From: Selenomonas sp. F0473
Lineage (GTDB): Bacteria > Bacillota > Negativicutes > Selenomonadales > Selenomonadaceae
DNA length: 64,000 bases
Direction: 5' to 3'
NCBI RefSeq assembly: GCF_000315545.1
Contig: NZ_JH992902.1
Location: forward strand, 469,280-533,279
Part shown: piece by piece, positions 1 to 64,000 of the stretch
How the letters are laid out: each line of letters begins with the position of its first letter
Numbering within the stretch: the first letter of the stretch is position 1
The notes under the pieces: generated by a model
The model's input: only the letters and a program-made list of their open reading frames with translations
The model's database searches: none
What the model was told of the DNA's origin: nothing
Made by a program: the position numbers and the translations under genes

Positions 1-847
1 TCGCAACGAGCATCTGCATACGCCGCGCGATCTTTTCGCTGTAGCGCGCCAGCTCCGCGTTAATCTTATGGTAGTCCTCGACGGGGTCGCGGCCTTCGAT
101 GCCCGAGGCATCGACGATGTGCAGAATGAGACGCGTACGCTCCACATGGCGCAGAAAATCGTGTCCAAGGCCAACGCCGTCCGCCGCGCCCTCAATGAGC
201 CCCGGGATGTCCGCCATGACGAAACTCTTCTCATAATCCGTCTGCACGACGCCGAGCACGGGCGTAATCGTCGTAAAGTGATAGTCCGCAATCTCCGGCC
301 GTGCCGCAGAGCACGCGGCGACAAGGCTGGATTTCCCGACGCTCGGATAGCCGACAAGCCCCACATCCGCGAGCAGTTTCAGCTCGAGGACAAGTTTACG
401 GCTCTCTCCCGGCTCGCCGAACTCCGCGAATGTCGGCGCGCGGTTCGCCGCATTCGCGAACTTCGCGTTGCCGCGTCCGCCGCGTCCGCCGCGTACGATG
501 ACCGCCTCCGTATCGATCTCGGCGAGATCGGCAAGCACCTCGCCTGTCGTCTCGTCCGTCACAATCGTGCCGGGCGGAACATCGACATAGAGCGGCGGCG
601 CATTTTTCCCATACTGATTTTTATACTCGCCGTTCTCGCCGTTCTTCGCCGTGAATTTCCGGTGAAACCGGAACGAGAGGAGCGTATTCAGATTGCGGTC
701 GGCACGAAAGATCACGTCTCCGCCGCGGCCGCCGTCGCCGCCCGACGGTCCGCCCTTGGGCATGAACTTCTCACGGCGGAACGCCGATTTCCCGTGTCCG
801 CCGTCGCCCGCCTTCGCCGTGATATGCGCGCGGTCTATAAACTGCAT
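1..847 (-). CDS. obg: GTPase Obg (CgtA), C-terminal part beyond the window edge
   Basis: Ribosome-associated Obg GTPase needed for late 50S assembly. The frame is open from the start at 847 to base 1, so only about 282 residues are seen. It begins [19 protein letters not shown] and carries the glycine-rich Obg fold over about the first 157 residues. The G domain follows, with the P-loop GYPSVGKSS and the G3 motif DIPG. The NKxD specificity motif and the C-terminal domain lie outside the window. It is the last visible gene after rplU-prp-rpmA, the usual order in Firmicutes, and is separated from rpmA by a hairpin at 861-889 that may attenuate transcription into it. Identity is very secure. Confidence 0.96.
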
Positions 848-860
848 ACGTCCCCCTATA

Positions 861-889
861 GAAAAGAGCCTGCACCCCTAGGTACAGGC
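861..889 (-). terminator. Hairpin with U-rich tail between rpmA and obg
   Basis: On the minus strand GCCTG-ACC pairs with GGGT-CAGGC around a TAG loop, followed by TCTTTTCTAT. It lies between the rpmA stop (909) and the obg start (847). It looks like an intrinsic terminator or attenuator that would lower obg expression relative to the ribosomal protein genes. Confidence 0.6.
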
Positions 890-908
890 ATCCGCATATT
901 AGAGCAAA

Positions 909-1202
909 TTAAACAGCGGCCTCCGCAAGCGGATACACACTGATCTGACGCTGATGGCGCCCCTTGCGCTCAAAAGCGACCTTGCCGTCAATCTTCGCAA
1001 AGATCGTGTCGTCCTTGCCGATGCCGACATTGTGTCCCGGATGGAAATGCGTGCCGCGCTGACGAACGATAATACTGCCCGCCGTCACATGCGTACCGGC
1101 CTGCTCCTTCACGCCGAGACGCTTGGAATGGCTGTCACGGCCGTTGCGTGTCGAACTGACGCCCTTCTTATGGGCAAAAAGCTGTAAATCAAACGAGAAC
1201 AA
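909..1202 (-). CDS. rpmA: 50S ribosomal protein L27 with N-terminal propeptide
   Basis: Ribosomal protein L27, whose N-terminus reaches the peptidyl transferase centre. The mature part starts [15 protein letters not shown]. In front is the extension MFSFDLQLF, the kind that Firmicutes remove with the Prp protease encoded just upstream. I chose a TTG start at 1202. The sequence AGGGGGTG lies 6 nt upstream of it, and it gives exactly nine extension residues, as in B. subtilis (MLRLDLQFF). A GTG at 1211 overlaps the prp stop but would sit inside the ribosome binding site. The cleavage motif LQLFA differs at one position from the usual LQFFA. Confidence 0.95.
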
Positions 1203-1207
1203 TATGT

Positions 1208-1528
1208 TCACCCCCTAATTTCGTAAATTTCTATGCCCTTTGGACTGATCTTTTCGATCTCGCGCAGCCCCATATACATGGTGCGCAGGATCGCCTCTGT
1301 GCATGCATCCGGCGGCCCGTTGAGCCGCATATTGAGATTCCCGCTCGCTATGTCATAGGTGACGGCGCGATGCAGATGCTCCATGATGCCAAGGAGAGCG
1401 GCTTGGGTCAGTGCGGATACGCCGGCGCAGACAATATCCTGTCCGTGCGCCGCCGTTCCGCTGTGTCCCGCAACGCGGCTCCCCGTAATCAGCCCTGCCT
1501 GATTGGTAAAGATATCGACTGTAATCAC
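1208..1528 (-). CDS. prp: Ribosomal-processing cysteine protease Prp
   Basis: Small cysteine protease (YsxB/Prp, 106 residues) that removes the N-terminal extension of L27 in Firmicutes. The family His/Cys pair is visible: GHSG around residue 22 and [10 protein letters not shown] around residue 34. It sits between rplU and rpmA as in B. subtilis. The start is GTG at 1528, 5 nt after the rplU stop, so it is probably translated from the same mRNA. The partner site is present in the adjacent L27, which supports function as well as identity. Confidence 0.93.
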
Positions 1529-1533
1529 AAAGA

Positions 1534-1845
1534 TTACGCCTCGATCTTCTCGATGACAACCTTTGTAAACGGCTGACGATGACCCTGACGCTTGCGGTAG
1601 TTGGACTTGGCCTTGTACTTGAAGACCAAAATCTTCTTGCCCTTGCCGTGCGCCATCACCTTGCCGGTCACCTTCGCCCCGTCCACCGTCGGACGGCCGA
1701 CCTTAACGTCGCCGCCGTTAACGACGGTCAGAACCTCGTCAAAAACGACGGCTTCGCCTTCGCCTGCCTCGAGCTTTTCCACATAAATGGTATCGCCCTC
1801 TGCGACCTTGTACTGCTTGCCGCCCGTCTTTACGATTGCGTACAT
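1534..1845 (-). CDS. rplU: 50S ribosomal protein L21
   Basis: Ribosomal protein L21, 103 residues, the normal length. It begins [18 protein letters not shown] and ends with the typical basic tract [15 protein letters not shown] near residues 80-95. It is the first gene of rplU-prp-rpmA-obg. The start codon is preceded by GGGAGGTG at a good distance. Transcription should begin about 113 nt upstream from a strong promoter, leaving a structured leader. Confidence 0.98.
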
Positions 1846-1958
1846 GAAAACACCTCCCTATATCGTTACTCGCCGGCTGCGGTTCGGAAGTTCCGATTTG
1901 AGACCTCGCCGCGCGGTTGGGAACGGGCATGCGCCCGAACATGCAGGAATACCTACGT
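1846..1958 (-). promoter_or_regulatory. rplU 5' leader, candidate L21 leader element
   Basis: Untranslated leader of about 113 nt between the predicted start of transcription (about 1958) and rplU. It contains several hairpins on the minus strand: CGGGC-GCAT-GCCCG, and TCGGA-ACT-TCCGA. L21 leaders are a known autoregulatory RNA family upstream of rplU in Firmicutes, and position and hairpin content fit. I have not matched the family consensus base by base, so the assignment rests mainly on context. Confidence 0.55.
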
Positions 1959-1964
1959 CAAAGG

Positions 1965-1993
1965 ATATTACCACACTCTCTATGTGCTGTCAA
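1965..1993 (-). promoter_or_regulatory. Promoter of rplU operon
   Basis: Minus strand TTGACA (1993-1988), 17-nt spacer, TAATAT (1970-1965). This is a near-consensus housekeeping promoter reading into the rplU leader. Confidence 0.85.
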
Positions 1994-2030
1994 TAGCGAT
2001 GCTACTGTAATCTGTCGCCTTCCCCGTTCA

Positions 2031-2075
2031 ATCCTTGCCCTGCACAATATACTTCGCGGAAAAGCGTGCAAGGAT
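2031..2075. repeat. Inverted repeat between cobC and the rplU promoter
   Basis: ATCCTTGC at 2031-2038 is repeated inverted as GCAAGGAT at 2068-2075, with a 29-nt centre. There is no U-tract, so it is not a canonical terminator. It lies just after the last gene of the cobalamin operon and may stabilise or process its 3' end. Confidence 0.4.
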
Positions 2076-2094
2076 ATCCAAGGTATGGTTCCTC

Positions 2095-2706
2095 TCATAC
2101 GCAGAGATGCGTCGTATCGTTCATCAGCGTGATCGCTGCGAATCCGTCGTCCTCAAAGCGGATGCGGTTGACCGCCGTGTTGAACTGGGACACGTGCCAG
2201 ATAGAACGCACGGGCATGGAGAGAATGTCGGCAAACAGAATGCGGATGGACGCCCCATGCGATATGAGCACCACGCGTTTTCCTTTATTTTCGGCCGCAA
2301 TCGTACGGACGCGTCCCGCGACGCGGCGGCGGAATTCCTGGAAGTTTTCTATCCCCGGAATATCAATAGACTCCGGATCTCTGTAAAACATCTTCATCAT
2401 ATCCGGCGTTTCCTCGTTGATTTCGCTGAAATACCGCCCTTCCCACGCGCCGAAGTTCAGTTCTCTGAGCGCCGTGTCCCGCTCCACCGTGAGACCGAAC
2501 CGCGCGGCAAGCGGCTGCGCCGTCTCCACCGCGCGTATGAGGTCGCTCGCATAGATTTTATCGACCGCATCAATCGCAAGATTCTGCCCGAGCAGCTCCG
2601 CCTGTCGTCGTCCTTCCTGGGAGAGCGGAACATCCGAATGGCCCTGAAACCGCCCCGTAATATTCCACTCCGTCTCCCCGTGACGAATGATGATAATTTC
2701 CGTCAT
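2095..2706 (-). CDS. cobC: Histidine phosphatase family protein, probable alpha-ribazole phosphatase
   Basis: Phosphoglycerate-mutase-fold phosphatase, 203 residues. The catalytic RHGETEW motif is at residues 8-14, and a second catalytic His lies in VLISHGAS near residue 150. Its place as the last gene of the cobalamin operon, right after the threonine kinase and CobS genes, points to CobC. CobC removes the 5' phosphate of alpha-ribazole phosphate or of adenosylcobalamin phosphate. By sequence alone it could be another member of this promiscuous superfamily, so the specific role is inferred from context. Confidence 0.82.
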   Translation of the reverse strand: MTEIIIIRHGETEWNITGRFQGHSDVPLSQEGRRQAELLGQNLAIDAVDKIYASDLIRAVETAQPLAARFGLTVERDTALRELNFGAWEGRYFSEINEETPDMMKMFYRDPESIDIPGIENFQEFRRRVAGRVRTIAAENKGKRVVLISHGASIRILFADILSMPVRSIWHVSQFNTAVNRIRFEDDGFAAITLMNDTTHLCV

Positions 2707-2726
2707 TTCCCGGTCCCCTTCATCGT

Positions 2727-3605
2727 TTAAGCTCTAATCTCGCAGACAATGCCGCCCGAAATGAGGCGTGCCGTCTGCATGTACGCATAGCGCCCCGCAA
2801 ACGCCTCCGCAATCTGCCGCGTCCGCCGCGCCACATCCGCAGCGGGCATATCCGATGTCCAAAGGACGCCGACGACCGTACCGCTGTGCGCGACGTTGAC
2901 GCCGAGGGCTCCTTTTTCTTTGGCAAGCGCGATAAAATCATCCAAGCCCTCTTTGGGAAGATGCTCCTGATTCATGCACGCGCTCGCCGTCGCCGCCCGG
3001 CCGAGGAGAATTTCCTGCCGGTCCCCCTCCGTCCGGAAGGCTCTGTCCACCGTATTGAGGAGCTGCCGATATGTCTCATCTTGATTCCCGCCGCCGCGCT
3101 TGCTCTGGTAATAGGCGATCGTGTCCACTTCTCCGCCCACGTCGAAAATGGAAATGCTAATGAGCGGCACGTTGCGGTACTGACCGAAGAGCTCCCCCGT
3201 TGTGTGGCTGACATAGGAAAGCCCTTCAAAGGCGATGCCGTCGCTCGGCTCAATCGCAATCGCAATGTCCATGAGCTCGCACGCCGTCAGTTCCCGTCCG
3301 AAGGCACGAGCCGCGGCATAGGCGCATGCCGTAATATCCGCACTGGAGGATGCCATGCCCTTGCCCTGCGGCACTTCCGATTCGAGGCGCATCCCCCACG
3401 GCAGCGTTTCCTTGCCGATGAGTGCAAGAGCCCGCATAACCGCCTCCTGCGCCTTCGCCCCGAGACCATGCGTCCCCGTGAACGCGTCGGACACGGTCGC
3501 GGTCGCGTACACGCTGATAGGCGCGGTCACGAGAAACGGCGTCCCTGCAAGAGAGCCTTCGATCAATTCACCGCACGATGCGGGGGCTTTCACAATGATT
3601 TCCAT
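2727..3605 (-). CDS. pduX: L-threonine kinase (PduX-type GHMP kinase)
   Basis: GHMP-fold kinase of 292 residues. The start MEIIVKAPASCGELIEG and the ATP-binding glycine/serine loop GKGMASSSAD (residues 81-90) are typical of PduX, which phosphorylates L-threonine. The product is the precursor of the aminopropanol linker of cobalamin. I chose the ATG at 3605; a longer upstream frame exists but lies inside cobS in another frame. It overlaps the 3' end of cobS by 16 nt. The decarboxylase that uses its product is not in this window. Confidence 0.88.
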   Translation of the reverse strand: MEIIVKAPASCGELIEGSLAGTPFLVTAPISVYATATVSDAFTGTHGLGAKAQEAVMRALALIGKETLPWGMRLESEVPQGKGMASSSADITACAYAAARAFGRELTACELMDIAIAIEPSDGIAFEGLSYVSHTTGELFGQYRNVPLISISIFDVGGEVDTIAYYQSKRGGGNQDETYRQLLNTVDRAFRTEGDRQEILLGRAATASACMNQEHLPKEGLDDFIALAKEKGALGVNVAHSGTVVGVLWTSDMPAADVARRTRQIAEAFAGRYAYMQTARLISGGIVCEIRA

Positions 3606-4396
3606 AATGGCTCCAATCCTAAACACATCGTCTGCAGCGACAGAGAGACGAGATGCTGCTGCGTCGATATCACGGAAAATACCAGCAGCACAATCGTCTC
3701 CGTGAGTACGGTCGCGGCGCCGTAAACGTCGCCCGTCACGCCGCCGAGCTGCCCCGTGATAAATCGGCAAAACAGAATCGCAAACGCTACGCCCGCCGCG
3801 AGCGCAATCCATGCCCCTATGCCGAACGGCAAAACAACCAGCACGGTCGTCACTACGGCAATGAGCAGGGTTCGGCCGTCCGCCATATCCGCAAAGATTT
3901 TCCCCAGTCCGTCTTCGCGCGCATAGGGGAAACATGCAATAGAAAGCACCATAGCGAACCGCCCAATCACAGGCATCACGAAGACCGCCGGAACAATCAG
4001 CAGAGGGAACATATCGGCAAGCAGCGCATACTGAACGAACATCATCGAGACGACGGTTACCACGCCGAACGCCCCGACGCGGCTGTCCTTCATAATCTCA
4101 AGTTTCCGCGCCCGCTCGCGCCCCGAGAATACGCCGTCCGCCGTATCCATCAGCCCGTCGGCATGGAGCCCGCCCGTTAAGATGAGCGGCAGGAGCATGA
4201 GCAGAACGCTCGCGAGCGTATGCGCGCCGATAAAATAGAGCAACACATAGGCGACAGCCGCATAACATAAGCCAAGCCCCAATCCGACCAGCGGGAAAAA
4301 GCGCGTACTGCGCCCGAAGTCCTCCGCCGTCCATGCCGTCTGCCGCACAAGGCGAATCCGCGTGAGGAATTGAAGTCCGATCAAAAAGGAATGCAT
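3590..4396 (-). CDS. cobS: Adenosylcobinamide-GDP ribazoletransferase (cobalamin synthase)
   Basis: Integral membrane enzyme, 268 residues, that joins adenosylcobinamide-GDP to alpha-ribazole (or its phosphate), the last assembly step. The family acidic motif GGLHADGLMDTADG is at residues 75-88, followed by LEIMKDSRVGAFG. Several hydrophobic segments cover the rest. It lies between cbiB and pduX with short spacing. Length and motifs are normal. Confidence 0.96.
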   Translation of the reverse strand: MHSFLIGLQFLTRIRLVRQTAWTAEDFGRSTRFFPLVGLGLGLCYAAVAYVLLYFIGAHTLASVLLMLLPLILTGGLHADGLMDTADGVFSGRERARKLEIMKDSRVGAFGVVTVVSMMFVQYALLADMFPLLIVPAVFVMPVIGRFAMVLSIACFPYAREDGLGKIFADMADGRTLLIAVVTTVLVVLPFGIGAWIALAAGVAFAILFCRFITGQLGGVTGDVYGAATVLTETIVLLVFSVISTQQHLVSLSLQTMCLGLEPLWKSL

Positions 4397-4405
4397 AAAG
4401 CGCCT

Positions 4406-5362
4406 CTAAACATAAAGAGAAAAAATATAATAAAAGAGCAGATAAAGAACCGTCGCCGTATTCATCAAACGAACCGCACCGAGGATATGTTTCGGCCTGA
4501 TATCGACATGCGCGTCGCCCATATAGGCGCGGAAGTGTCTCTCGCCGAAGTAATAATTCTCACCGCCGAGGCGGATGTGCAGCGCCCCCGCAACGGGCGC
4601 CTCGGCGTATCCGCCGTTCGGGCTGGGGTGCCCCGCAGCGTCGCGCGCCATGATATACATCGCATTGCGGGCGTCGCAGCGGAGGAGGAAGGCTGCCATG
4701 ACAAAGAGCATCCCCGTGATGCGCGCGGGGACAAAGCCGAGCACATCGTCCACACGCGCCGCCATGCGCCCGAAATAGAGGTAGCGGTCGTTTTTGTAGC
4801 CAATCATGGAGTCCATCGTATTCGCCGCACGGTAGAGCACGGCCAGCGGCACGCCGCCAATCGCAAAGAAAAAAAGCGGTGCAATCACGCCGTCCACCGT
4901 ATTCTCCGCGATGGTCTCAATCACCGCGCGCGCAACATCCGATTCATCGAGGTTTGCCGTGTCGCGCCCCACAATCCAGGCGACGCGCTCCCGCGCCGCA
5001 GGCAGATTGCCGGCGGCGAGCAGCGCATAGATATCGCGCCCCGCCTTTCCGAGCATATGCGGCGAAATCGTAAAATAGAGCAGGATAACGCTGACGGCAT
5101 CGACGCCCCACGATACGGGCAGCTGACGTGCGGCAATGAGAATACACTCGGCCGCACCGTAGGAAAAACAGAGAATGAGCGCCGTCAGCACGGCGCCCAT
5201 TGCAAGTCGTCGCTCATTCCCGCCATGCGTCGGATAGAGCATACGCTCCAGCCACGCAATCAGACGTCCGAGCAGGGCGACGGGGTGCCACCTTGTCTGC
5301 GGATCTCCGAGTATGGTATCGAGAACGTACGCGCACATCGCGACAATAGTCGCACTCGTCAT
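4406..5362 (-). CDS. cbiB: Adenosylcobinamide-phosphate synthase CbiB
   Basis: Membrane protein of 318 residues of the CbiB/CobD family. It attaches aminopropanol (phosphate) to adenosylcobyric acid. It opens with a hydrophobic segment and the family motif LDTILGDPQTRWHPVALLG. Further hallmarks are the region ENTVDGVIAPLFF and the late segment with HPSPNGGYAEAPVAGAL. The start ATG overlaps the cbiP stop (ATGA), so the two are translationally coupled. Confidence 0.96.
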   Translation of the reverse strand: MTSATIVAMCAYVLDTILGDPQTRWHPVALLGRLIAWLERMLYPTHGGNERRLAMGAVLTALILCFSYGAAECILIAARQLPVSWGVDAVSVILLYFTISPHMLGKAGRDIYALLAAGNLPAARERVAWIVGRDTANLDESDVARAVIETIAENTVDGVIAPLFFFAIGGVPLAVLYRAANTMDSMIGYKNDRYLYFGRMAARVDDVLGFVPARITGMLFVMAAFLLRCDARNAMYIMARDAAGHPSPNGGYAEAPVAGALHIRLGGENYYFGERHFRAYMGDAHVDIRPKHILGAVRLMNTATVLYLLFYYIFSLYV

Positions 5363-6900
5363 GCGTTTGCCTCCATACCGACAATCGACATCAGTTTCGC
5401 CATGTCGAGGCTCTCCCGTACCGTCTCTGCAAGACGGTCATAAGCGCGTTCTTTCCCCTCACGGTAGCGGTACTGCACCGAAAGAGCGGCCAGTCCCCGG
5501 CGCGCACGCAGACGGTTGATGATTGCCCGGCGCAGCGCATCGTCGTCAAAGATACCGTGGATATAGGTGCCGCAGACAAGTCCGTCCGCCGAGAGCGCGC
5601 CGTCGCGCACATCTGCCGGCCGGCCGCCTGCCGCCACAATCCGGAACGGGCGGTGAACATCCTCCGTAAAGATAGTCTCCCCCATGTGAATCTCATAGCC
5701 CGAGAGGTTCTTGCCCGGGATTTTTTCTCCAAGGAACGGGAAATCCGCGCATTCCGCCGTCACCTGACGAAGCCGCTTGTGTGCCGCGAACGTCGTCTCA
5801 ATCGGCAGATAACCGAATCCCTCGATTTCATCATGCGCCGATTCCGTATGCAGCGGGTCGCATACTTTGCGCCCGAGCATCTGATAGCCCCCGCAGATAC
5901 CGAAGAGCGGCGTCCCCGCAGATACACAACGGCGAATCGCGGTCTCAAGCCCCGTCGCGCGGATATGGAGCAAATCCTCGGTCGTATTCTTCGACCCGGG
6001 CAGGAGGATGAGATCGGGACTCCCCAGCTCCGCGGGCGTACTCACATAGTAAAGAGCAACATCCGGCTCGTCTGCGAGCGCGTCAAAGTCCGTGAAGTTC
6101 GACAGTTTCGGCGTGCGGATCACGGCAATGCGGATCCTGTCAGCCGCCGTATTACCTAAACCGCAGCTCTTCTCCTCAAGCGATACCGAGTCCTCCTCGT
6201 CGATGCCGAGCTGCTCGATATGCGGAACAACGCCGAGGACGGGCTTGCCCGTCTTTTCCTCAAGGAATTTCAGCGCTGGGGTCAGGAGGGTCACATCGCC
6301 GCGGAACTTGTTGATCACAAGCCCCTTAACGAGTGCCCGCTCCTCTTCGTCGAGCAGTTCGAGCGTTCCGACGAGAGAAGCGAGTGCCCCGCCGCGGTCG
6401 ATATCGGCAATGAGCAGTACGGGTGCCTGCAGATACTTTGCCACCCGCATATTGACGATATCGTTTGCCTTGAGGTTGATTTCGGCGGGGCTGCCCGCCC
6501 CCTCGACGACAAGGAGTTCGTATTCGTCTTGGAGCCTCGTAAGCGCGTCTTCCACCGCGTCCCACGCCTTGAGAGAGTATCCCTTATGATATTCGCGGGC
6601 GCTCATGTTGCCGACGGGTTCGCCCATGATGACGACCTGCGACTGTGCGTTTCCCGTCGGTTTCAGCAGCACGGGGTTCATATCGACCATCGGCGCGAGC
6701 CCCGCCGCCTCCGCCTGCGCGACCTGCGCACGCCCCATCTCGCGCCCGTCGAGGGTGACGTAGGAGTTCAGCGCCATATTCTGCGCCTTGAAGGGGACGA
6801 CGCGCCGCCCCTCCTGTCGAAAGATACGGCAGAGCGCTGTCGTCAGAATACTTTTCCCAACATGGGAGCTCGTCCCCATCAGCATGATGCTCTTGGCCAT
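5359..6900 (-). CDS. cbiP: Adenosylcobyric acid synthase (glutamine-hydrolysing)
   Basis: CbiP/CobQ amidates the b, d, e and g side chains of adenosylcobyrinic acid a,c-diamide. The 513-residue protein has the N-terminal ATP-binding synthetase domain with GTSSHVGKS (about residues 9-17). A C-terminal class I glutamine amidotransferase domain carries the nucleophile Cys in GICGGYQML near residue 325. Its start lies 1 nt after the cobU stop and its stop overlaps cbiB. Length and domains are standard. Confidence 0.97.
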   Translation of the reverse strand: MAKSIMLMGTSSHVGKSILTTALCRIFRQEGRRVVPFKAQNMALNSYVTLDGREMGRAQVAQAEAAGLAPMVDMNPVLLKPTGNAQSQVVIMGEPVGNMSAREYHKGYSLKAWDAVEDALTRLQDEYELLVVEGAGSPAEINLKANDIVNMRVAKYLQAPVLLIADIDRGGALASLVGTLELLDEEERALVKGLVINKFRGDVTLLTPALKFLEEKTGKPVLGVVPHIEQLGIDEEDSVSLEEKSCGLGNTAADRIRIAVIRTPKLSNFTDFDALADEPDVALYYVSTPAELGSPDLILLPGSKNTTEDLLHIRATGLETAIRRCVSAGTPLFGICGGYQMLGRKVCDPLHTESAHDEIEGFGYLPIETTFAAHKRLRQVTAECADFPFLGEKIPGKNLSGYEIHMGETIFTEDVHRPFRIVAAGGRPADVRDGALSADGLVCGTYIHGIFDDDALRRAIINRLRARRGLAALSVQYRYREGKERAYDRLAETVRESLDMAKLMSIVGMEANA

Positions 6901-6901
6901 A

Positions 6902-7465
6902 CTAAATATCCTCCGCCAGTTTCTGGATGTCCACGGCGAGCCCGCAGGTCACGAGATAAACCTTGTCCGCATGTGCGGCCAAGCGTTGATTCGCGAGCCC
7001 CGCCATATCGCGGTAGAGGCGCGCAAGCCTGTTCTCCGGAACGATGCCCGTCCCGACCTCGTTCGTCACAAAGACGGTCGTACCGTCCGCCGCCTGCGCC
7101 GCGCAGATGAGTTCGTCTATGCGCGAGAGCACACGCCCCGCAAACGCATCCGCCTGCTGCTCCTCCTCGGAATACCGCAGGATATCGTTGCTGAGGAACA
7201 TCGTAATACAGTCAAAGAGAACGACCCCATGCCGCGCACCCGCCTCACGAATCGCCGCAGCCGCCTCATAGGGCGCCTCGTAAGTCGTCCAGTCCGCAGG
7301 GCGGCGGGACCGGTGGAGCCGCACACGCCGGCGCATCTCCTCATCGTAGACTTGCGAGGTTGCAATATAGGCGACGGAGGTATTCCGCTGTGCCGCGCAG
7401 TGCGCCGCATAGCGCTCTGCAAACGTAGATTTTCCCGAGCGCGCGCCGCCCGTCACAAGAATCAT
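6902..7465 (-). CDS. cobU: Adenosylcobinamide kinase / adenosylcobinamide-phosphate guanylyltransferase
   Basis: Bifunctional CobU that phosphorylates adenosylcobinamide and then transfers GMP for nucleotide-loop assembly. The P-loop GGARSGKST follows directly on MILVT. The segment FDCITMFLSN and the later FVTNEVGTGIVPENRLAR are family hallmarks. I chose the ATG at 7465 because it forms an ATGA overlap with the cbiA stop, like most junctions in this operon, and matches the usual family N-terminus. In-frame ATGs at 7474 and 7483 are alternatives. Confidence 0.95.
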   Translation of the reverse strand: MILVTGGARSGKSTFAERYAAHCAAQRNTSVAYIATSQVYDEEMRRRVRLHRSRRPADWTTYEAPYEAAAAIREAGARHGVVLFDCITMFLSNDILRYSEEEQQADAFAGRVLSRIDELICAAQAADGTTVFVTNEVGTGIVPENRLARLYRDMAGLANQRLAAHADKVYLVTCGLAVDIQKLAEDI

Positions 7466-8826
7466 CTGTCCCATGTGCGGCATGCCTCCACAAACGACGC
7501 GGCCGCCGTCGGACAGCCGGCAAAGTGCAGATGGAGATAGCTGCCGAGCGTCCGATGAAGAGCGCGCCCCGCCGGATATTTCGTCCTGCTGCGCATCTTG
7601 GTAAAGGTGAAGGGGCGCGCAGCTCCCTCGATCTCCCCCTCTTCCACGGAGAAATGGAACTCATGTCCATGCAGCGAGAGCCCCGCCGCACCGAATACGG
7701 TATCTATATTCTGCACCGCATCCACATAGCCGACCGTCTGCAGTTTTTCTGTCATACGTGCCGTACCGGAGAATACGCCGGCCATCGCATGCGGTGTCCC
7801 CGCAAAGTCGACGAGCGTCTCCATCAGATACATATAGCCGCCGCACTCGGCGTAGACGGGCATACCCCGCCCCGCCGCCGCACGGATGGACGCGCGCATC
7901 GACGTATTCGCCGCGAGCTGCGCGGCAAACATCTCGGGAAAGCCGCCGCCGATGATAAGGCCGTCCACCCGGGGCAGCTCCGCATCATGGAGCGGGCTGA
8001 ATGGAACGAGCTGCGCCCCGTGCGCCTCAAGTTCGGAAAGGCTGGCGGCATAGTAAAAGGAAAATGCGTCGTCGCGCGCAATCCCGATGCGGCAGGACGG
8101 TTCTGCACTCCGCCGCGCAGCCGGCACATACGAAAGCGACGGCGCGCTGCGCGTAAGCTCTATGATGCGCGCAATATCCAGCCCCGCCTCCACCTGTGCG
8201 CCAATCGCGCGGATTGTCTCAGCCGCCTCATTTTCCTCGACGGGCGTGAGGCCAAGATGACGCTCGGGCAGCGCAAGCGCGGCATCGCGCCGCAGCGCGC
8301 CAAAAACGGGCATATCGATGCCCGTCATTGCCGCGCGTATCATCTCTTCATGCGTCGCGCTCCCGAGGCGATTGATAAGCACGCCCGCGAGATTGACGTC
8401 CGCATCATAGGTACGGAACCCGAGCGCCGTCGCCGCCGCCGATGCGCCGACCGATTTTGCATCGATGACGAGCAGCACCGGCGCATGCAGCGCCTTTGCA
8501 ATCGATGCCGTCGAACTGATGCCGCTCTGCCCGCCGTCGTAGAGCCCCATAACCCCCTCGATCACGGCGATATCGGCGCCCTCGCATTCGCGTGCAAATA
8601 TCTCTGTGAGACGAGATTCCGGGACGAGCCATGTATCGAGATTATGCCCCGCGCGACCGCTTGCCATTCGGTGGTAGCCGAGGTCGATATAGTCGGGTCC
8701 CACCTTGAACGACTGCACGGTCAGCCCCCGCGCCCGAAGGGCTGCAAGGAGCCCCGTGACGAGCGTTGTCTTGCCACCGCCCGACTGCGTTGCCGCAACG
8801 ACGATACGGGGTATGTTCCACTCCAT
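7462..8826 (-). CDS. cbiA: Cobyrinic acid a,c-diamide synthase
   Basis: CbiA/CobB amidates the a and c acetate side chains of cobyrinic acid using glutamine and ATP. The 454-residue protein has the synthetase P-loop TQSGGGKTT at residues 13-21 and a C-terminal glutaminase domain with the nucleophile in YAECGGYMYL near residue 327. It lies between cbiC and cobU, 19 nt after the cbiC stop. Nothing unusual. Confidence 0.97.
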   Translation of the reverse strand: MEWNIPRIVVAATQSGGGKTTLVTGLLAALRARGLTVQSFKVGPDYIDLGYHRMASGRAGHNLDTWLVPESRLTEIFARECEGADIAVIEGVMGLYDGGQSGISSTASIAKALHAPVLLVIDAKSVGASAAATALGFRTYDADVNLAGVLINRLGSATHEEMIRAAMTGIDMPVFGALRRDAALALPERHLGLTPVEENEAAETIRAIGAQVEAGLDIARIIELTRSAPSLSYVPAARRSAEPSCRIGIARDDAFSFYYAASLSELEAHGAQLVPFSPLHDAELPRVDGLIIGGGFPEMFAAQLAANTSMRASIRAAAGRGMPVYAECGGYMYLMETLVDFAGTPHAMAGVFSGTARMTEKLQTVGYVDAVQNIDTVFGAAGLSLHGHEFHFSVEEGEIEGAARPFTFTKMRSRTKYPAGRALHRTLGSYLHLHFAGCPTAAASFVEACRTWDR

Positions 8827-8845
8827 ACGTGCTCCTCCCGCCCGA

Positions 8846-9481
8846 TTACGGACGCGTATTGTCGATCAGATACATCATCGCGTTGACCGCAGCTGCCGCG
8901 ATGGGGCTGCCGCCTTTTGTCCCCTCCACCGTGATATAGGGAACGATGCCGTTTGCCGCAAGCTCAGCCTTCGACTCCGCGGCGCCGACAAAGCCCACGG
9001 GAATCCCCACGATGCAGGCGGGGCGAATCCCCTCTTCACGTACCATGCGCAGCACCTCGAAGAGCGCCGTCGGCGCGTTGCCGATGGCAACGATGCTGCC
9101 GTTCAGATTCTTGCCGAATTGACGCATCGCGATCATCGAGCGCGTGATCCCCTCCCGCTTCGCACGTGCGGCGACATCGGGATCGGCAACGAGACAGTGT
9201 ACCTCCCCGCCGAAGGAGGCGAGTTTCTTCTTATTGATGCCCGTGCGCACCATTTCAACGTCGGTGTAGACGTGCGCTCCCTTGCGCAGCGCATCCATCG
9301 CAACGGCAATTGCCTCCGGATGCACGCGGATAATCGGCGCGTAGCCCACATCCCCCGACGCGTGAATGAGACGCGAATATACCTTCGTCGCAGCCTCATC
9401 CAGTCCGAGTGCCGCGAGATGCGGTACGATCAGCTCCATACTGCGGTTTTCAATTGCCATCGGCTCTTTAATAAAATCCAT
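8846..9481 (-). CDS. cbiC: Cobalt-precorrin-8 methylmutase
   Basis: CbiC/CobH moves the methyl group from C11 to C12 to give cobyrinic acid. It has 211 residues, the usual size. The catalytic His is in RLIHASGDVGY at about residue 40. The C-terminal region GIPVGFVGAAESK and EGTKGGSPIAAAAVNAM is typical. It is placed between cbiJ and cbiA. Confidence 0.96.
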   Translation of the reverse strand: MDFIKEPMAIENRSMELIVPHLAALGLDEAATKVYSRLIHASGDVGYAPIIRVHPEAIAVAMDALRKGAHVYTDVEMVRTGINKKKLASFGGEVHCLVADPDVAARAKREGITRSMIAMRQFGKNLNGSIVAIGNAPTALFEVLRMVREEGIRPACIVGIPVGFVGAAESKAELAANGIVPYITVEGTKGGSPIAAAAVNAMMYLIDNTRP

Positions 9482-9501
9482 TGTTATTCTCCCATTCTTC
9501 C

Positions 9502-10284
9502 TTATGATTCCTTGATGGAATCGACAAATTCCCGCACTTCCTCAAAGGTGTGCGCAAGATTCGGATAATCCAGCACGGGGCGGTCAATGACGATGACGGG
9601 CAGTCCGAGGTCTTCCGCCGCTTGGAATTTTTCATCCGTACCGCCGACCATACCGCTGTTCTTTGTCACAATGACATCGGCCCCGTACTTCTCATACATG
9701 CTGCGGTTCAATTCCCGCGAAAAAGGGCCCTGCATCGCGACGATCTGCGCGGGCGTCAGCCCGAGGTCCTCGCAGAGCGCGATCACCTCCGCCGTCGGCA
9801 AAACGCGCGCAATAATCGTACGGTCTTTGAGTGTCGGTGCCTTCACAAAGCGCTCGAGATTCCGGCTTCCTGTGGTTAGGAACACCGTTTTCCCAAGACA
9901 CGCAGCGGTTTCACATGCCTCTTCGTAGCTGTGTACGAGATGTACGTTCTCATAGGATATATCTGTCACATCGCGCTCGTAGCGGATATAGGGCAGACCG
10001 GCCGCCGTACAGGCCGCCATCGCGTTACGCGAGACATTGACCGCGTAGGGATGCGTCGCATCCACAAAAATGCGAATGTCGTGCTCCTTAAAAAAATCGA
10101 GCAGTCCGTCCTCGTCGAGCGGCGTATCGTTGATGATCAGATTCCCGCCGCCTGCGGTGCGCTGCGCGGCAAGGAGCTGTTCCCCATAGGAACTCACAAC
10201 CGACGCCGCCACGTCGTGTCCGGCGGCGCAGAGGCGTCGTACCAGTTCCCGTCCGTCCTGCGTGCCGGACGCAACGAAAATCAA
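9502..10284 (-). CDS. cbiJ: Cobalt-precorrin-6A reductase
   Basis: NAD(P)H-dependent reductase of the anaerobic corrin pathway (CbiJ/CobK). The family start is a nucleotide-binding strand such as ILVLGGTxEGREL; here LIFVASGTQDGRELVRRL matches it when translation begins at a TTG at 10284. That TTG overlaps the cbiH stop (TTGA) and follows GGGAG at 8 nt. An ATG at 10329 would add 15 residues with no family match and a large overlap. The late segment VIVTKNSGMVGGTDEK is also typical. Confidence 0.92.
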   Translation of the reverse strand: MIFVASGTQDGRELVRRLCAAGHDVAASVVSSYGEQLLAAQRTAGGGNLIINDTPLDEDGLLDFFKEHDIRIFVDATHPYAVNVSRNAMAACTAAGLPYIRYERDVTDISYENVHLVHSYEEACETAACLGKTVFLTTGSRNLERFVKAPTLKDRTIIARVLPTAEVIALCEDLGLTPAQIVAMQGPFSRELNRSMYEKYGADVIVTKNSGMVGGTDEKFQAAEDLGLPVIVIDRPVLDYPNLAHTFEEVREFVDSIKES

Positions 10285-11036
10285 AGTCCCGGCTCCCGTT
10301 TCTGATAGCCGCGCGGCGTAATCATCCAATCCCCCACGGAGCGCGTCTTGGAGTTGCCGATAATCACGAGCGAGAACATATTGATATCCTCTTTCGTAAA
10401 GCTGCCGAGCGTCGAGATGAGCACCGCCTCATTCTCACGGCTTGCGCCCGTCACGACGCCGACCGGCGTCTCGGGAGAACGATGATGCAGGAAAATATCC
10501 TGCACCGCATTGATCTGCCCCACGCGTTTATTGCTCCGCGGGTTATAAAGCGCCGCGACAAAATCCCCCTTTGCCGCAAGTTCCGCACGCTCTTGGATAA
10601 TCTCCCACGGCGTGAGCAAATCCGAAAGACTGATCACAACGAAGTCGTGCATAATCGGCGCGCCGAGCAGCGCGGCCGCCGCGCTCATTGCCGAAACGCC
10701 GGGAACGATCCCGCCGAACTCCGGACGCGCCGTCTCGTCGATCTTGACAAGCAGTTCAAGCACGAGTCCCGCCATACCGTAGATGCCGGCATCGCCGCTC
10801 GAGATGACGACCACGTTCTCACCGTCCATCGCTTCCTGAATCGCCGCACGACAGCGGTCAATCTCCTGTGTCATGCCCGTATCGAGGACCTTCTTGCCCT
10901 CAACGATCTCCGCAATCAGATCCACATAGCGCTTGTAGCCGACGACGACCGAAGCCTCTTCGATCACACGCCGCGCACGGTACGTCATGTCGTCAAGGCT
11001 GCCGGGGCCGATGCCCACAACACTTATTTTTCCCAT
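10281..11036 (-). CDS. cbiH: Cobalt-factor III / precorrin-3B C17-methyltransferase
   Basis: SAM-dependent tetrapyrrole methylase of 251 residues; methylates C17 and drives ring contraction. It starts MGKISVVGIGPGSLDDMTYRA and contains the methylase motifs VVISSGDAGIYGMAGL and ALYNPRSNKR. CbiH is distinguished from CbiF and CbiE in the same operon by these blocks. The start overlaps cbiG by 13 nt. Confidence 0.96.
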   Translation of the reverse strand: MGKISVVGIGPGSLDDMTYRARRVIEEASVVVGYKRYVDLIAEIVEGKKVLDTGMTQEIDRCRAAIQEAMDGENVVVISSGDAGIYGMAGLVLELLVKIDETARPEFGGIVPGVSAMSAAAALLGAPIMHDFVVISLSDLLTPWEIIQERAELAAKGDFVAALYNPRSNKRVGQINAVQDIFLHHRSPETPVGVVTGASRENEAVLISTLGSFTKEDINMFSLVIIGNSKTRSVGDWMITPRGYQKREPGL

Positions 11037-12112
11037 AAGAGTGCCACCGTCACTTTCCCTAATACTGTCCTGCCGAGCGCCATACGCCCGCCGTTATTTC
11101 CCGCCGCGCAGAGCGCCGCCGCCTCGGACACATTCCCGACGCCGATCGTCCGCTTGACAAAATCGGACTCTTTCAGCCCGTATCGTTCGACCATATGCGC
11201 GAGCTCGCCGCGCGTGTAAAAGATAATCTCCCGCCCGAGCGTCCGCGCGGCTGCGAGAAGGCCTTCTTCCTCACGCTTGACCTCCGTGCTTGCAAGGAGG
11301 TCAATGCAGGATACATTCCGCCCAATCTGCCCGCACGCCTCGTTCAGCGCCCGGAGGATATCGTCCTCCGGCACACCTGCGCGGCACCCGACGCCCGCAA
11401 TGAGACGGCGCGGCGTCAGATAGAGCGTGCGATCCGGCACCTCCGCCGGAACACGCTCCGGCAAGGTGATGATGACGCGGTACCGCCCTTCCTCTACGGG
11501 CGAAAGTTCTTCCCGAAAACGTACCGTTGAGATATGCGCGCCGCGCAGTTCCGCTTCGTAAAAATCACACTGCGTCAGCGCCGCATCGAGGAAATAGTCG
11601 ATATGCTTTCCCTCAAGCAGCGCGGTGTTGAGCACCTGTATTGCCGCTTTCGGCACGGGACGCAGCGCGAGCCGCGCGGCAACCGCATCGGGAGCGCGCA
11701 CGCCGGTCACGTCGGTCGCCGTCGTAATGACGGGATCGGCGCCGATCGCCGCACAGAGTTTTTGTGTGCATGCATTCGCGCCGCCGACATGTCCCGATAG
11801 GAGACTAATCCCATGCCGTCCCTGCTCGTCGAATACGAGCACGGCGGGATCATACAGTTTGCTGTCGATATAGGGCGCGATCATGCGGACGACGATCCCC
11901 GTCGCCATGACGCAGACGAGCGTATCATAACGCCCAAACGCATCCCGTATCGCATCCGCAAGCCGTCGGAAATACTGCGCTTCGCATTCCGCGGGCACAT
12001 GTCCCCGCAGCCGCTCGGGGAAAAAGAGCGTTCCGGCGCTGTCAAGCGCATCATAGAGATGCAGCGCAAGCCGTATCCCGCCCGTCGTCAGCGCAAAGAG
12101 CGCCGTTCTCAT
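11024..12112 (-). CDS. cbiG: Cobalt-precorrin-5A hydrolase
   Basis: CbiG opens the delta-lactone of cobalt-precorrin-5A and releases acetaldehyde in the anaerobic pathway. The 362-residue protein has the N-terminal domain with VCVMATGIVVRMIAPYI and LLSGHVGGAN. The C-terminal domain has LIAGVGCRAGVPEDDI and ASTEVKREEEG. Its presence, with CbiD and CbiK, marks the oxygen-independent route. The start ATG overlaps the cbiF stop. Confidence 0.97.
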   Translation of the reverse strand: MRTALFALTTGGIRLALHLYDALDSAGTLFFPERLRGHVPAECEAQYFRRLADAIRDAFGRYDTLVCVMATGIVVRMIAPYIDSKLYDPAVLVFDEQGRHGISLLSGHVGGANACTQKLCAAIGADPVITTATDVTGVRAPDAVAARLALRPVPKAAIQVLNTALLEGKHIDYFLDAALTQCDFYEAELRGAHISTVRFREELSPVEEGRYRVIITLPERVPAEVPDRTLYLTPRRLIAGVGCRAGVPEDDILRALNEACGQIGRNVSCIDLLASTEVKREEEGLLAAARTLGREIIFYTRGELAHMVERYGLKESDFVKRTIGVGNVSEAAALCAAGNNGGRMALGRTVLGKVTVALLWEK

Positions 12113-12864
12113 TTCTTCGCGTCCCGGAACATATGCGAGAACCCGGCGTCATAGAGACGCGAGAGATCGTATTCCGTATTGAGACAGTCGCCGACGACGA
12201 TCATTGCCGTACGGTCGATATCCTCCGATGCCACCTGCTTTGCAATCGTCTCGAGCGTACCGCGCAGAATCTTCTGCTCCGGCCACGTCGCGCGCTGCAC
12301 AATCGCAATCGGCGTCGTGATCTCATAGCCGCCCGCCGTAAGCTCGGCAACAACTTCATCGATCATCGAAATCGAGAGGAAAATACACATCGTCGCATGG
12401 TGCGCGGCGAGGCTGCGCAGCTTCTCGCGCTCCGGCACGGGGGTCCGCCCCTCGTTGCGCGTGATGATGACCGTCTGCGAGATCCCGGGCAGCGTATACT
12501 CCTGCCGGAGCGCCGCCGCCGTCCCGAGGAAAGAACTGACGCCCGGCACAACGTCGTATTCGAATCCGCGCTTTTTCCATGCGTCCATCTGCTCCTGGAT
12601 CGCACCGTAGATTGCGGGATCCCCCGTATGCAGACGCACTGTCATCTTCCCTTCAGACTCCGCGCGCGCGATGACCTCGACAACCTCGTCGAGCGTCATA
12701 TGCGCCGAGTTATGAATATCCGCATCCTTTTTGCAGTAGTCCAGCAGCGCGGGGTTGACCAACGAGCCCGCATAAATCACGACATCCGCCGCCGCAAGAT
12801 AGCGCGATCCCTTCACTGTAATAAGTTCGGGGTCTCCGGGGCCCGCGCCGACAATATGAATCAT
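12109..12864 (-). CDS. cbiF: Cobalt-precorrin-4 C11-methyltransferase
   Basis: SAM-dependent tetrapyrrole methylase, 251 residues, adding the C11 methyl group. It starts MIHIVGAGPGDPELITVKG. The motifs VRLHTGDPAIYGAIQEQ and DVVPGVSSFLGTAAAL are CbiF/CobM hallmarks. It lies 9 nt after cbiT and overlaps cbiG by 4 nt. Confidence 0.97.
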   Translation of the reverse strand: MIHIVGAGPGDPELITVKGSRYLAAADVVIYAGSLVNPALLDYCKKDADIHNSAHMTLDEVVEVIARAESEGKMTVRLHTGDPAIYGAIQEQMDAWKKRGFEYDVVPGVSSFLGTAAALRQEYTLPGISQTVIITRNEGRTPVPEREKLRSLAAHHATMCIFLSISMIDEVVAELTAGGYEITTPIAIVQRATWPEQKILRGTLETIAKQVASEDIDRTAMIVVGDCLNTEYDLSRLYDAGFSHMFRDAKK

Positions 12865-12873
12865 CTGCTCTCC

Positions 12874-13449
12874 TCACTTTCTCTCCGCCGTAATGATATA
12901 GATCGGATTGAGCGCCTTCGCCATATCGTAGGGACCGACGCGCTCCAGCCGATTGATCTGTACCTGTATCGCCTCATAGGAATAAACATCCTTATGCGCA
13001 TGGAAATAATCGAGACACGCGGCAACCGTCTGCATCGTGATCGCATTCGCCACAATACGTCCGGCCGGGCGCAGCCGCGCGCCGACGATATCGAGGATAT
13101 CCGCAAGTTTGCGCCCGCTCCCGCCGATAACGGCCGCGTCGAGCTCCGGCAGTCCCGCGAGCGCATCGGGCGCGGTCCCTTCGACCACGGAAATATTTGC
13201 GACGCCGAATTTATTGGCATTCTCCGCGATGAGCGCAATCCCTTCGGGATTCTTCTCAATCGCATACACATGCCCCTGCGGTGCAAGCCGTGCCGCCTCA
13301 ATGGAGATCGAGCCTGTCCCCGCGCCGACGTCGTAGACGACGGCATCCGGCGCGATCCGCGCCTTAACGAGCGTTAGAACGCGAATCTCTTCTTTCGTCA
13401 TGGGCACCTTCCCGCGAACGAAAGCTTCGTCTTTGATTCCAATATTCAT
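12874..13449 (-). CDS. cbiT: Cobalt-precorrin-6B C15-methyltransferase (decarboxylating)
   Basis: CbiT methylates C15 and decarboxylates the C12 acetate. The protein has a Rossmann-type methyltransferase fold with DVGAGTGSISIEAARL near residue 38. I chose the ATG at 13449 (MNIGIKDEAF, 191 residues), which overlaps the cbiE stop by one base (TGATG). A longer reading adds eight unconserved residues. CbiE and CbiT are separate here, not fused as in CobL. Confidence 0.95.
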   Translation of the reverse strand: MNIGIKDEAFVRGKVPMTKEEIRVLTLVKARIAPDAVVYDVGAGTGSISIEAARLAPQGHVYAIEKNPEGIALIAENANKFGVANISVVEGTAPDALAGLPELDAAVIGGSGRKLADILDIVGARLRPAGRIVANAITMQTVAACLDYFHAHKDVYSYEAIQVQINRLERVGPYDMAKALNPIYIITAERK

Positions 13450-14096
13450 CACGTATTCTCCCCATCCGCACAAACAATAATAACGCCATGTCCGGCAGGC
13501 GCTTCGTGCATTGCCGCACCGAGCGTCGTTTCCTCAATATGCTCGTCCGCATAGGAAAGGCGCGTACAAATATACATGCGGTCGGTGTCATGCCAACCGG
13601 AGTCAAGCAGCCGCGCCGCAATCGTCCGCGAGTTATTCTGCCCGTCCGTCAGCATACCGAGCACTGCCGACGGCGCATATCTTAATTCTTCGGGCAGCGG
13701 CTCCCGCCCGTGAAAACTCAGGAGACGCGCGCCGTGCCACGGCAGCGCGAGCCGTGCAAAGGCAAGCTGGAGCGAGCCGATGCCCGGAACGACCTCGATT
13801 TGACGAATGGGAAACGTGCGTCTAAGCGCATCCAGCAGCGAGTAATACCCGGGATCTCCGGAAACCATCGCCACAACATCGTCCTCGTCGAGCGAAGTAC
13901 GGATGAAGTCGAGCACGGCGGGAATATCCGCGCCGATGGCGCACTCCTTTGCCCGCCCGTTCGAATAATCCGCGAGGGCGCGGCGCCCGCCCACTAGGAT
14001 ACGCGCATTTTCGATATAATTCTGTGCTTTTGGCAAAAGATAGGAAGAATCTCCGGGGCCGATGCCCACAACGATAATCTTATGCTCCATGCTCAA
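13449..14096 (-). CDS. cbiE: Cobalt-precorrin-7 C5-methyltransferase
   Basis: SAM-dependent tetrapyrrole methylase of 215 residues. It starts MSMEHKIIVVGIGPGDSSYL, with VAMVSGDPGYYSLL and VVPGIGSLQLAFARL as family blocks. It overlaps cbiD by 4 nt and cbiT by 1 nt. Size is normal for stand-alone CbiE. Confidence 0.96.
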   Translation of the reverse strand: MSMEHKIIVVGIGPGDSSYLLPKAQNYIENARILVGGRRALADYSNGRAKECAIGADIPAVLDFIRTSLDEDDVVAMVSGDPGYYSLLDALRRTFPIRQIEVVPGIGSLQLAFARLALPWHGARLLSFHGREPLPEELRYAPSAVLGMLTDGQNNSRTIAARLLDSGWHDTDRMYICTRLSYADEHIEETTLGAAMHEAPAGHGVIIVCADGENT

Positions 14097-15199
14097 AGCC
14101 TCCAGCCGTGTTCGCGGGCAATCGCACGGGCAGCGTCATCCACACCGAGAATATCGCCCGCAAAGTTCACCATAATCGCACCGACGCGCACCTTTCCGAA
14201 AAGGTACCGCTCCGCACGCACGTGAACCCGCTCTGCAATCGCCGCGCAGACGGCTTCCGAGAGCCCCGCCGCCGCGATGCATTCCATCGCGTCCTCCGTC
14301 GTATTGGAGGACAGAATCGTACGAACGCCCTCGGTGCTCAAGCCCTCGGCAGCCGCATAGGCGGCGAGTGTCTCAAGGCGTGCGTCCGCAACGCGGTTAT
14401 GCGTGTGGAACACGCCCGCCGCAATCTTCACAAGCTTGCCCGTATGCCCGAGGATGACGATATTCTTCGCCTCGCGCTCTGCCGCACGGTCGAGCATAAA
14501 GCCGATAAAATTGCTCGTCTCAACAACGGCCTCCTGCGGCACGCCGATGGTCAGCGCGATGCGCTCCCCGATCTTGCCGGGCACGAATACCAGCGTGTCC
14601 ATCCCGGCGGCGAGCGCCACATCGATCTGCGGTACGAGAGAATCCTTGAACGCCTCCTCCGACATCGGACGCAGCACGCCCGTCGTACCGATCACGGAGA
14701 TGCCGCCCTCGATGCCGAGCACGGGATTGAGCGTTTTCTTCGCGAGCTCGACCCCCGCGGGAATCGAGATGGTAACCACGGCGCCGAAATCTTCCGTTCC
14801 CGTCATCTCAGCCACGACGCGGCGAATGAGCTCGCGCGGCCCCTTGTTGATGGACGGTTCCCCCACGGGGAGACTCATGCCGCGTTTCGTTACCGTACCG
14901 ACCCCCTCGCCCGCGCGGAACTCGATCCCGTCGAGGTCGTCGCGCGGGGTCAGCGTCGTAAACACGGACGCGCCGTTCGTTATGTCGGGATCGTCTCCCG
15001 AAAACTTGACGACTTCCGCGCGGATCCCGTCCGGCGTCACAGCGACCTCCTTAACGGGAATCGTGAGCGGCGTGCCGTCGAGCGCCGTAAGCGCAACCTC
15101 GTGCCAATCCTCGCCTGCACGGAATAAAAAAGCCGCCTTAACCCCTGCGGCCGCGCATGCGCCGGTCGTATATCCGCTGCGAAGTTCTGCCTTTTCCAT
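14093..15199 (-). CDS. cbiD: Cobalt-precorrin-5B C1-methyltransferase
   Basis: CbiD methylates C1 in the anaerobic pathway. The protein begins MEKAELRSGYTTGACAAAGVKAA, the family start. It contains the block EPSINKGPRELI and, later, ILGHTGKLVKIAAGVFHTHN. I chose the ATG at 15199 (368 residues), which has GAGGCGGGAT just before it. The longer frame adds a tail that overlaps the promoter. It is the first gene of the 15-gene cobalamin operon. Confidence 0.96.
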   Translation of the reverse strand: MEKAELRSGYTTGACAAAGVKAAFLFRAGEDWHEVALTALDGTPLTIPVKEVAVTPDGIRAEVVKFSGDDPDITNGASVFTTLTPRDDLDGIEFRAGEGVGTVTKRGMSLPVGEPSINKGPRELIRRVVAEMTGTEDFGAVVTISIPAGVELAKKTLNPVLGIEGGISVIGTTGVLRPMSEEAFKDSLVPQIDVALAAGMDTLVFVPGKIGERIALTIGVPQEAVVETSNFIGFMLDRAAEREAKNIVILGHTGKLVKIAAGVFHTHNRVADARLETLAAYAAAEGLSTEGVRTILSSNTTEDAMECIAAAGLSEAVCAAIAERVHVRAERYLFGKVRVGAIMVNFAGDILGVDDAARAIAREHGWRL

Positions 15200-15230
15200 A
15201 TCCCGCCTCATTCTACCAGAAAACAGGATT

Positions 15231-15259
15231 ATTATAACATTCTTCCCTGAAAATGAAAA
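15231..15259 (-). promoter_or_regulatory. Promoter of the cobalamin operon
   Basis: Minus strand TTTTCA (15259-15254), 17-nt spacer ending in TGT, then TATAAT (15236-15231), an extended -10. The predicted leader to cbiD is only about 25 nt, with no room for a cobalamin riboswitch. The -35 lies in the U-tract of the lexA terminator. Confidence 0.7.
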
Positions 15260-15290
15260 GGGAGCGCCGCGCTTTTCGCGCAACGCTCCC
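15245..15290 (-). terminator. Terminator of lexA
   Basis: Minus strand GGGAGCG(TT)GCGCG-AAAA-(G)CGCG... closes with CGCTCCC and is followed by TTTTCATTTTC. It lies directly after the lexA stop (15301) and overlaps the -35 of the next operon. Confidence 0.8.
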
Positions 15291-15300
15291 GAACGAACTC

Positions 15301-15915
15301 TTATATATGACGGTAGAGACCGATGACCTTGCCCATGATCTGCACATCCTTCTCGTAGAACGGCTCCATCGAGTCGTTCTCCGGCTGCAGACGAATACAG
15401 GTCTTCTCGCGGTAAAAGCGCTTCACCGTCGCCGTCTCGCTGTCGATCAGCGCAACGACGATGTCGCCGTTATTCGCCGTCGGCTGCTGACGCACCAATA
15501 CAAAGTCGCCGTCAAAGATGCCGGCATTGATCATGCTGTCGCCCTGGATCCGCAGCATGAACACATCCTCCGCCGTGCCCAGGAGCGCACGGGGAAACGA
15601 GAATACCTCCTCCACGTTCTGCTCTGCGAGGATGGGCTCGCCCGCCGTCACAGTACCGACGAGAGGGATGGGGATGGTTCTGCCCCACGGATTCTCTCCC
15701 ATGATGTCAATCGCACGGGGTTTCGTCGCATCGCGGCGGATCGCTCCGTTCTCCTCGAGCATAGCGAGATAGCGGTGCACGGTCGAGCTGGATTTCAGCC
15801 CGACCGCGGTGCCGATCTCACGCACCGACGGCGGATATCCCTTGTCGATCAAGAAGTCCTTAATGTACTGTAGTATCTCAGACTGACGTCTCGTGGATAT
15901 TCTCGTTTTCTTCAC
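15301..15915 (-). CDS. lexA: LexA repressor
   Basis: SOS repressor, 204 residues. The N-terminal winged helix contains [20 protein letters not shown] (about residues 26-45). The self-cleavage bond is in VTAGEP near residue 90. The catalytic Ser is in [14 protein letters not shown] and the Lys in ETATVKRFY. The start is GTG at 15915, with GAGGGGG upstream. It has its own extended -10 promoter and terminator, so it is monocistronic. I do not see a clear copy of the Gram-positive SOS operator at its promoter. Confidence 0.97.
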
Positions 15916-15958
15916 AGCCCATACCCCCTCGTAGAATCACGCACATACTATTGAGGTC

Positions 15959-15967
15959 ATTGTATCA
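15959..15967 (-). promoter_or_regulatory. Extended -10 element of lexA
   Basis: Minus strand TGA followed by TACAAT (15964-15959), about 45 nt upstream of the lexA GTG. No convincing -35 is visible, which is common with an extended -10. Confidence 0.5.
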
Positions 15968-15979
15968 CATATACGTTCT

Positions 15980-16017
15980 AAAAAAAAGAGGGTTCCTGCA
16001 AAAAAATTCAAAAACCC
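15980..16017 (-). terminator. Terminator of aroF-tyrA
   Basis: Minus strand GGGTT...AACCC stem, AT-rich apical part, followed by TCTTTTTTTT. It lies just beyond the tyrA stop (16019). Confidence 0.6.
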
Positions 16018-16018
16018 A

Positions 16019-16909
16019 TCAATTCGTATCAAATTTTTGCTCGGCATCATGCAGAATGCCGTCACGCCGTTTCTTCGACGCCGTGAAATAATCGTAAATC
16101 GCCGCGCGATCTCCCGTTTCGACGGCATCGGCAACCGTCCCGAGAATCGCCCGCATCTCATGCAGCGCGTCGACAATCGGCCGACGGTTCGTCATACAGA
16201 TGTCCGCCCACATATCGGCATTGGAGGAGGCAATACGCGTCGTATCCTTGAACCCGCCGCCGATGAGCTTGAGGCAGGAATCAAGGTCGTCGCCGCTGCG
16301 GTTGAGCAGCGTAACGAGCGCGGCGGCCGCGAGGTGCGGCACATGACTGATCACGGCGGCGCAGCGGTCATGCCGCGCGAGATCGAGGGTCGTAAAGTTA
16401 GCGTCCGTATCATGCAGGACGTTCATTAAGCGCTCCATCACCGCCTGCGGTACCGCGGGATCATCGATGATCACATAGGCCTTGCCGCGGAAAAGCTCCT
16501 TCGTCGCCGCCGCGACGCCGCTTTGCTCCCGTCCCGTCATGGGGTGTCCCGCGACATAATAGATGTTTGGCGGCAGAATTTTTTTCAGTTCCTCGCACAG
16601 GAAGCCCTTCGTACTTCCCGCATCCGTGAGGATCGCGCCGTCTTTGAGGAACGGCAGAATACGCCGCACCATCGGCACGATCTGCAGAACGGGCGGACTC
16701 AGAAAAACGATATCCGCATCGCCGACAACGAAGGCAAGATCGGCAGACGCCGCATCCACCGCTCCCATCTCCACCGCGCGGCGCATGGATTCCTCCGTCC
16801 TGCACAGTCCCGTAATACGGATCGCGTCGCCGCGTTTATCCTTCAGACAGAGCCCGAGCGAGCCGCCGATGAGTCCGACGCCGATGATGGCGAGGTTCGT
16901 CATACTCAT
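16019..16909 (-). CDS. tyrA: Prephenate dehydrogenase
   Basis: NAD-dependent oxidative decarboxylation of prephenate to 4-hydroxyphenylpyruvate in tyrosine synthesis. The Rossmann motif GVGLIGGSLG is near the N-terminus, and GHPMTGREQSGV around residue 130 holds the catalytic His region. The length is 296 residues without an ACT domain. The ATG at 16909 overlaps the aroF stop (ATGA); an ATG two codons later is possible. Pairing with DAHP synthase makes a short aromatic amino acid operon. Confidence 0.94.
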   Translation of the reverse strand: MSMTNLAIIGVGLIGGSLGLCLKDKRGDAIRITGLCRTEESMRRAVEMGAVDAASADLAFVVGDADIVFLSPPVLQIVPMVRRILPFLKDGAILTDAGSTKGFLCEELKKILPPNIYYVAGHPMTGREQSGVAAATKELFRGKAYVIIDDPAVPQAVMERLMNVLHDTDANFTTLDLARHDRCAAVISHVPHLAAAALVTLLNRSGDDLDSCLKLIGGGFKDTTRIASSNADMWADICMTNRRPIVDALHEMRAILGTVADAVETGDRAAIYDYFTASKKRRDGILHDAEQKFDTN

Positions 16910-17919
16910 ACGCTGCGCCCGACGGCGGGCGCAATCTGACGGACCTCGTCCATGAGCATTTCGAATTTCCGCGGAATGAGGCTCTGGTCGCCATCCGATA
17001 GTGCCAGTTCGGGATGACAGTGTACCTCGATGATGAGGCCGTCGGCACCGACCGCGACGGAAGCGCGGGCAATCGGGCGTACCATCCGCCAACGCCCCGT
17101 TCCGTGACTTGGATCCGCGACGACCGGAAAATGCGTCAGTTCCTTGAGCGCTGCGACCGCATTGAGATCCATCGTATTGCGCGTGTAGGTCTCGAACGTG
17201 CGGATCCCGCGCTCGCAGAAAATGATGTTCTCATTGCCGCCCGAGGCGATGTACTCCGCCGCGTTCAGCCACTCGCTGATGGTCGCCGACAGTCCGCGCT
17301 TAAAGAGCACGGGTTTCTGTGACTTGCCGATCGCCTTGAGCATTTGGAAATTCTGCATATTGCGCGCGCCGATCTGCAGGAGGTCGGCATATTCGGACAC
17401 CATCTCGAGGTCGTCCTTGTCCACAATTTCGGTGACGACGCGCAGCCCCGTCTTATCCGCCACGTCGCGCAGAATCTTGAGTCCCTCGAGCCCGAGCCCT
17501 TGAAAATCATAGGGGCTTGTGCGCGGCTTAAAAGCGCCGCCGCGGAGGAACTGTGCGCCCGCTTCCTTCACTTTGACCGCGACCTCATAGAGCTGATCGT
17601 AGCTCTCGACCGAACACGGTCCCGCCATGATCGCGAGCTGCTCTCCGCCGACAGGGAATCCCGCCACATCGACAATCGTATTCGCGGGGTGGAAATCGCG
17701 GCTGACGAGCTTATACTTTTCCGTAATGCGAACGGTTTTTTCAACGCCTTCCATCATGTTCATTTCGAGAGCCGAGATGGCCTTTTTATCCCCGATCACG
17801 CCGATGATCAGCCGATCTTCGCCCCGCGACGGATGGATATGCAGACCTGCCTGCTCGATTTTCGCCATGACTCGGTCCACATTCTCCTGTGTCGCGCGCG
17901 GGCTCATAACAACAATCAT
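16906..17919 (-). CDS. aroF: 3-deoxy-7-phosphoheptulonate synthase, type I-beta
   Basis: First enzyme of the shikimate pathway, condensing PEP and erythrose 4-phosphate. The 337-residue protein has an N-terminal ferredoxin-like regulatory domain (about residues 1-70). The KDO8P/DAHP synthase barrel follows, with MAGPCSVES, RGGAFKPRTSPYDFQGLG and the metal-site region DPSHGTGRW. The N-terminal domain is the form that usually confers feedback control. It lies upstream of and is coupled to tyrA. Confidence 0.96.
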   Translation of the reverse strand: MIVVMSPRATQENVDRVMAKIEQAGLHIHPSRGEDRLIIGVIGDKKAISALEMNMMEGVEKTVRITEKYKLVSRDFHPANTIVDVAGFPVGGEQLAIMAGPCSVESYDQLYEVAVKVKEAGAQFLRGGAFKPRTSPYDFQGLGLEGLKILRDVADKTGLRVVTEIVDKDDLEMVSEYADLLQIGARNMQNFQMLKAIGKSQKPVLFKRGLSATISEWLNAAEYIASGGNENIIFCERGIRTFETYTRNTMDLNAVAALKELTHFPVVADPSHGTGRWRMVRPIARASVAVGADGLIIEVHCHPELALSDGDQSLIPRKFEMLMDEVRQIAPAVGRSV

Positions 17920-17976
17920 AATAGATTCCTCCTACTGCCTTATCACAGCCTATGGACTGCGGGCGCTCAATCTCCG

Positions 17977-18606
17977 TTAAGCGGCGCTCGGACATACGGG
18001 AGCGAGCGGGCACTCTGCGCAGAGTGGCTTTCGCGCCTTACATATCCTACGTCCGTGCAAAATTAACCAATGATGCGCGTCGCTCCAATCCTCTCGGGGG
18101 ATCGCCTTCTGCAGCCCCTTCTCCACCTCGAGCGGCGTCTTCCCGACCGCGAGATGCAGCCGATTGGACACACGGAACACATGGGTGTCGACCGCGATGG
18201 CGGGCGTATGAAAAGCGACGCTCATCACGACGTTCGCCGTCTTTCGCCCGACGCCCGGGAGTTTTTGCAGCGCCTCGAAGTCTGCCGGAACCTCGCCGCC
18301 GTATTCTCTCAGCAGGATGTCGCAGGTCTCAAGGATATGCTTTGCCTTCATGCGGAAAAAACCGCAGTCATGAATCGCCGTCTCGAGCTGCGCCTGTCCG
18401 AGCCCCGCAATCGCCGCGGGCGTATTCGCGCGCGGAAAGAGACGGCTCGTCACAATATTGACGCGGGCATCCGTACACTGCGCGGATAAAATCACCGCGA
18501 CGAGCAGTTCGAACGGGCTAGCGAAGTGGAGTGCCGGCTGCGCGTTCGGATAGGTCTCGCGAAGAATGCGGAGCTGTTCCGCCTTAATTGCTTTCGTTAC
18601 TCTCAT
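17977..18606 (-). CDS. nth: Endonuclease III
   Basis: DNA glycosylase/AP lyase for oxidised pyrimidines, 209 residues. The helix-hairpin-helix LPGVGRKTA contains catalytic K122, and D140 follows in AVDTHV. The C-terminal [4Fe-4S] ligands follow C-x6-C-x2-C-x5-C (CKARKPLCAECPLAPVC). All key residues are present. Confidence 0.97.
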   Translation of the reverse strand: MRVTKAIKAEQLRILRETYPNAQPALHFASPFELLVAVILSAQCTDARVNIVTSRLFPRANTPAAIAGLGQAQLETAIHDCGFFRMKAKHILETCDILLREYGGEVPADFEALQKLPGVGRKTANVVMSVAFHTPAIAVDTHVFRVSNRLHLAVGKTPLEVEKGLQKAIPREDWSDAHHWLILHGRRICKARKPLCAECPLAPVCPSAA

Positions 18607-18624
18607 AAATATCAGTCTGTCATA

Positions 18625-19986
18625 TCAATTCGTTAAAGAACGCGTCGGCGCCGGAATCCGCCCACCGCGCGCAATGAACGCCGCGGAGCTGAACGCGCTG
18701 CGCACAGGCACAATCGGAGAATAACCGAGGAGTCCGCCGAAGGAGACGCCCTCGCCGACCTTTTTCCCCGGCACGGGGATGACGCGCACCGCCGTCGTCT
18801 TATTGTTGACCATGCCGATGGCTGCCTCGTCCGCGATGATGCCTGCGATCGTCGCGGCGGGCGTATCGCCTTCAATCGCGATCATATCGAGGCCGACCGA
18901 GCAGACACAGGTCATCGCCTCGAGCTTTTCAATAGAGAGGCTGCCGCGCTGTACTGCGTCAATCATCCCCTCATCCTCGCTCACGGGGATGAACGCCCCC
19001 GATAGGCCGCCGACATGAGAGCTTGCCATCAGCCCGCCCTTCTTTACCGCATCGTTTAAGAGGGCGAGCGCCGCCGTCGTCCCCGGCGCGCCGCACGCCT
19101 CCAGCCCCATCTCCTCGAGGATGCGTGCGACACTGTCCCCGACCTCGGAGGTCGGCGCGAGGGAGAGGTCGATGATGCCGAACGGCACGCCGAGACGGCG
19201 CGATGCCTCGCGGGCAACAAGCTGTCCAACACGCGTGATCTTGAACGCCGTGCGCTTGACCGTCTCGGCGATCTCTGTGAAGTCCGCCCCTTTCAGCTCC
19301 TCAAGCGCATGCTTGACGACGCCCGGGCCGCTGACGCCGACGTTAATCACGCGGTCGCCCTCGGCAACGCCGTGGAATGCGCCCGCCATGAACGGATTAT
19401 CTCCCGGCGCATTGCAGAACACGACGATCTTCGCGCAGCCGATAGCCTCCTGCTCACGCGTCAGTTCCGCCGTGCGCTTAATCATATCCCCCATCTCGCG
19501 CACGGCATCCATATTGATGCCGGCCTTCGTCGAGCCGATATTCACCGACGCGCAGACGATATCCGTCGCCGCCATCGCCTGCGGAATCGAGTCGATAAGC
19601 ACCCGGTCGCCGTGGGCGAAGCCCTTCTCCACGAGCGCCGAGAACCCGCCGATGAAGTTCACGCCGACCGCCTTGCCCGCGCGGTCAAGCGCCTCCGCGA
19701 CAGGCACGAAGGAATCCGTTTGGCAGGCGTCCGCCGCAATCGCAATCGGCGTCACGGAGATGCGCTTGTTGATGATGGGAACGCCGTACTCCGCCTCGAT
19801 GTCTTCTCCCGTACGCACAAGGAACTCCGCCGCATGCGTAATCTTCTCATACACATTCCCGCAAAACTTTTCGATGTTTGGATGTGCACAGTCCCGCAGC
19901 GAGATGCCCATTGTAATGGTTCGCACGTCGAGCCGGTTCTCCGTAATCATTCGGTTGGTTTCCCGAATATCCTCAAAAGTAATCAC
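18625..19986 (-). CDS. UPF0210 (DUF711, PFL-like) family protein
   Basis: Conserved protein of 453 residues related to the DUF711/UPF0210 family, distantly resembling glycyl radical enzymes. No radical glycine context is evident. It begins [22 protein letters not shown]. Blocks such as [35 protein letters not shown] and [17 protein letters not shown] run through it. It is very commonly encoded next to an ACT-domain protein, as here (16 nt apart), so the pair is probably one functional unit. The biochemical role is not known to me. Confidence 0.9.
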
Positions 19987-20001
19987 TCTGCCGCTCCCCG
20001 C

Positions 20002-20283
20002 CTAGACGCTGTGCATCACTTGAAAGATTTCCTGATGCTGCAGCTTGATTTCAAGGCCGTATGCTGCGCCCTTTTCACGCAGGAGCGCCTGCAGTTCCTT
20101 CAGCCGAATGTCCGAATCATCCGGCATCTCGGCAATCATGACCATATTGAAAAAACTGTCCATGATGTTTTGGTTCACGTTCACAATGTTGACACGCTGC
20201 TCCGCGAGAACCCCGCTCACCATCGCCACGATACCGACTTGATCGCGCCCGACGATCGTCACAACCAGCTTCATCTTCGCCAC
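20002..20283 (-). CDS. ACT domain-containing protein (UPF0237 family)
   Basis: Ninety-three-residue protein made of a single ACT domain. It begins MAKMKLVVTIVGRDQVGIVAMVSGV, with the middle VNIVNVNQNIMDSFFNMVMI. ACT domains usually bind amino acids and regulate partners. It precedes the UPF0210 gene and shares its promoter, a conserved arrangement in Firmicutes. It probably senses a small ligand for its partner; this is inference. Confidence 0.92.
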   Translation of the reverse strand: MAKMKLVVTIVGRDQVGIVAMVSGVLAEQRVNIVNVNQNIMDSFFNMVMIAEMPDDSDIRLKELQALLREKGAAYGLEIKLQHQEIFQVMHSV

Positions 20284-20307
20284 TCCTCACAGATAAAAAT
20301 ATGTCCC

Positions 20308-20313
20308 ATTATA
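20308..20313 (-). promoter_or_regulatory. Extended -10 of the ACT-UPF0210 operon
   Basis: Minus strand TGA-TATAAT, about 30 nt upstream of the ACT gene. The spacer region holds a run of seven G, and the -35 is poor. Confidence 0.55.
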
Positions 20314-20382
20314 TCAAATCCCCCCCATAAAATAAAGCCTCGCATCGCTGCCAATTCTTATATGATCAAATCCCTTTTTGAA

Positions 20383-20430
20383 TAAAAAAGGCGGCCGTAC
20401 TATCTGAAACGCGGTACGAGCCGTCTTTTT
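20383..20430. terminator. Terminator after the HD-domain gene
   Basis: Minus strand AAAAGACGGC(T)CGTAC pairs with GTACGGCCGCCTTTT with one bulge, followed by a U-tract. It lies about 55 nt after the stop of the HD-domain gene. The A-rich 5' arm could also let it act on the other strand. Confidence 0.75.
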
Positions 20431-20484
20431 CAATCCGCCTGCCTAAATTTTCCGTTTTGGACGTGAAGGCCGGCGTCGGAACTA

Positions 20485-21045
20485 TCAAAAGCCCAGTTCC
20501 CCCTGATGCCGCTGCATGCCTTCTATTGTGAGCCGCATCACCTCGCCCGGCTCCATTCCGAGCTTCTCAATACCGCGCGTGATGATCTCACGGCTGCATC
20601 CCGCGGCGAATCGTTTATCCTTGAACTTTTTCTTGAGAGACTTAACCTCCATACCGTCAAGCCCCTCCGGCCGCATCCGCGCATAGGCGTGTATGATTCC
20701 CGTCAGTTCGTCCACGGCAAAGAGACTGCGCTCCGTATCGCTCTCGGGCTCATACTCCTCCGTTGTGATGCCATACCCGTGCGAGATGATCGCGCGGATA
20801 TCCGCCTCGTCGACACCCTCCGGCACAAGCATCTCGCGAACGTGCCGGCAATGCTCGTCAGGATATTTCTCATAATCCACGTCGTGTAGCCAGCCGATTG
20901 CCGCCCAGTGCGCCGCATCGCCGCAAAAATGCTCCGCCATACGCTCCATCGCCGCAGAGACTGCCGCCGCATGGGTAAAGAGATGCTCTTCCGTCGTATG
21001 TTTAGCGAGGATTTCCTTCGCCTGTTCCAATGTCAGCCGTGCCAT
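20485..21045 (-). CDS. HD domain-containing hydrolase, specificity unknown
   Basis: HD-superfamily metal-dependent phosphohydrolase, 186 residues. The metal ligands are in HLFTHAAAVS and the WLHDVDYE pair near residue 55, with a further His in IISHGYGI. The start ATG at 21045 has GGGAGG 7 nt upstream; an ATG at 21060 lies before this site. It resembles small HDIG proteins annotated as putative nucleotidases or hydrolases. The substrate cannot be told from sequence. It is monocistronic, with a terminator downstream. Confidence 0.85.
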   Translation of the reverse strand: MARLTLEQAKEILAKHTTEEHLFTHAAAVSAAMERMAEHFCGDAAHWAAIGWLHDVDYEKYPDEHCRHVREMLVPEGVDEADIRAIISHGYGITTEEYEPESDTERSLFAVDELTGIIHAYARMRPEGLDGMEVKSLKKKFKDKRFAAGCSREIITRGIEKLGMEPGEVMRLTIEGMQRHQGELGF

Positions 21046-21203
21046 ACAAAGACCTCCCATACGTTTATTTTAACGCATTCATTCAAAAAAAGAAAGCCGG
21101 CAGACGCTCTCTTTTATGTTAGTACGGTCTTGTTTCACACGACATATTTATGTCATGCGGCCATTAAAATATCTATCTTTCATAGACGGAACCGTGCCCA
21201 TAT

Positions 21204-21246
21204 AAAAAGCATTCCCAACGGATAACATGTTGAGAATGCCTTTTCT
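21204..21246 (-). terminator. Terminator of the methionine operon
   Basis: Minus strand GGCATTCTCAAC pairs with GTTGGGAATGC, followed by TTTTTATA. It lies just after the nitroreductase stop (21260). Confidence 0.85.
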
Positions 21247-21259
21247 TAACAGGCGCGCG

Positions 21260-21787
21260 CTATTCAACGTAATAGACGCGGTTCGGTCTGCGCGCGGGCG
21301 GTTTCGGCAGTATGCAGTCCATGTAGCCGAGCGCACAGTGTCCGACCCCCTCGTAGTCGCCTTCGATGCCGAGAGAACGCAGGAGTTCCCGGTAGGCCGG
21401 CTCCTCGAACTCCTCGCGCGCGCGGTTGATCCAAATACTGCCGAGGCCGAGCGAATGGGCGGCAAGCATGAGGTTTCCGATGACGAGGCTGCCGTCGCGG
21501 ACACCGTTGCCCCAATCCCTCGGGGCAAGTACAATGAGAACCGCGGGCGCACCGTAGAAGGGATCGTGCCCTTCTTTCCAGCCGCCGATGCGACAGTTGT
21601 CGCGTGCAAGCTTTGCGCGCAGTTCCGGCTGCGTGACGGCAATGACGATCGGCGACTGCTTTCCTTTGCCGCTCGCAGCATAAAGACCGGCCTCGATGAC
21701 CTGATCGATGAGTTCCTTCGGCACAGCGTCCGACTTGAACTTCCGAATGCTGCGGCGTTCGATCATCGCCTTAATAACTTCATTCAT
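21260..21787 (-). CDS. Nitroreductase family protein
   Basis: FMN-dependent nitroreductase-fold oxidoreductase, 175 residues. FMN-binding blocks are RRSIRKFKSDAVP near residue 11, AASGKGKQSP near residue 38, and the later AAHSLGLGSIWINRA. The C-terminus is LGYMDCILPKPPARRPNRVYY. The natural substrate is unclear. It is the last gene after the methionine synthesis genes, overlapping the preceding stop by 4 nt. A redox role in that pathway is conceivable but unproven. Confidence 0.9.
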   Translation of the reverse strand: MNEVIKAMIERRSIRKFKSDAVPKELIDQVIEAGLYAASGKGKQSPIVIAVTQPELRAKLARDNCRIGGWKEGHDPFYGAPAVLIVLAPRDWGNGVRDGSLVIGNLMLAAHSLGLGSIWINRAREEFEEPAYRELLRSLGIEGDYEGVGHCALGYMDCILPKPPARRPNRVYYVE

Positions 21788-23577
21788 GTCCGATTCCTCC
21801 TCTGTCGAAGTTCTTTTACAATCCTTGCGACGAGCGCCGTTCGTGAGAACGGCGTGATGACGTAGTAGCCGTCGATATAGGGTTCGATGTCCGCCGCGAT
21901 CTCGAGGGAGAGTTTCACTGCCAGTTCCTCTGCCGCCGTGCGGTCAAGGCCGCGGTACATGTCGATAATGCGCTCTTCGACGTGAATGCCGGTGATCTCG
22001 CTCTCCATGTAGCGCGCGTTGCGCTCGCTGACAACGGGCATGATGCCGCCGAGGAGGAGCGCCTCGGGGAAGGTCTCGCGCACGGCGCGCATATTTTCCT
22101 TGGCATGTTCGCTGAGGACGGGCTGGGTAAAGAACCCCATCATGCCCTCCTCAACCTTCTTCTTCGCGAGGTTGATCTGCGTGCCGAAGAATTTTGCGTT
22201 GACGTTGAGCGCGCCGAAGATGTGGAATGGCACGACTTCGCCGCGATTGCCGAGACTCGTGATAAAGGAGGCGAGCTTGCGCGAGTTGAACTGATAGACG
22301 CTCTTGACTTCGTCCCGCTCCGCCGTCGGGATGGGGTCGCCCGTGATGGTGATGATGTTGTGCACGCCCTCGGCGCTCAGACCGAGGAGAAGCGACTTGA
22401 TGGCGTTGAGGTTGCGGTCGCGGCAGGTCATATGAGGAATCGGCTCAATGCCGAGTTCCCTGTGCAGCCGCCCTGCAAGCATCGCCGCATCCATACGTGC
22501 GCGCGCGATGGGATTGTCCGCAATGGTGACGGCATCGACGCCCGCCGCTATGAGTTCCCGTGCGCCCTCCATGAATTTGTCCGCGTTGCCGGTCTCGGGC
22601 GGGTCAAGTTCGACGGCGATGGGCTTCACGCCCGATTTGAGCGCCTCGTAGAACGGGCTTTTCGGCAGCGCCGCGATGCGCAGCGGCGCTTCCTCGTCCT
22701 CCTCCGGCGCGATATCGCCTTGTGCCGCGAGCGCATCGCAGAGGGCCTTGATATGTGCGGGCGTCGTGCCGCAGCAGCCGCCCAGGATGGCAACGCCATC
22801 CCGCCGAGCGGCGGCGAGGCTCGAGCCGAAGTAATCGGGCGCACTCTCGTAGAAGGTGCGTCCGTCAACGATGACGGGATGCCCCGCATTCGGCATAAGC
22901 GAGAGCGGCAGCGGGAGCGTCCCGAGATGACGAATGAGCTCCTTCATCTGCCGCGTACCGTTCACACAGTTAAAGCCGACGGCATCGACGGAGCCGCTGC
23001 CCGCGACGGCGCGCACAAGGTCCTCGACAAACCGTCCGTCCCGCGTATAGCCGCCCGGATAGGCGGAGAATGAATTGAGAACGAACGCCTCGGGACATTT
23101 TTGCTTGATATGCGCCGCGGTCTCGATCAGCCCCTCGTCGGAGGAGTTGGTCTCAAAGATGAAATGCCGCGCACCGAGCGCAAGGAAACTATCCGCAAGG
23201 AAGCGGTACTCGTCAACGATATCCGCGTGGGGCAGTCCCATGACGGGGCCGATATCCGCGAAGACGAAGGCGTCAAACGGCGCAGCCGCACGTACCGCGA
23301 CCTCCCATCCGGCGCCGATGATGCGGCGCACAAGTTTCTCGTCCCCTTGGTAGACGATGCGGTTCGCGGCAAATGTATTCGTCTTGACGGCCTGCGCCCC
23401 CGCGCGCAGATACTCCGTATGGATGTCCCCGACGACGATCGGGGTCTCGATGTTCGCAAGTTCGACGCCTTTGCCGCGCGTATGCATGCGCTGCGCGTAA
23501 TAGGTGCCCATGCCGCCGTCAAAGATGAGCGGCGCCGCTTTCAAATGTTCCCGTATATCTGCACGTCCCTGTGTCAT
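21784..23577 (-). CDS. Bifunctional homocysteine S-methyltransferase / methylenetetrahydrofolate reductase
   Basis: Fusion of 597 residues. The N-terminal half is a zinc homocysteine methyltransferase barrel with FDGGMGTYYAQRM, GFNCVNGTRQM and the GGCCGT zinc motif near residue 285. The C-terminal half is a MetF-type 5,10-methylenetetrahydrofolate reductase with EPIPHMTCRDRN and LLGGIMPVVSERNARY. Start ATG at 23577 follows GGAGG and lies 4 nt after the metH stop. Similar fusions occur in Firmicutes (YitJ type). It supplies methyl-THF for MetH and may recycle homocysteine itself. Confidence 0.93.
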   Translation of the reverse strand: MTQGRADIREHLKAAPLIFDGGMGTYYAQRMHTRGKGVELANIETPIVVGDIHTEYLRAGAQAVKTNTFAANRIVYQGDEKLVRRIIGAGWEVAVRAAAPFDAFVFADIGPVMGLPHADIVDEYRFLADSFLALGARHFIFETNSSDEGLIETAAHIKQKCPEAFVLNSFSAYPGGYTRDGRFVEDLVRAVAGSGSVDAVGFNCVNGTRQMKELIRHLGTLPLPLSLMPNAGHPVIVDGRTFYESAPDYFGSSLAAARRDGVAILGGCCGTTPAHIKALCDALAAQGDIAPEEDEEAPLRIAALPKSPFYEALKSGVKPIAVELDPPETGNADKFMEGARELIAAGVDAVTIADNPIARARMDAAMLAGRLHRELGIEPIPHMTCRDRNLNAIKSLLLGLSAEGVHNIITITGDPIPTAERDEVKSVYQFNSRKLASFITSLGNRGEVVPFHIFGALNVNAKFFGTQINLAKKKVEEGMMGFFTQPVLSEHAKENMRAVRETFPEALLLGGIMPVVSERNARYMESEITGIHVEERIIDMYRGLDRTAAEELAVKLSLEIAADIEPYIDGYYVITPFSRTALVARIVKELRQRRNRT

Positions 23578-23581
23578 ATTT

Positions 23582-26002
23582 TCAGTCCTCCTGCTCGTCC
23601 AGTACGCGGCGGGCGATTTCCACGATGCTGCGCGCATCGCCCGCATAGTAGTCCGCGCCGATCTCGCGCGCATAGTCCTCCGTCAGCACCGCGCCGCCGA
23701 CGACGGTTTGACAGTCGTGCCCCGCCTCGCGCAGCGCCTCGATCGTCCGCTTCATTGCCGTGACAGTGGTCGTCATGAGTGCCGAGAGGCCGATAAGCCC
23801 GACCTTTTTCTCGATGGCAACCTCGACGACGCGCGTCACGGGGACGTCGCGCCCGAGGTCGATGATCTGATAGCCGTAGTTCTCGAGCACGACTTTGACG
23901 ATGTTCTTGCCGATATCGTGAATGTCCCCCTCGACAGTCGCAAGGATAATTTTCCCCTTCGAGACGCCCTGCCCCGCCTCGGCAAGTTTGACCTTAATCA
24001 GTTCGAGTCCCGCCGTCGCGGCGTTGGCCGCGTTGATGAGCTGCGGGAGGAAGATGATTTCTTTCTCATAGCGGTCGCCGACGATATCGAGCGCCGGAAT
24101 GACCTTTTCCTGAATGATGTCCATCGGCGCCATCTCGGTGAGGAGCCTTCGCGTGATGCGCTCGGCGTCGTCGCTGAGCCCTCGTATGATGGCGTCCATG
24201 AGCGGGTCGACGTCCCCCGCCTGCGCTGCCGCCGTCTGCGTCGCAGCATCCGCGCCCGCATCGCCCGTGAGGCCGAGCTCCTTGCGGCGGCGCATCTCCG
24301 CCTGCTCGGGGGCAAAGCGCGCGATATAGGCCGCGCAGTCCACATCCTCCCCCGAGACCGCGCGGTAGGAGACGACCGCATCCATGATTTCCTTCGTATT
24401 CGGATTGACGATGGGGAAATCAAGCCCTACGTGCATCGCCTGCACAAGGAAATTCTCCGTCATATGCACGCGTGCGGGAAGTCCGAAGGAAATGTTGCTC
24501 ACACCGAGCGCGCAGTGCAGGCCGAGACGGTCATGCACCTCGCGGACGGCGCGCAGCGTCTCCATCGCCTGCTCCTGCTGTGCGGAGACGGTGAGCGTTA
24601 GGCAGTCGACGATGACGTCCTCGCGGTCAAGCCCGTATCGCTCCGCTTCCTCTATGATGCGCTCGGCGATGGCGATACGCGCCGCCGCCGACTCCGGAAG
24701 GCCGGATTCATCAAGCGCAAGTCCGAGCACGGCCGCGCCGTAATGCTTGGCGAGCGGGAAAATATCGTCCATGCGCGCGCGTTCGCCGCTGACGGAGTTG
24801 ATGATGACACGCCCGTTCGTCACGCGCAGCGCCGCCTCAATGACCTTTGGATTTGCCGAATCTATCTGGAGCGGGAGGTCGACGACGCTCTGCACCGCCT
24901 TGACGACACGCGGAATAATCGACTCCTCGTCCACGCCCTGCGCGCCGACGTTGATGTCGAGGACATTTGCCCCCGCCTCCTGCTGAGAGATGGCAAGTTT
25001 TTGAATATAGCCCATATCCTCTTCGAGGAGCGCCTGTTGGAGACGCTTCTTCCCCGTCGGATTGATGCGCTCGCCGATGACGTTGAGCTTGCCGTACTCA
25101 GCAACGCAGCCCGGCGAAGCGACGCCCTTGCGCTTTTTGCGCGCCAGGCGTTCCGCCGCACCGGCCGCAGTCGCCCTTGTAAGCGCGCGGATGAAGTCGG
25201 GATTTGTCCCGCAGCAGCCGCCCATGATGACGGCGCCGCGCCGCGCGAACTCCGCCATCTCGGTGCCGAACTCCTTCGCCGTCATCTCATACGCCCCTGT
25301 GCGCGGGTCGGGTAGCCCCGCATTGGGCTTGACGATAATCGGCAGGTCCGTCCACTCCATCATCTCGTGGACGATGGGCAGCAACTCCACGGGGCCGAGC
25401 GAGCAGTTGACGCCGAGCGCCGCAACGCCGAGCGCGTCGAGCGTCACCGCTACAGACGGCACGGCCGCGCCGAGGAAGGTGCGCCCGTTCTGCTCAAAGG
25501 TCATCGTCACCCAGATGGGGAGTTTCGTATGCTCCTTTGCCGCGAGCACCGCGGCCTTCGCCTCATAGAGGTCGGTCAGCGTCTCGAAGACGACAAGGTC
25601 GGCGCCCGCCGCCTCCCCCGCCGTAACCATCTCGCGGAAGAGCTCATAGGCCTCCTCAAAGGAGAGTGTCCCGAGCGGCTCAATCAGCTCCCCGATGGGG
25701 CCGATGTCGAGTGCCACGCGCACGCCCGAGACGCCGGAGTTCTCCGCTGCGCGCCGCGCAATCGCAACGTTTGCACCGATAACCTCGGCAACCGTCTTCC
25801 CCGTGCCGACGAGCTTGTGCCTGTTCGCGCCGAACGTGTTGCTGTAGACGACACGGCTGCCCGCCGCGATATAGCTGCGATGTACCTCTTCGATGACCTC
25901 CGGATGCTCCATGCCAAAGAGTTCGGGGCGCTCCCCCGGGGCAAGGCCGCGTGCCTGCAGCTCCGTCCCCATGCCTCCGTCCAGTATGATAATATCCTGC
26001 AT
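23582..26002 (-). CDS. metH: Cobalamin-dependent methionine synthase lacking the activation domain
   Basis: Methionine synthase of 806 residues. The homocysteine domain comes first (LDGGMGTELQARG; zinc Cys in GVNCSLGP and GGCCGTNP). The pterin-binding domain follows, with NVIGERINPTGKK near residue 315. Last come the cap and cobalamin domains, with the cobalt-ligand motif EGDIHDIGKN (His about 695). The protein stops after the cobalamin domain. The S-adenosylmethionine activation domain of E. coli MetH is missing and is encoded separately just upstream. Start ATG at 26002 follows AGGAG. Confidence 0.95.
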   Translation of the reverse strand: MQDIIILDGGMGTELQARGLAPGERPELFGMEHPEVIEEVHRSYIAAGSRVVYSNTFGANRHKLVGTGKTVAEVIGANVAIARRAAENSGVSGVRVALDIGPIGELIEPLGTLSFEEAYELFREMVTAGEAAGADLVVFETLTDLYEAKAAVLAAKEHTKLPIWVTMTFEQNGRTFLGAAVPSVAVTLDALGVAALGVNCSLGPVELLPIVHEMMEWTDLPIIVKPNAGLPDPRTGAYEMTAKEFGTEMAEFARRGAVIMGGCCGTNPDFIRALTRATAAGAAERLARKKRKGVASPGCVAEYGKLNVIGERINPTGKKRLQQALLEEDMGYIQKLAISQQEAGANVLDINVGAQGVDEESIIPRVVKAVQSVVDLPLQIDSANPKVIEAALRVTNGRVIINSVSGERARMDDIFPLAKHYGAAVLGLALDESGLPESAAARIAIAERIIEEAERYGLDREDVIVDCLTLTVSAQQEQAMETLRAVREVHDRLGLHCALGVSNISFGLPARVHMTENFLVQAMHVGLDFPIVNPNTKEIMDAVVSYRAVSGEDVDCAAYIARFAPEQAEMRRRKELGLTGDAGADAATQTAAAQAGDVDPLMDAIIRGLSDDAERITRRLLTEMAPMDIIQEKVIPALDIVGDRYEKEIIFLPQLINAANAATAGLELIKVKLAEAGQGVSKGKIILATVEGDIHDIGKNIVKVVLENYGYQIIDLGRDVPVTRVVEVAIEKKVGLIGLSALMTTTVTAMKRTIEALREAGHDCQTVVGGAVLTEDYAREIGADYYAGDARSIVEIARRVLDEQED

Positions 26003-26028
26003 CCCTATTTCTCCTAAACAAATGGAAT

Positions 26029-26712
26029 TTACGCCGTCTTCGCGCCTTCTCTGCACCTGCGGCCTGCCTTGCGGAACGGACAGTTGCGGAACATGAGGCA
26101 GTGCTCGCAGTCGGGCGGCCGATGCGGCTGCGGCGTGCGCGCGATGCCCATAATCGCCGTCACGGATTTGCGCGGCACCATGATGGTCGTCGGCGTCAGC
26201 GAGACGCCGACGCGGCGTGTCATATCGAGCAGCGCAAAGAATTTTGGCTGCTCGGAGATGGGCAGGTCGCCGTAGCCGGGGCTGAATCGATCCGTCAGGT
26301 AACGCCCGCCCGCCTCAACCTCCGCGCGCATATCGCTCTCAAAATTATTGCAGATATTCTCAATCGCCGTGCTTGCGCACGCGTCCATAATGACCGCATC
26401 CGCCGCATTCGTGACCTCGCAGCGCATCATGAGGCGCTCGACCCCGGGGCCAAGCGTCGCGCCGAAAAGAACGGCCTCTTCGCACGGTGCGAGCATCGTC
26501 GGGATATCCTTACCCGCAAACGTGACGCCGAGCACGGCGCCGTCGACAAGAGGCGCCTGTCGGTACGTCAGGCGCGGCGTTGCCGCCTGCAGAACCTCGT
26601 CCGTACAGCGGCGCAGCTGCTTCGCGATATCTTCGGTCAGTTCCTGGCCGCGGAACCCGAGATACTTTAATATCTCGTTCATATTTAACGCCGTAAAGCG
26701 TGGTTCAAACAT
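26029..26712 (-). CDS. Stand-alone methionine synthase activation-domain protein with Cys cluster
   Basis: Protein of 227 residues resembling the MetH activation domain, which remethylates cob(II)alamin with S-adenosylmethionine. The R-x3-GY signature is R142-FSP-G146-Y147, in SPGYGDLPISEQPKF. The block VGVSLTPTTIMVPRKSVTAIMG is also typical. The C-terminus carries C202, C205, C211 and C220, a likely metal or Fe-S site absent from E. coli MetH. It is encoded directly before a MetH that lacks this domain, as in Thermotoga maritima. Start ATG follows AGGAG at 5 nt. Confidence 0.9.
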   Translation of the reverse strand: MFEPRFTALNMNEILKYLGFRGQELTEDIAKQLRRCTDEVLQAATPRLTYRQAPLVDGAVLGVTFAGKDIPTMLAPCEEAVLFGATLGPGVERLMMRCEVTNAADAVIMDACASTAIENICNNFESDMRAEVEAGGRYLTDRFSPGYGDLPISEQPKFFALLDMTRRVGVSLTPTTIMVPRKSVTAIMGIARTPQPHRPPDCEHCLMFRNCPFRKAGRRCREGAKTA

Positions 26713-26727
26713 AGGCGCTCCTAAAAT

Positions 26728-26756
26728 TTTCCCTCACAGATTTTTTATGGTATAAT
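26728..26756 (+). promoter_or_regulatory. Promoter of trpD (plus strand)
   Basis: TTTCCC (26728-26733), 17-nt spacer, TATAAT (26751-26756). The -35 is weak and the -10 is perfect. It overlaps the divergent promoter of the methionine operon. Confidence 0.6.
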
Positions 26757-26781
26757 ACGATACTGTATTTTATATGGTAAA
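26752..26781 (-). promoter_or_regulatory. Candidate promoter of the methionine operon
   Basis: Minus strand TTTACC (26781-26776), 18-nt spacer, TATTAT (26757-26752). The -10 shares five bases with the plus-strand -10. There is no SAM riboswitch or T-box in the roughly 40-nt leader. Confidence 0.5.
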
Positions 26782-26809
26782 CGATATTTTTTCAAGGAGC
26801 GGCAGCACA

Positions 26810-27829
26810 ATGATCAAAGAAGCAATTAAAAAAATTGTGGACAAAAAGGATCTCTACTACGACGAGGCGTATGCTGTGATGAACGAGATCATGTCGGGCG
26901 AGACGACGGCCGTCGAGAACGCCGCCTATCTCGCCGCGCTCTCCACGAAGAGCAGCGGCATGGAGACCATCGACGAGATCGCAGGCTCGGCGGCGGCCAT
27001 GCGCAGCCACGCCGAGCGCGTTATCCACGAGGGGATGGAGGTCATCGACATCGTCGGCACGGGCGGCGACCACTCGGGCAGCATCAACGTCTCGACGACG
27101 GCATCCTTCATCGCGGCGGCGGCAGGACTGAAGGTCTGCAAGCACGGCAACCGCGCCGCCTCGTCCAAATGCGGCACGGCAGACTGTCTCGAGGCGCTCG
27201 GCGTCAACATCGACCAGCCGCCCGAGAAGGTGCGCGAGGAACTGGAGCGTGTCGGCATCGCGTTCCTCTTTGCCCAGCGCTATCATCAGTCGATGAAGCA
27301 CGTCGGCGCCATCCGCCGCGAGCTCGGCATTCGGACGGTGTTCAACATCCTCGGCCCGCTCACGAACCCCTCACATCCCGAATGCATGCTCCTCGGCGTC
27401 TACGGCGACCATCTCCTGCGCCCCCTCGCGCGCGTGCTGCCGACGCTCGGTGTAAAACGGGCGCTCATTGTGCACGGCATGGACTGCATGGACGAGATCT
27501 CCATCGGCGCGCCGACAAAGATCCGCGAGATCGTGGACGGCCGTGAGAATGCCTACGAGATCAGCCCCGCCGACTTTGGGATTCCCATTGCAGACAAAGA
27601 GGCCGTTCGCGGCGGTTCGCCGGAGGAAAACGCCGCCGTGACGCGCGGCATTCTCTCGGGAGAGATCACAGACGCGCGCGCGGACGTCTGCCTCCTCAAC
27701 GCGGGAGCCGCTATCTACATCTACGGCACGGCCCCTTCCATCGCCGCAGGCATCGACGCGGCGCGCCGGACGATTGCGGACGGCAGCGCACTGCGCAAAC
27801 TCGATGACTTTATCAAAATCTCTCAATAA
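26810..27829 (+). CDS. trpD: Anthranilate phosphoribosyltransferase
   Basis: Second step of tryptophan synthesis: transfer of phosphoribose to anthranilate. The 339-residue protein has the PRPP-binding motif [12 protein letters not shown] near residue 80, [21 protein letters not shown] near 110, and a normal C-terminus. Start ATG at 26810 follows AAGGAG; an upstream in-frame ATG lies within the promoter. No other trp gene is nearby. It is followed 21 nt later by a symporter gene, an unusual partner, so it may be a stand-alone copy or a paralogue. Confidence 0.92.
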
Positions 27830-27850
27830 AGAATAAGGGGTCTTTCATCC

Positions 27851-28789
27851 ATGCAGTTTTTAGAACAGCTCAGCATTTTCGTTTCCCGATTCATGGCGTT
27901 CTTCGTTATCCTCATCGCGGCCGTTTCCCTCTTCCAGCCGTGGACGTTCCTATGGACGGTGCCTTATATTACCATTTTACTCGGTATTGTTATGTTCGGC
28001 ATGGGCATGACGCTCCGTTTTGAGGATTTCAAGCTCGTCTTGCAGCGCCCGAAAGACATCCTCATCGGCACCGTCGCCCAGTTCGGCATCATGCCGCTCC
28101 TCGCGTGGCTCCTCGCGCACGCATTCTCCCTGCCGCCGGAGCTTGCCGCGGGCGTCATCCTCGTCGGCACCTGCCCGGGCGGTACCTCGTCGAACGTCAT
28201 GACATACCTCGCGCGCGGCGACGTCGCCCTCTCCGTCTCCATGACGATGGCGTCGACGATTCTCGCGCCGTTCTTGACGCCGCTCCTCACTCTTTGGCTC
28301 GCGGGTCAGTGGATTGACATCCCCGCGGGCAAGATGATGGTTTCCATCGCGCAGGTCGTCATTGCGCCGATTGTCCTCGGCCTGCTCATCAACCGTTTCT
28401 TCGAGAAACCCGTACAAAAAGCGGTCAAAGTACTCCCGCTCATCTCCGTCGTCGCCATCGTGCTCATCGTCGGCGGCGTCGTCTCGGCGAACGCGGGGCG
28501 TATCATGGAGACGGGCGCGCTCATCATGCTCGTCGTCATATGCCACAACCTCCTCGGCTACGCGCTCGGCTTTACCGTGGCAAAGGCGCTACATATGGAC
28601 ATCGCAAAGGTCAAGGCCGTCTCCATCGAGGTCGGCATGCAGAACTCGGGGCTCGCCGCCTCCCTCGCCCTGCTGCACTTCGGCGCGGCCGCTGCGATCC
28701 CCGGCGCGCTCTTCAGCGTGTGGCACAATATTTCAGGTTCGCTTGCGGCAAATTATCTCTCAAGCAGGATGAGAAAACATTCCCACTGA
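27851..28789 (+). CDS. Bile acid:sodium symporter (BASS) family transporter
   Basis: Membrane transporter of 312 residues with about nine to ten hydrophobic segments. The family blocks GMGMTLRFEDFK (about 55-66) and VGTCPGGTSSNVMTYLARGDVALSV (about 107-131) form the sodium-site crossover region. The C-terminal half includes EVGMQNSGLAASLALLHFG. Bacterial members move many organic anions, so the substrate is unknown. It is in an apparent operon with trpD, which hints at an aromatic or pantoate-like acid, but this is speculative. Confidence 0.9.
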   Translation: MQFLEQLSIFVSRFMAFFVILIAAVSLFQPWTFLWTVPYITILLGIVMFGMGMTLRFEDFKLVLQRPKDILIGTVAQFGIMPLLAWLLAHAFSLPPELAAGVILVGTCPGGTSSNVMTYLARGDVALSVSMTMASTILAPFLTPLLTLWLAGQWIDIPAGKMMVSIAQVVIAPIVLGLLINRFFEKPVQKAVKVLPLISVVAIVLIVGGVVSANAGRIMETGALIMLVVICHNLLGYALGFTVAKALHMDIAKVKAVSIEVGMQNSGLAASLALLHFGAAAAIPGALFSVWHNISGSLAANYLSSRMRKHSH

Positions 28790-28805
28790 GAAATTATACG
28801 GACGC

Positions 28806-28843
28806 AAAAGGGGCTGACTGTGAAAATCACAGTCAGCCCCTTG
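28806..28843. terminator. Bidirectional terminator between the symporter and frdB
   Basis: Perfect stem GGGGCTGACTGTGA-AAA-TCACAGTCAGCCCC with A/T tails on both sides. It serves the plus-strand trpD-symporter operon and the minus-strand fumarate reductase operon, which converge here. Confidence 0.92.
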
Positions 28844-28861
28844 TTTGTATGCGACGATCTA

Positions 28862-29614
28862 TCAGTGGTTGAACATGTTCCGCAGCGCCTGCTTGTTGAC
28901 CTCGCGGTTGAGCTGCGCGAGATGCTGCGTGAGCTTGATGCCCTTCGGGCAGACGCGCTCACAGTTCTGGCTGTTGCCGCAGCTCGTGATGCCGCCTTTC
29001 TCCATCAGCGCGTTGAGGCGTGTCGGCGCATCGAATTTTCCAAGCGGATGGAGGTTAAAGAGCAGGGTCTGCGCCGTCGGCGCGGGTCCGATGAAGTCGG
29101 ACTGCGGACCGACGTTCGGGCACGCCTCGAGGCAGCATCCGCAGGTCATGCAGTGCGACAGTTCGTAGCAAGTCTCCGCGGTATATGGATTCTGAATCGG
29201 CGCATCCTTGACATCCCATGTGCCGTCGACCTCGATCCAACCGTGGATACGTTTGAGGCTCTCGAACATGACCGTTCGGTCGATGAGCAGGTCGCGAATG
29301 ACCGGGAACGTGCGCGCGGGCTGGAGCCGGATCGGCTGGGAAAGATTGTCCACCAGCGCGCAGCATGCCTGCTGCGCCTTTCCGTTAATGACCATCATGC
29401 ACGCGCCGCAGACCTTCTCGAGACAGTTGCACTCCCAAACCGGGGGCGGCACGCGCTTGCCGTCAACCGTCACGGGATTCTTCTGAATCTCCATGAGCGC
29501 CGCAACGACGTTCAGGCCGAGCCGGTAGTCGACTTCAAATTCCTGCGTATAGGGCTTTTCCATAGGGCCGTCCTGCCGCTCGATGATAAAACGTACTTTT
29601 TTCTGTTCTGCCAT
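28862..29614 (-). CDS. frdB: Fumarate reductase / succinate dehydrogenase iron-sulfur subunit
   Basis: Iron-sulfur subunit (250 residues) linking the flavoprotein to the membrane quinol site. The [2Fe-2S] ligands are in CNCLEKVCGACMM near residue 62. The [4Fe-4S] ligands are in CMTCGCCLEACP near residue 155. The [3Fe-4S] region is around CGNSQNCERVCP near residue 212. It is the last gene of the frdCAB order (transcribed C, A, B). In an anaerobe it probably works in the fumarate-reducing direction; sequence alone cannot separate the two activities. Confidence 0.95.
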   Translation of the reverse strand: MAEQKKVRFIIERQDGPMEKPYTQEFEVDYRLGLNVVAALMEIQKNPVTVDGKRVPPPVWECNCLEKVCGACMMVINGKAQQACCALVDNLSQPIRLQPARTFPVIRDLLIDRTVMFESLKRIHGWIEVDGTWDVKDAPIQNPYTAETCYELSHCMTCGCCLEACPNVGPQSDFIGPAPTAQTLLFNLHPLGKFDAPTRLNALMEKGGITSCGNSQNCERVCPKGIKLTQHLAQLNREVNKQALRNMFNH

Positions 29615-29629
29615 GGCTTCTGTCCTCCC

Positions 29630-31441
29630 CTACTCTTTTTTCGCAACGGCGTAGTTGCGGGCACGCGCCTTGATGAGCGAATGCTCGAAATCCATATAGC
29701 TGATGATCGGTTCCTCGGTCTTCGGATCGTAGTCCACGATGGAGGTCTTCATGAACCGCTCGTCGTCGCGTCCGTAGAACATGAGCTCGCCGTCCTCATC
29801 CGTCATGCGTTCGCCCTTGTCGTCGAGCAGTATCTTCGCGTGTGCGCCGCGGCTTTCGTCACGGCAGCGTGCCGCTTTCGTGACGGCCATGGCGTAAAGA
29901 ATCATATTGCGAAGCTGACGGACGAACATGACTTCCTGGTTCGCCCACACGCCGCGGTCTGTTACGCCGATGTCGTCCCAGCGCTTCAGGATCTCTTTGA
30001 GCTTTTCAAGGCAGATATCGAGCCCCTTGTTGTCGCGCTCGATGGACACGTAGTCGTACATAATCTCGCCCATCTCCTGATGGAGCTTATGCGCGTTCTC
30101 GGGGCCGTCCATATTGCGGATCCGATCAAACTCTTCGACGGCTTCCTTGCGCGCCGCCTCCATCTCATCCTCGGTGAGCGCCGTGCCGAGCTCGCCGCTG
30201 CGCGCCCAGCGCAGTGCCTCGGGACCCGCGATATAGCCCGAATACGCCGCCGAGAGCAGCGAATTCGCGCCGAGCCGGTTGGCCCCGTGATACTGATGAT
30301 CGCACTCGCCCGCCGCCATGAGCCCGGGGATATTCGTATGATGGTTGCGGTCGACCCAAATGCCGCCCATCGAATAGTGCACGGACGGGAAGATCTCCAT
30401 CGGCACCTTGCGCGGATCCTGACCGACGAACTCGGAGTACATCTCGAGGATGCCGCCGAGCTTGTGCTCGAGATAGTCTGCGGGAATATGCGAGAGATCG
30501 AGGTAAACGCGGCGTTCGTTGTTGATGCCGAGCCCCATATGGACGCAGACCTTAAAGATCGCGCGGGACGCGACGTCACGCGGCACGAGGTTACCGTAGG
30601 CCGGATACATCTCCTCGAGGAAGTACCACGGCTTGCCGTCCTTATACGTCCAAATACGTCCGCCCTCGCCGCGGCACGCCTCGGACATCAGACGGTTCTT
30701 ATCCGATCCGGGAATCGCCGTCGGGTGAATCTGGATGAACTCGGGATTGCCAATATGCGCGCCCTGCTGATACGCCGAGGATACCGCCGAACCGTTGCAG
30801 ATCGTCGACGCCGTGCATCGGCCGAACACCTGCCCGGGGCCGCCGGTCGCAAGCATGACGACGTCCGCCGGGAACGACCGGATCTCGTTCGAGTTCATGT
30901 TCTGCGCGACGATGCCGCGGACGATGCCGTCCTTGTTCTTGATCGCGCGGATGTATTCCCAGAACTCATATTTTTTGACTTTCCCTTTAACCTCCCACCG
31001 GCGCACCTGCTCGTCCAGCGCGTAGAGAAGCTGCTGACCGGTCGTCGAGCCCGCGAACACCGTGCGCTTATTCTTCTGTCCGCCGAAATTACGCAAATCA
31101 AGCACGCCCTCGGACGTGCGCGTAAAGGGAACGCCCATGCGGTCGAACATCTTGACGAGGTGCGGCGCCGCCTCGACCATGCCCTTCACGGCAAGCTGAT
31201 CCGCGAGGAAGTCGCCGCCGTAAACCGTATCGTCGAAATGCTCGTAGACGCTGTCGTGCTCGCCCTTCGTATCCATACAGGCGTTCATGCCGCCCTGCGC
31301 GCAGAGCGAGTGCGACCGCTTGACCGGGCAGTAGGAAAAGAGATCGACTGTGCCGCCGCCTTCGCAGACCTTCATCGCCGCGAGGAGACCGGCGAGGCCG
31401 CCGCCGACGATGATTACCTTATTTTCCGGTACTTTAGCCAT
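29630..31441 (-). CDS. frdA: Fumarate reductase / succinate dehydrogenase flavoprotein subunit
   Basis: Catalytic flavoprotein, 603 residues. The FAD-binding motif VIIVGGGLAGLLAAM is near the N-terminus. The covalent-FAD His lies in RSHSLCAQGGMNA (about residue 44). The active-site region RLMSEACRGEGGRI is near 258, and GGIWVDRNHHTNIPGLMAAGE follows near 360. Size and order match the Wolinella/B. subtilis three-subunit type. It lies 15 nt before frdB and 24 nt after frdC. Confidence 0.96.
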   Translation of the reverse strand: MAKVPENKVIIVGGGLAGLLAAMKVCEGGGTVDLFSYCPVKRSHSLCAQGGMNACMDTKGEHDSVYEHFDDTVYGGDFLADQLAVKGMVEAAPHLVKMFDRMGVPFTRTSEGVLDLRNFGGQKNKRTVFAGSTTGQQLLYALDEQVRRWEVKGKVKKYEFWEYIRAIKNKDGIVRGIVAQNMNSNEIRSFPADVVMLATGGPGQVFGRCTASTICNGSAVSSAYQQGAHIGNPEFIQIHPTAIPGSDKNRLMSEACRGEGGRIWTYKDGKPWYFLEEMYPAYGNLVPRDVASRAIFKVCVHMGLGINNERRVYLDLSHIPADYLEHKLGGILEMYSEFVGQDPRKVPMEIFPSVHYSMGGIWVDRNHHTNIPGLMAAGECDHQYHGANRLGANSLLSAAYSGYIAGPEALRWARSGELGTALTEDEMEAARKEAVEEFDRIRNMDGPENAHKLHQEMGEIMYDYVSIERDNKGLDICLEKLKEILKRWDDIGVTDRGVWANQEVMFVRQLRNMILYAMAVTKAARCRDESRGAHAKILLDDKGERMTDEDGELMFYGRDDERFMKTSIVDYDPKTEEPIISYMDFEHSLIKARARNYAVAKKE

Positions 31442-31465
31442 TATTACTCTCCTTTGCTGCGATTT

Positions 31466-32098
31466 TTACATGAAATAGCTGCCCATGAAGGCGAGCGTAA
31501 CGAGGCTCATCAGGGTGCAGAGGCTCATCGCCATCGCGTTGATGACCGTCTGTGCGCGCGGTCCTTTGGCGATGCCCCACGTCATGCAGAACGTCGAGAT
31601 ACCGTTGCAGAAGTGGAAAATCGCGGCGATCATGCCGAGGGTGTAGAGCACCGTGTGGAGGATGGCATAATCGCCTGTGACGAAGTAGCTATAAAGGAGA
31701 TCATAATTGATATGCGTCCCCATAATGCCCTTCTCCCAAATGCGCATATAGCCGACATGCCAGATGAGGAACGGAATGAGGATCCATGCGGTGTAGCGCT
31801 GCACGGCGAACTGCCAGTTGCGGACATAGCCATAATTGCTCGGATTATTTTTCGCCTGTGCCGCAATGTAAATGCCATAGATCGCGTGAAAGAGAATGGG
31901 CAGCGCGATGGCAAATATCTCAAGCCCGTAAAAGAGCGGACGCGGGATGAGATCCATCATGGCCAGCGCATCGTTAAACGCCTTCGCCCCGCCGAGCACT
32001 GTCGAGTTCGTAAATACGTGCTCGAAGAGGAACACGCCGACGACGACAAGACCGACCAATGAATGCAGCCGCCGCATGTAAAAGGTTGTGTGGAACAT
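31466..32098 (-). CDS. frdC: Cytochrome b subunit of fumarate reductase / succinate dehydrogenase
   Basis: Membrane anchor of 210 residues with five hydrophobic helices, of the single-polypeptide di-haem b558 type. Candidate haem ligands are His residues in MRRLHSLVG, FLFEHVFTNS, ILFHAIYGI, LIWHVGYM and IFHFCNG, spread over the helices. It oxidises or reduces menaquinone. It is first of the frdCAB genes, with AGGAGG before the ATG. The di-haem type lets menaquinol drive or be driven by the membrane potential. Confidence 0.93.
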   Translation of the reverse strand: MFHTTFYMRRLHSLVGLVVVGVFLFEHVFTNSTVLGGAKAFNDALAMMDLIPRPLFYGLEIFAIALPILFHAIYGIYIAAQAKNNPSNYGYVRNWQFAVQRYTAWILIPFLIWHVGYMRIWEKGIMGTHINYDLLYSYFVTGDYAILHTVLYTLGMIAAIFHFCNGISTFCMTWGIAKGPRAQTVINAMAMSLCTLMSLVTLAFMGSYFM

Positions 32099-32182
32099 GT
32101 CATACCTCCTAAATATATAAACCCAAATGATTTGTCATGCGCCAAACCATCCCCATAAACTTAAGCCGCAGAAGTATAAGAA

Positions 32183-32196
32183 CCGCCAATAGGCGG
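32183..32196 (-). terminator. Weak hairpin between fumarase and frdC
   Basis: Minus strand CCGCC-TATT-GGCGG with tail TTCTTATACTT, immediately after the fumarase beta stop. It could partly separate the fum and frd transcripts; the 101-nt gap holds no clear new promoter. Confidence 0.4.
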
Positions 32197-32199
32197 GCG

Positions 32200-32757
32200 T
32201 TATTCCTTGCGATAGGGTTTCTGTCCGATCTCGTAGAAATCGTTGCCCTCGGAATCGATGACCACAATGCATGGGAAATCCTCGACCGTCAGTTTTGCGA
32301 CGGCCTCGGGTCCGAGCTCCGGATAGCCGACGACTTCGTACTTTTTCACCGATTTTGCGATGAGCGCGGCGGCGCCTCCAACCGCTGCAAAGTAGGTGAC
32401 GCCGTTTTTCTTCATTGACTCCACGACTTCCTTCGAGCGCGAGCCCTTGCCGACCATCCCCTTGATGCCCTGCGCGAGCATCGTCGGCGTGTAGGCGTCC
32501 ATGCGGCCGGAGGTCGTCGGTCCGCAGGATCCGATCGGATCGCCCGGCTTTGCGGGGGTAGGACCGAGGTAGTAGACGATCTGATCGTGCCAGTCGACCG
32601 GCAGCGGCTCTCCCTTTGCGAGCGCTTCGGTCATCGCCTTATGCGCCGCGTCGCGGGCGCTGATGATCGTTCCGGTGATGAGCACGCTGTCCCCCGCCTT
32701 CAGCCTGCGGGACATCTCCTCGGTAAACGGCGTGGTAATGCGAATACTTTCGGCCAT
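32200..32757 (-). CDS. fumB: Class I fumarate hydratase, beta subunit
   Basis: C-terminal subunit of the oxygen-sensitive [4Fe-4S] fumarase (two-gene form), 185 residues. Family blocks are VLITGTIISARDAAHK near residue 30 and GSCGPTTSGRMDAYTP near 77. It starts at ATG 32757 with GGGAGGA upstream. With the alpha subunit 39 nt upstream it converts malate to fumarate, the substrate of the reductase encoded next. A tartrate dehydratase role is possible for this family but less likely in this context. Confidence 0.92.
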   Translation of the reverse strand: MAESIRITTPFTEEMSRRLKAGDSVLITGTIISARDAAHKAMTEALAKGEPLPVDWHDQIVYYLGPTPAKPGDPIGSCGPTTSGRMDAYTPTMLAQGIKGMVGKGSRSKEVVESMKKNGVTYFAAVGGAAALIAKSVKKYEVVGYPELGPEAVAKLTVEDFPCIVVIDSEGNDFYEIGQKPYRKE

Positions 32758-32796
32758 TGCGCATTCCTCCCTATTATAATACACAGAAAAAGGCGA

Positions 32797-33639
32797 TTAC
32801 AGCACACGATGCGCATGCCGGAGCGCATGACAACAAATTGTGACCGCGACGGGGACTCCCGCGATATGCGTGGCACCCCACTCGATATTAACGGCAAGCA
32901 CCGTCGTCGTCCCTCCGAGCTGCGGGCCGATGCCCGTCTTGTTGATCTCCTCGAGGAGCTCATTCTCGAGTTTGGCGTACTCGGGCATCGGGTGGCGCTC
33001 GTCGATGGAACGCGTCAGCGCTTTCTTCGAGAGCAGCGCCGCCTGATCCATCGTGCCGCCAATCCCGATGCCGACCACCATCGGCGGACACGGATTGGGA
33101 CCCGCGTGGCGGATAATGTCCATGACCGCCTTCTTCACGCCCTCGACGCCGTCTGCAGGCACGAGCATCTTCACGCCGGACTTATTCTCCGAACCAAAGC
33201 CCTTCGGCGCGATTGTGATGTCGATCTTGTCGCCCTTGACGATCTTCGTATAGATGACGCCGGGCGTATTGTTCTGCGTATTCTTTCGGTTAAAGAGAGG
33301 CTCCGCGACGACGGATTTGCGCAGGTATCCGTCCGTATAGCCTTTGGCGATCCCCTCGTTGATCGCGTCCTCAAGCAAACCGTCCGTGATGTGGAGATCC
33401 TGCCCGATCTCTGCAAACACGATGGTCATGCCCGTATCCTGACAGTACGGGCGGTCCTCCGCGCGCGCGATCTCCGCGTTGCTGATAATCTGATCGAGGA
33501 CAACCTTCCCTACGGGCGACTCCTCCGTTGCTCTCCCCTTCTTGAGCCCCTCGTACACATCGTTTGGGAGGTAATACGCCGCTTCCATACACATCTCGGC
33601 GACGTTCTCCGTGATTTCTTTTGCGTTTAGCTCTCGCAA
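32797..33639 (-). CDS. fumA: Class I fumarate hydratase, alpha subunit
   Basis: N-terminal/catalytic subunit of two-gene class I fumarase, 280 residues. Cluster-ligand cysteines are in RPYCQDTGMTIVF near residue 65 and NPCPPMVVGIGIGGTMDQAA near 185. The substrate-binding KALTRSIDERHP follows. Translation starts at TTG 33639 with GGAGGG 6 nt upstream. It is the first gene of the fumarase-fumarate reductase group, behind a good promoter. Confidence 0.94.
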   Translation of the reverse strand: MRELNAKEITENVAEMCMEAAYYLPNDVYEGLKKGRATEESPVGKVVLDQIISNAEIARAEDRPYCQDTGMTIVFAEIGQDLHITDGLLEDAINEGIAKGYTDGYLRKSVVAEPLFNRKNTQNNTPGVIYTKIVKGDKIDITIAPKGFGSENKSGVKMLVPADGVEGVKKAVMDIIRHAGPNPCPPMVVGIGIGGTMDQAALLSKKALTRSIDERHPMPEYAKLENELLEEINKTGIGPQLGGTTTVLAVNIEWGATHIAGVPVAVTICCHALRHAHRVL

Positions 33640-33682
33640 AATAATCCCTCCTATAAATATAACTTATACACAGGTTAAGTAG

Positions 33683-33711
33683 ACTATATCACATTTTTTT
33701 CAGGCTTTCAA
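33683..33711 (-). promoter_or_regulatory. Promoter of fumAB(-frdCAB)
   Basis: Minus strand TTGAAA (33711-33706), 17-nt spacer ending TGA, TATAGT (33688-33683). This leaves a leader of about 37 nt to the TTG start. Confidence 0.75.
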
Positions 33712-33827
33712 GGCTTTGAAAATCCGCGCCGACGCTTGAGAAAAGTGAATCTCATTCAATTTATGAGAGAGAACTCCGACAAAAATCAATTATGCATTTC
33801 ATTATTATTCTTTATTTCTATTGCTCA

Positions 33828-33868
33828 TAAAAATAGCAATCGATAAATAAGTTTTTATCGATTGCTAT
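33828..33868 (-). terminator. Terminator of the phosphodiesterase gene
   Basis: Perfect 15-bp inverted repeat ATAGCAATCGATAAA / TTTATCGATTGCTAT at 33833-33868 with a 6-nt loop. On the minus strand it is followed by TTTTTATG. It is unusually AT-rich for this genome. It lies about 70 nt after the upstream gene's stop (33940). Confidence 0.65.
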
Positions 33869-33939
33869 GTGTTTTAAATTACATATAGAAAGTTTATATC
33901 TTATCATCCGTATTTTATACAAAAAGCAACTTAAATTTT

Positions 33940-34425
33940 TTATCCTATACGAATGAGTTTCACGCGCGGTGCGGCGCCTTCTTCTAAATCCAACAGCATG
34001 AAAGAGCCGCGCCGCTCGTCACGCGGCCGCGCAATGCTGCCGGGGTTGAGTACGGTCACGCCGCCCCGCTCTTCGCGGGCGATATGCGTATGCCCGTAGA
34101 CCGCGATATCCGCGCCCGCCTCCCGCGCCGCGGCAACAAGCCGCTCTGTTCCAAACTCTACGCGAAAGAGATGTCCGTGTGCCAAAAAGATGCGATGTCC
34201 CCCCACATCCGCGGAGGTTTCGTGATAGACGCCGTCCTCGTCGTAATCGCAATTGCCAAGGACGCATACGACCGTTTTCTCTGTCAATAGACGCAGCGTC
34301 TCCGCATCCGCCGCATGGTCGCCCGCGTGCAACCAGAGTTCCGCATCCGCTGCGCCCGGCACGGCAAGCATGTCCTCAAAAACACGCACATCGCCGTGGC
34401 TGTCGCTGACAATGCCGATTCTCAT
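33940..34425 (-). CDS. YfcE/MJ0936-type metallophosphodiesterase
   Basis: Small calcineurin-like phosphoesterase, 161 residues. Metal-ligand motifs are GIVSDSHGD (about residues 4-12), HAGDHA, LGNCDYD, AHGHLF and GHTHIA. This is the full set for the YfcE family. Known members hydrolyse phosphodiesters in vitro; the natural substrate is unclear. ATG at 34425 has GGGGAGG upstream. It lies 51 nt after rdgB and probably ends the rph-rdgB transcript. Confidence 0.92.
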   Translation of the reverse strand: MRIGIVSDSHGDVRVFEDMLAVPGAADAELWLHAGDHAADAETLRLLTEKTVVCVLGNCDYDEDGVYHETSADVGGHRIFLAHGHLFRVEFGTERLVAAAREAGADIAVYGHTHIAREERGGVTVLNPGSIARPRDERRGSFMLLDLEEGAAPRVKLIRIG

Positions 34426-34476
34426 TGTATCCTCCCCCGTCTGCATCCCGATACGGCACGGCCTTTCCCTATAATG

Positions 34477-35088
34477 TCACAAAATCTCCGCAAGCAATTC
34501 CTTCATCTGTCGCAGCGCCGCGCCGCGGTGGCTAACGGCATATTTTTCCGCGAGGGAAAGTTCCGCCATTGACTTTCCGTTCTCTAAATAAAAATACGGA
34601 TCATAGCCAAACCCGCCCGTTCCGCGCGCCTGCAGGCGGATAGTTCCCGCACATACGCCCTCCGCCGTCAGCTCTCGCCCGTCTTCGAGCACAAGCGCAA
34701 GCGCGCAGTGATAGGCGGCCGCCGCATTCTCCGCGCCGCGCGCACGCAGGTCTGCGATCAGCTTGGCATTGTTCGCGACGTCGTCTCCGTGTACGCCCGC
34801 ATAGCGTGCCGAATAGATCCCCGGCGCACCGCCGAGCGCATCTACCGAGAGGCCCGAGTCATCCGCGAGCGCGGCAATCCCCGCAGCCTTTCTATAGTAA
34901 TGTGCTTTGATACGGGCATTGTCCATGAACGTTTCCCCATCCTCGACGGGTTCCCCGATATCGGGCGCGTCCGGCAGCACCCCACACAGCCGGGAGAGCG
35001 GGACAAGGCGAACGGGAAGCCCCGTAAACGCGCGCTCCATCTCACGGACTTTCCCCGCGTTCGACGTGGCTATGAGGATTGTCCTCAT
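34477..35088 (-). CDS. rdgB: XTP/dITP diphosphatase (RdgB/HAM1)
   Basis: House-cleaning pyrophosphatase that removes non-canonical purine nucleotides. The 203-residue protein starts MRTILIATSNAGKVREME. Further blocks are DDSGLSVDALGGAPGIYSARYAG and GFGYDPYFYLENGKSMAEL. ATG at 35088 lies 2 nt after the rph stop, with GGAGGG in the rph end acting as ribosome binding site. Linkage to rph is widespread and some bacteria fuse the two. Confidence 0.97.
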   Translation of the reverse strand: MRTILIATSNAGKVREMERAFTGLPVRLVPLSRLCGVLPDAPDIGEPVEDGETFMDNARIKAHYYRKAAGIAALADDSGLSVDALGGAPGIYSARYAGVHGDDVANNAKLIADLRARGAENAAAAYHCALALVLEDGRELTAEGVCAGTIRLQARGTGGFGYDPYFYLENGKSMAELSLAEKYAVSHRGAALRQMKELLAEIL

Positions 35089-35090
35089 CC

Positions 35091-35837
35091 TTAGCCCTCC
35101 CGTCCCGGCAGCCACGACAACGTCTCGCCGAGCGCGCTCTTTTGCAAATCGATCAGCTCTCGAATCCCGCGTTCTCCGAGATCGAGCAGCACATCCATCT
35201 CCTTGCGCGAGAACGCGCGTCCTTCACCCGTTCCCTGCACCTCGATGAAATTCCCCGCCCCCGTCATGACAAGGTTCATATCGACAATCGCCTGCGCATC
35301 CTCCTCGTAGCAGATATCGAGCAGAGGCGTATCCTCCGCATCGATGCCGACGCTGACCGCCGCCGCATAGTCGCGCACGGGAAATACGCCGCGCTTCGTA
35401 TAAAACGTCGCGCACGCTTCGACGAGCGCGACGAACGCGCCCGTGATAGAGGCCGTGCGCGTGCCGCCGTCCGCCTGCACGACGTCACAGTCGATATGAA
35501 TCGTCCGTTCCCCGAGCGCCCGCACGTCGACAACGGCGCGCAGCGCGCGTCCGATGAGGCGTTGGATCTCCTGCGTGCGGCCCGTCTGCCGCCCGCGCAT
35601 CGCCTCACGCGCCGTCCGTTCCGTCCCGGCGCCCGGGAGCATCGCGTACTCGGCGGTCACCCAGCCCGTCCCGGATCCCTTCAGGAAAAAGGGGACGCGC
35701 TCTTCAACGGTTGCGGAGCAGACAACGCGCGTATGCCCCATCTCAATGAGCGCCGAGCCTGCCGGGTAGCGCTGATAACCGCGTTCAATCCGCACGGGGC
35801 GCATCTGATCGGTGCGTCTCAGATCCCTTCTTGGCAT
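35091..35837 (-). CDS. rph: Ribonuclease PH
   Basis: Phosphorolytic 3'-5' exoribonuclease that trims tRNA precursors, 248 residues. Hallmarks are the N-terminus [32 protein letters not shown] near residue 60, [19 protein letters not shown] near 110, and the late [10 protein letters not shown]. It is coupled to rdgB. Nothing unusual is seen. Confidence 0.97.
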
Positions 35838-35874
35838 GAATATATCTCCTCTCGTTCCTCAACGATTCTTTCAT

Positions 35875-35904
35875 CAAAAAAGCGAAACGCCCGAAGTCTG
35901 CGCT
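35875..35904 (-). terminator. Terminator of the thioesterase-CofE-like operon
   Basis: Minus strand AGCG(C)AGAC-TTCGGGC-GTTTCGCT followed by TTTTTTG, about 68 nt after the CofE-like stop (35972). Confidence 0.65.
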
Positions 35905-35971
35905 GCCCGCGAGATCATCTCCCGGACATACTTCCTGCGTTCCGCCGCCTGCATGGGACACGATCCGACGC

Positions 35972-36634
35972 TTACGCCGTATGCCCCTCTTGATACTGTC
36001 TGTAATTCTTAACGATACAGATCGGGGTCTTTTGCGAGGCGTTCCCGAACGGATTATCAAGCAGGAGCCGCGCCGCCGGCGCGCCGTCGACGCCGTCCGA
36101 AACGCCGACGACGCGCGAACGCTTCAGATCGTTGACATCGGCGACCATCGCGCCAAACGCGCCGACGCGCGCCGCAATCTTCCGCGCCACAAGATCGGGC
36201 TCCGCGGGACCGTAGACAATCGCCTTGTCGAACGGCGGCATCGTCCCCGTTACGTCGTCGATCATCGCGGCTTCTTTGCCGCCCCATTTATAGAACATGC
36301 CGTTCTTGCCGACGAGTTTTGCGAGGAATCCCGCGAAGAGCGCCGCCGCAACGCGCCATTTTCCTTCGACATCCATCAGCGCCTGCATCCCGTGCGGGCT
36401 CGCGAGGCTGCCGTAGTCCGGGATAAAGCGGCAGCAGAACTCCGCCGTCGCGGAGATATCCAGCTCCTCCGGAAAGACGAATCTGCCCTGCGTAATGGCG
36501 ACCACGCTCTCGGCGCAGCAGACGAGATCGTCCCCCGTCACCTCCGCGCCGGCGTAGTACGCGATTGCCTCCGCGATATCGTCGTCCTCGGTCAGGATCC
36601 GCGTCGGAACGGGAATAATGCGCAGCTCAGACAT
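35972..36634 (-). CDS. CofE-like (F420-0:gamma-glutamyl ligase family) protein
   Basis: Protein of 220 residues that resembles the F420-0:L-glutamate ligase family. The N-terminal IIPVPTRILTEDDDIAEAI and DLVCCAESVVAITQGR are typical, as are VYGPAEPDLVARKIAARVGA and VGVSDGVDGAP. Coenzyme F420 is not expected in this kind of fermenter and no other F420 gene is seen. The glutamylated substrate is therefore probably different. ATG at 36634 overlaps the previous gene by 8 nt. The family call is good, the function unknown. Confidence 0.82.
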   Translation of the reverse strand: MSELRIIPVPTRILTEDDDIAEAIAYYAGAEVTGDDLVCCAESVVAITQGRFVFPEELDISATAEFCCRFIPDYGSLASPHGMQALMDVEGKWRVAAALFAGFLAKLVGKNGMFYKWGGKEAAMIDDVTGTMPPFDKAIVYGPAEPDLVARKIAARVGAFGAMVADVNDLKRSRVVGVSDGVDGAPAARLLLDNPFGNASQKTPICIVKNYRQYQEGHTA

Positions 36635-37199
36635 TTCGCACCGCTCCTTCCCGTACATGTGTCACGCCCGCAAGCGCACAAATCTCCTCCGCTGTGACGA
36701 TGAGAATTTCCTTCTCGTAATGCTGCGGTATCCTCCCCGTCTCCTGATAGATGAGGTCAATGCGGAAGTCGACGAGATTGGCAAGCGCCTCTTCGAGGGA
36801 GCGGCCGCCGCGCGGCTCAACGGAGAGTTTGAGCACAAGATCGATACGCTCGCGTTTTTGAATGAGCACCGCCTCGAAGTAATCGTCTTCACGCGGCGCG
36901 CCCGCAAGTTCCACCTTGCCGCGCACAAGGGCTCCGTCATACTGCTCATAGGGCAGCTGCACGCGAAGAATCGCGTCCATGATCGTGCCGCACTGCTTTC
37001 CCTCGTTGGCAAAGGGAATCGTCGCCGCAATGACGAGTCTCTCAGCCGTATGCTCCACAACGGAGAAATCGGTCATCTCGTCCGTCTTCGGCACAATTTC
37101 CTCCGTGCCGAGATAGCGAAATAATACCTCTTGACCGATAATCGCAAGGAGCAGTACGATAATAATACAGTTTAGGATGAAAGTAATTTCAGATAACAA
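36627..37199 (-). CDS. Hypothetical membrane-anchored protein
   Basis: Unrecognised protein of 190 residues. One hydrophobic segment (about residues 6-28, ITFILNCIIIVLLLAIIG) is followed by a soluble domain of mixed strand/helix character, so it is probably an N-terminally anchored exported or cytosolic-facing protein. The TTG start at 37199 overlaps the thioesterase stop by 11 nt; no in-frame ATG or GTG precedes the membrane segment. It overlaps the CofE-like gene downstream. Tight coupling suggests a shared process, but no function can be given. Confidence 0.75.
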   Translation of the reverse strand: MLSEITFILNCIIIVLLLAIIGQEVLFRYLGTEEIVPKTDEMTDFSVVEHTAERLVIAATIPFANEGKQCGTIMDAILRVQLPYEQYDGALVRGKVELAGAPREDDYFEAVLIQKRERIDLVLKLSVEPRGGRSLEEALANLVDFRIDLIYQETGRIPQHYEKEILIVTAEEICALAGVTHVREGAVRNV

Positions 37200-37623
37200 T
37201 CGTCCGGCCTTCTTTCTCCGCTTTCATCGCCGCCTCAAGCGGCTCATAAAACGCTTTGGGCAGACGCGTGATACGCCCCGTGTCTCGTTTCGTAAACACG
37301 TTTTCGGACATGCCCGTGACGAGCAGTTCCCCCGCCTCGTTCAGAATGCGGTAGGCGAACGCCATCTTTGCCTTCGTCAGCGCCGTCGCCGTCGTCTCGA
37401 TCATGAGCCTATCGTCAAAACGCCCCGGCGCGTGAAACGCCGCGCCGACCTTGATGATGGGAAATACATAGCCCGCGTCCATCAACGCGCCGAGCGTGAT
37501 GCCGATCCGGCGCAGATACGCGACCCGCCCGATCTCGAACCAGCGAATATAATTCGCGTGGTGTACGACCTCCATCGCGTCCGTATCGTAGAAATTCACC
37601 CGGTGTTCCACACTGATCGGCAT
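37189..37623 (-). CDS. Acyl-CoA thioesterase (4HBT/YbgC hotdog family)
   Basis: Hotdog-fold thioesterase, 144 residues. The family active-site motif appears as YDTDAMEVVHHANYIRWFE (residues 12-30), with the catalytic Asp at the start. Such enzymes hydrolyse short acyl-CoA or acyl-ACP esters; the exact substrate is not predictable. It is the first of three overlapping genes, 15 nt after murI's stop on the same strand. Confidence 0.9.
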   Translation of the reverse strand: MPISVEHRVNFYDTDAMEVVHHANYIRWFEIGRVAYLRRIGITLGALMDAGYVFPIIKVGAAFHAPGRFDDRLMIETTATALTKAKMAFAYRILNEAGELLVTGMSENVFTKRDTGRITRLPKAFYEPLEAAMKAEKEGRTIVI

Positions 37624-37638
37624 GAATGCTCCTTTCCG

Positions 37639-38427
37639 TCAGTTAATCAATTCCATGCGCTCGGCACGGTCGATATAGCTCTCAATGCGCGCGAGCGCCT
37701 CCGGACGCGCGACCCGGCGGCCGGATTCGAAGAATGTGCAGCGCGCCGTGCGCGCTCCCTCGGGCAATGTCGTCAGCCCCGCGCGCCGTGCCAATTCCTC
37801 CACCGTGCCGTCGTTGCCGTCGGCAAAGGTCATCGTTTCCGGCAGGAGGTTACGCAGCGTGTCTTTGAAATAGTTAAAATGCGTGCACCCAAGCACCATC
37901 GCAGAATACTGCGTGAGATCGAACGGACGGAGCGCATCGCGCAGATATTCCTCCACGCGCGGCGAGACGAACTCCCGATGTTCTGCAAACTCGACAAGGC
38001 GCGGGAGCGGGAGAAGATCGACAAGATGTTTCGCATCGTACGTATCGATCAGCCGCTGCAGCTTCTCCCCGCGCACGGTGATCGGTGTGCCCGTAACGAG
38101 AACGCGGCGCGTTCCGTCTGCATCCAGCGCTTTTTTCACTGCCGGCTCCATCCCGATGATGGGGATGTCATAAAGCCGGCGCATCTCGTCCGCAGAAACC
38201 GACGTCGCCGTATTGCAGGCGACAACGATAGCCTCCGCCCGCTCTTTGTCTATGAGGAATCGGAACGCCGCGCGGACAAACCCGCGCACCTCGGGCACCG
38301 TCTTTGTCCCATAGGGGACATGATCACGGTCGGCGAAGAACAGGAACTCCTCGTCCGGCAGCGCCCGACGCGCATGGCCGAGCACCGTCAGCCCGCCAAG
38401 CCCCGAGTCAAACAGGGCAATGCGCAT
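37639..38427 (-). CDS. murI: Glutamate racemase
   Basis: Makes D-glutamate for peptidoglycan. The 262-residue protein starts MRIALFDSGLGGLTVLGHARR. The two catalytic cysteines are in VVACNTATS near residue 74 and VLGCTHFNYF near 185. The ATG at 38427 has AGGAG 8 nt upstream; an ATG at 38460 lies nearer the promoter without a site. It has its own promoter directly after the terminator of the structured RNA. Confidence 0.96.
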   Translation of the reverse strand: MRIALFDSGLGGLTVLGHARRALPDEEFLFFADRDHVPYGTKTVPEVRGFVRAAFRFLIDKERAEAIVVACNTATSVSADEMRRLYDIPIIGMEPAVKKALDADGTRRVLVTGTPITVRGEKLQRLIDTYDAKHLVDLLPLPRLVEFAEHREFVSPRVEEYLRDALRPFDLTQYSAMVLGCTHFNYFKDTLRNLLPETMTFADGNDGTVEELARRAGLTTLPEGARTARCTFFESGRRVARPEALARIESYIDRAERMELIN

Positions 38428-38463
38428 ACGCTCAACTCCTTTCTGCACCGCATGATACAAAAT

Positions 38464-38493
38464 ATATTACAGCAAATCCGCCGATTCAGTCAA
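38464..38493 (-). promoter_or_regulatory. Promoter of murI
   Basis: Minus strand TTGACT (38493-38488), 18-nt spacer ending TG, TAATAT (38469-38464). It starts right after the U-tract of the upstream RNA terminator. Confidence 0.75.
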
Positions 38494-38521
38494 TAAAAAA
38501 AGACACATTGCAAACATGTCT
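38494..38521 (-). terminator. Terminator of the structured RNA
   Basis: Minus strand 21-nt hairpin from AGACATG to TGTGTCT with nine pairs (two G-U) and a 3-nt loop, followed by TTTTTTTATTG. It ends the RNA gene and insulates murI. Confidence 0.88.
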
Positions 38522-38759
38522 TCTCACTGATATAATGTCCGCAAGGCGCTGTTAGACGCACAGCGGTAGGCGGTCGGCTCTTGCCCCAACAGCAAGAATG
38601 GGGCGAGCGCCATGAATGAGACGAATGTAACGCGCCGTTACTTTTTATCGTATTGGTCGCTCTTTTTACAAGAAAGCAGCCGCCCCCAGCTGCCAACTTT
38701 AGGCGGTTCATTCCGGTTTTACCGTATGGGGCTGACCGTCTGCCGACAGCGCCTTTTCT
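38494..38759 (-). ncRNA. Unassigned structured non-coding RNA, about 266 nt
   Basis: A stand-alone transcription unit with no supported protein. A TTGACG-17-TATAAT promoter predicts a start near 38759. AAGGCGCTGT at the 5' end pairs perfectly with ACAGCGCCTT near the 3' end (38746-38755 with 38543-38552). The stem continues through AGACG/CGTCT and CAGC/GCTG separated by small internal loops. Internal hairpins include GTAACG-GCG-CGTTAC, GCAGC...GCTGC, CGGT-AAA-ACCG and GCTC-GCCCCA...TGGGGC-GAGC. A strong terminator follows. It does not show the hallmarks of RNase P, tmRNA, SRP RNA or the cobalamin riboswitch. A lineage-specific 6S-like RNA is possible. Confidence 0.75.
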
Positions 38760-38765
38760 GCGCTC

Positions 38766-38794
38766 ATTATAGACGCTTACCTCAGTTCCGTCAA
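38766..38794 (-). promoter_or_regulatory. Promoter of the structured RNA
   Basis: Minus strand TTGACG (38794-38789), exactly 17-nt spacer, TATAAT (38771-38766). This is one of the best promoters in the window, implying a strongly made RNA. Confidence 0.88.
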
Positions 38795-38853
38795 GGCTCC
38801 GAGCCAAACGCGCCTTCCTTTATGGCATGAATTTATTGCAAGTTAGGATATTT

Positions 38854-40209
38854 ATGAAACGTCGCCTAAGAAAAAAAGAATATCTATTGGTCGCCTCCAT
38901 GCTGTTCGGCTTGCTCTTCGGCGCGGGCAATCTGATCTTCCCCGCCGCGATGGGGCAGGCCGCGGGCAGCGAAATGATCCCCGCGCTCGTCGGATTCTGT
39001 ATCACGGGCGTAGGGCTGCCGCTCCTCGCCGTCACTGCAATGAGCCTGTCCGCAAGCGAAGACCTCTTTGCCATGGGGGCAAAGGTCGGCCGCAGCTTTT
39101 CCTATTTCTTCACCTGCGCGCTCTACCTATGTATCGGACCGCTCTTTGCGATCCCGCGCACAGCGACCGTTTCCTTCCAAGTGGGCGTCGTCCCTTTCGT
39201 TTCCCCCGCGGGGCAAAGCGCGGCGCTCCTCGTCTTCTCTCTCCTTTTCTTCGCCGTCACGCTCTGCTTCTCCTTTCGCCCGTCCGGGATTCTAACGTGG
39301 GTGGGCAAGGTGCTTACGCCGCTCTTTTTATTTTTCCTCGGTATCCTCATCTGCGCCGCTGTGCTCAGCCCGATGGGCGGCGCTGCGGCGTCCCCGCCGA
39401 CCGAAGCCTACGCGTCGCACAGCTTTTTTAAGGGACTGCTCGAGGGCTACAATACGATGGATGTGCTCGGCGTCCTCGCCTACGGCAATATCCTCATTCG
39501 TTCGGTTCGCCTGCTCGGACTTTCGGAACCGCGCGATATTTCGTACGGAACGATCGTCTCGGGCTCCTTCAGCGCCCTGCTGATGGTCGCCGTCTATGGC
39601 GCGCTCACCTATGTCGGCGCACAGAGCCGCAGCGTCTACGGCATCGACGCGAACGGCGGCGACGTGCTCCATCATATCGCCCTGCACTACTTCGGCGACT
39701 TCGGCAGTATCCTGCTCGGCATCACGATCACATTCGCCTGCCTCAAGACCTCCGTCGGTCTCATTACCGCCTGCAGCGCCGCCTTTGCGGGGCTTTTCCC
39801 GCGCGCGTGTTCCTACCGCGTCTATGTGATTTCATTCTGCCTGTTCTCCTGCGCCGTCGCAAATGTCGGGCTCAGCCGCATCATCGACTACGCGCTCCCC
39901 GCGCTGTACTTTCTGTACCCGATTTCGATGACGCTGATCATCCTATGCCTCCTCGAGGCCCGGATCGGCTATCGGCGCAGCGTATTTATCTGCGGGATCG
40001 TCGGCACGAGCGCCGCGGCTATATTCGACCTCCTACGCGTCCTGCCGCCCGCCGCGGGGGACATTCTGCCCGCGTATGCCCTGCTGTGCGCTGTCGGAGC
40101 GGCGCTCCCGTTCTCATCGCTCGGCATGGGCTGGATGCTCCCCGCCGCCGCAGGGATCTTAATCGGCACATGCGCCGCATATATCCGGGATCGTCGGTCC
40201 GCAAAATGA
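38854..40209 (+). CDS. brnQ: Branched-chain amino acid transport system II carrier protein
   Basis: Sodium- or proton-coupled carrier for leucine, isoleucine and valine, 451 residues with about twelve membrane segments. Family blocks are LLFGLLFGAGNLIFPAAMGQAAG near residue 20 and DVLGVLAYGNILI near 205. I chose ATG 38854, which follows AGGA at 5 nt; the ATG at 38827 has no binding site. It is divergent from the structured RNA and ends shortly before tRNA-Ser. Confidence 0.93.
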   Translation: MKRRLRKKEYLLVASMLFGLLFGAGNLIFPAAMGQAAGSEMIPALVGFCITGVGLPLLAVTAMSLSASEDLFAMGAKVGRSFSYFFTCALYLCIGPLFAIPRTATVSFQVGVVPFVSPAGQSAALLVFSLLFFAVTLCFSFRPSGILTWVGKVLTPLFLFFLGILICAAVLSPMGGAAASPPTEAYASHSFFKGLLEGYNTMDVLGVLAYGNILIRSVRLLGLSEPRDISYGTIVSGSFSALLMVAVYGALTYVGAQSRSVYGIDANGGDVLHHIALHYFGDFGSILLGITITFACLKTSVGLITACSAAFAGLFPRACSYRVYVISFCLFSCAVANVGLSRIIDYALPALYFLYPISMTLIILCLLEARIGYRRSVFICGIVGTSAAAIFDLLRVLPPAAGDILPAYALLCAVGAALPFSSLGMGWMLPAAAGILIGTCAAYIRDRRSAK

Positions 40210-40229
40210 TATTCCGCCTCATATGCCTA

Positions 40230-40259
40230 TTGACAGCGCTTTGCTCTCTTTGCTAAAAT
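40230..40259 (+). promoter_or_regulatory. Promoter of tRNA-Ser
   Basis: TTGACA (40230-40235), 18-nt spacer, TAAAAT (40254-40259), 16 nt before the tRNA 5' end. Confidence 0.8.
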
Positions 40260-40275
40260 AAATACCGTTTCCCAT

Positions 40276-40364
<89 letters not shown>

Positions 40365-40375
40365 TGATTGCATGA

Positions 40376-40405
40376 TAAAAGGACTGCGCCCGGCAGTCCT
40401 TTTTT
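40376..40405. terminator. Bidirectional terminator between tRNA-Ser and upp
   Basis: AAAAGGACTGC-GCCCG-GCAGTCCTTTTTT: a perfect stem with A and T tails, serving the plus-strand tRNA and the minus-strand upp (stop 40420). Confidence 0.9.
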
Positions 40406-40419
40406 ATTTCACTTAGTCT

Positions 40420-41112
<693 letters not shown>

Positions 41113-42360
41113 TCATTCATACAACGGATATTTTTTGCAAAGGGCATCGACCCGATCGCGTGCCTCCGTACGGCGCCCCTCGTCCGTCGGGGCGTCCAAG
41201 ACATGCGCGATGATACGCGCCGTTTCGCGCATATCGTCTTCTTTGAAACCGCGCGTCGTGAGCGCGGGCGAGCCGAGGCGGATGCCGCTCGTGACGAACG
41301 GACTGCGCGGCTCGAACGGAATCGTGTTCCGGTTCGCCGTGATATTGACTTCATCGAGCAGGTTCTGCGCCTCTTTGCCCGTAATATCTCGGTTCGTGAG
41401 GTCGACCAGCATGAGGTGCGTATCCGTGCCGCCCGAAACGATGCGGTAACCGAGCCGCATCAGTTCGTCCGCAAGTGCGGCCGCGTTCTTCACGACCTGC
41501 GCCCCATACTCCTTGAAGGAGGGCCGCAGCGCCTCGCCGAGCGCGACCGCCTTTGCCGCGATGACGTGCATCAGCGGACCGCCTTGAATCCCCGGGAACA
41601 CTGCCTTGTTGATCTTTGCGCCCAGTTCCTCGTCGCGGCCGAGGATCATCCCACCGCGCGGACCGCGGAGCGTCTTGTGCGTGGTTGTGGTCACGATATC
41701 CGCGTGCGGAACGGGGCTCGGATGTTCTCCCGCCGCGACAAGCCCCGCGATATGCGCCATATCCACCATGAAGTATGCGCCGACCTTTTTCGCAATCGCG
41801 CCGATCCGCTCAAAGTCAATGATACGCGCATAGGCGGAAGCGCCCGCGATGACCATTTTCGGCTTGTGTTCCAGTGCCAGGCGCTCCAGCGCCGCGTAGT
41901 CGATGCGCTCCGTCTCCTTATCCACGCCGTAGGGAACGACCTTGAAGTACGCGCCGGAGATATTGACGGGGCTTCCGTGCGTGAGGTGTCCGCCGTCCGT
42001 GAGGTTCATGCCGAGGATCGTGTCCCCCGGCGAGAGGAGCGCAAAGAACGCCGCCATGTTCGCCTGTGCGCCCGAATGCGGCTGGACGTTCCCCCACGCG
42101 GCGCCGAACAGTTCCTTCGCGCGGTCGACGGCGAGCTGCTCGACGACGTCGACAAACTCGCAGCCGCCGTAATAGCGCTTACCGGGATAACCCTCGGCAT
42201 ACTTATTCGTGAGCACGCTCCCCTGCGCCTCCATCACGGCGCGGCTGACGATATTCTCCGAGGCGATCAGCTCCAACTTCGTCCGCTGGCGGTTCAGCTC
42301 GCGCGAGATCGCCTCGTACGCCTTCGGGTCCGCCTGCTCCAGGCTGTCCATCATGCTCAT
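41113..42360 (-). CDS. glyA: Serine hydroxymethyltransferase
   Basis: PLP enzyme converting serine and THF to glycine and methylene-THF, the main one-carbon source feeding the MTHFR/MetH pathway seen elsewhere in the window. The 415-residue protein has [20 protein letters not shown] near residue 52, and the PLP lysine is in [15 protein letters not shown] near residue 228. It lies 12 nt after rpiB. Complete and typical. Confidence 0.98.
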
Positions 42361-42372
42361 GAAAAACGCTCC

Positions 42373-42822
42373 TTATGCTTCTTGATCTTCCAATTCCATG
42401 ACTTTCTCAATGCGCCGTGCGTGTCGTCCCCCCTCGAACTCCGAACGGATCCACGCGCGGACGATCTCCCCCGCGGGGCCGAAACCGAGAACGCGCCCCC
42501 CCATGGCAAGGACATTCGCATCGTTATGCCGCCGCGACATCATCGCCGTATAGACATCCCCGCAAAGAGCCGCACGAATCCCCGGGATCTTATTCGCGGC
42601 GATCGAAATGCCGACCCCCGTACCGCAGAGCACGATGCCGCGGTCGGCATGCCCCGCAACGACGTCCGCGCAGACCTTCCGCGCGATGTCCGGATAATCT
42701 ACCGCTTCCCTGCCGAATGTCCCGACATCTTTGACGCGAATGCCCTCGAACTCCCGGAGCACCATCTTAATTTCGTCTTTGAGCTCCACGCCGCCGTGAT
42801 CGCTGCCGATCGTGATATTCAT
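42373..42822 (-). CDS. rpiB: Ribose 5-phosphate isomerase B
   Basis: Isomerises ribose 5-phosphate and ribulose 5-phosphate, 149 residues. It starts MNITIGSDHGGVELKDEIK. The catalytic Cys is in VLCGTGVGISIAANK near residue 68 and RRHNDANVLAMGGRV is near 100. ATG at 42822 follows GGAGGG at 6 nt; the longer frame adds an unconserved tail. Linked to glyA and upp. Confidence 0.95.
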   Translation of the reverse strand: MNITIGSDHGGVELKDEIKMVLREFEGIRVKDVGTFGREAVDYPDIARKVCADVVAGHADRGIVLCGTGVGISIAANKIPGIRAALCGDVYTAMMSRRHNDANVLAMGGRVLGFGPAGEIVRAWIRSEFEGGRHARRIEKVMELEDQEA

Positions 42823-42901
42823 GGGAATCCCTCCTCTTCGTTCTCCGATTGTCTTTGTCATTTTAGCATAAAATTCTTAAAAAATACAGCGCTGCCGCCC
42901 G

Positions 42902-43744
42902 TCACCCCCGCAGCCGCCGGCGCAGGCCGAGGGACAGGAAAAATAAAAGCGCCGCCGTCGCAACGATGGACGCCCCGGCCGCAATGCCGAGATTGTAGGC
43001 GGCGAACAGCCCCGCCAGCCCCGAAATGAGCGCAGCCGTCACAGAGACGAGATGGTATTCCTTGACATTCCGCGCAATATTGCGCGCGATTGCGCCCGGT
43101 AGGACAAGCAGGGCGTTGATGATGAGGATACCGACCCACTGAATGCTCACGGCGACGACGACGGCGAGCAGCACGGCGAACGCCGCCTCCACGGCAAAGG
43201 CAGAGATCCCCCTGCTCCGCGCAAGCGAGGGATTAACGGAAACAAGCAGAAGACGGTTAAAGAGCAGCACCCAGCCGCAGACCACAAGGATGTCCACGAC
43301 CAGGAGCCCGGCAAGATCCGTCGGCGTAATGCTCAAAATATCTCCGATGAGATAGGGAGAGAACTTCGAAAACCCTCCGCCCCGGCTCATGATCATGAGA
43401 CCGATCGCGATCGCCGTCGAAGAAAAGACGCCGATGACCGTATCGGCAGACGCCGCCGTACGACGCTTGATATAGGTAATGAGCAGCGCAAATACTACCG
43501 AGAAAACGATCAGCGCCGCGAGCGGCGAAACGATACCGACGATCGCCCCCACGGCAATCCCAGTAAACGCCCCATGCCCGAGCGAGTCCGAGAAGAACGC
43601 CATGCGGCTCGAGACGACCATCGTGCTCAGAAGACCGAAAAGCGGGGTCATGAGCAGCACCGCAAGCAGCGCGTTTTTCATAAACGTATAGGAGATCCAC
43701 GAGAACGGAACGAGCGTTTCCATCGCGTCATAGATCATGTCCAT
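42902..43744 (-). CDS. znuB: Metal (zinc-type) ABC transporter, permease subunit
   Basis: ABC-3 family permease of 280 residues with eight or so membrane helices. Family blocks are SDSLGHGAFTGIAVGAI and ADTVIGVFSSTAIAIGL. ATG at 43744 has GGAGG 6 nt upstream and overlaps the ATPase gene by 17 nt. The ABC-3 family moves zinc or manganese. The binding protein gene is not adjacent, so the metal is inferred from the family and the partner ATPase. Confidence 0.87.
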   Translation of the reverse strand: MDMIYDAMETLVPFSWISYTFMKNALLAVLLMTPLFGLLSTMVVSSRMAFFSDSLGHGAFTGIAVGAIVGIVSPLAALIVFSVVFALLITYIKRRTAASADTVIGVFSSTAIAIGLMIMSRGGGFSKFSPYLIGDILSITPTDLAGLLVVDILVVCGWVLLFNRLLLVSVNPSLARSRGISAFAVEAAFAVLLAVVVAVSIQWVGILIINALLVLPGAIARNIARNVKEYHLVSVTAALISGLAGLFAAYNLGIAAGASIVATAALLFFLSLGLRRRLRG

Positions 43745-44549
43745 GCGGCGCCTCCTCTCCCTCCGCTCTCCGGAGATCCAAATGCCGAAGATCCGGCAGG
43801 ATGCCGAAGAGCCGCTCCATCTGCGGGTCGCCAAAGACCTCCGCGGGCGTTCCTGCCGCCGCGATCCCCCGGTTCATCAAAACGACCCGGTCAGCGTGAC
43901 GCGCGACCATGCCGAGATCGTGAGAAACGAGGAGGACAGCGAGATCCTCCTGCGCGCGCAGATCGGCGACAATCTCATAAAAGAGCGAAAGCCCGTTTTG
44001 ATCGACCCCCGATACCGGTTCGTCAAGCAGCAGCAGATTCGGCATGGGGTCCAGCGCGAGCGCGAGCAGAACGCGCTGCAGCTCTCCGCCCGAGAGCGCC
44101 CCGAGGCGCCGGTCAACGAGATGGGCTGCGCGCACGCGGGCAAGATTTTCCTCTGCGCGAATGCGGAGTCGTCCCGGTGAACACAGCCAAACCGGGCGCG
44201 CGGTGAGGCACGCCATGAAGAGATCCTTCACGCTCGTCGGCGCGCTGACGTCGAACCGCAGATACTGCGGCACATAGCCGATGACGGGATGCCCCGTATG
44301 CCGATCGTCCGCATCCACGAAACGCAGCGTGCCGCTGTGCGGCAGCTCTCCGAGGACGGCGCGCAGGAGCGTACTCTTGCCCGCGCCGTTCGGGCCGATA
44401 ATCGCCGTGAGCTGGCCGCAGTGCACATGCAGATTGACATGCGAAAAGACTTCAAACGTCCCGAACGAGACGCCGAAGTCTTCGATTTTGGTGCAGCAGA
44501 AGTGCGCGCAGCCCTCCGCCGCACCGCTATGATGAAACAGCCTTTGCAT
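43728..44549 (-). CDS. znuC: Metal (zinc-type) ABC transporter, ATP-binding subunit with Cys/His N-terminus
   Basis: ATP-binding cassette of 273 residues. The Walker A is IGPNGAGKSTLL near residue 52, the signature LSGGELQRV near 154, the Walker B NLLLLDEPVSGVD near 172, and the H-loop His is in LLVSHD. The first 25 residues hold HHSGAAEGCAHFCC, a possible metal-binding tag in front of the fold. ATG at 44549 follows AAGGA; longer frames run into the preceding gene. Works with the permease it overlaps. Confidence 0.88.
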   Translation of the reverse strand: MQRLFHHSGAAEGCAHFCCTKIEDFGVSFGTFEVFSHVNLHVHCGQLTAIIGPNGAGKSTLLRAVLGELPHSGTLRFVDADDRHTGHPVIGYVPQYLRFDVSAPTSVKDLFMACLTARPVWLCSPGRLRIRAEENLARVRAAHLVDRRLGALSGGELQRVLLALALDPMPNLLLLDEPVSGVDQNGLSLFYEIVADLRAQEDLAVLLVSHDLGMVARHADRVVLMNRGIAAAGTPAEVFGDPQMERLFGILPDLRHLDLRRAEGEEAPHGHDL

Positions 44550-44566
44550 GGTATTCCTTACTAAAA

Positions 44567-45303
44567 CTAATCCGTGAGCCGCCGAAATTTCCACGTGCCG
44601 AGCCGAAGCCCGAGCAACGCGTAACAAGCGACGACGACAAGCGAGAGCATAGAGAAATCTCCCGTCTCCCCGATGCTGCGCAGGAGGTAACTCGTATGCG
44701 TCAGCGGCAGAATCTCGACGAGCCAGCGCACGGCGTCAGGGAGTGCCCCCGTTGAAAAGAACGTCCCGCAGAGAAACGACATCGGCATGAGAATATAGAG
44801 GTTGACCTGCCCCATTTCCTCGTAAGTCGCGATATACATCGCCGCAAGGAACCCGATCTCCGCGAAGATCATGCAGTTCATGATGAGAACGAGCACAAAG
44901 AGCGGCGTGATCGTAAAATGCCCGCCGAACGCATAGCTGAGCGCAATGATGATCACCGAGGAGATCATACCGCGCAGCACCGCCCCCGCCAACTTGCCGA
45001 TGACGAACGCATCGGGGCGAATCGGCGCGATGAGATACTCCTCTAGGCTCTTATGGTACATGCGCTCGGCATGCACCGAGATGATGCCGTTAAAACTGAC
45101 GTTCATCGAGTTCATCGCGAGGAGTCCCGGCACGAGAAAATCGAGGTATGATCCGCCGCCGACGTCGATGCTCCGTCCAAGCCCCCAGCCGAAGGCGATG
45201 AGGAACATGAACGGCGAGACCATCCGGCTCAGCACATATTTCACAAGACGGCGGCGCAGGACAATCCAGTCTCTCCAAAACACCGTCCAAATATCGCCGC
45301 ACA

Positions 45304-45304
<1 letters not shown>
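44567..45304 (-). CDS. ABC-2 type transporter permease
   Basis: Permease of 245 residues with about six membrane segments, of the NodJ/DrrB-like ABC-2 group. The block LIMPMSFLCGTFFSTGALP (with tyrosine before it) near residue 180 is characteristic. It overlaps the stop of its ATPase partner by one base. Such pairs export drugs, lipids or polysaccharides; the substrate is unknown. Confidence 0.88.
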
Positions 45305-46191
<887 letters not shown>

Positions 46192-46197
46192 CGCCGA

Positions 46198-47184
46198 TCA
46201 GTCCGCACGGAATTGAATGCCCGCCATAAGGCGCGCTTTCTCCATCGTCGCCATCACTTCGCGCGTCGTATGCAAGGCATCCTCCGCGCGCGCGTAATCC
46301 TCCTTTGCGAAGATATCGCGGAACGCCTCGAACTCGTGCACCATCCGATGCGCGTGACGGTTCAGTTTATAGGTCTGCGGTTCTTCTCCGCGCAGAGCGA
46401 CCGTATAAGCGGCGAGCGCGTTCGGGGGTCCCTCCGCGCGAATCCAGCCGGCCTCTCCCTGCACCATGAAGAAAGACGGGCTGTCGCTGTCCTTTGCCGC
46501 CGCGGCCGTCGCAAAGAACCCGTCATAACGGAGCGTCATAACGCCCGACGTGTCGATTCCGTTAAAGCCGACGTTCGCCGTATAGGAGGCTGCCTGCGGG
46601 CGCCCGAACATAGAGAGGATCAATTCGAGATTGTATACATTGAGATCATAAAGCGCGCCGCCCGACAGCCCCGGATCAAAACACGGCGCGACGTCTCTGG
46701 CAAGATAGCGGTCATAACGGCTCGAATACTGGGAGAAATTCGCCTGGACCGCACGGATCAGCCCAAGATGCGGCAGCGCCTCCAGCATTCCCGCATAGTT
46801 GGGCAGGAACAGCGGCGTCACCGCGTCGAACACATAACGCCCCGCCGCGCGTGCGAGCGCGATGAGCTCTTCCGTCTCCGCGAGCGTCGATGTGAACGGC
46901 TTTTCTACGATCACATGCCAGCCCGTCCGGATCGCAGCCCTCGCGTAGTCGAAATGCGCGCTGTTGACAATGCCGAGATAGACGAAGTTCCCGATATGCG
47001 AGCGGAGCAGCTCTTCGTAATCCGTCATCACCCGCGGCACGCCGAATTCGCGCGCGAGCGCCTCCGCCTTTTCCCTGCTGTGCGGCCGCGCGCAGATCGC
47101 CGTGACCTTGATGTCCCGCACCTCGCGCAGCGCTGCGAGCGCATCGCGTGCGATCATGCCTGTACCGACAATTGCAATTTTCAT
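46198..47184 (-). CDS. Gfo/Idh/MocA family oxidoreductase
   Basis: NAD(P)-dependent oxidoreductase, 328 residues. The Rossmann motif AIVGTGMIARDAL is at the N-terminus. The EKP motif is in HVIVEKPFTSTLAE near residue 92, and GLSGGALYDLNVYNLELIL near 172 is the usual metal-free active region. The substrate (sugar, inositol or dipyrrole-like) cannot be predicted. ATG at 47184 has GGAG at 7 nt; the longer frame uses TTG two codons earlier. It lies 6 nt before the ABC exporter genes. Confidence 0.9.
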   Translation of the reverse strand: MKIAIVGTGMIARDALAALREVRDIKVTAICARPHSREKAEALAREFGVPRVMTDYEELLRSHIGNFVYLGIVNSAHFDYARAAIRTGWHVIVEKPFTSTLAETEELIALARAAGRYVFDAVTPLFLPNYAGMLEALPHLGLIRAVQANFSQYSSRYDRYLARDVAPCFDPGLSGGALYDLNVYNLELILSMFGRPQAASYTANVGFNGIDTSGVMTLRYDGFFATAAAAKDSDSPSFFMVQGEAGWIRAEGPPNALAAYTVALRGEEPQTYKLNRHAHRMVHEFEAFRDIFAKEDYARAEDALHTTREVMATMEKARLMAGIQFRAD

Positions 47185-47239
47185 CCGCAAACTCCTCTGT
47201 ATTGATGATTTATTTTATTATAGCAGGGCGGTTCCATAA

Positions 47240-47272
47240 AGAAAAGTCCCTTCCGCAAAGGAAGAGACTTTC
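47240..47272 (-). terminator. Terminator of cbiK
   Basis: Minus strand AAAGTCTCTTCC-TTTGC-GGAAGGGACTTT followed by TCTTTATGG, about 22 nt after the cbiK stop. Confidence 0.8.
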
Positions 47273-47294
47273 TCCTGTAAGAGGAAATTCAATT

Positions 47295-48287
47295 TTACTT
47301 TTCGAGCGCATCCCACGCATCGTTCGCACGATGGACATAGAGATTACGGATCGCCGCATTCTCGCCGATACCGTGCAGGTACGTCGATACCTTAAAGCCT
47401 TCGGCTTCGAGAACGGACTTGTGCGAATCCTTATCGTCGCCCGCCATATCGTTGTTGGCATGGTCGCCCGCAACCATCATCATCGGCATGAGCGTGACAT
47501 TCTTGATGCCGGCCTTCTTGAGTTTCGGAATGACCGTTTCGAGGCTGGGCCATCCTTCTACCGTGTAGACATACACATTCTTGTACTGCATCTCGTCAAT
47601 CTTCGCCTGAATGACGGAGTAATATGCATTCGACGGCTGCGGCGTCCCGTGCGCCATGATGAGCAGCGCATCGTGCTTGCCGCGGTCGGGGAACTGCGTG
47701 GAGAGCGCCTTGATCGCCTCGGTCACATCGTCCGACTGGTTTTCCTGTCCCTGCCAGTACATGAGCGAGGTGCCGCAGGTCATCTTCTTGAACTGCTCTT
47801 TGTAGTTATTGAAGACGGCAGTCAGATAGGAATACTCCATGCCCGGAATGACATCGAGCGAGACCAGCGCCACGCGGGAATAGCCGTCGGCTTTGAGCTG
47901 TGCAAGCGCTTCCTCGGGCGTCGGATACTTCTTCCCCTCTTTCTTGGCGATGCGGTCGATGATGATATGGGAGGTGAATGCCGTTACGACCTTCACACCC
48001 GGGTGCGCCGCCCGAATGGCGTCCACCGTTGCCTCGATCGTCTTCTCGCGCGTGTCCTTGAACGTCGTGCCGAAGCTTGCCACAACGATGGCATCCTTGT
48101 TCGCCATGTTCTGCAACTGCGGGTTCTCATACTTCAGGACGCCGATCTGAGCGGCCTCCATCAGTGCCGGCGTTGCCGTCCGAACCTCCGGATTCAGCTC
48201 ATACGCCGCCTCTGCGGGCGTATAGGAAATCCCCATGACTGCAGAACACGCGAGCGCCGCAACCAACGTCTTTTTCCAATTCTTCAT
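47295..48287 (-). CDS. cbiK: Exported CbiK-type sirohydrochlorin cobaltochelatase
   Basis: CbiK-family chelatase of 330 residues that would insert cobalt into sirohydrochlorin or bind the metal. Residues 1-27 are a Sec signal peptide (MKNWKK, hydrophobic core, TPAEA/A), so the mature protein is outside the cytoplasm. Family blocks are IVVASFGTTFKDTREKTI near 68, TAFTSHIIIDRI near 102, LLIMAHGTPQPSN near 210 and MMMVAGDHANNDMAGDD near 270, with the metal-site histidines. Desulfovibrio has a periplasmic CbiK of this kind. GGGAGGAATTAGG precedes the ATG; a cobalamin riboswitch controls it. Confidence 0.9.
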   Translation of the reverse strand: MKNWKKTLVAALACSAVMGISYTPAEAAYELNPEVRTATPALMEAAQIGVLKYENPQLQNMANKDAIVVASFGTTFKDTREKTIEATVDAIRAAHPGVKVVTAFTSHIIIDRIAKKEGKKYPTPEEALAQLKADGYSRVALVSLDVIPGMEYSYLTAVFNNYKEQFKKMTCGTSLMYWQGQENQSDDVTEAIKALSTQFPDRGKHDALLIMAHGTPQPSNAYYSVIQAKIDEMQYKNVYVYTVEGWPSLETVIPKLKKAGIKNVTLMPMMMVAGDHANNDMAGDDKDSHKSVLEAEGFKVSTYLHGIGENAAIRNLYVHRANDAWDALEK

Positions 48288-48312
48288 CCTAATTCCTCCC
48301 AACCAGAAATAT

Positions 48313-48342
48313 AAAAAGGCCTTCCTGCCGCAGTAAGAAAGC
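48313..48342 (-). terminator. Expression-platform terminator of the cobalamin riboswitch
   Basis: Minus strand GGCTTTC...GAAGGCC hairpin followed by TTTTTATAT, between the aptamer and the cbiK ribosome binding site. Cobalamin binding would favour it and stop transcription. Confidence 0.7.
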
Positions 48343-48614
48343 CCATAGACCCCTCTTGGAATCAATGAATCCCCTTCCTGTCGCTCGCAGGTCTGTGCCA
48401 AAGCACACGGGTGACTGTCAAAACAGGCAGTTCTCCTGGCTCGGTTCATCGCTTGCCCGCGTCTTCCCAAGAAATCCTAACGTCTCTCAGTGACATATTG
48501 CAGGTTCGCTCCCCTCACAGTGGCGGGACCGCGCCGGCTCATCCGGCTTCTCTATTAAGCGTGCGCCTGCAGGCGCCGCACCTGTCTCCCCCTGATTTAG
48601 TTATACGTCCTAAC
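48313..48614 (-). promoter_or_regulatory. Cobalamin riboswitch controlling cbiK
   Basis: Minus strand RNA with the cobalamin aptamer hallmarks in order. ACAGGTGC is near 48585. AGAGAAGCCGG then GCCGGCGCGGTCCC follow, and CCCGCCACTGTGA is the conserved core. Near the 3' end are GGGAAGACGCGGG, GAGCCAGGAGAACTGCCTG and a final pairing arm. A terminator-like hairpin follows, so control is probably transcriptional: B12 turns cbiK off. It is the only cobalamin riboswitch I find in the window. Confidence 0.92.
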
Positions 48615-48620
48615 ACGATT

Positions 48621-48649
48621 AGAATACACCGTTTTTTATTTGTTGTCAA
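48621..48649 (-). promoter_or_regulatory. Promoter of the riboswitch-cbiK transcript
   Basis: Minus strand TTGACA (48649-48644), 17-nt spacer, TATTCT (48626-48621). It starts only 14 nt after the stop of the vWA gene; no terminator separates them. Confidence 0.82.
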
Positions 48650-48662
48650 TTATAGAATGTAC

Positions 48663-49394
48663 TTATTTTGATGTATCCTTCTCCACATGCGATTTCCATG
48701 CGCCGCGCGGTTCTCCCGCGTCCTCCGCGGCTTCCTTCACATAGGCGCCGACGGCGTCGTAGTTCGCGCGCACGCCGCTGCGGGTGTTGCTGTACGTCAC
48801 GGCATTCTTCTTGTCCACGCCGATGGCGTCCGCTTCCTTTACCGCGTCTATGTTCGCGCCGAGATAGACGAACTCCCAGCCGTCCTTTTCCCGGCGTTCG
48901 GCGATCATCTGCCTGACCTTTTCCCGCGTAAATTCCGCGCTCGCATTTTCAAGCCCGTCCGTGATGATGACAAAGATTACTTTTGTGCCGCGCGCGGAGG
49001 CGGCTCTCGTCCGATCCATCCGCAGAATCGTATCGCCTACGGCATCGAGCAGCGCCGTCGTGCCGCCCGTCGTATACTCGCGTTCGGTCATCGGCCGGAT
49101 ATCCCGAATATTCCTGCGCGCATAGAGCAGCTGCCGCTTATCGTTAAAGAGAACGGCCGTCACATTCACAGGAACGTCGAGTTTTTTCTGTTTTTCAATC
49201 ATGCCGTTGAACCCGCCGACGGTATCCGACTCCAAGCTGCTCATCGAGCCGCTCTTATCGATGACGAGCACGAGTTCGATGCGCTTCGGCTTTTCCGCGC
49301 CGCTTGCGGTCCCCGCGGCCTGTGCGAGCGGTGCGCACGCGAACGCGCCGCATAAGACAAAACCGAGAACGAACAATACGGTTTTCTTCCACAT
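48663..49394 (-). CDS. Secreted von Willebrand factor A domain protein
   Basis: Exported protein of 243 residues with a signal peptide (about 1-26, ending PLAQA/A). A vWA domain follows directly: the MIDAS motif is VLVIDKSGSMS near residue 43, the Thr in TGGTTALLDA near 110, and the Asp in ITDGLENAS near 146. It has no second domain or anchor. vWA domains bind metal and protein ligands; the partner is unknown. GGGAGG precedes the ATG. It lies 15 nt after sigH and directly before the cbiK promoter. Confidence 0.85.
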   Translation of the reverse strand: MWKKTVLFVLGFVLCGAFACAPLAQAAGTASGAEKPKRIELVLVIDKSGSMSSLESDTVGGFNGMIEKQKKLDVPVNVTAVLFNDKRQLLYARRNIRDIRPMTEREYTTGGTTALLDAVGDTILRMDRTRAASARGTKVIFVIITDGLENASAEFTREKVRQMIAERREKDGWEFVYLGANIDAVKEADAIGVDKKNAVTYSNTRSGVRANYDAVGAYVKEAAEDAGEPRGAWKSHVEKDTSK

Positions 49395-49409
49395 ACGGGT
49401 ACCTCCCTC

Positions 49410-50222
49410 TCAGGATGTTCGCACTGTACGGTTGATTGTCGTGAGCCCACGGTAAACCGTCCCGATATCGAGATCCTCGCCGCGGGATTCCATATATTTC
49501 TCCAGTTTCCGTTTGACGCGCTGGAGCGCATTGTCGATGGATTTCACCTGTCGGTGCAGGTCCACGGCGATTTCCTGATAAGACTTCCCGTCGAGGTAAC
49601 TCATGAGCACGCGCCATTCGAGATCGCTGAGGATCTCCTCCATCTTCTTTTCGATATCGACGAATTCCTCGCGGCTGATGACAAGTTCCTCCGGATCGCT
49701 GATGCGCGTGCCTGAGAGCACGTCGAGCAGCGTGCGGTCCGAATCCTCGTCGTAGATCGGCTTGTTGAGCGAGACGTAGGAATTCAGCGGAATATGCTTC
49801 TGCCGCGTCGCCGTCTTGATCGCCGTGATGATCTGACGCGTCACACAAAGCTCCGCAAAGGCGCGGAACGAGGAGAGCTTATCCTCGCGGAAATCGCGAA
49901 TCGCCTTGAAAAAGCCGATCATGCCCTCTTGCACGATATCCTCACGGTCCGCGCCGATGAGAAAATACGAGCGCGCCTTGGACCGCACGAAATTCCGGTA
50001 TTTATTGACCAGATAATCAAGCGCCTCGTCCCCCGCGCGGGTACGGATGTGCATGAGCAGCTCCTCGTCCGTGTAGCCGTCGTAGATACTGCTCTCGGAC
50101 GCCGTCTCATCCGCCTCGTCGTCCTCCGTTTCCAGGGACTCGAGTTCGCCCGCATCGAGTTCGTCCGGTGCAGACTGCTCCTCATCCAGCATTGACTTTT
50201 GCTTGTCGCCAAAAAAAATCAT
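49410..50222 (-). CDS. sigH: SigH-type RNA polymerase sigma factor
   Basis: Sigma-70 family factor very like B. subtilis SigH. Region 2 contains LVNKYRNFVRSKARSYFLIGADREDIVQEG and the following TRQIITAIKTATRQKH (split here only for quoting). Region 4 is DGKSYQEIAVDLHRQVKSID. I chose ATG 50222 (270 residues), which has GGAG 7 nt upstream and fits a promoter starting near 50300; the ATG at 50294 would be almost leaderless. Residues about 10-48 form an acidic extension rich in Asp and Glu, not present in B. subtilis SigH. Confidence 0.92.
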   Translation of the reverse strand: MIFFGDKQKSMLDEEQSAPDELDAGELESLETEDDEADETASESSIYDGYTDEELLMHIRTRAGDEALDYLVNKYRNFVRSKARSYFLIGADREDIVQEGMIGFFKAIRDFREDKLSSFRAFAELCVTRQIITAIKTATRQKHIPLNSYVSLNKPIYDEDSDRTLLDVLSGTRISDPEELVISREEFVDIEKKMEEILSDLEWRVLMSYLDGKSYQEIAVDLHRQVKSIDNALQRVKRKLEKYMESRGEDLDIGTVYRGLTTINRTVRTS

Positions 50223-50306
50223 ACGATTGCTCCGTATCTCCCAATGTCTTTCTATTGGGAATCTGCCGATGCCTCGACCGGTCTCCTTGGCCATGTCCCT
50301 AAGTCG

Positions 50307-50336
50307 ATTATACCTCTATTATAAAACCTCCGTCAA
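50307..50336 (-). promoter_or_regulatory. Promoter of sigH
   Basis: Minus strand TTGACG (50336-50331), 18-nt spacer, TATAAT (50312-50307). It gives a leader of about 78 nt to the chosen ATG. Confidence 0.8.
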
Positions 50337-50342
50337 GGGATA

Positions 50343-50385
50343 AAAAAAGAAGCCGCGGCATCTCTGCCGCAGCCGCAGTTCTTTG
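50343..50385 (-). terminator. Terminator of pyrR operon
   Basis: Minus strand stem with GCGGCA-GAGA-TGCCGC core and outer GAA/TTC pairs, followed by TTTTTTTATCC. It lies just after the pyrR stop (50390) and before the sigH promoter. Confidence 0.85.
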
Positions 50386-50389
50386 CGCT

Positions 50390-50938
<549 letters not shown>

Positions 50939-50951
50939 GAGCCTCGTCTCC

Positions 50952-51857
50952 TTATCTGCCCGTGCGCAGCCGCGTCAAAATCTCTTCCATATCGGCGGGG
51001 AGCGGTGCGGTAAACGTCATCTTCGTCCCCGTCCGCGGATGCGTGAGCGTGAGCGTGTGCGAATGCAGCGCCTGACCGCGGATGGCAAAGGGATGTTTCA
51101 TTGCCGTATACTTCGTGTCACCGACGAGCGGATGTCCGATGCTCGTCATGTGCACGCGGATCTGATGCGTGCGTCCCGTCTCGAGACGGCACGCGACAAA
51201 CGTATAGGCGCCGAATCGTTCGAGCACCTCGAAATGCGTGACCGCGGGCTTTCCTCCCGTACGGACGATCGCCATGCGCTTGCGGTCGACGGGATGGCGC
51301 CCGATGTCGCCCGAAATTACGCCCGCACGCTCGGCGATGTTCCCATGCACGACGGCACGGTAGGCGCGACGCGCCTCTTTATCGCGTATCTGCCGGGCAA
51401 GAAAATGATGCGCCATATCGTTCTTTGCGGCAACCATGACGCCGGAGGTATCCTTGTCGAGACGGTGCACAATGCCGGGGCGCAGTGCGCCGTTGATGCC
51501 GGAAAGATCCCGGCAGTGGAAGAGCAGCGCGTTCACGAGAGTCCCGGTGAAGATGCCTGCGGCAGGATGCACGACCATACCGCGGGCTTTATTGACGACG
51601 ATAATATCTCCGTCCTCGTAGAGCACATCAAGCGGAATATCCTCGGCGGCAACGGCGACCTCCTCTGCGGGAGGGCGTTCACAGGCAATCCGCTCCCCGC
51701 CGCACAGTTTATAATTCGCCTTGCGCCGCGCCCCGTCCACCAGCACCCGCCCCTCTGCAATGAGGCGCTGCACATAGCTGCGCGAGCATGCGGGCATCCG
51801 GCGCGCGAGAAAGACGTCCAGCCGCTCTCCGGGAAGATCGGACACATAAGTATTCAT
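50952..51857 (-). CDS. Ribosomal large subunit pseudouridine synthase RluD family
   Basis: RluA-family pseudouridine synthase, 301 residues. An N-terminal S4 domain ([13 protein letters not shown] near residue 10) precedes the catalytic domain. The catalytic Asp is in [17 protein letters not shown] near residue 135, and [19 protein letters not shown] is near 215. ATG 51857 overlaps the lspA stop (ATGA). In Firmicutes this position holds the RluD-like YlyB; the exact site modified is inferred. Confidence 0.93.
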
Positions 51858-52312
51858 CGGTGCAGGTCTCTCTTTTGTATAAACAGGGCCCACAATACGC
51901 CCGCCGTGCCAAGGACAATGGCAATATCGGCGACGTTGAACACCGGCCACACGCGAAAATCAAAGAAGTCGACGACATGACCCGTGCGCATACGGTCGAT
52001 CATATTGCTCACAGCCCCCGCGGCGAGCGCGACGCTCCCATAGTGGATCAGACTGCCGCTCCGCCGAAGACGCGGATAAAAACCGAGAAATGCGATGCAA
52101 AAAGCCGCCGCAACGCCGAGGAAGAGTCCGCGCTGATGCTCGAAGATCCCAAACGCCGCGCCCGAGTTGAGCACATAGGTAATGTGAAAGACGGACGATA
52201 TGACGGAAATGCTCTCCCCCGGCAGCATGACCGCTTCCACATACAACTTAACGATTTGGTCGACGAGCAATATGGCCAAAAAGAGAAATGCGGCCTTCGC
52301 GCGTCCGCTCAT
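51854..52312 (-). CDS. lspA: Lipoprotein signal peptidase (signal peptidase II)
   Basis: Membrane aspartyl protease that cleaves prolipoprotein signal peptides, 152 residues, four membrane helices. Catalytic Asp residues are in GAVSNMIDRMRTGHVVDFFDF (around residue 105-115) and FNVADIAIVLG (around 130). YVLNSGAAFGIF is the conserved N-terminal block. It overlaps divIVA by one base and rluD by four. Confidence 0.96.
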   Translation of the reverse strand: MSGRAKAAFLFLAILLVDQIVKLYVEAVMLPGESISVISSVFHITYVLNSGAAFGIFEHQRGLFLGVAAAFCIAFLGFYPRLRRSGSLIHYGSVALAAGAVSNMIDRMRTGHVVDFFDFRVWPVFNVADIAIVLGTAGVLWALFIQKRDLHR

Positions 52313-52863
52313 CAGTTCCGCATTCCTTCCCGCTCTTCTTCCCGACGTTCTTCATCCTGTTCCCGCCGCGCCGCCATATCCGGCATCCGGGCAATCGTCT
52401 CGTCGATCAGCGTCAGTTCCTCCTGCACGTTCGTTTTCATGCGGTGCAGGAACGCGTGCTTTTCGCGTACAAGGCGTTCGTATTCCGCCACGACGGCGCG
52501 CACCTTGTCCGCCGCCGCGTCGATCTGCGCTTTGGACTGCAGGCTTGCCTCCCGGCGCATGTCCTCGGCGTCCTTGGTCGCCGTTTCGAGGAGCTGATCC
52601 GCGTTCCGTTTCGCGTTTTCGGTCACTTCTTCCGCCTTTTTCTGCGCGGCGACGAGGGTTTCTCGCATACTCCGCTCGATCCTGCGGAACTCCTCGTTTG
52701 CCGCCTGCTCCCGTGCAAGTTCCGCTCGGAGGCGCTCGTTTTCCTCACATGCCGCGGTGTAGTCTTCGATGACTTCGTTGAGGAAATCGTTGACCTCATT
52801 CTCATCAAAGCCGCGAAAGCTTTTTCCGAATTCCTTTGCCTGAATATCCGTCGGTGTCAGCAC
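52312..52863 (-). CDS. divIVA: DivIVA domain cell-division/polarity protein
   Basis: Coiled-coil protein of 183 residues that binds curved membrane at poles and septum. The N-terminal membrane-binding motif is MLTPTDIQAKEFGKSFRGFD, followed by DENEVNDFLNEVIEDY. The rest is almost entirely coiled coil rich in E, A, R and K. GTG start at 52863. It lies in the sepF-proC-ylmH-divIVA-lspA cluster typical of Gram-positive division loci. Confidence 0.95.
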   Translation of the reverse strand: MLTPTDIQAKEFGKSFRGFDENEVNDFLNEVIEDYTAACEENERLRAELAREQAANEEFRRIERSMRETLVAAQKKAEEVTENAKRNADQLLETATKDAEDMRREASLQSKAQIDAAADKVRAVVAEYERLVREKHAFLHRMKTNVQEELTLIDETIARMPDMAARREQDEERREEEREGMRN

Positions 52864-52883
52864 GCTGCGTTTCCTGCCCTTTC

Positions 52884-53678
52884 CTAGAAATAACGATGTA
52901 ATACGATGACGATGCGCCCTTTCTTCGTCCGGCCGCGCACTTCCGTCACCTCGACGCGGCCGCGGCCGCGCATCGATAGGACATCGCCCTCATTGACATT
53001 CTTCGAAGCGCTGCCCGCGCTCTGCCAGTTGAGTTTCACCTTGTCCGCAGCGATATCGTCTGCCGCGCGGCTGCGCGAAATGCCGAATCCCGCGGCGGCA
53101 ACGGAATCGAGCCGCAGCGAGGCGACCGTCGCGCGAATCTCCTTGATTCGCTCCTCCCGCGGCGCGATCTCCGCGAGATCTCCAAGGGACGCCGTCACAT
53201 GAACGGCGCCGATCATCGTAAGCCGCTCCGCGATAAAGTCCGCAATCTTCGCGTCACAGAGGATTTTCGCCGTATCCTGCGCGACGAGGATGTCGCCGAC
53301 ACCGTCCCGCGCAATCCCCAGCCCCATGACGGCGCCCAGCACATCGCGGTGCGAGAGCCGGGCGAACTGTCCGTTCCACGCCGCGGCGACGCAGGCGATC
53401 TCATAGCCGCCGGGCGTCCCCGCAAAGTCCTCGTGCCGCAGCATGGCACGCTGGCGCTCCGCCCCCGCATAGCCGCCGTCAAAGTCGAGCCGCAGGCCGT
53501 CAAAACTCGCGCGGACGGTCTCGGCGATCTCCTGTCCGTAGGGATCGAGAAACGGACTGATACGAAATTTCCGCGTTTTCATCACGCTCTCCGCGAGATC
53601 GAGCAGCCGCACGGCCGTCTCCTCTCCCTCGCCGCCGCGGTAAAAGCGGAGGATCCGCTCTTTCTGTTCCGATGCCAT
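52884..53678 (-). CDS. ylmH: YlmH family RNA-binding protein (S4 domain)
   Basis: Protein of 264 residues with a C-terminal S4 RNA-binding domain (about residues 185-245, including LRLDSVAAAGFGISRSRAAD and the NVNEGDVLSMRGRGR strand). The N-terminal part is the YlmH fold. YlmH associates with ribosomes in Firmicutes and is implicated in ribosome rescue. ATG 53678 follows GGGGAG and overlaps the proC stop by one base; the much longer open frame lies inside proC. Division-cluster neighbour. Confidence 0.93.
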   Translation of the reverse strand: MASEQKERILRFYRGGEGEETAVRLLDLAESVMKTRKFRISPFLDPYGQEIAETVRASFDGLRLDFDGGYAGAERQRAMLRHEDFAGTPGGYEIACVAAAWNGQFARLSHRDVLGAVMGLGIARDGVGDILVAQDTAKILCDAKIADFIAERLTMIGAVHVTASLGDLAEIAPREERIKEIRATVASLRLDSVAAAGFGISRSRAADDIAADKVKLNWQSAGSASKNVNEGDVLSMRGRGRVEVTEVRGRTKKGRIVIVLHRYF

Positions 53679-54490
53679 CAGCTTCTCCCCAACGCGCGCG
53701 ACCGCTCCGTCGCGGCAATCACAGCCTCGATCAGCGCGGACCGCACATTCCGGCGCTCCATTACCCGCAGCCCTGCGGCCGTTGTCCCTGCCGGGCTCGT
53801 CACCGCCGCGCGCAGATCCGCGGGCGACGCCTTTCCCGCGAGCACCATCTGCGCTGCTCCGAGCACGGTCTGCGCCGCAAGGAGCGTGGCCGTCTCGCGC
53901 CCGAGCCCGGCGGCGACGCCGCCCTCGACGAGCGCCTCGATCACTAGAAACGCATAGGCGGGCCCGCTGCCCGAGAGGCCCGTCACCGCGTCGAGCGCCG
54001 TCTCGTCCACCTCTGCCGCACGCCCCGCCACACCCAGCAGCAGCGCGGCACGGTCGCGCTCTTCTGCGCCCGCATATCTGCCGCACGCATATGCGGACAT
54101 CCCGGCGCCCACGGCAAGCGGGGTGTTCGGCATCGCGCGTACGACGGGATGCTCCGGATACGCCTCTTCAAGCGCGGCGATAGTGAGCCCCGCCACAATC
54201 GAAAGCACGCACGCCCCGGCGCGCAGATGCCCGGCAGTTTCCCGCATCGCCGCGGGTGCCGCCGCGGGTTTCACCGCAAGAATAAGCACGTCAATATGGG
54301 GCAGAAAACGCTCTGCCCCAACCGCCGCATGGATACCGTAGATACGCGCCAGCGTTTCGCACCGCGCGGCCTTGTGCTCCGAGACGGAGATATGCCGCGC
54401 TGCGACAGCTCCGGACGCCGTCAGCCCTGCGATGATCGCCTCCGCCATCGCGCCGCCGCCGATGATGCCGATGTGCAAATCGTCACGCAT
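53678..54490 (-). CDS. proC: Pyrroline-5-carboxylate reductase
   Basis: Last step of proline synthesis, 270 residues. It starts MRDDLHIGIIGGGAMAEAI (Rossmann motif). Later blocks are VRAMPNTPLAVGAGMSAYA near residue 115 and the C-terminal AVTGLSGSGPAYAFL and VTSPAGTTAAGLRVME. ATG 54490 lies 6 nt after the sepF stop; a longer frame enters sepF. proC inside the division cluster is common in Firmicutes. Confidence 0.96.
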   Translation of the reverse strand: MRDDLHIGIIGGGAMAEAIIAGLTASGAVAARHISVSEHKAARCETLARIYGIHAAVGAERFLPHIDVLILAVKPAAAPAAMRETAGHLRAGACVLSIVAGLTIAALEEAYPEHPVVRAMPNTPLAVGAGMSAYACGRYAGAEERDRAALLLGVAGRAAEVDETALDAVTGLSGSGPAYAFLVIEALVEGGVAAGLGRETATLLAAQTVLGAAQMVLAGKASPADLRAAVTSPAGTTAAGLRVMERRNVRSALIEAVIAATERSRALGRS

Positions 54491-54495
54491 CGTAT

Positions 54496-54996
54496 TTACC
54501 GGTTCAGCCACGACATATCGTCTCCGAGCCGGTGCTCCTCCTCGGAATAACTGACGTTGACATTGCTCGGCGCACACAGGATGACATTATTGCTGATCTT
54601 CTTGATATCGCCGTTGAGCGCATATGTCGTCCCGCTGATGAAGTCGATGATGCGGTTGGCAACGCTCTTCTCCGTCTTTTCGAAGTTGAGCACGACGGGC
54701 TTCTTTTTTTGCAGATTCACCGCCACCTGCTGCGCGTCGTCGAACGTCTGCGGCTCAATGACGACAACGTTCATGCGGTATGCCGCAACCACGTTGTCGA
54801 TGGAGGAGGGGCCCGACGGAGAAAAGTCTGGAAACCCCGAGAGATTCGCTCCCGTCTCCGGCCGCCGGCCGCCGCGCGCACCGATGTCCGTTACGGTCGA
54901 GGAGCTTTTCTTCGCTTGCTCCCGCGCCTCGTTTTCCTCGCCCTCATCCTCGGATGTAATACCGATGGCCGTTGATATTTTCTTAAAGATACTCAC
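54496..54996 (-). CDS. sepF: Cell division protein SepF
   Basis: FtsZ-binding protein of 166 residues that shapes the septal ring. The N-terminal amphipathic helix MSIFKKISTAIGI anchors it to the membrane. A variable linker follows to about residue 70. The SepF domain then has VVVIEPQTFDDAQQVAVNL and the late FISGTTYALNGDIKKIS. GTG start at 54996. It is between yggS and proC as in Gram-positive bacteria. Confidence 0.96.
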   Translation of the reverse strand: MSIFKKISTAIGITSEDEGEENEAREQAKKSSSTVTDIGARGGRRPETGANLSGFPDFSPSGPSSIDNVVAAYRMNVVVIEPQTFDDAQQVAVNLQKKKPVVLNFEKTEKSVANRIIDFISGTTYALNGDIKKISNNVILCAPSNVNVSYSEEEHRLGDDMSWLNR

Positions 54997-55003
54997 TGAT
55001 CCG

Positions 55004-55726
55004 TCACACTCCTACGGTCTGATACTGACGTGCGCCAAAAATCCCGGTGCCGACGCGGACAAGGTTCGCGCCCTCCTCGACGGCGATAGCATAATCGTGC
55101 GTCATGCCCATCGAGAGATAACGGATGTCCGCCTTCGGCGGTTCCGTCTCCTTCGCCTCTTGAAACAACTCGTACATGTCTCTGAAAAGGGGGCGGCACC
55201 GCTCCACATCGTCATAATTCGGCGCAATACACATAAAACCCTGCAAGCGAACATGCGGGAGTCTGTCGACATCGGTCAGCAAGGCGCCCAAATCCTCGCG
55301 GTAAATGCCCGATTTAGAAACCTCGCGCGCGAGATTCACCTGTACGAGAATATTCTGCACCTTGCCGAATTTTTCCGCCGCCCGATCGATCTCCCGCGCG
55401 AGCCGCATGGAGTCCACCGAATGAATCAGATCGAATTGGCGCACGGCATGCTTCGCCTTGTTCGTCTGCAAATGCCCGATGAGGTGCCATTTGACCTCGC
55501 GTTCAAGGTTTTCCGCCTTATCGAGCGCTTCTTGGATACGGTTTTCGCCGATGTTCATGACCCCGTCGTCGATGGCCGTGCGCATCGCCTCGACGGGGTG
55601 ATTCTTCGTTACGGCGATCAGCTCCACAGGCGCATCCGGAGGCACATGCGTCCGGCGCGTACGCGCCGCGGCGATCTCCGCGCGCACGGACCGCAGGTGC
55701 TCGCGTATCATCATATCGTCGCTCAT
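55004..55726 (-). CDS. yggS: YggS family PLP homeostasis protein
   Basis: Single-domain PLP-binding barrel protein, 240 residues, that keeps free PLP and amino acid pools in balance. The PLP lysine is in VELIAVTKNHPVEAM near residue 40. IGENRIQEALDKAE and WHLIGHLQTNKAKHAV follow, with the late YLSMGMTHDYAIAVEEGANLVR. ATG 55726 overlaps the pgeF stop (ATGA). Confidence 0.96.
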   Translation of the reverse strand: MSDDMMIREHLRSVRAEIAAARTRRTHVPPDAPVELIAVTKNHPVEAMRTAIDDGVMNIGENRIQEALDKAENLEREVKWHLIGHLQTNKAKHAVRQFDLIHSVDSMRLAREIDRAAEKFGKVQNILVQVNLAREVSKSGIYREDLGALLTDVDRLPHVRLQGFMCIAPNYDDVERCRPLFRDMYELFQEAKETEPPKADIRYLSMGMTHDYAIAVEEGANLVRVGTGIFGARQYQTVGV

Positions 55727-56538
55727 CTCAGTTTCATCACCGCCGCCAACCTTCCCGTCCTGCCGCCGGAAGCGCGGTAGGAGTAAAACCATGTGCGCTC
55801 ACACGCAGTGCACGTATCGGCACAATCGATCTGATCTGCGGGAACGCCCGCCTCCGCAAGCTGAATCCGGTTCGCCGCCCAAAGATCGAGATGGATTTCT
55901 CCGTCCTTCTCCACGAGGATCTCCGCCGTATGATCCGGAAACGCGGCGCGGAATTTTTCGGCATCTGCGCCGCCCACCGTATAGCAAGCGGCACTGATCG
56001 ACGGTCCGATCCCCGCCAGCAAATCGCGGGGATCCGTGCCGAACTCCTCCGTCATCCGCGCCGCCGTCTTTGCCGCAATGCGCCGCAGCGTTCCCTCCCG
56101 TCCCGCATGAACGACGCCGCCGGCATGCCGTACGGGATCGTAGAGCAGCACGGGGACACAGTCGGCAAAGCAAAGCATAAGCGAAACGCCGCAGTCGTCC
56201 GTAATCAGCGCGTCCGCATCCGCAACCGCATCCGCATAGTCGCGCGCCCCGCGTCCCGCATCGCGGTGCGTCACGCGCACAATCTTTGTTCCGTGAACCT
56301 GCCGCACCGAGCAGATACGCGCTGGGTCAAGGCCGAGCGCATGCATGTACCGCACGCGGTTTTCCCACACATGTGCGGGATCGTCGCCGACGTGGAGCGC
56401 CATGTTGAGCGTATCGAACGGCGCCTCGCTCACGCCGCCCTGCCGCGCCGAGAACCCATGCGCCACCCTGTCCTCGGGGAAGATGTCGAGACGCCCGCTC
56501 CATAGATTATCGCGCACGCGCCGGAGTACAAAACTCAT
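55723..56538 (-). CDS. pgeF: Peptidoglycan editing factor PgeF (YfiH, laccase-domain)
   Basis: Cu/Zn purine-nucleoside-phosphorylase-fold protein of 271 residues; E. coli YfiH hydrolyses wrongly made UDP-MurNAc-L-Ser. Ligands are visible: the His in VRQVHGTKIVRV near residue 80, the Cys in LMLCFADCVPVLLYDP near 125, and the His in GVVHAGREGTLRRI near 143. The family usually has HAGWRG at the last site; here Trp-Arg is replaced by Arg-Glu. ATG 56538 overlaps the radical SAM stop. Confidence 0.93.
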   Translation of the reverse strand: MSFVLRRVRDNLWSGRLDIFPEDRVAHGFSARQGGVSEAPFDTLNMALHVGDDPAHVWENRVRYMHALGLDPARICSVRQVHGTKIVRVTHRDAGRGARDYADAVADADALITDDCGVSLMLCFADCVPVLLYDPVRHAGGVVHAGREGTLRRIAAKTAARMTEEFGTDPRDLLAGIGPSISAACYTVGGADAEKFRAAFPDHTAEILVEKDGEIHLDLWAANRIQLAEAGVPADQIDCADTCTACERTWFYSYRASGGRTGRLAAVMKLR

Positions 56539-58283
56539 GATACCTTCCTTTCCGCACTCCCACAGACGCCGCATCGCGTACAGCCGTCCGTACAGCGGGG
56601 CGTTTCCTTGAGTTCCCGCGCCCGCACGTATTCCTGCCGCAGATAGCGTTTGGTAAAGCCCATATCGAGATGTTCCCATGGAAGGAGATCGTCCTCCGCC
56701 CACGTGCGCGTCAGGTAAAAGTCCGGTGAAAGCCCCTCCGCCTTCATCTCCGGGACAAGATCCTTTGCCCCGCGCCGCCCCGCCGCCCGGATGAGCGCCT
56801 CCGAGAGGCGCCGATCCCCGCGCGCGAGAATGGCCTGGACGAGGGCCTCCTTCGGCGATTCAAAGTGCACGACGATCTTCCGATACCGCCGCAGGCTCGT
56901 CACGATCCGCTTCATAATCGCGTCCAGCCGTTTCTTATCCGCCATCGGCATCCACTGGAACGGCGTAAAAGGCTTCGGCACAAAGGGGTTCACGCTGAGC
57001 GTCAGCGTTCCTGCACAGCCTCTCTCATCCATGCGGTCCCGCAGGCGGACGGCAAGGTCGACGATCGCCTCGATATCGGCATCCTCCTCGAAGGGAAGCC
57101 CGACCATGATGTAGAGTTTAAAATTTGGAATATGTGCCGCCGCGCCGAGATCGACCGCCGTGAAGAGATGACGCTCTTCGATGCCCTTGTTGATCACCGC
57201 GCGCATCCGCGCGCTGCCCGCTTCGGGCGCGAGGGTCAGCGTCCGCATGCCGCTTGCCGCAAGGGATTCGACCAACGCGCGTGTGACCGAATCCGCACGG
57301 AACGACGCCACCGACATGGAAAGACCCGTCCCGATGATGGCGCGGCAGAGCGCATCGATCTCGGGATAGTCCGAAATCGCGGCGCCCATCAGTCCGATCT
57401 TTTTGCCGTAGGAAAGCGCCTCGCGTACCTGCGCTTCGATAACGGCAAGAGAACGATTGCGCGGACAGCGGAAACAGTAGCCCGCCATACAGAAGCGGCA
57501 GTGCCGGCCGCAGCCCCGCGCCGTCTCGACGAGGTAGAAATTGAACTCCGTATCGTCCGTGACGACGACCGTATGCGCGGGATAGGCGTCGAGATCGCGC
57601 ACCCACTGCCGCCGGACGACAGGCGGCGCGCCCGCTGCGGGAACGAGCGCCGTAAGCCGCCCGTCCGCCGCATAGGAGGGCGTATAGAGCGACGGCACAT
57701 AGATGCCAGGGACGCGTGCAAGACGCCGCAGGAGCGTCCGGCGATCCTCTCCCAGACGCAGGCCTTCGTGATAGGCATCCATGAAGGCGGCGACGGCCTC
57801 CTCCCCCTCGCCGATCACAAAGGCGTCGACAACGCCGGCAAGCGGCTCGGGGTTGAACGTCGCGCAGGGGCCGCCCGCAATGACGATGGGGTCCCGTGCG
57901 CCGCGCGCCGCCGCATGGGGATTCACGCGACTGAGCAGGAGCATCTTGACGAGATGAAAATAGTCCATCTCAAAGGAGACGATAAAACCGATGACGGCGA
58001 AGGAAGAAAGCGGCGTCTGGGTCTCCACGCTCATCATCGGCGTCCGGGTGCGCTCATAGCGCGGCAGTTCCGCCCTGTCGGGGAGAAAGACGCGTTCACA
58101 CGCGGTATCGCCGCGGCGGTTGAGGAGATCATAGATGATATGAAGGCCGAGGTTCGACATGCCGACGAAATAGGTGTTCGGATAGACGAGCGCAAAACGC
58201 GTGCGCCCGCCCGCCGGCCGCCGCGCGTATCCTCGCTCCTTTGCGAGCCGCGCGACGAGACCGCTCTTTAACCGATGATCCAC
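56535..58283 (-). CDS. TIGR03960-type B12-binding-like/radical SAM protein
   Basis: Radical SAM protein of 582 residues. The [4Fe-4S] motif C-x3-C-x2-C is in RGCGRHCRFCMAGYC near residue 270. The N-terminal part has the B12-binding-like region LVYPNTYFVGMSNLGLHII. The C-terminus carries another Cys group, PRCTDGCTRCGVC, just before the end. I propose the GTG at 58283, preceded by AGAGG; frames further upstream run into nrdR. The function of this family is unknown. In many Firmicutes it sits beside rplU; here it is next to nrdR and pgeF. Confidence 0.88.
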   Translation of the reverse strand: MDHRLKSGLVARLAKERGYARRPAGGRTRFALVYPNTYFVGMSNLGLHIIYDLLNRRGDTACERVFLPDRAELPRYERTRTPMMSVETQTPLSSFAVIGFIVSFEMDYFHLVKMLLLSRVNPHAAARGARDPIVIAGGPCATFNPEPLAGVVDAFVIGEGEEAVAAFMDAYHEGLRLGEDRRTLLRRLARVPGIYVPSLYTPSYAADGRLTALVPAAGAPPVVRRQWVRDLDAYPAHTVVVTDDTEFNFYLVETARGCGRHCRFCMAGYCFRCPRNRSLAVIEAQVREALSYGKKIGLMGAAISDYPEIDALCRAIIGTGLSMSVASFRADSVTRALVESLAASGMRTLTLAPEAGSARMRAVINKGIEERHLFTAVDLGAAAHIPNFKLYIMVGLPFEEDADIEAIVDLAVRLRDRMDERGCAGTLTLSVNPFVPKPFTPFQWMPMADKKRLDAIMKRIVTSLRRYRKIVVHFESPKEALVQAILARGDRRLSEALIRAAGRRGAKDLVPEMKAEGLSPDFYLTRTWAEDDLLPWEHLDMGFTKRYLRQEYVRARELKETPRCTDGCTRCGVCGSAERKVS

Positions 58284-58308
58284 GGCTCGCCTCTTCCTTT
58301 CACGTTTT

Positions 58309-58779
58309 TTACGATGTCTCCTTCCCCTTGTGGGCGCGCAGCGTTTCCAGTTCCTCGATGAAATTCGTGATATCGTCGAATTTCCGATAGACGGAGGCAA
58401 AGCGAATATAAGCGACCTCGTCGAAGTCCTTCAAACGCTGCATGACGATCTCGCCGATCTTTTCGGACGGCACTTCCGGTTCCGTCCGATTGCGGATCTC
58501 GCGCTCGATCTCCGCAACAAAGTTCGTAATCTGCTCCATCGAAATGTTCCGTTTATCGCAGGAACGGATGATGCCCGTCAGCAGCTTATCCCGGTTAAAC
58601 GGTTCGCGTCGGTTGTCGCGCTTAACGACCATGAGCGGCAGTTTTTCCACGACCTCGTAGGTGGTAAACCGCCGCCCGCAGGAACCGCACTCGCGGCGGC
58701 GGCGAATGGTCGTACCGTCGTCGGCGGCGCGGGAATCAATGACTCGGCTGTCCGGCCGTTTACAAAAGGGGCATTTCAT
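58309..58779 (-). CDS. nrdR: Transcriptional repressor NrdR
   Basis: Repressor of ribonucleotide reductase genes, 156 residues. The zinc ribbon is MKCPFCKRPDSRVID with CGSCGRRF near residue 31. The ATP-cone domain follows (VVKRDNRREPFNRDKLLTGI). ATG 58779 is the family start; an ATG three codons earlier is too close to the ribosome binding site. It lies between rodZ and the radical SAM gene. Confidence 0.97.
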   Translation of the reverse strand: MKCPFCKRPDSRVIDSRAADDGTTIRRRRECGSCGRRFTTYEVVEKLPLMVVKRDNRREPFNRDKLLTGIIRSCDKRNISMEQITNFVAEIEREIRNRTEPEVPSEKIGEIVMQRLKDFDEVAYIRFASVYRKFDDITNFIEELETLRAHKGKETS

Positions 58780-58808
58780 CGGGCACATCCTTCCTCACGC
58801 GATACGTT

Positions 58809-59726
58809 TCACTGTCTATTTTTCGTGCGCTTCGAATCCTTGGCCGTCCCTTCCGCGCCGTTCTTCGCCCCCGCCGTCTTCGTCTCCTTCGCCGGCTCCG
58901 CCGCGGCGCTCGCCGACAGTGTGTCCTTCAGATCCTTTGTCGACCTTGTGAAACGGCGCTCCACGACTTCGCCTTCCGCCCCGAACTTGCCGAGGCGCCT
59001 GCCGTTCGCCGTCACCTCGAGGGCGCCCGCATTCCCCGCCCGGATGAAAACGGCTTCTTTGCCCTGCCAGTTCTCCGTCTTCCCCTGCTCCAGCATGCCC
59101 TCAAAGACGGTATTTCCGTCCGTCTGCACCTCCGCCCAGCAGGGCGCGCCGACGCGTACGCTGACACGTACGTCCTGCGAATTCGCGGCGTCGGCGCCGC
59201 GCGCTTCGTCGGAGGCATCCGCCTCGGCCGCGACCGCAGCGGCCGCGGGCTTCTCTGCCTGCACAGGCGGCGCGCTTGCCGCCTCCTGCCGCGGCGTATT
59301 GATATACGAGAGGAGCGCCATACCGCCGCCGACAACGGCGACAAGAACGATGATGCCCGCGGCGAGTTTGCCAAAGATCCCGGCATAGGAAGACCGTGTG
59401 CCGCCGATCGATATGTGGGAAAGCGATTCGTCCCCCACGCTGCTGAGGGAGATGCGCCGCGGCTTTTCCTCTACGGCCGGAGGCGGCGGCGGAGCGGCCA
59501 TGCCCTGCTCCTCGGCGAACTGCAGCGCAAGTTGCTCCGCATTGAGGCGCAGAAATGCCGCATAGTTGCGAACGAATCCCTTCGCGTAGACCATGCCGGG
59601 CAGCGCCTCGATATTGCCCTGTTCGATATATTGAATATAGAGCGCGCGGATGCTCGTGGCCCTTTCGATATCCGCGACGGTCATCCCCTGCTTCTCGCGC
59701 TCTTTTCGCAGGATGTCGCCAACCAT
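58809..59726 (-). CDS. rodZ: RodZ-like helix-turn-helix membrane protein
   Basis: Cell-shape protein of 305 residues. The cytoplasmic N-terminus is a helix-turn-helix (LRKEREKQGMTVADIERATS) that in RodZ binds MreB. A proline run (about 77-83) and one membrane segment (about 119-140) follow. The outer part has an Ala-rich linker and a DUF4115-type domain with CWAEVQTDGNTVFEGML. The tail is Lys/Ala-rich. It has its own promoter; nrdR follows in the same direction. Confidence 0.9.
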   Translation of the reverse strand: MVGDILRKEREKQGMTVADIERATSIRALYIQYIEQGNIEALPGMVYAKGFVRNYAAFLRLNAEQLALQFAEEQGMAAPPPPPAVEEKPRRISLSSVGDESLSHISIGGTRSSYAGIFGKLAAGIIVLVAVVGGGMALLSYINTPRQEAASAPPVQAEKPAAAAVAAEADASDEARGADAANSQDVRVSVRVGAPCWAEVQTDGNTVFEGMLEQGKTENWQGKEAVFIRAGNAGALEVTANGRRLGKFGAEGEVVERRFTRSTKDLKDTLSASAAAEPAKETKTAGAKNGAEGTAKDSKRTKNRQ

Positions 59727-59782
59727 GAAATCCCCTCCCGAATCACTGTCACTTTCGGAATATACATCGATTTATAATATCA

Positions 59783-59811
59783 ATTATACATGAAGTATCC
59801 TATAAAGACAA
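59783..59811 (-). promoter_or_regulatory. Promoter of rodZ-nrdR operon
   Basis: Minus strand TTGTCT (59811-59806), 17-nt spacer, TATAAT (59788-59783), about 57 nt before the rodZ start. Confidence 0.75.
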
Positions 59812-59819
59812 ATATTTCA

Positions 59820-60962
59820 CTAAAGTTCTTCGGCAATTGCCGCGAGAGTCTCGGCAAAGCGCAGAACGTCCTCCCGATCGGTATGCCGCCCGAGGCTCGC
59901 GCGGATGCAGGTGCGCGCCGTGTCGTCCGAACACCCCATCGCACGCAGAACATGCGACGCATGCACGGCTCCCGCGCTGCACGCGCTCCCCGCCGACACA
60001 GCAAAGCCCGCAAGATCGAGGCGAATCAGGAGCGTATCCTGCGCAACGCCCTCAATACCGAAATTCAAGATCCCTGCGAGGCGGTTGTCCCGGCCTCCAT
60101 GGAAAGAAATCCCCCGGATCGAACCGATGCGCGCGCGCAGGAGATCCGTATAGGCACGCAGCCGCTCCTCCTCCGCGCGCTGTTCCGCCCGCGCGATCTC
60201 CGCCGCACGTCCGCAGGCGACAATCCCCGCGGTATTTTCAGTCCCCGCGCGCATATCCCGCTCCTGTGCGCCGCCGTGCAGCAGCGGCACAATCGCCGTT
60301 CCGCGCCGCACATAGAGCGCGCCGACACCCTTTGCCCCGTAGAATTTATGTGCCGAAAGAGAGAGCGCATCGACCCCCAACGCATTCACATCAAGGGGAA
60401 TATGTCCCGCCGCCTGCACCGCATCCGTATGAAACGGAATGTCCCGTCCACGCAGCAACGCACCGATCTCCGCAATCGGCTGAATGGTCCCCACTTCGTT
60501 GTTGGCGGTCATGACGGAGACAAGCACCGTATCCTTCCGCAGCGCAGCCTCTACCGCTGCCGGCGCAACGCGCCCGGCCGTATCGACGGGCAAATAGGTC
60601 ACTGTGAAGCCGCGCGTCTCTAGATCGCGACAGGTTTCCAGCACCGCGTGATGCTCGACGGACGACGTGACGATGTGCGCGCCGCGCCCCGCCGCGCGTC
60701 CGGCCTCCGCGATACCGCGCAGAGCCCAGTTGTCACTCTCCGTACCGCCGCTCGTAAAGAAAATCTCCTCCGGCAGCGCTCCAACGAGCGCGGCCACCTG
60801 GGCGCGCGCATGCGAAATACCTCGCCGGGCCTCCCTCCCAAAACCGTGAACACTCGACGGATTGCCGTAAATATCCGTCATGTAGGGGCACATGGCCTCG
60901 TACGCACGCGCATCGAGCGGGGTGGTCGCCGCATAATCCAGATAGACAAACCGACCGCTCAT
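59820..60962 (-). CDS. Cysteine desulfurase (NifS/IscS family)
   Basis: PLP enzyme that releases sulfur from cysteine for Fe-S clusters or tRNA thiolation, 380 residues. It starts MSGRFVYLDYAATTPLDARA. ALSLSAHKFYGAKGVGALYV near residue 200 holds the PLP lysine, and the catalytic Cys is in SAGSACSAGAVHASHVL near residue 325. ATG 60962 overlaps the Rrf2 stop (ATGA), a strong functional link. No IscU scaffold gene follows, so the sulfur acceptor is elsewhere. Confidence 0.94.
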   Translation of the reverse strand: MSGRFVYLDYAATTPLDARAYEAMCPYMTDIYGNPSSVHGFGREARRGISHARAQVAALVGALPEEIFFTSGGTESDNWALRGIAEAGRAAGRGAHIVTSSVEHHAVLETCRDLETRGFTVTYLPVDTAGRVAPAAVEAALRKDTVLVSVMTANNEVGTIQPIAEIGALLRGRDIPFHTDAVQAAGHIPLDVNALGVDALSLSAHKFYGAKGVGALYVRRGTAIVPLLHGGAQERDMRAGTENTAGIVACGRAAEIARAEQRAEEERLRAYTDLLRARIGSIRGISFHGGRDNRLAGILNFGIEGVAQDTLLIRLDLAGFAVSAGSACSAGAVHASHVLRAMGCSDDTARTCIRASLGRHTDREDVLRFAETLAAIAEEL

Positions 60963-61402
60963 TGATTGCACCCCATATGCGGATGATCCCCGCGGAGAAG
61001 ACGGGCGAGCGAAATATTGTTCAGCACGGAATTAATGCCGGCGCATACCTCTTCCCAAATTTGACGCGTTACGCAGTCGGCTGCGCGCACGCAGCTCTGA
61101 TCGTCGGCCTCCGCATCCGTCAGCAGACAGTCGACGAGCGCGATGGGCCCCTCCACCGCCGTGATGATCTGTCCGATCGTCACCTCTTCGGGCGGCCGCG
61201 CAAGCGTATATCCGCCTTGTGCGCCGCGCACGCTTTCCACAAGCCCCGCGCGCCTCAGACGGGCCATGAGCTGCTCGAGATAGTTCTCCGATATGCCCTG
61301 CGATTCCGCAATCGCCCTGAGCGACACAACGCCCTCCCCGTAATGCAGGGCGAGTTCGTAGAGCGCCGTGACGCTGTACCGCCCCTTTGTCGAAAGTTTC
61401 AT
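60959..61402 (-). CDS. Rrf2 family transcriptional regulator (IscR-like)
   Basis: Regulator of 147 residues. The winged helix starts MKLSTKGRYSVTALYELAL and includes ESQGISENYLEQLMARLRRAGL. Three cysteines follow in VDCLLTDAEADDQSCVRAADC (residues about 92-112), the IscR-like cluster site. It is coupled to cysteine desulfurase, so it probably senses Fe-S status and controls its own operon. ATG 61402 has GGGAGA upstream. Confidence 0.92.
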   Translation of the reverse strand: MKLSTKGRYSVTALYELALHYGEGVVSLRAIAESQGISENYLEQLMARLRRAGLVESVRGAQGGYTLARPPEEVTIGQIITAVEGPIALVDCLLTDAEADDQSCVRAADCVTRQIWEEVCAGINSVLNNISLARLLRGDHPHMGCNQ

Positions 61403-61476
61403 GTAGATATCTCCCGAAAGCATAGACAATGGTTTTATGCTTCCCGATTATTTTATACGGTATCTATATCGCTTCA
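61403..61476 (-). promoter_or_regulatory. Leader of the Rrf2 operon with dyad and hairpin
   Basis: Downstream of the -10 is an imperfect dyad CCGTATAAAATAATCGG (minus strand), a candidate operator for Rrf2 autoregulation. It is followed by an AAGCATA...TATGCTT hairpin just before the ribosome binding site. Confidence 0.4.
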
Positions 61477-61505
61477 ATTATAAATGAGACGATAAGCGCT
61501 GTCAA
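61477..61505 (-). promoter_or_regulatory. Promoter of Rrf2-cysteine desulfurase operon
   Basis: Minus strand TTGACA (61505-61500), 17-nt spacer, TATAAT (61482-61477): full consensus. Such a strong promoter suits a negatively controlled operon. Confidence 0.88.
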
Positions 61506-61509
61506 AGAA

Positions 61510-61962
61510 CTAGGCCCCCGTCGAACCGAATCCCCCCGTCCGCGCGGCGCCGTAACCCGCCGTGTCGCCGTCCACGGTAAGGTAGCTTGTAAAGATCCCC
61601 TGCGCGACGCGCTCGCCCGCCGCAATATGTACGGGCGCATGCCCATAGTTAAAGACGGGGATGAGGATGTGTCCCTCGTTCTCCGCGTTCCCATAATAAT
61701 CCGCGTCAATGACGCCGACGCCGTTCATCAGCATGAGATGCTTCTTGAACGCCGCGCTCGAACGGATGTAGATGAGCAGCACCTCGTCCGCCCGCATATA
61801 GGCTTTGACCCCCGTCGGCACGAGTTTCCCCTCGCCCGGTGCGATATCGACCGCCTCCGCCGCCGCAAAGTCGTAGCCCGTGCTCGCCCCCGTCTTGCGC
61901 TCCGGCAGGTGAACGTCGCCGCCCCGGTAGATCGTGACGATCTCAAACCCGCGTGTCTTCAT
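61510..61962 (-). CDS. dut: dUTP diphosphatase
   Basis: Trimeric dUTPase, 150 residues, that hydrolyses dUTP to dUMP. The five motifs are visible: ASTGYDFAAAEAVDIAPG, IRSSAAF, NGVGVIDADYYG, AAGERVAQGIF and the C-terminal GFGSTG. In motif 2 the common RSG/RSS form is RSSAAF. It follows the hfq terminator on the same strand, with GGAGG before the ATG. Confidence 0.94.
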   Translation of the reverse strand: MKTRGFEIVTIYRGGDVHLPERKTGASTGYDFAAAEAVDIAPGEGKLVPTGVKAYMRADEVLLIYIRSSAAFKKHLMLMNGVGVIDADYYGNAENEGHILIPVFNYGHAPVHIAAGERVAQGIFTSYLTVDGDTAGYGAARTGGFGSTGA

Positions 61963-61976
61963 ACCTTCCCTCCAAA

Positions 61977-62015
61977 CAAAAAGCTGCCGCGCCGAATCGT
62001 CCCATTCGGTGCAGC
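61977..62015 (-). terminator. Terminator after hfq
   Basis: Minus strand GCTGC(A)CCGAAT-GGGACG-ATTCGG(CGC)GGCAGC followed by TTTTTG, between hfq and dut. dut would then depend on readthrough or a promoter I could not identify. Confidence 0.85.
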
Positions 62016-62039
62016 AACGTCGCTTTTCTCTTCTTTCAA

Positions 62040-62267
62040 CTACTCGATCGGCACCTTCACGGTTGTGGCCGGCGTAACGGTGGAAATCGCATGCTTATAG
62101 ATCATCTGCTGTTTCCCCATGCTGTCAATCATGACGATGAAGTTGTCAAACCCCTTAACCGTTCCCTTGATCTGAAATCCGTTGACCAAGTGGATGGTCA
62201 CGGCGGTGCCGTCCTTTCTCACCTGATTGAGGAAGCCGTCCTGCAAATTGATGATTTTCGCCGTCAT
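62040..62267 (-). CDS. hfq: RNA chaperone Hfq
   Basis: Sm-like RNA chaperone, 75 residues. The Sm1 region is [20 protein letters not shown] with [19 protein letters not shown]. The Sm2 signature is [12 protein letters not shown], where the usual YKHA is intact. ATG 62267 overlaps the miaA stop (ATGA), the conserved miaA-hfq order. Confidence 0.98.
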
Positions 62268-63232
62268 GCCAAAAAGCCCCTTTCTCTTTTTTCCCGCCAT
62301 ATCTCGACATCGGCGAGAATCTGCCGCAGCAGCGCATCCTCCGGGCGCGCATCCGCATCGTACCATCGTATATAGGGCATCTTGCGATACCACGTCATCT
62401 GCCGTTTCGCAAAGTGCCGCGTCGCCTTCTGCACCTGCTCCAGCGCTGCGGCTTCGCTCATTTCTCCGGCAAGGTAAGCCGCCGTTTCCTTATACCCGAT
62501 GCCCTTCATCGCCGGCGCGCCGCGCCCGACCCCGCGCGCCGCCAGCGCACGCACCTCATCCGGGAGCCCCGCCGCGAACATCGCCTCGACGCGGGCGTCG
62601 ATACGCGCATAGAGATGTTCCCGCGCGCGCATAAGACCGATCACAAAGGCATCGTAAACGAGACCGTCCCGCGCAAGCGCACGCTCCTGCGAGATGCGCT
62701 CGCCGCCGCGGCAGACGACCTCGAGCGCGCGGATCGCGCGCCGCACATCGTTCACATGCAGGCGTGCGGCCGTCTCCGGATCGCGCCGCGCGAGCAGCGC
62801 ATGGACGAACGCGTTGCCGTACCGTTCCGCAAGCCGCTGCAGCCGACGACGAAAGCGTTCATGCTCCGGCGTCTCGTTGAAATTGTACCCCTCAATCAGC
62901 GCCTTGATATAGAGCCCCGTCCCGCCGACGACGAAAGGCAGTTTCCCCGCCTCTTCTTGACTGCGGATCAGCACCGCCGCGCGCCCCACAAAATCCGTCA
63001 CGCTGAACGGTTCGTCCGCATCCAATATATCGATCAGATGGTGCGGTACCGCGGCGCGCTCTGCGGCCGTCGGCTTTGCCGTTCCGATATCGAGCCCGCG
63101 ATAGACAAGCATCGAATCGCCCGAGATGATATCCGTCCCAAGGCGTACGGCAAGCTCCAGGGAGAACGCCGTCTTGCCGACGGCCGTCGGTCCGAGCAGG
63201 ATGAGGAGCGGCGATCGTTCCGCCTTTTTCAA
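62264..63232 (-). CDS. miaA: tRNA dimethylallyltransferase
   Basis: Prenylates A37 of tRNAs reading UNN codons, 322 residues. The P-loop is [17 protein letters not shown] near residue 16. Other blocks are [19 protein letters not shown] near 40 and [16 protein letters not shown] near 105. Translation probably starts at TTG 63232, which overlaps the upstream stop (TTGA); no ATG or GTG lies between it and the P-loop. It is coupled at both ends. Confidence 0.95.
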
Positions 63233-63906
63233 AGTTCGAGCGTTTCGCCGGGCGCGACGATACACACGGTCGCACGCGTCATTGCTTCCGTAACCTCTTT
63301 GTAACGGTGCACTTCCTGCGCGATGATCGGCCATGTGTCGTAGTGGACGGGGATCACATGCCTCGTGTTGAGCCACTGTGCCGCCTGCGCCGCATCCTCA
63401 AGGCCCATCGTATAGTTGTCGCCGATAGGCAGAACGGCATAATCGATCGCATCTTTGCGCCCGATGAGCTGCATGTCGCTGAAGAGTGCCGTATCGCCCG
63501 CATAGTAGATCACCTTGCCGCCGATGTAGATGACGAAACCGCACGCGACTCCGCCCGGCACGCCCGCGCTGTGGTGCGCGACCGTCATACGTACCTTTCC
63601 GAAGGGCAAGGTCAGCGAGCCGCCGAGATTCATGGGGAATACCTTAAGTTCTCCCGTCGCCTGCGCCTGGCAGACGTCGATCACCTCCGGGATGGCGACA
63701 ATCGCCGCCCCCGTACGCGCGGCGATCGAGGGCGCGTCGCCGAGATGGTCGCCGTGCGCGTGTGTGAGGAGGATATAGCCGCAGTCCACTTCGTTCGCCG
63801 AAACGGCGGTGGCCGGGTTCCCCGTCAGGAACGGGTCGACAAGCACCCTGTGCGTGCCGTCGTCGAGCAAAAATGCGGCGTGACCAAAATAGTTGAACTT
63901 TACCAT
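63229..63906 (-). CDS. UPF0173-type metal-dependent hydrolase
   Basis: Metallo-beta-lactamase-fold protein of 225 residues. The metal motif THAHGDHLGD is near residue 48, a further His in VAHHSAGVPGG near 110, the Asp in IYYAGDTALFSDM near 135, and the last His in NTRHVIPVHYDTWP near 190. It resembles the UPF0173 family, whose substrate is not established. ATG 63906 has GGAG 8 nt upstream; a GTG three codons earlier is possible. It leads into miaA-hfq. Confidence 0.9.
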   Translation of the reverse strand: MVKFNYFGHAAFLLDDGTHRVLVDPFLTGNPATAVSANEVDCGYILLTHAHGDHLGDAPSIAARTGAAIVAIPEVIDVCQAQATGELKVFPMNLGGSLTLPFGKVRMTVAHHSAGVPGGVACGFVIYIGGKVIYYAGDTALFSDMQLIGRKDAIDYAVLPIGDNYTMGLEDAAQAAQWLNTRHVIPVHYDTWPIIAQEVHRYKEVTEAMTRATVCIVAPGETLEL

Positions 63907-63972
63907 CACGTTCACTCCTCTCCCAACAGACTTTTTATCATTATACGATATGACCGCATAATGTCAATATGA

Positions 63973-63999
63973 AAACGCCGTTCGGTGCCCCCGAACGGC
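63973..63999 (-). terminator. Terminator hairpin at the window edge
   Basis: Minus strand GCCGTTCG-GGGGCAC-CGAACGGC followed by GTTTTCATATTG. It probably ends a gene that lies beyond base 64000 on the minus strand. Confidence 0.65.
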
Positions 64000-64000
64000 T

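Follow-up and report, generated by a model that had tools for sequence, protein, structure and literature searches.

The window analyzed here is a 64-kb stretch of the Selenomonas sp. F0473 genome. Within it, brnQ and murI lie head to head, and a first-pass annotation made from the letters of the sequence had placed a strongly promoted, structured RNA of about 266 nt, with no supported protein, on the minus strand between them. We compared the locus with related sequences and assigned the features listed below, in which the names toxin and antitoxin follow the interpretation that we reach.

37639 to 38427, minus strand: murI, glutamate racemase family (Pfam Asp_Glu_race, 61 bits)
38494 to 38759, minus strand: candidate antitoxin RNA, as described in the first-pass annotation; start at about 38759, end near 38668 or at the U-run at 38494
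38508 to 38536, plus strand: predicted toxin-mRNA promoter, TTGCAA-17-TATAAT with an extended -10 (10/12)
38528 to 38771, plus strand: whole element, from the toxin -10 box to the antitoxin -10 box (covariance model R1, 169.8 bits, E = 8.2e-38)
38544 to 38575, plus strand: 5′ arm (38544-38552 and 38564-38575) of the predicted 5′-3′ long-distance pairing of the toxin mRNA (fold, and covariation in 20 copies)
38580 to 38607, plus strand: predicted Shine-Dalgarno hairpin, GCCCC/GGGGC (predicted fold and alignment)
38612 to 38830, plus strand: decayed toxin open reading frame (ORF), which starts MNETNVT, then departs from the hydrophobic frame and is without the usual stop; it reads 72 amino acids (aa)
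38678 to 38708, no strand assigned: central hairpin CCGCC...GGCGG, with a core nearly invariant in 20 copies; possible terminator of either RNA
38734 to 38754, plus strand: 3′ arm of the predicted pairing that closes the toxin mRNA; the same stretch, on the minus strand, forms the conserved 5′ end of the candidate antitoxin RNA
38766 to 38794, minus strand: predicted antitoxin promoter, TTGACG-17-TATAAT (11/12 consensus matches)
38854 to 40209, plus strand: brnQ (Pfam Branch_AA_trans, 426.5 bits)

The near-consensus minus-strand promoter of the first-pass annotation is present as described, reading from 38794 to 38766, and murI, which was said to have its own promoter, is preceded by a promoter-like site (TTGACT-18-TAATAT, 9/12). 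On both strands of positions 38000 to 39200 we counted 4 promoter-like sites, versus 0.6 in shuffled sequence. The two promoters of the element face each other. Agreement with the σ70 consensus averaged 10.54 of 12 positions for the antitoxin-side promoter in 165 copies of the element (control, 6.67) and 8.98 of 12 for the toxin-side promoter in 163 copies (control, 6.66). Compared within each copy, the antitoxin promoter scored higher in 125, the two tied in 24, and the toxin promoter scored higher in 14. Type I toxin-antitoxin systems commonly pair a strong antitoxin promoter with a weaker one for the toxin.

The region downstream of the minus-strand promoter is structured, as had been claimed, with a predicted fold of -95 kcal/mol (z score, -2.5) for the window copy. 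The length of about 266 nt is less certain: the central hairpin at 38678-38708 could stop the RNA near 92 nt. This short version folds no better than chance (z score, -0.85), and in the minimum-energy fold of the window copy the same stretch is paired otherwise than as the central hairpin. We scanned for terminators strictly, requiring at least three G-C pairs, a rule from which weak terminators could escape. The central hairpin scored as a minus-strand terminator in 18 of 162 copies (4.2 in shuffles), a weak signal, and as a plus-strand terminator in 3 of 162 (1.2 in shuffles), which leaves the latter role unsupported. Beyond the toxin promoter, 25 of 163 copies have a terminator-like minus-strand hairpin, versus 0.4 in shuffles. 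The hairpin and U-run that had been proposed as the terminator are visible in the window copy at 38522-38494, but the strict scan did not count them; in our reading, the hairpin was missed because it has only two G-C pairs.

No Rfam family reached its gathering score at the locus, in agreement with the earlier statement that the RNA is unassigned; a permissive scan returned one match, on the plus strand, with an E value of 1.2. Ten loci with other copies, ranging from Selenomonas to Clostridia, also had no Rfam match at the element. A likeness to 6S RNA (RF00013) had been suggested on the basis of a rod-like shape with paired ends, which 6S and the element do have in common. We rejected this assignment: the locus has no 6S match, the genome's own 6S match lies elsewhere (C1:1704683-1704857, 38.8 bits; gathering score, 46.4), and a 6S match was present in all 60 genomes searched, above the cutoff in 49. 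Across 14 genomes of the genus, 6S scored 38 to 57 bits and fell under the gathering score of 46.4 in 8, so annotation may miss it. Elsewhere in the window, a cobalamin riboswitch lies at 48409-48600 on the minus strand (102.4 bits).

We used blastn to compare the stretch with 60 relatives and found matches in 22 of these genomes. A second copy in the same genome is 67% identical, a close relative (G003) has three long matches of 68 to 77% identity and three shorter ones, and a genome from another family of the class has seven matches. Matches in the same genome and in relatives indicate that the RNA belongs to a repeated family. The covariance model R1 was built after this detection from 20 sequences; the window copy is one of them, and its match to R1 is by construction. 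That match, at 38528-38771, is the only significant one in the window, and the genome as a whole has six copies with E values below 1e-4. With a threshold of E = 0.01, R1 matched at least 42 of the 60 relatives, with at least 18 matches in the richest genome and with tandem arrays. It also matched at least 129 of 252 genomes of the class and at least 43 of 398 genomes of the phylum, including 34 that do not belong to the class; all of these counts are lower bounds, 36, 8, and 5 candidates having been scored per genome for the relatives, the class, and the phylum, respectively. Among the matches listed are Selenomonas artemidis, S. flueggei, S. infelix, Centipeda periodontii, Anaerovibrio lipolyticus, Sporobacter termitidis, and Butyricicoccus faecihominis, as well as several assemblies of Lachnospiraceae and Oscillospiraceae. 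An element this widespread in the class and also present in Clostridia is not the lineage-specific RNA that had been suggested as a possibility.

A pattern search gave at least 80 loci among 118 stretches, 58 of the 80 with an R1 match of at least 50 bits. Betaproteobacterial pattern matches (L099, L104, and L142) were taken as chance, as they had no R1 match up to an E value of 1. One follow-up set consisted of 99 loci of our own choosing; among the loci outside this set were L065 to L068, L200 (which repeats L026), and 16 regions, L251 to L266. Four copies stand in tandem at G002:C1:26945-28052, and close pairs occur at G003:C11, G012:C1:550704-551228, G025:C87, and G031:C1:227359-227958. 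Two element queries had no match in plasmid and phage collections, and one peptide query had none in the plasmid collection. All seven IMG/VR contigs with the exact motif (L276 to L282) have an R1 match, and some copies of the element may ride on proviruses. At L025 (G040:C6:3686441-3686662), an apparent transposase gene, recognized by eye, directly follows the toxin ORF.

The plus strand of most copies encodes a small peptide. A hydrophobic ORF of 20 to 40 aa led by a Shine-Dalgarno sequence was found in 154 of 165 distinct copies (window copy counted), compared with 1 of 165 reverse complements and 15 of 825 shuffled sequences; the test allowed 17 to 40 aa. The set of 165 leaves out L013, one partial match of A2 (L236), all A3 matches below 50 bits, and 2 of the 70 A3 matches of at least 50 bits (L081 and L132, truncated by contig ends). 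In the two groups large enough to test, pN/pS was 0.26 (23 distinct sequences) and 0.41 (58 sequences), and third codon positions are the most variable. We conclude from these codon patterns that the peptide ORF is under purifying selection in the two groups tested.

The window copy is among the 11 of 165 that by this test lack a Shine-Dalgarno-led hydrophobic ORF, whereas the other five copies in the same genome have one. Its frame opens with MNETNVT, as in intact relatives, and then diverges, and the usual stop is missing. The own-genome paralogue encodes MEIYDFLSLVFLVTICIVALRA, and the closest relative, G003, encodes MNETNVTLLLFIVLVLLLTRK at the matching site between brnQ and murI. The claim that there is no supported protein is therefore correct for the window copy, but the opposite strand in relatives encodes a conserved small hydrophobic peptide. 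Because of this peptide, a type I toxin-antitoxin locus is the best reading of the element.

Several types can be distinguished among the peptides; a hydrophobic core is common to them, and a basic end is frequent. We searched 15 of them against family libraries. The peptide of a Mogibacterium copy passed the cutoff for Hol_Tox (Pfam PF16935; 25.5 bits, cutoff of 23.3), and two more matched this family below the cutoff. None of the five Selenomonadaceae-type peptides matched anything in Pfam or NCBIfam; in Pfam, 5 of the remaining 10 had no match, and 2 had only weak matches to unrelated families. Three of the 15 matched ComI or PepG1, far under the NCBIfam cutoffs; PepG1 is a named type I toxin. 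An identical anatomy would result from a nontoxic small membrane peptide with a regulatory role, held under antisense RNA control. Some small membrane proteins modulate transporters or kinases, the length of only 20 to 40 aa would suit such a role, and the peptides are putative toxins. We nevertheless regard this reading as unlikely, given the many copies per genome, the tandem arrays, the broken copies, the different peptide types within one RNA scaffold, and the resemblances to Hol_Tox, PepG1, and ComI, all of which are typical of type I toxins.

We then asked which of the two overlapping RNAs owns the conserved fold. The end pairing reported earlier is present (38544-38552 with 38746-38754); closure of the ends comprises 21 pairs in the window copy (9 plus 12; -39.5 kcal/mol) and 22 in the paralogue. 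The ends are inverted repeats, so the pairing can form on either strand. G-U pairs are tolerated in an RNA helix, and the opposite strand then has an A-C mismatch at that position. In a MAFFT alignment of 20 copies (A1), the end helices read on the plus strand contain 54 G-U and 6 A-C cells, or 24 and 6 without two fixed columns. Of 148 copies, 132 have the stronger duplex energy on the plus strand and 16 on the minus strand, the 148 being the 165 cleaned copies minus 17 without a recognizable motif. In pairing, native partners outperformed those taken from other copies both on the plus strand (113 of 124 rows) and on the minus strand (105 of 124); these 124 rows, of 181, were kept by a motif filter that allowed low-scoring A3 rows. 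The copies share descent, and P values of the native-partner and strand tests overstate their independence. One strand test used a model-fitted alignment, and we placed weight instead on the tests with the MAFFT alignment and with the 165 copies.

Covariation was measured in the same MAFFT alignment. The structure accounts for paired bases in 95.9% of cells, versus 37 to 46% with slid partners, although it is favored over the slid versions by having been derived from the alignment itself. Pairs changed on both sides numbered 12, compared with 6.3 in shuffles, and this number was reached in 0 of 500 shuffles. The plus-strand fold is well beyond chance in the window copy (z score, -4.3), and its z score in the own-genome paralogue is -7.0. 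The first-pass annotation had presented the end pairing as a feature of the minus-strand RNA. The strand tests disfavor ownership by that RNA and indicate that conservation acts on the pairing mainly in the plus-strand RNA. We conclude that the conserved structure is mainly that of the putative toxin mRNA. The minus-strand RNA may have the end-pairing fold too, since its native partners were better in 105 of 124 rows and its duplex was stronger in 16 of 148 copies.

These results bear on two further explanations. The element could be a small, MITE-like mobile element, with inverted ends that serve transposition and promoters that are passengers. Its inverted ends, its dispersed and tandem copies, its presence at two and absence from seven of nine brnQ-murI sites, and its occurrence in seven IMG/VR contigs would all fit, and spread of this kind is compatible with the toxin-antitoxin reading. 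DNA inverted repeats, however, have no reason to favor G-U over A-C on one strand or to retain a codon-selected ORF; as the sole explanation, mobility is contradicted by the codon-level selection, and we consider it very improbable. The second explanation is a stand-alone, lineage-specific structured RNA that is made from the minus strand and acts in trans, the plus-strand features being incidental. In its favor are the strong minus-strand promoter, the minus-strand fold (z score, -2.5), and the lack of an intact peptide in the window copy, which by itself could act in this way. Against it stand the plus-strand ORF of 154 of 165 copies, under purifying selection in both groups tested, the preference of the conserved pairing for the plus-strand RNA, and the wide spread of the family, and we judge it very unlikely.

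What comparison among copies shows is the presence of both promoter sites, an ORF under selection, end pairing and the strand that it favors, and how numerous and widespread the family is. Judged from these comparisons of sequence, the window element is very probably one copy of a chromosomal, multicopy type I toxin-antitoxin family, with a decayed toxin frame. Of the earlier description, an unassigned, strongly promoted candidate gene for a regulatory RNA survives, one that encodes no intact protein in the window copy; the likeness to 6S and the restriction to one lineage do not survive.

How transcription, toxicity, and antitoxin action would fit together, and how long the two RNAs would be, we infer as follows. 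The plus strand would make a toxin mRNA of roughly 220 nt, the 5′ end of which would pair with the 3′ end while a second hairpin holds the Shine-Dalgarno sequence. Closed in this way, the full-length mRNA should stay untranslated until the 3′ arm is removed or displaced. In relatives, the mRNA would encode a peptide, mostly of 21 to 34 aa, resembling a single-pass membrane peptide. The minus strand, usually from the stronger promoter, would make an antisense RNA that starts inside the 3′ arm of the mRNA. This RNA would be complementary to the stretch of mRNA that it covers and would pair with the 3′ arm and other shared parts, most likely blocking translation or triggering cleavage of the toxin mRNA. 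The antisense RNA and the toxin mRNA also have similar 5′ ends, down to the GCCCC stretch by which the Shine-Dalgarno sequence would be masked, and so direct action at the ribosome site through the GCCCC-bearing end of the antisense RNA is conceivable. Since the toxin frame of the window copy is broken, this locus would now make the antitoxin RNA and a leader but no toxin.

The window copy keeps both promoters and the end pairing despite its broken frame, and we compared its surroundings with the same site in other genomes. The genes brnQ and murI are head to head in 9 of the 10 loci examined (own genome, G000, counted); at the tenth, L289, murI was not found beside brnQ. The element is present at two of the nine sites (G000 and G003) and absent from seven. 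All seven element-free sites have a perfect brnQ promoter (12/12) located 49 to 53 nt before the ATG. In G000 and G003 this promoter is missing, and the best plus-strand promoter is that of the toxin (10/12). Since the toxin promoter is the best one where brnQ's own is gone, brnQ may now depend on it and be transcribed through the element, in which case the antitoxin RNA would be antisense to the brnQ leader. A tentative extension is that the locus has been captured. On arrival, the element would have displaced the brnQ promoter; the toxin promoter would now drive brnQ through the folded toxin leader; the need to keep making this transcript would then have cost the locus its toxin frame; and the antitoxin RNA would remain as a cis-antisense regulator of a branched-chain amino acid transporter. 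We consider this sequence of events possible, if doubtful, as weaker promoter-like sites lie closer to brnQ (8/12 in G000 and 9/12 in G003) and the toxin ORF of the G003 element at this site is intact.

Two other observations concern this site. The stop of the broken 72-aa frame (38612-38830) overlaps an in-frame ATG upstream of brnQ (ATGA, 38827-38830), an arrangement that resembles translational coupling and may be due to chance. In L288 (G010), the gap between brnQ and murI is longer by about 400 bases, which hold a possible small ORF; R1 has no match there up to an E value of 0.01.

Type I toxin-antitoxin systems with closed toxin mRNAs are already known; what appears to be new, on present comparisons, is a family that combines mirrored RNA ends with interchangeable peptides. 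The family was not found in Rfam 15 at any copy scanned, nor among the titles and abstracts listed from the open literature on type I systems, which leaves most subscription papers outside the search. It adds a large RNA-plus-peptide family, present in at least 129 of 252 genomes of one class and in Clostridia, that Rfam 15 did not report at the copies scanned and whose peptides were mostly missed by family libraries. With several peptides on one scaffold, it is a good system for asking how RNA control, rather than toxin sequence, defines a type I family. Counting G-U against A-C cells is a simple way to assign a conserved fold to one of two overlapping RNAs. The brnQ site, if our reading of it is true, is a testable case of a toxin-antitoxin locus turning into a regulator of a host gene.

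Among known systems, AapA/IsoA of Helicobacter pylori has several chromosomal copies, and IsoA lies differently relative to its toxin mRNA. Unlike IsoA, the antisense RNA of the element would begin in the 3′ arm of the mRNA and mirror the 5′ sequence of the toxin mRNA. PMC6733600 describes closed toxin mRNAs for hok/sok and AapA/IsoA and, for AapA/IsoA, a short toxin ORF, 5′-3′ closure, Shine-Dalgarno sequences held in hairpins, and an antisense RNA, features that the element has or is predicted to have. This likeness is one of description and not of sequence, the Rfam and family scans having given no such match.

In par/Fst, as predicted for the element, the toxin and antitoxin genes are convergent; the two RNAs of par/Fst share a bidirectional terminator. 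We dropped such a terminator as a defining part of the element, given the strict-scan counts for the central hairpin (plus strand, 3/162 and 1.2 in shuffles; minus strand, 18/162 and 4.2). The central hairpin of the element has weak U-tracts, the outer repeats of the element are inverted, and no Rfam family matches the element. Pfam and NCBIfam contain Fst/Ldr models, and none of the 15 peptides had a match named Fst or Ldr in these libraries. What the element would share with par/Fst, a member of the Fst/Ldr group, is a 5′ stem-loop that hides the ribosome-binding site and an RNA antitoxin (PMC7472228). Hol_Tox (PF16935) is a putative holin-like toxin, and its Pfam entry describes the peptide alone, with no RNA partner. 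For Clostridia, a review (PMC6563280) reports that, by homology search, known type I toxins were detected in no more than two species. The toxins of Clostridioides difficile and their relatives in that review are 30 to 56 aa long and the putative toxins of the element 20 to 40 aa, the families being compared by description. As in CD0956.2-RCd10 of C. difficile, described in the same review, the element has overlapping, convergent putative genes for an antitoxin and a small hydrophobic toxin.
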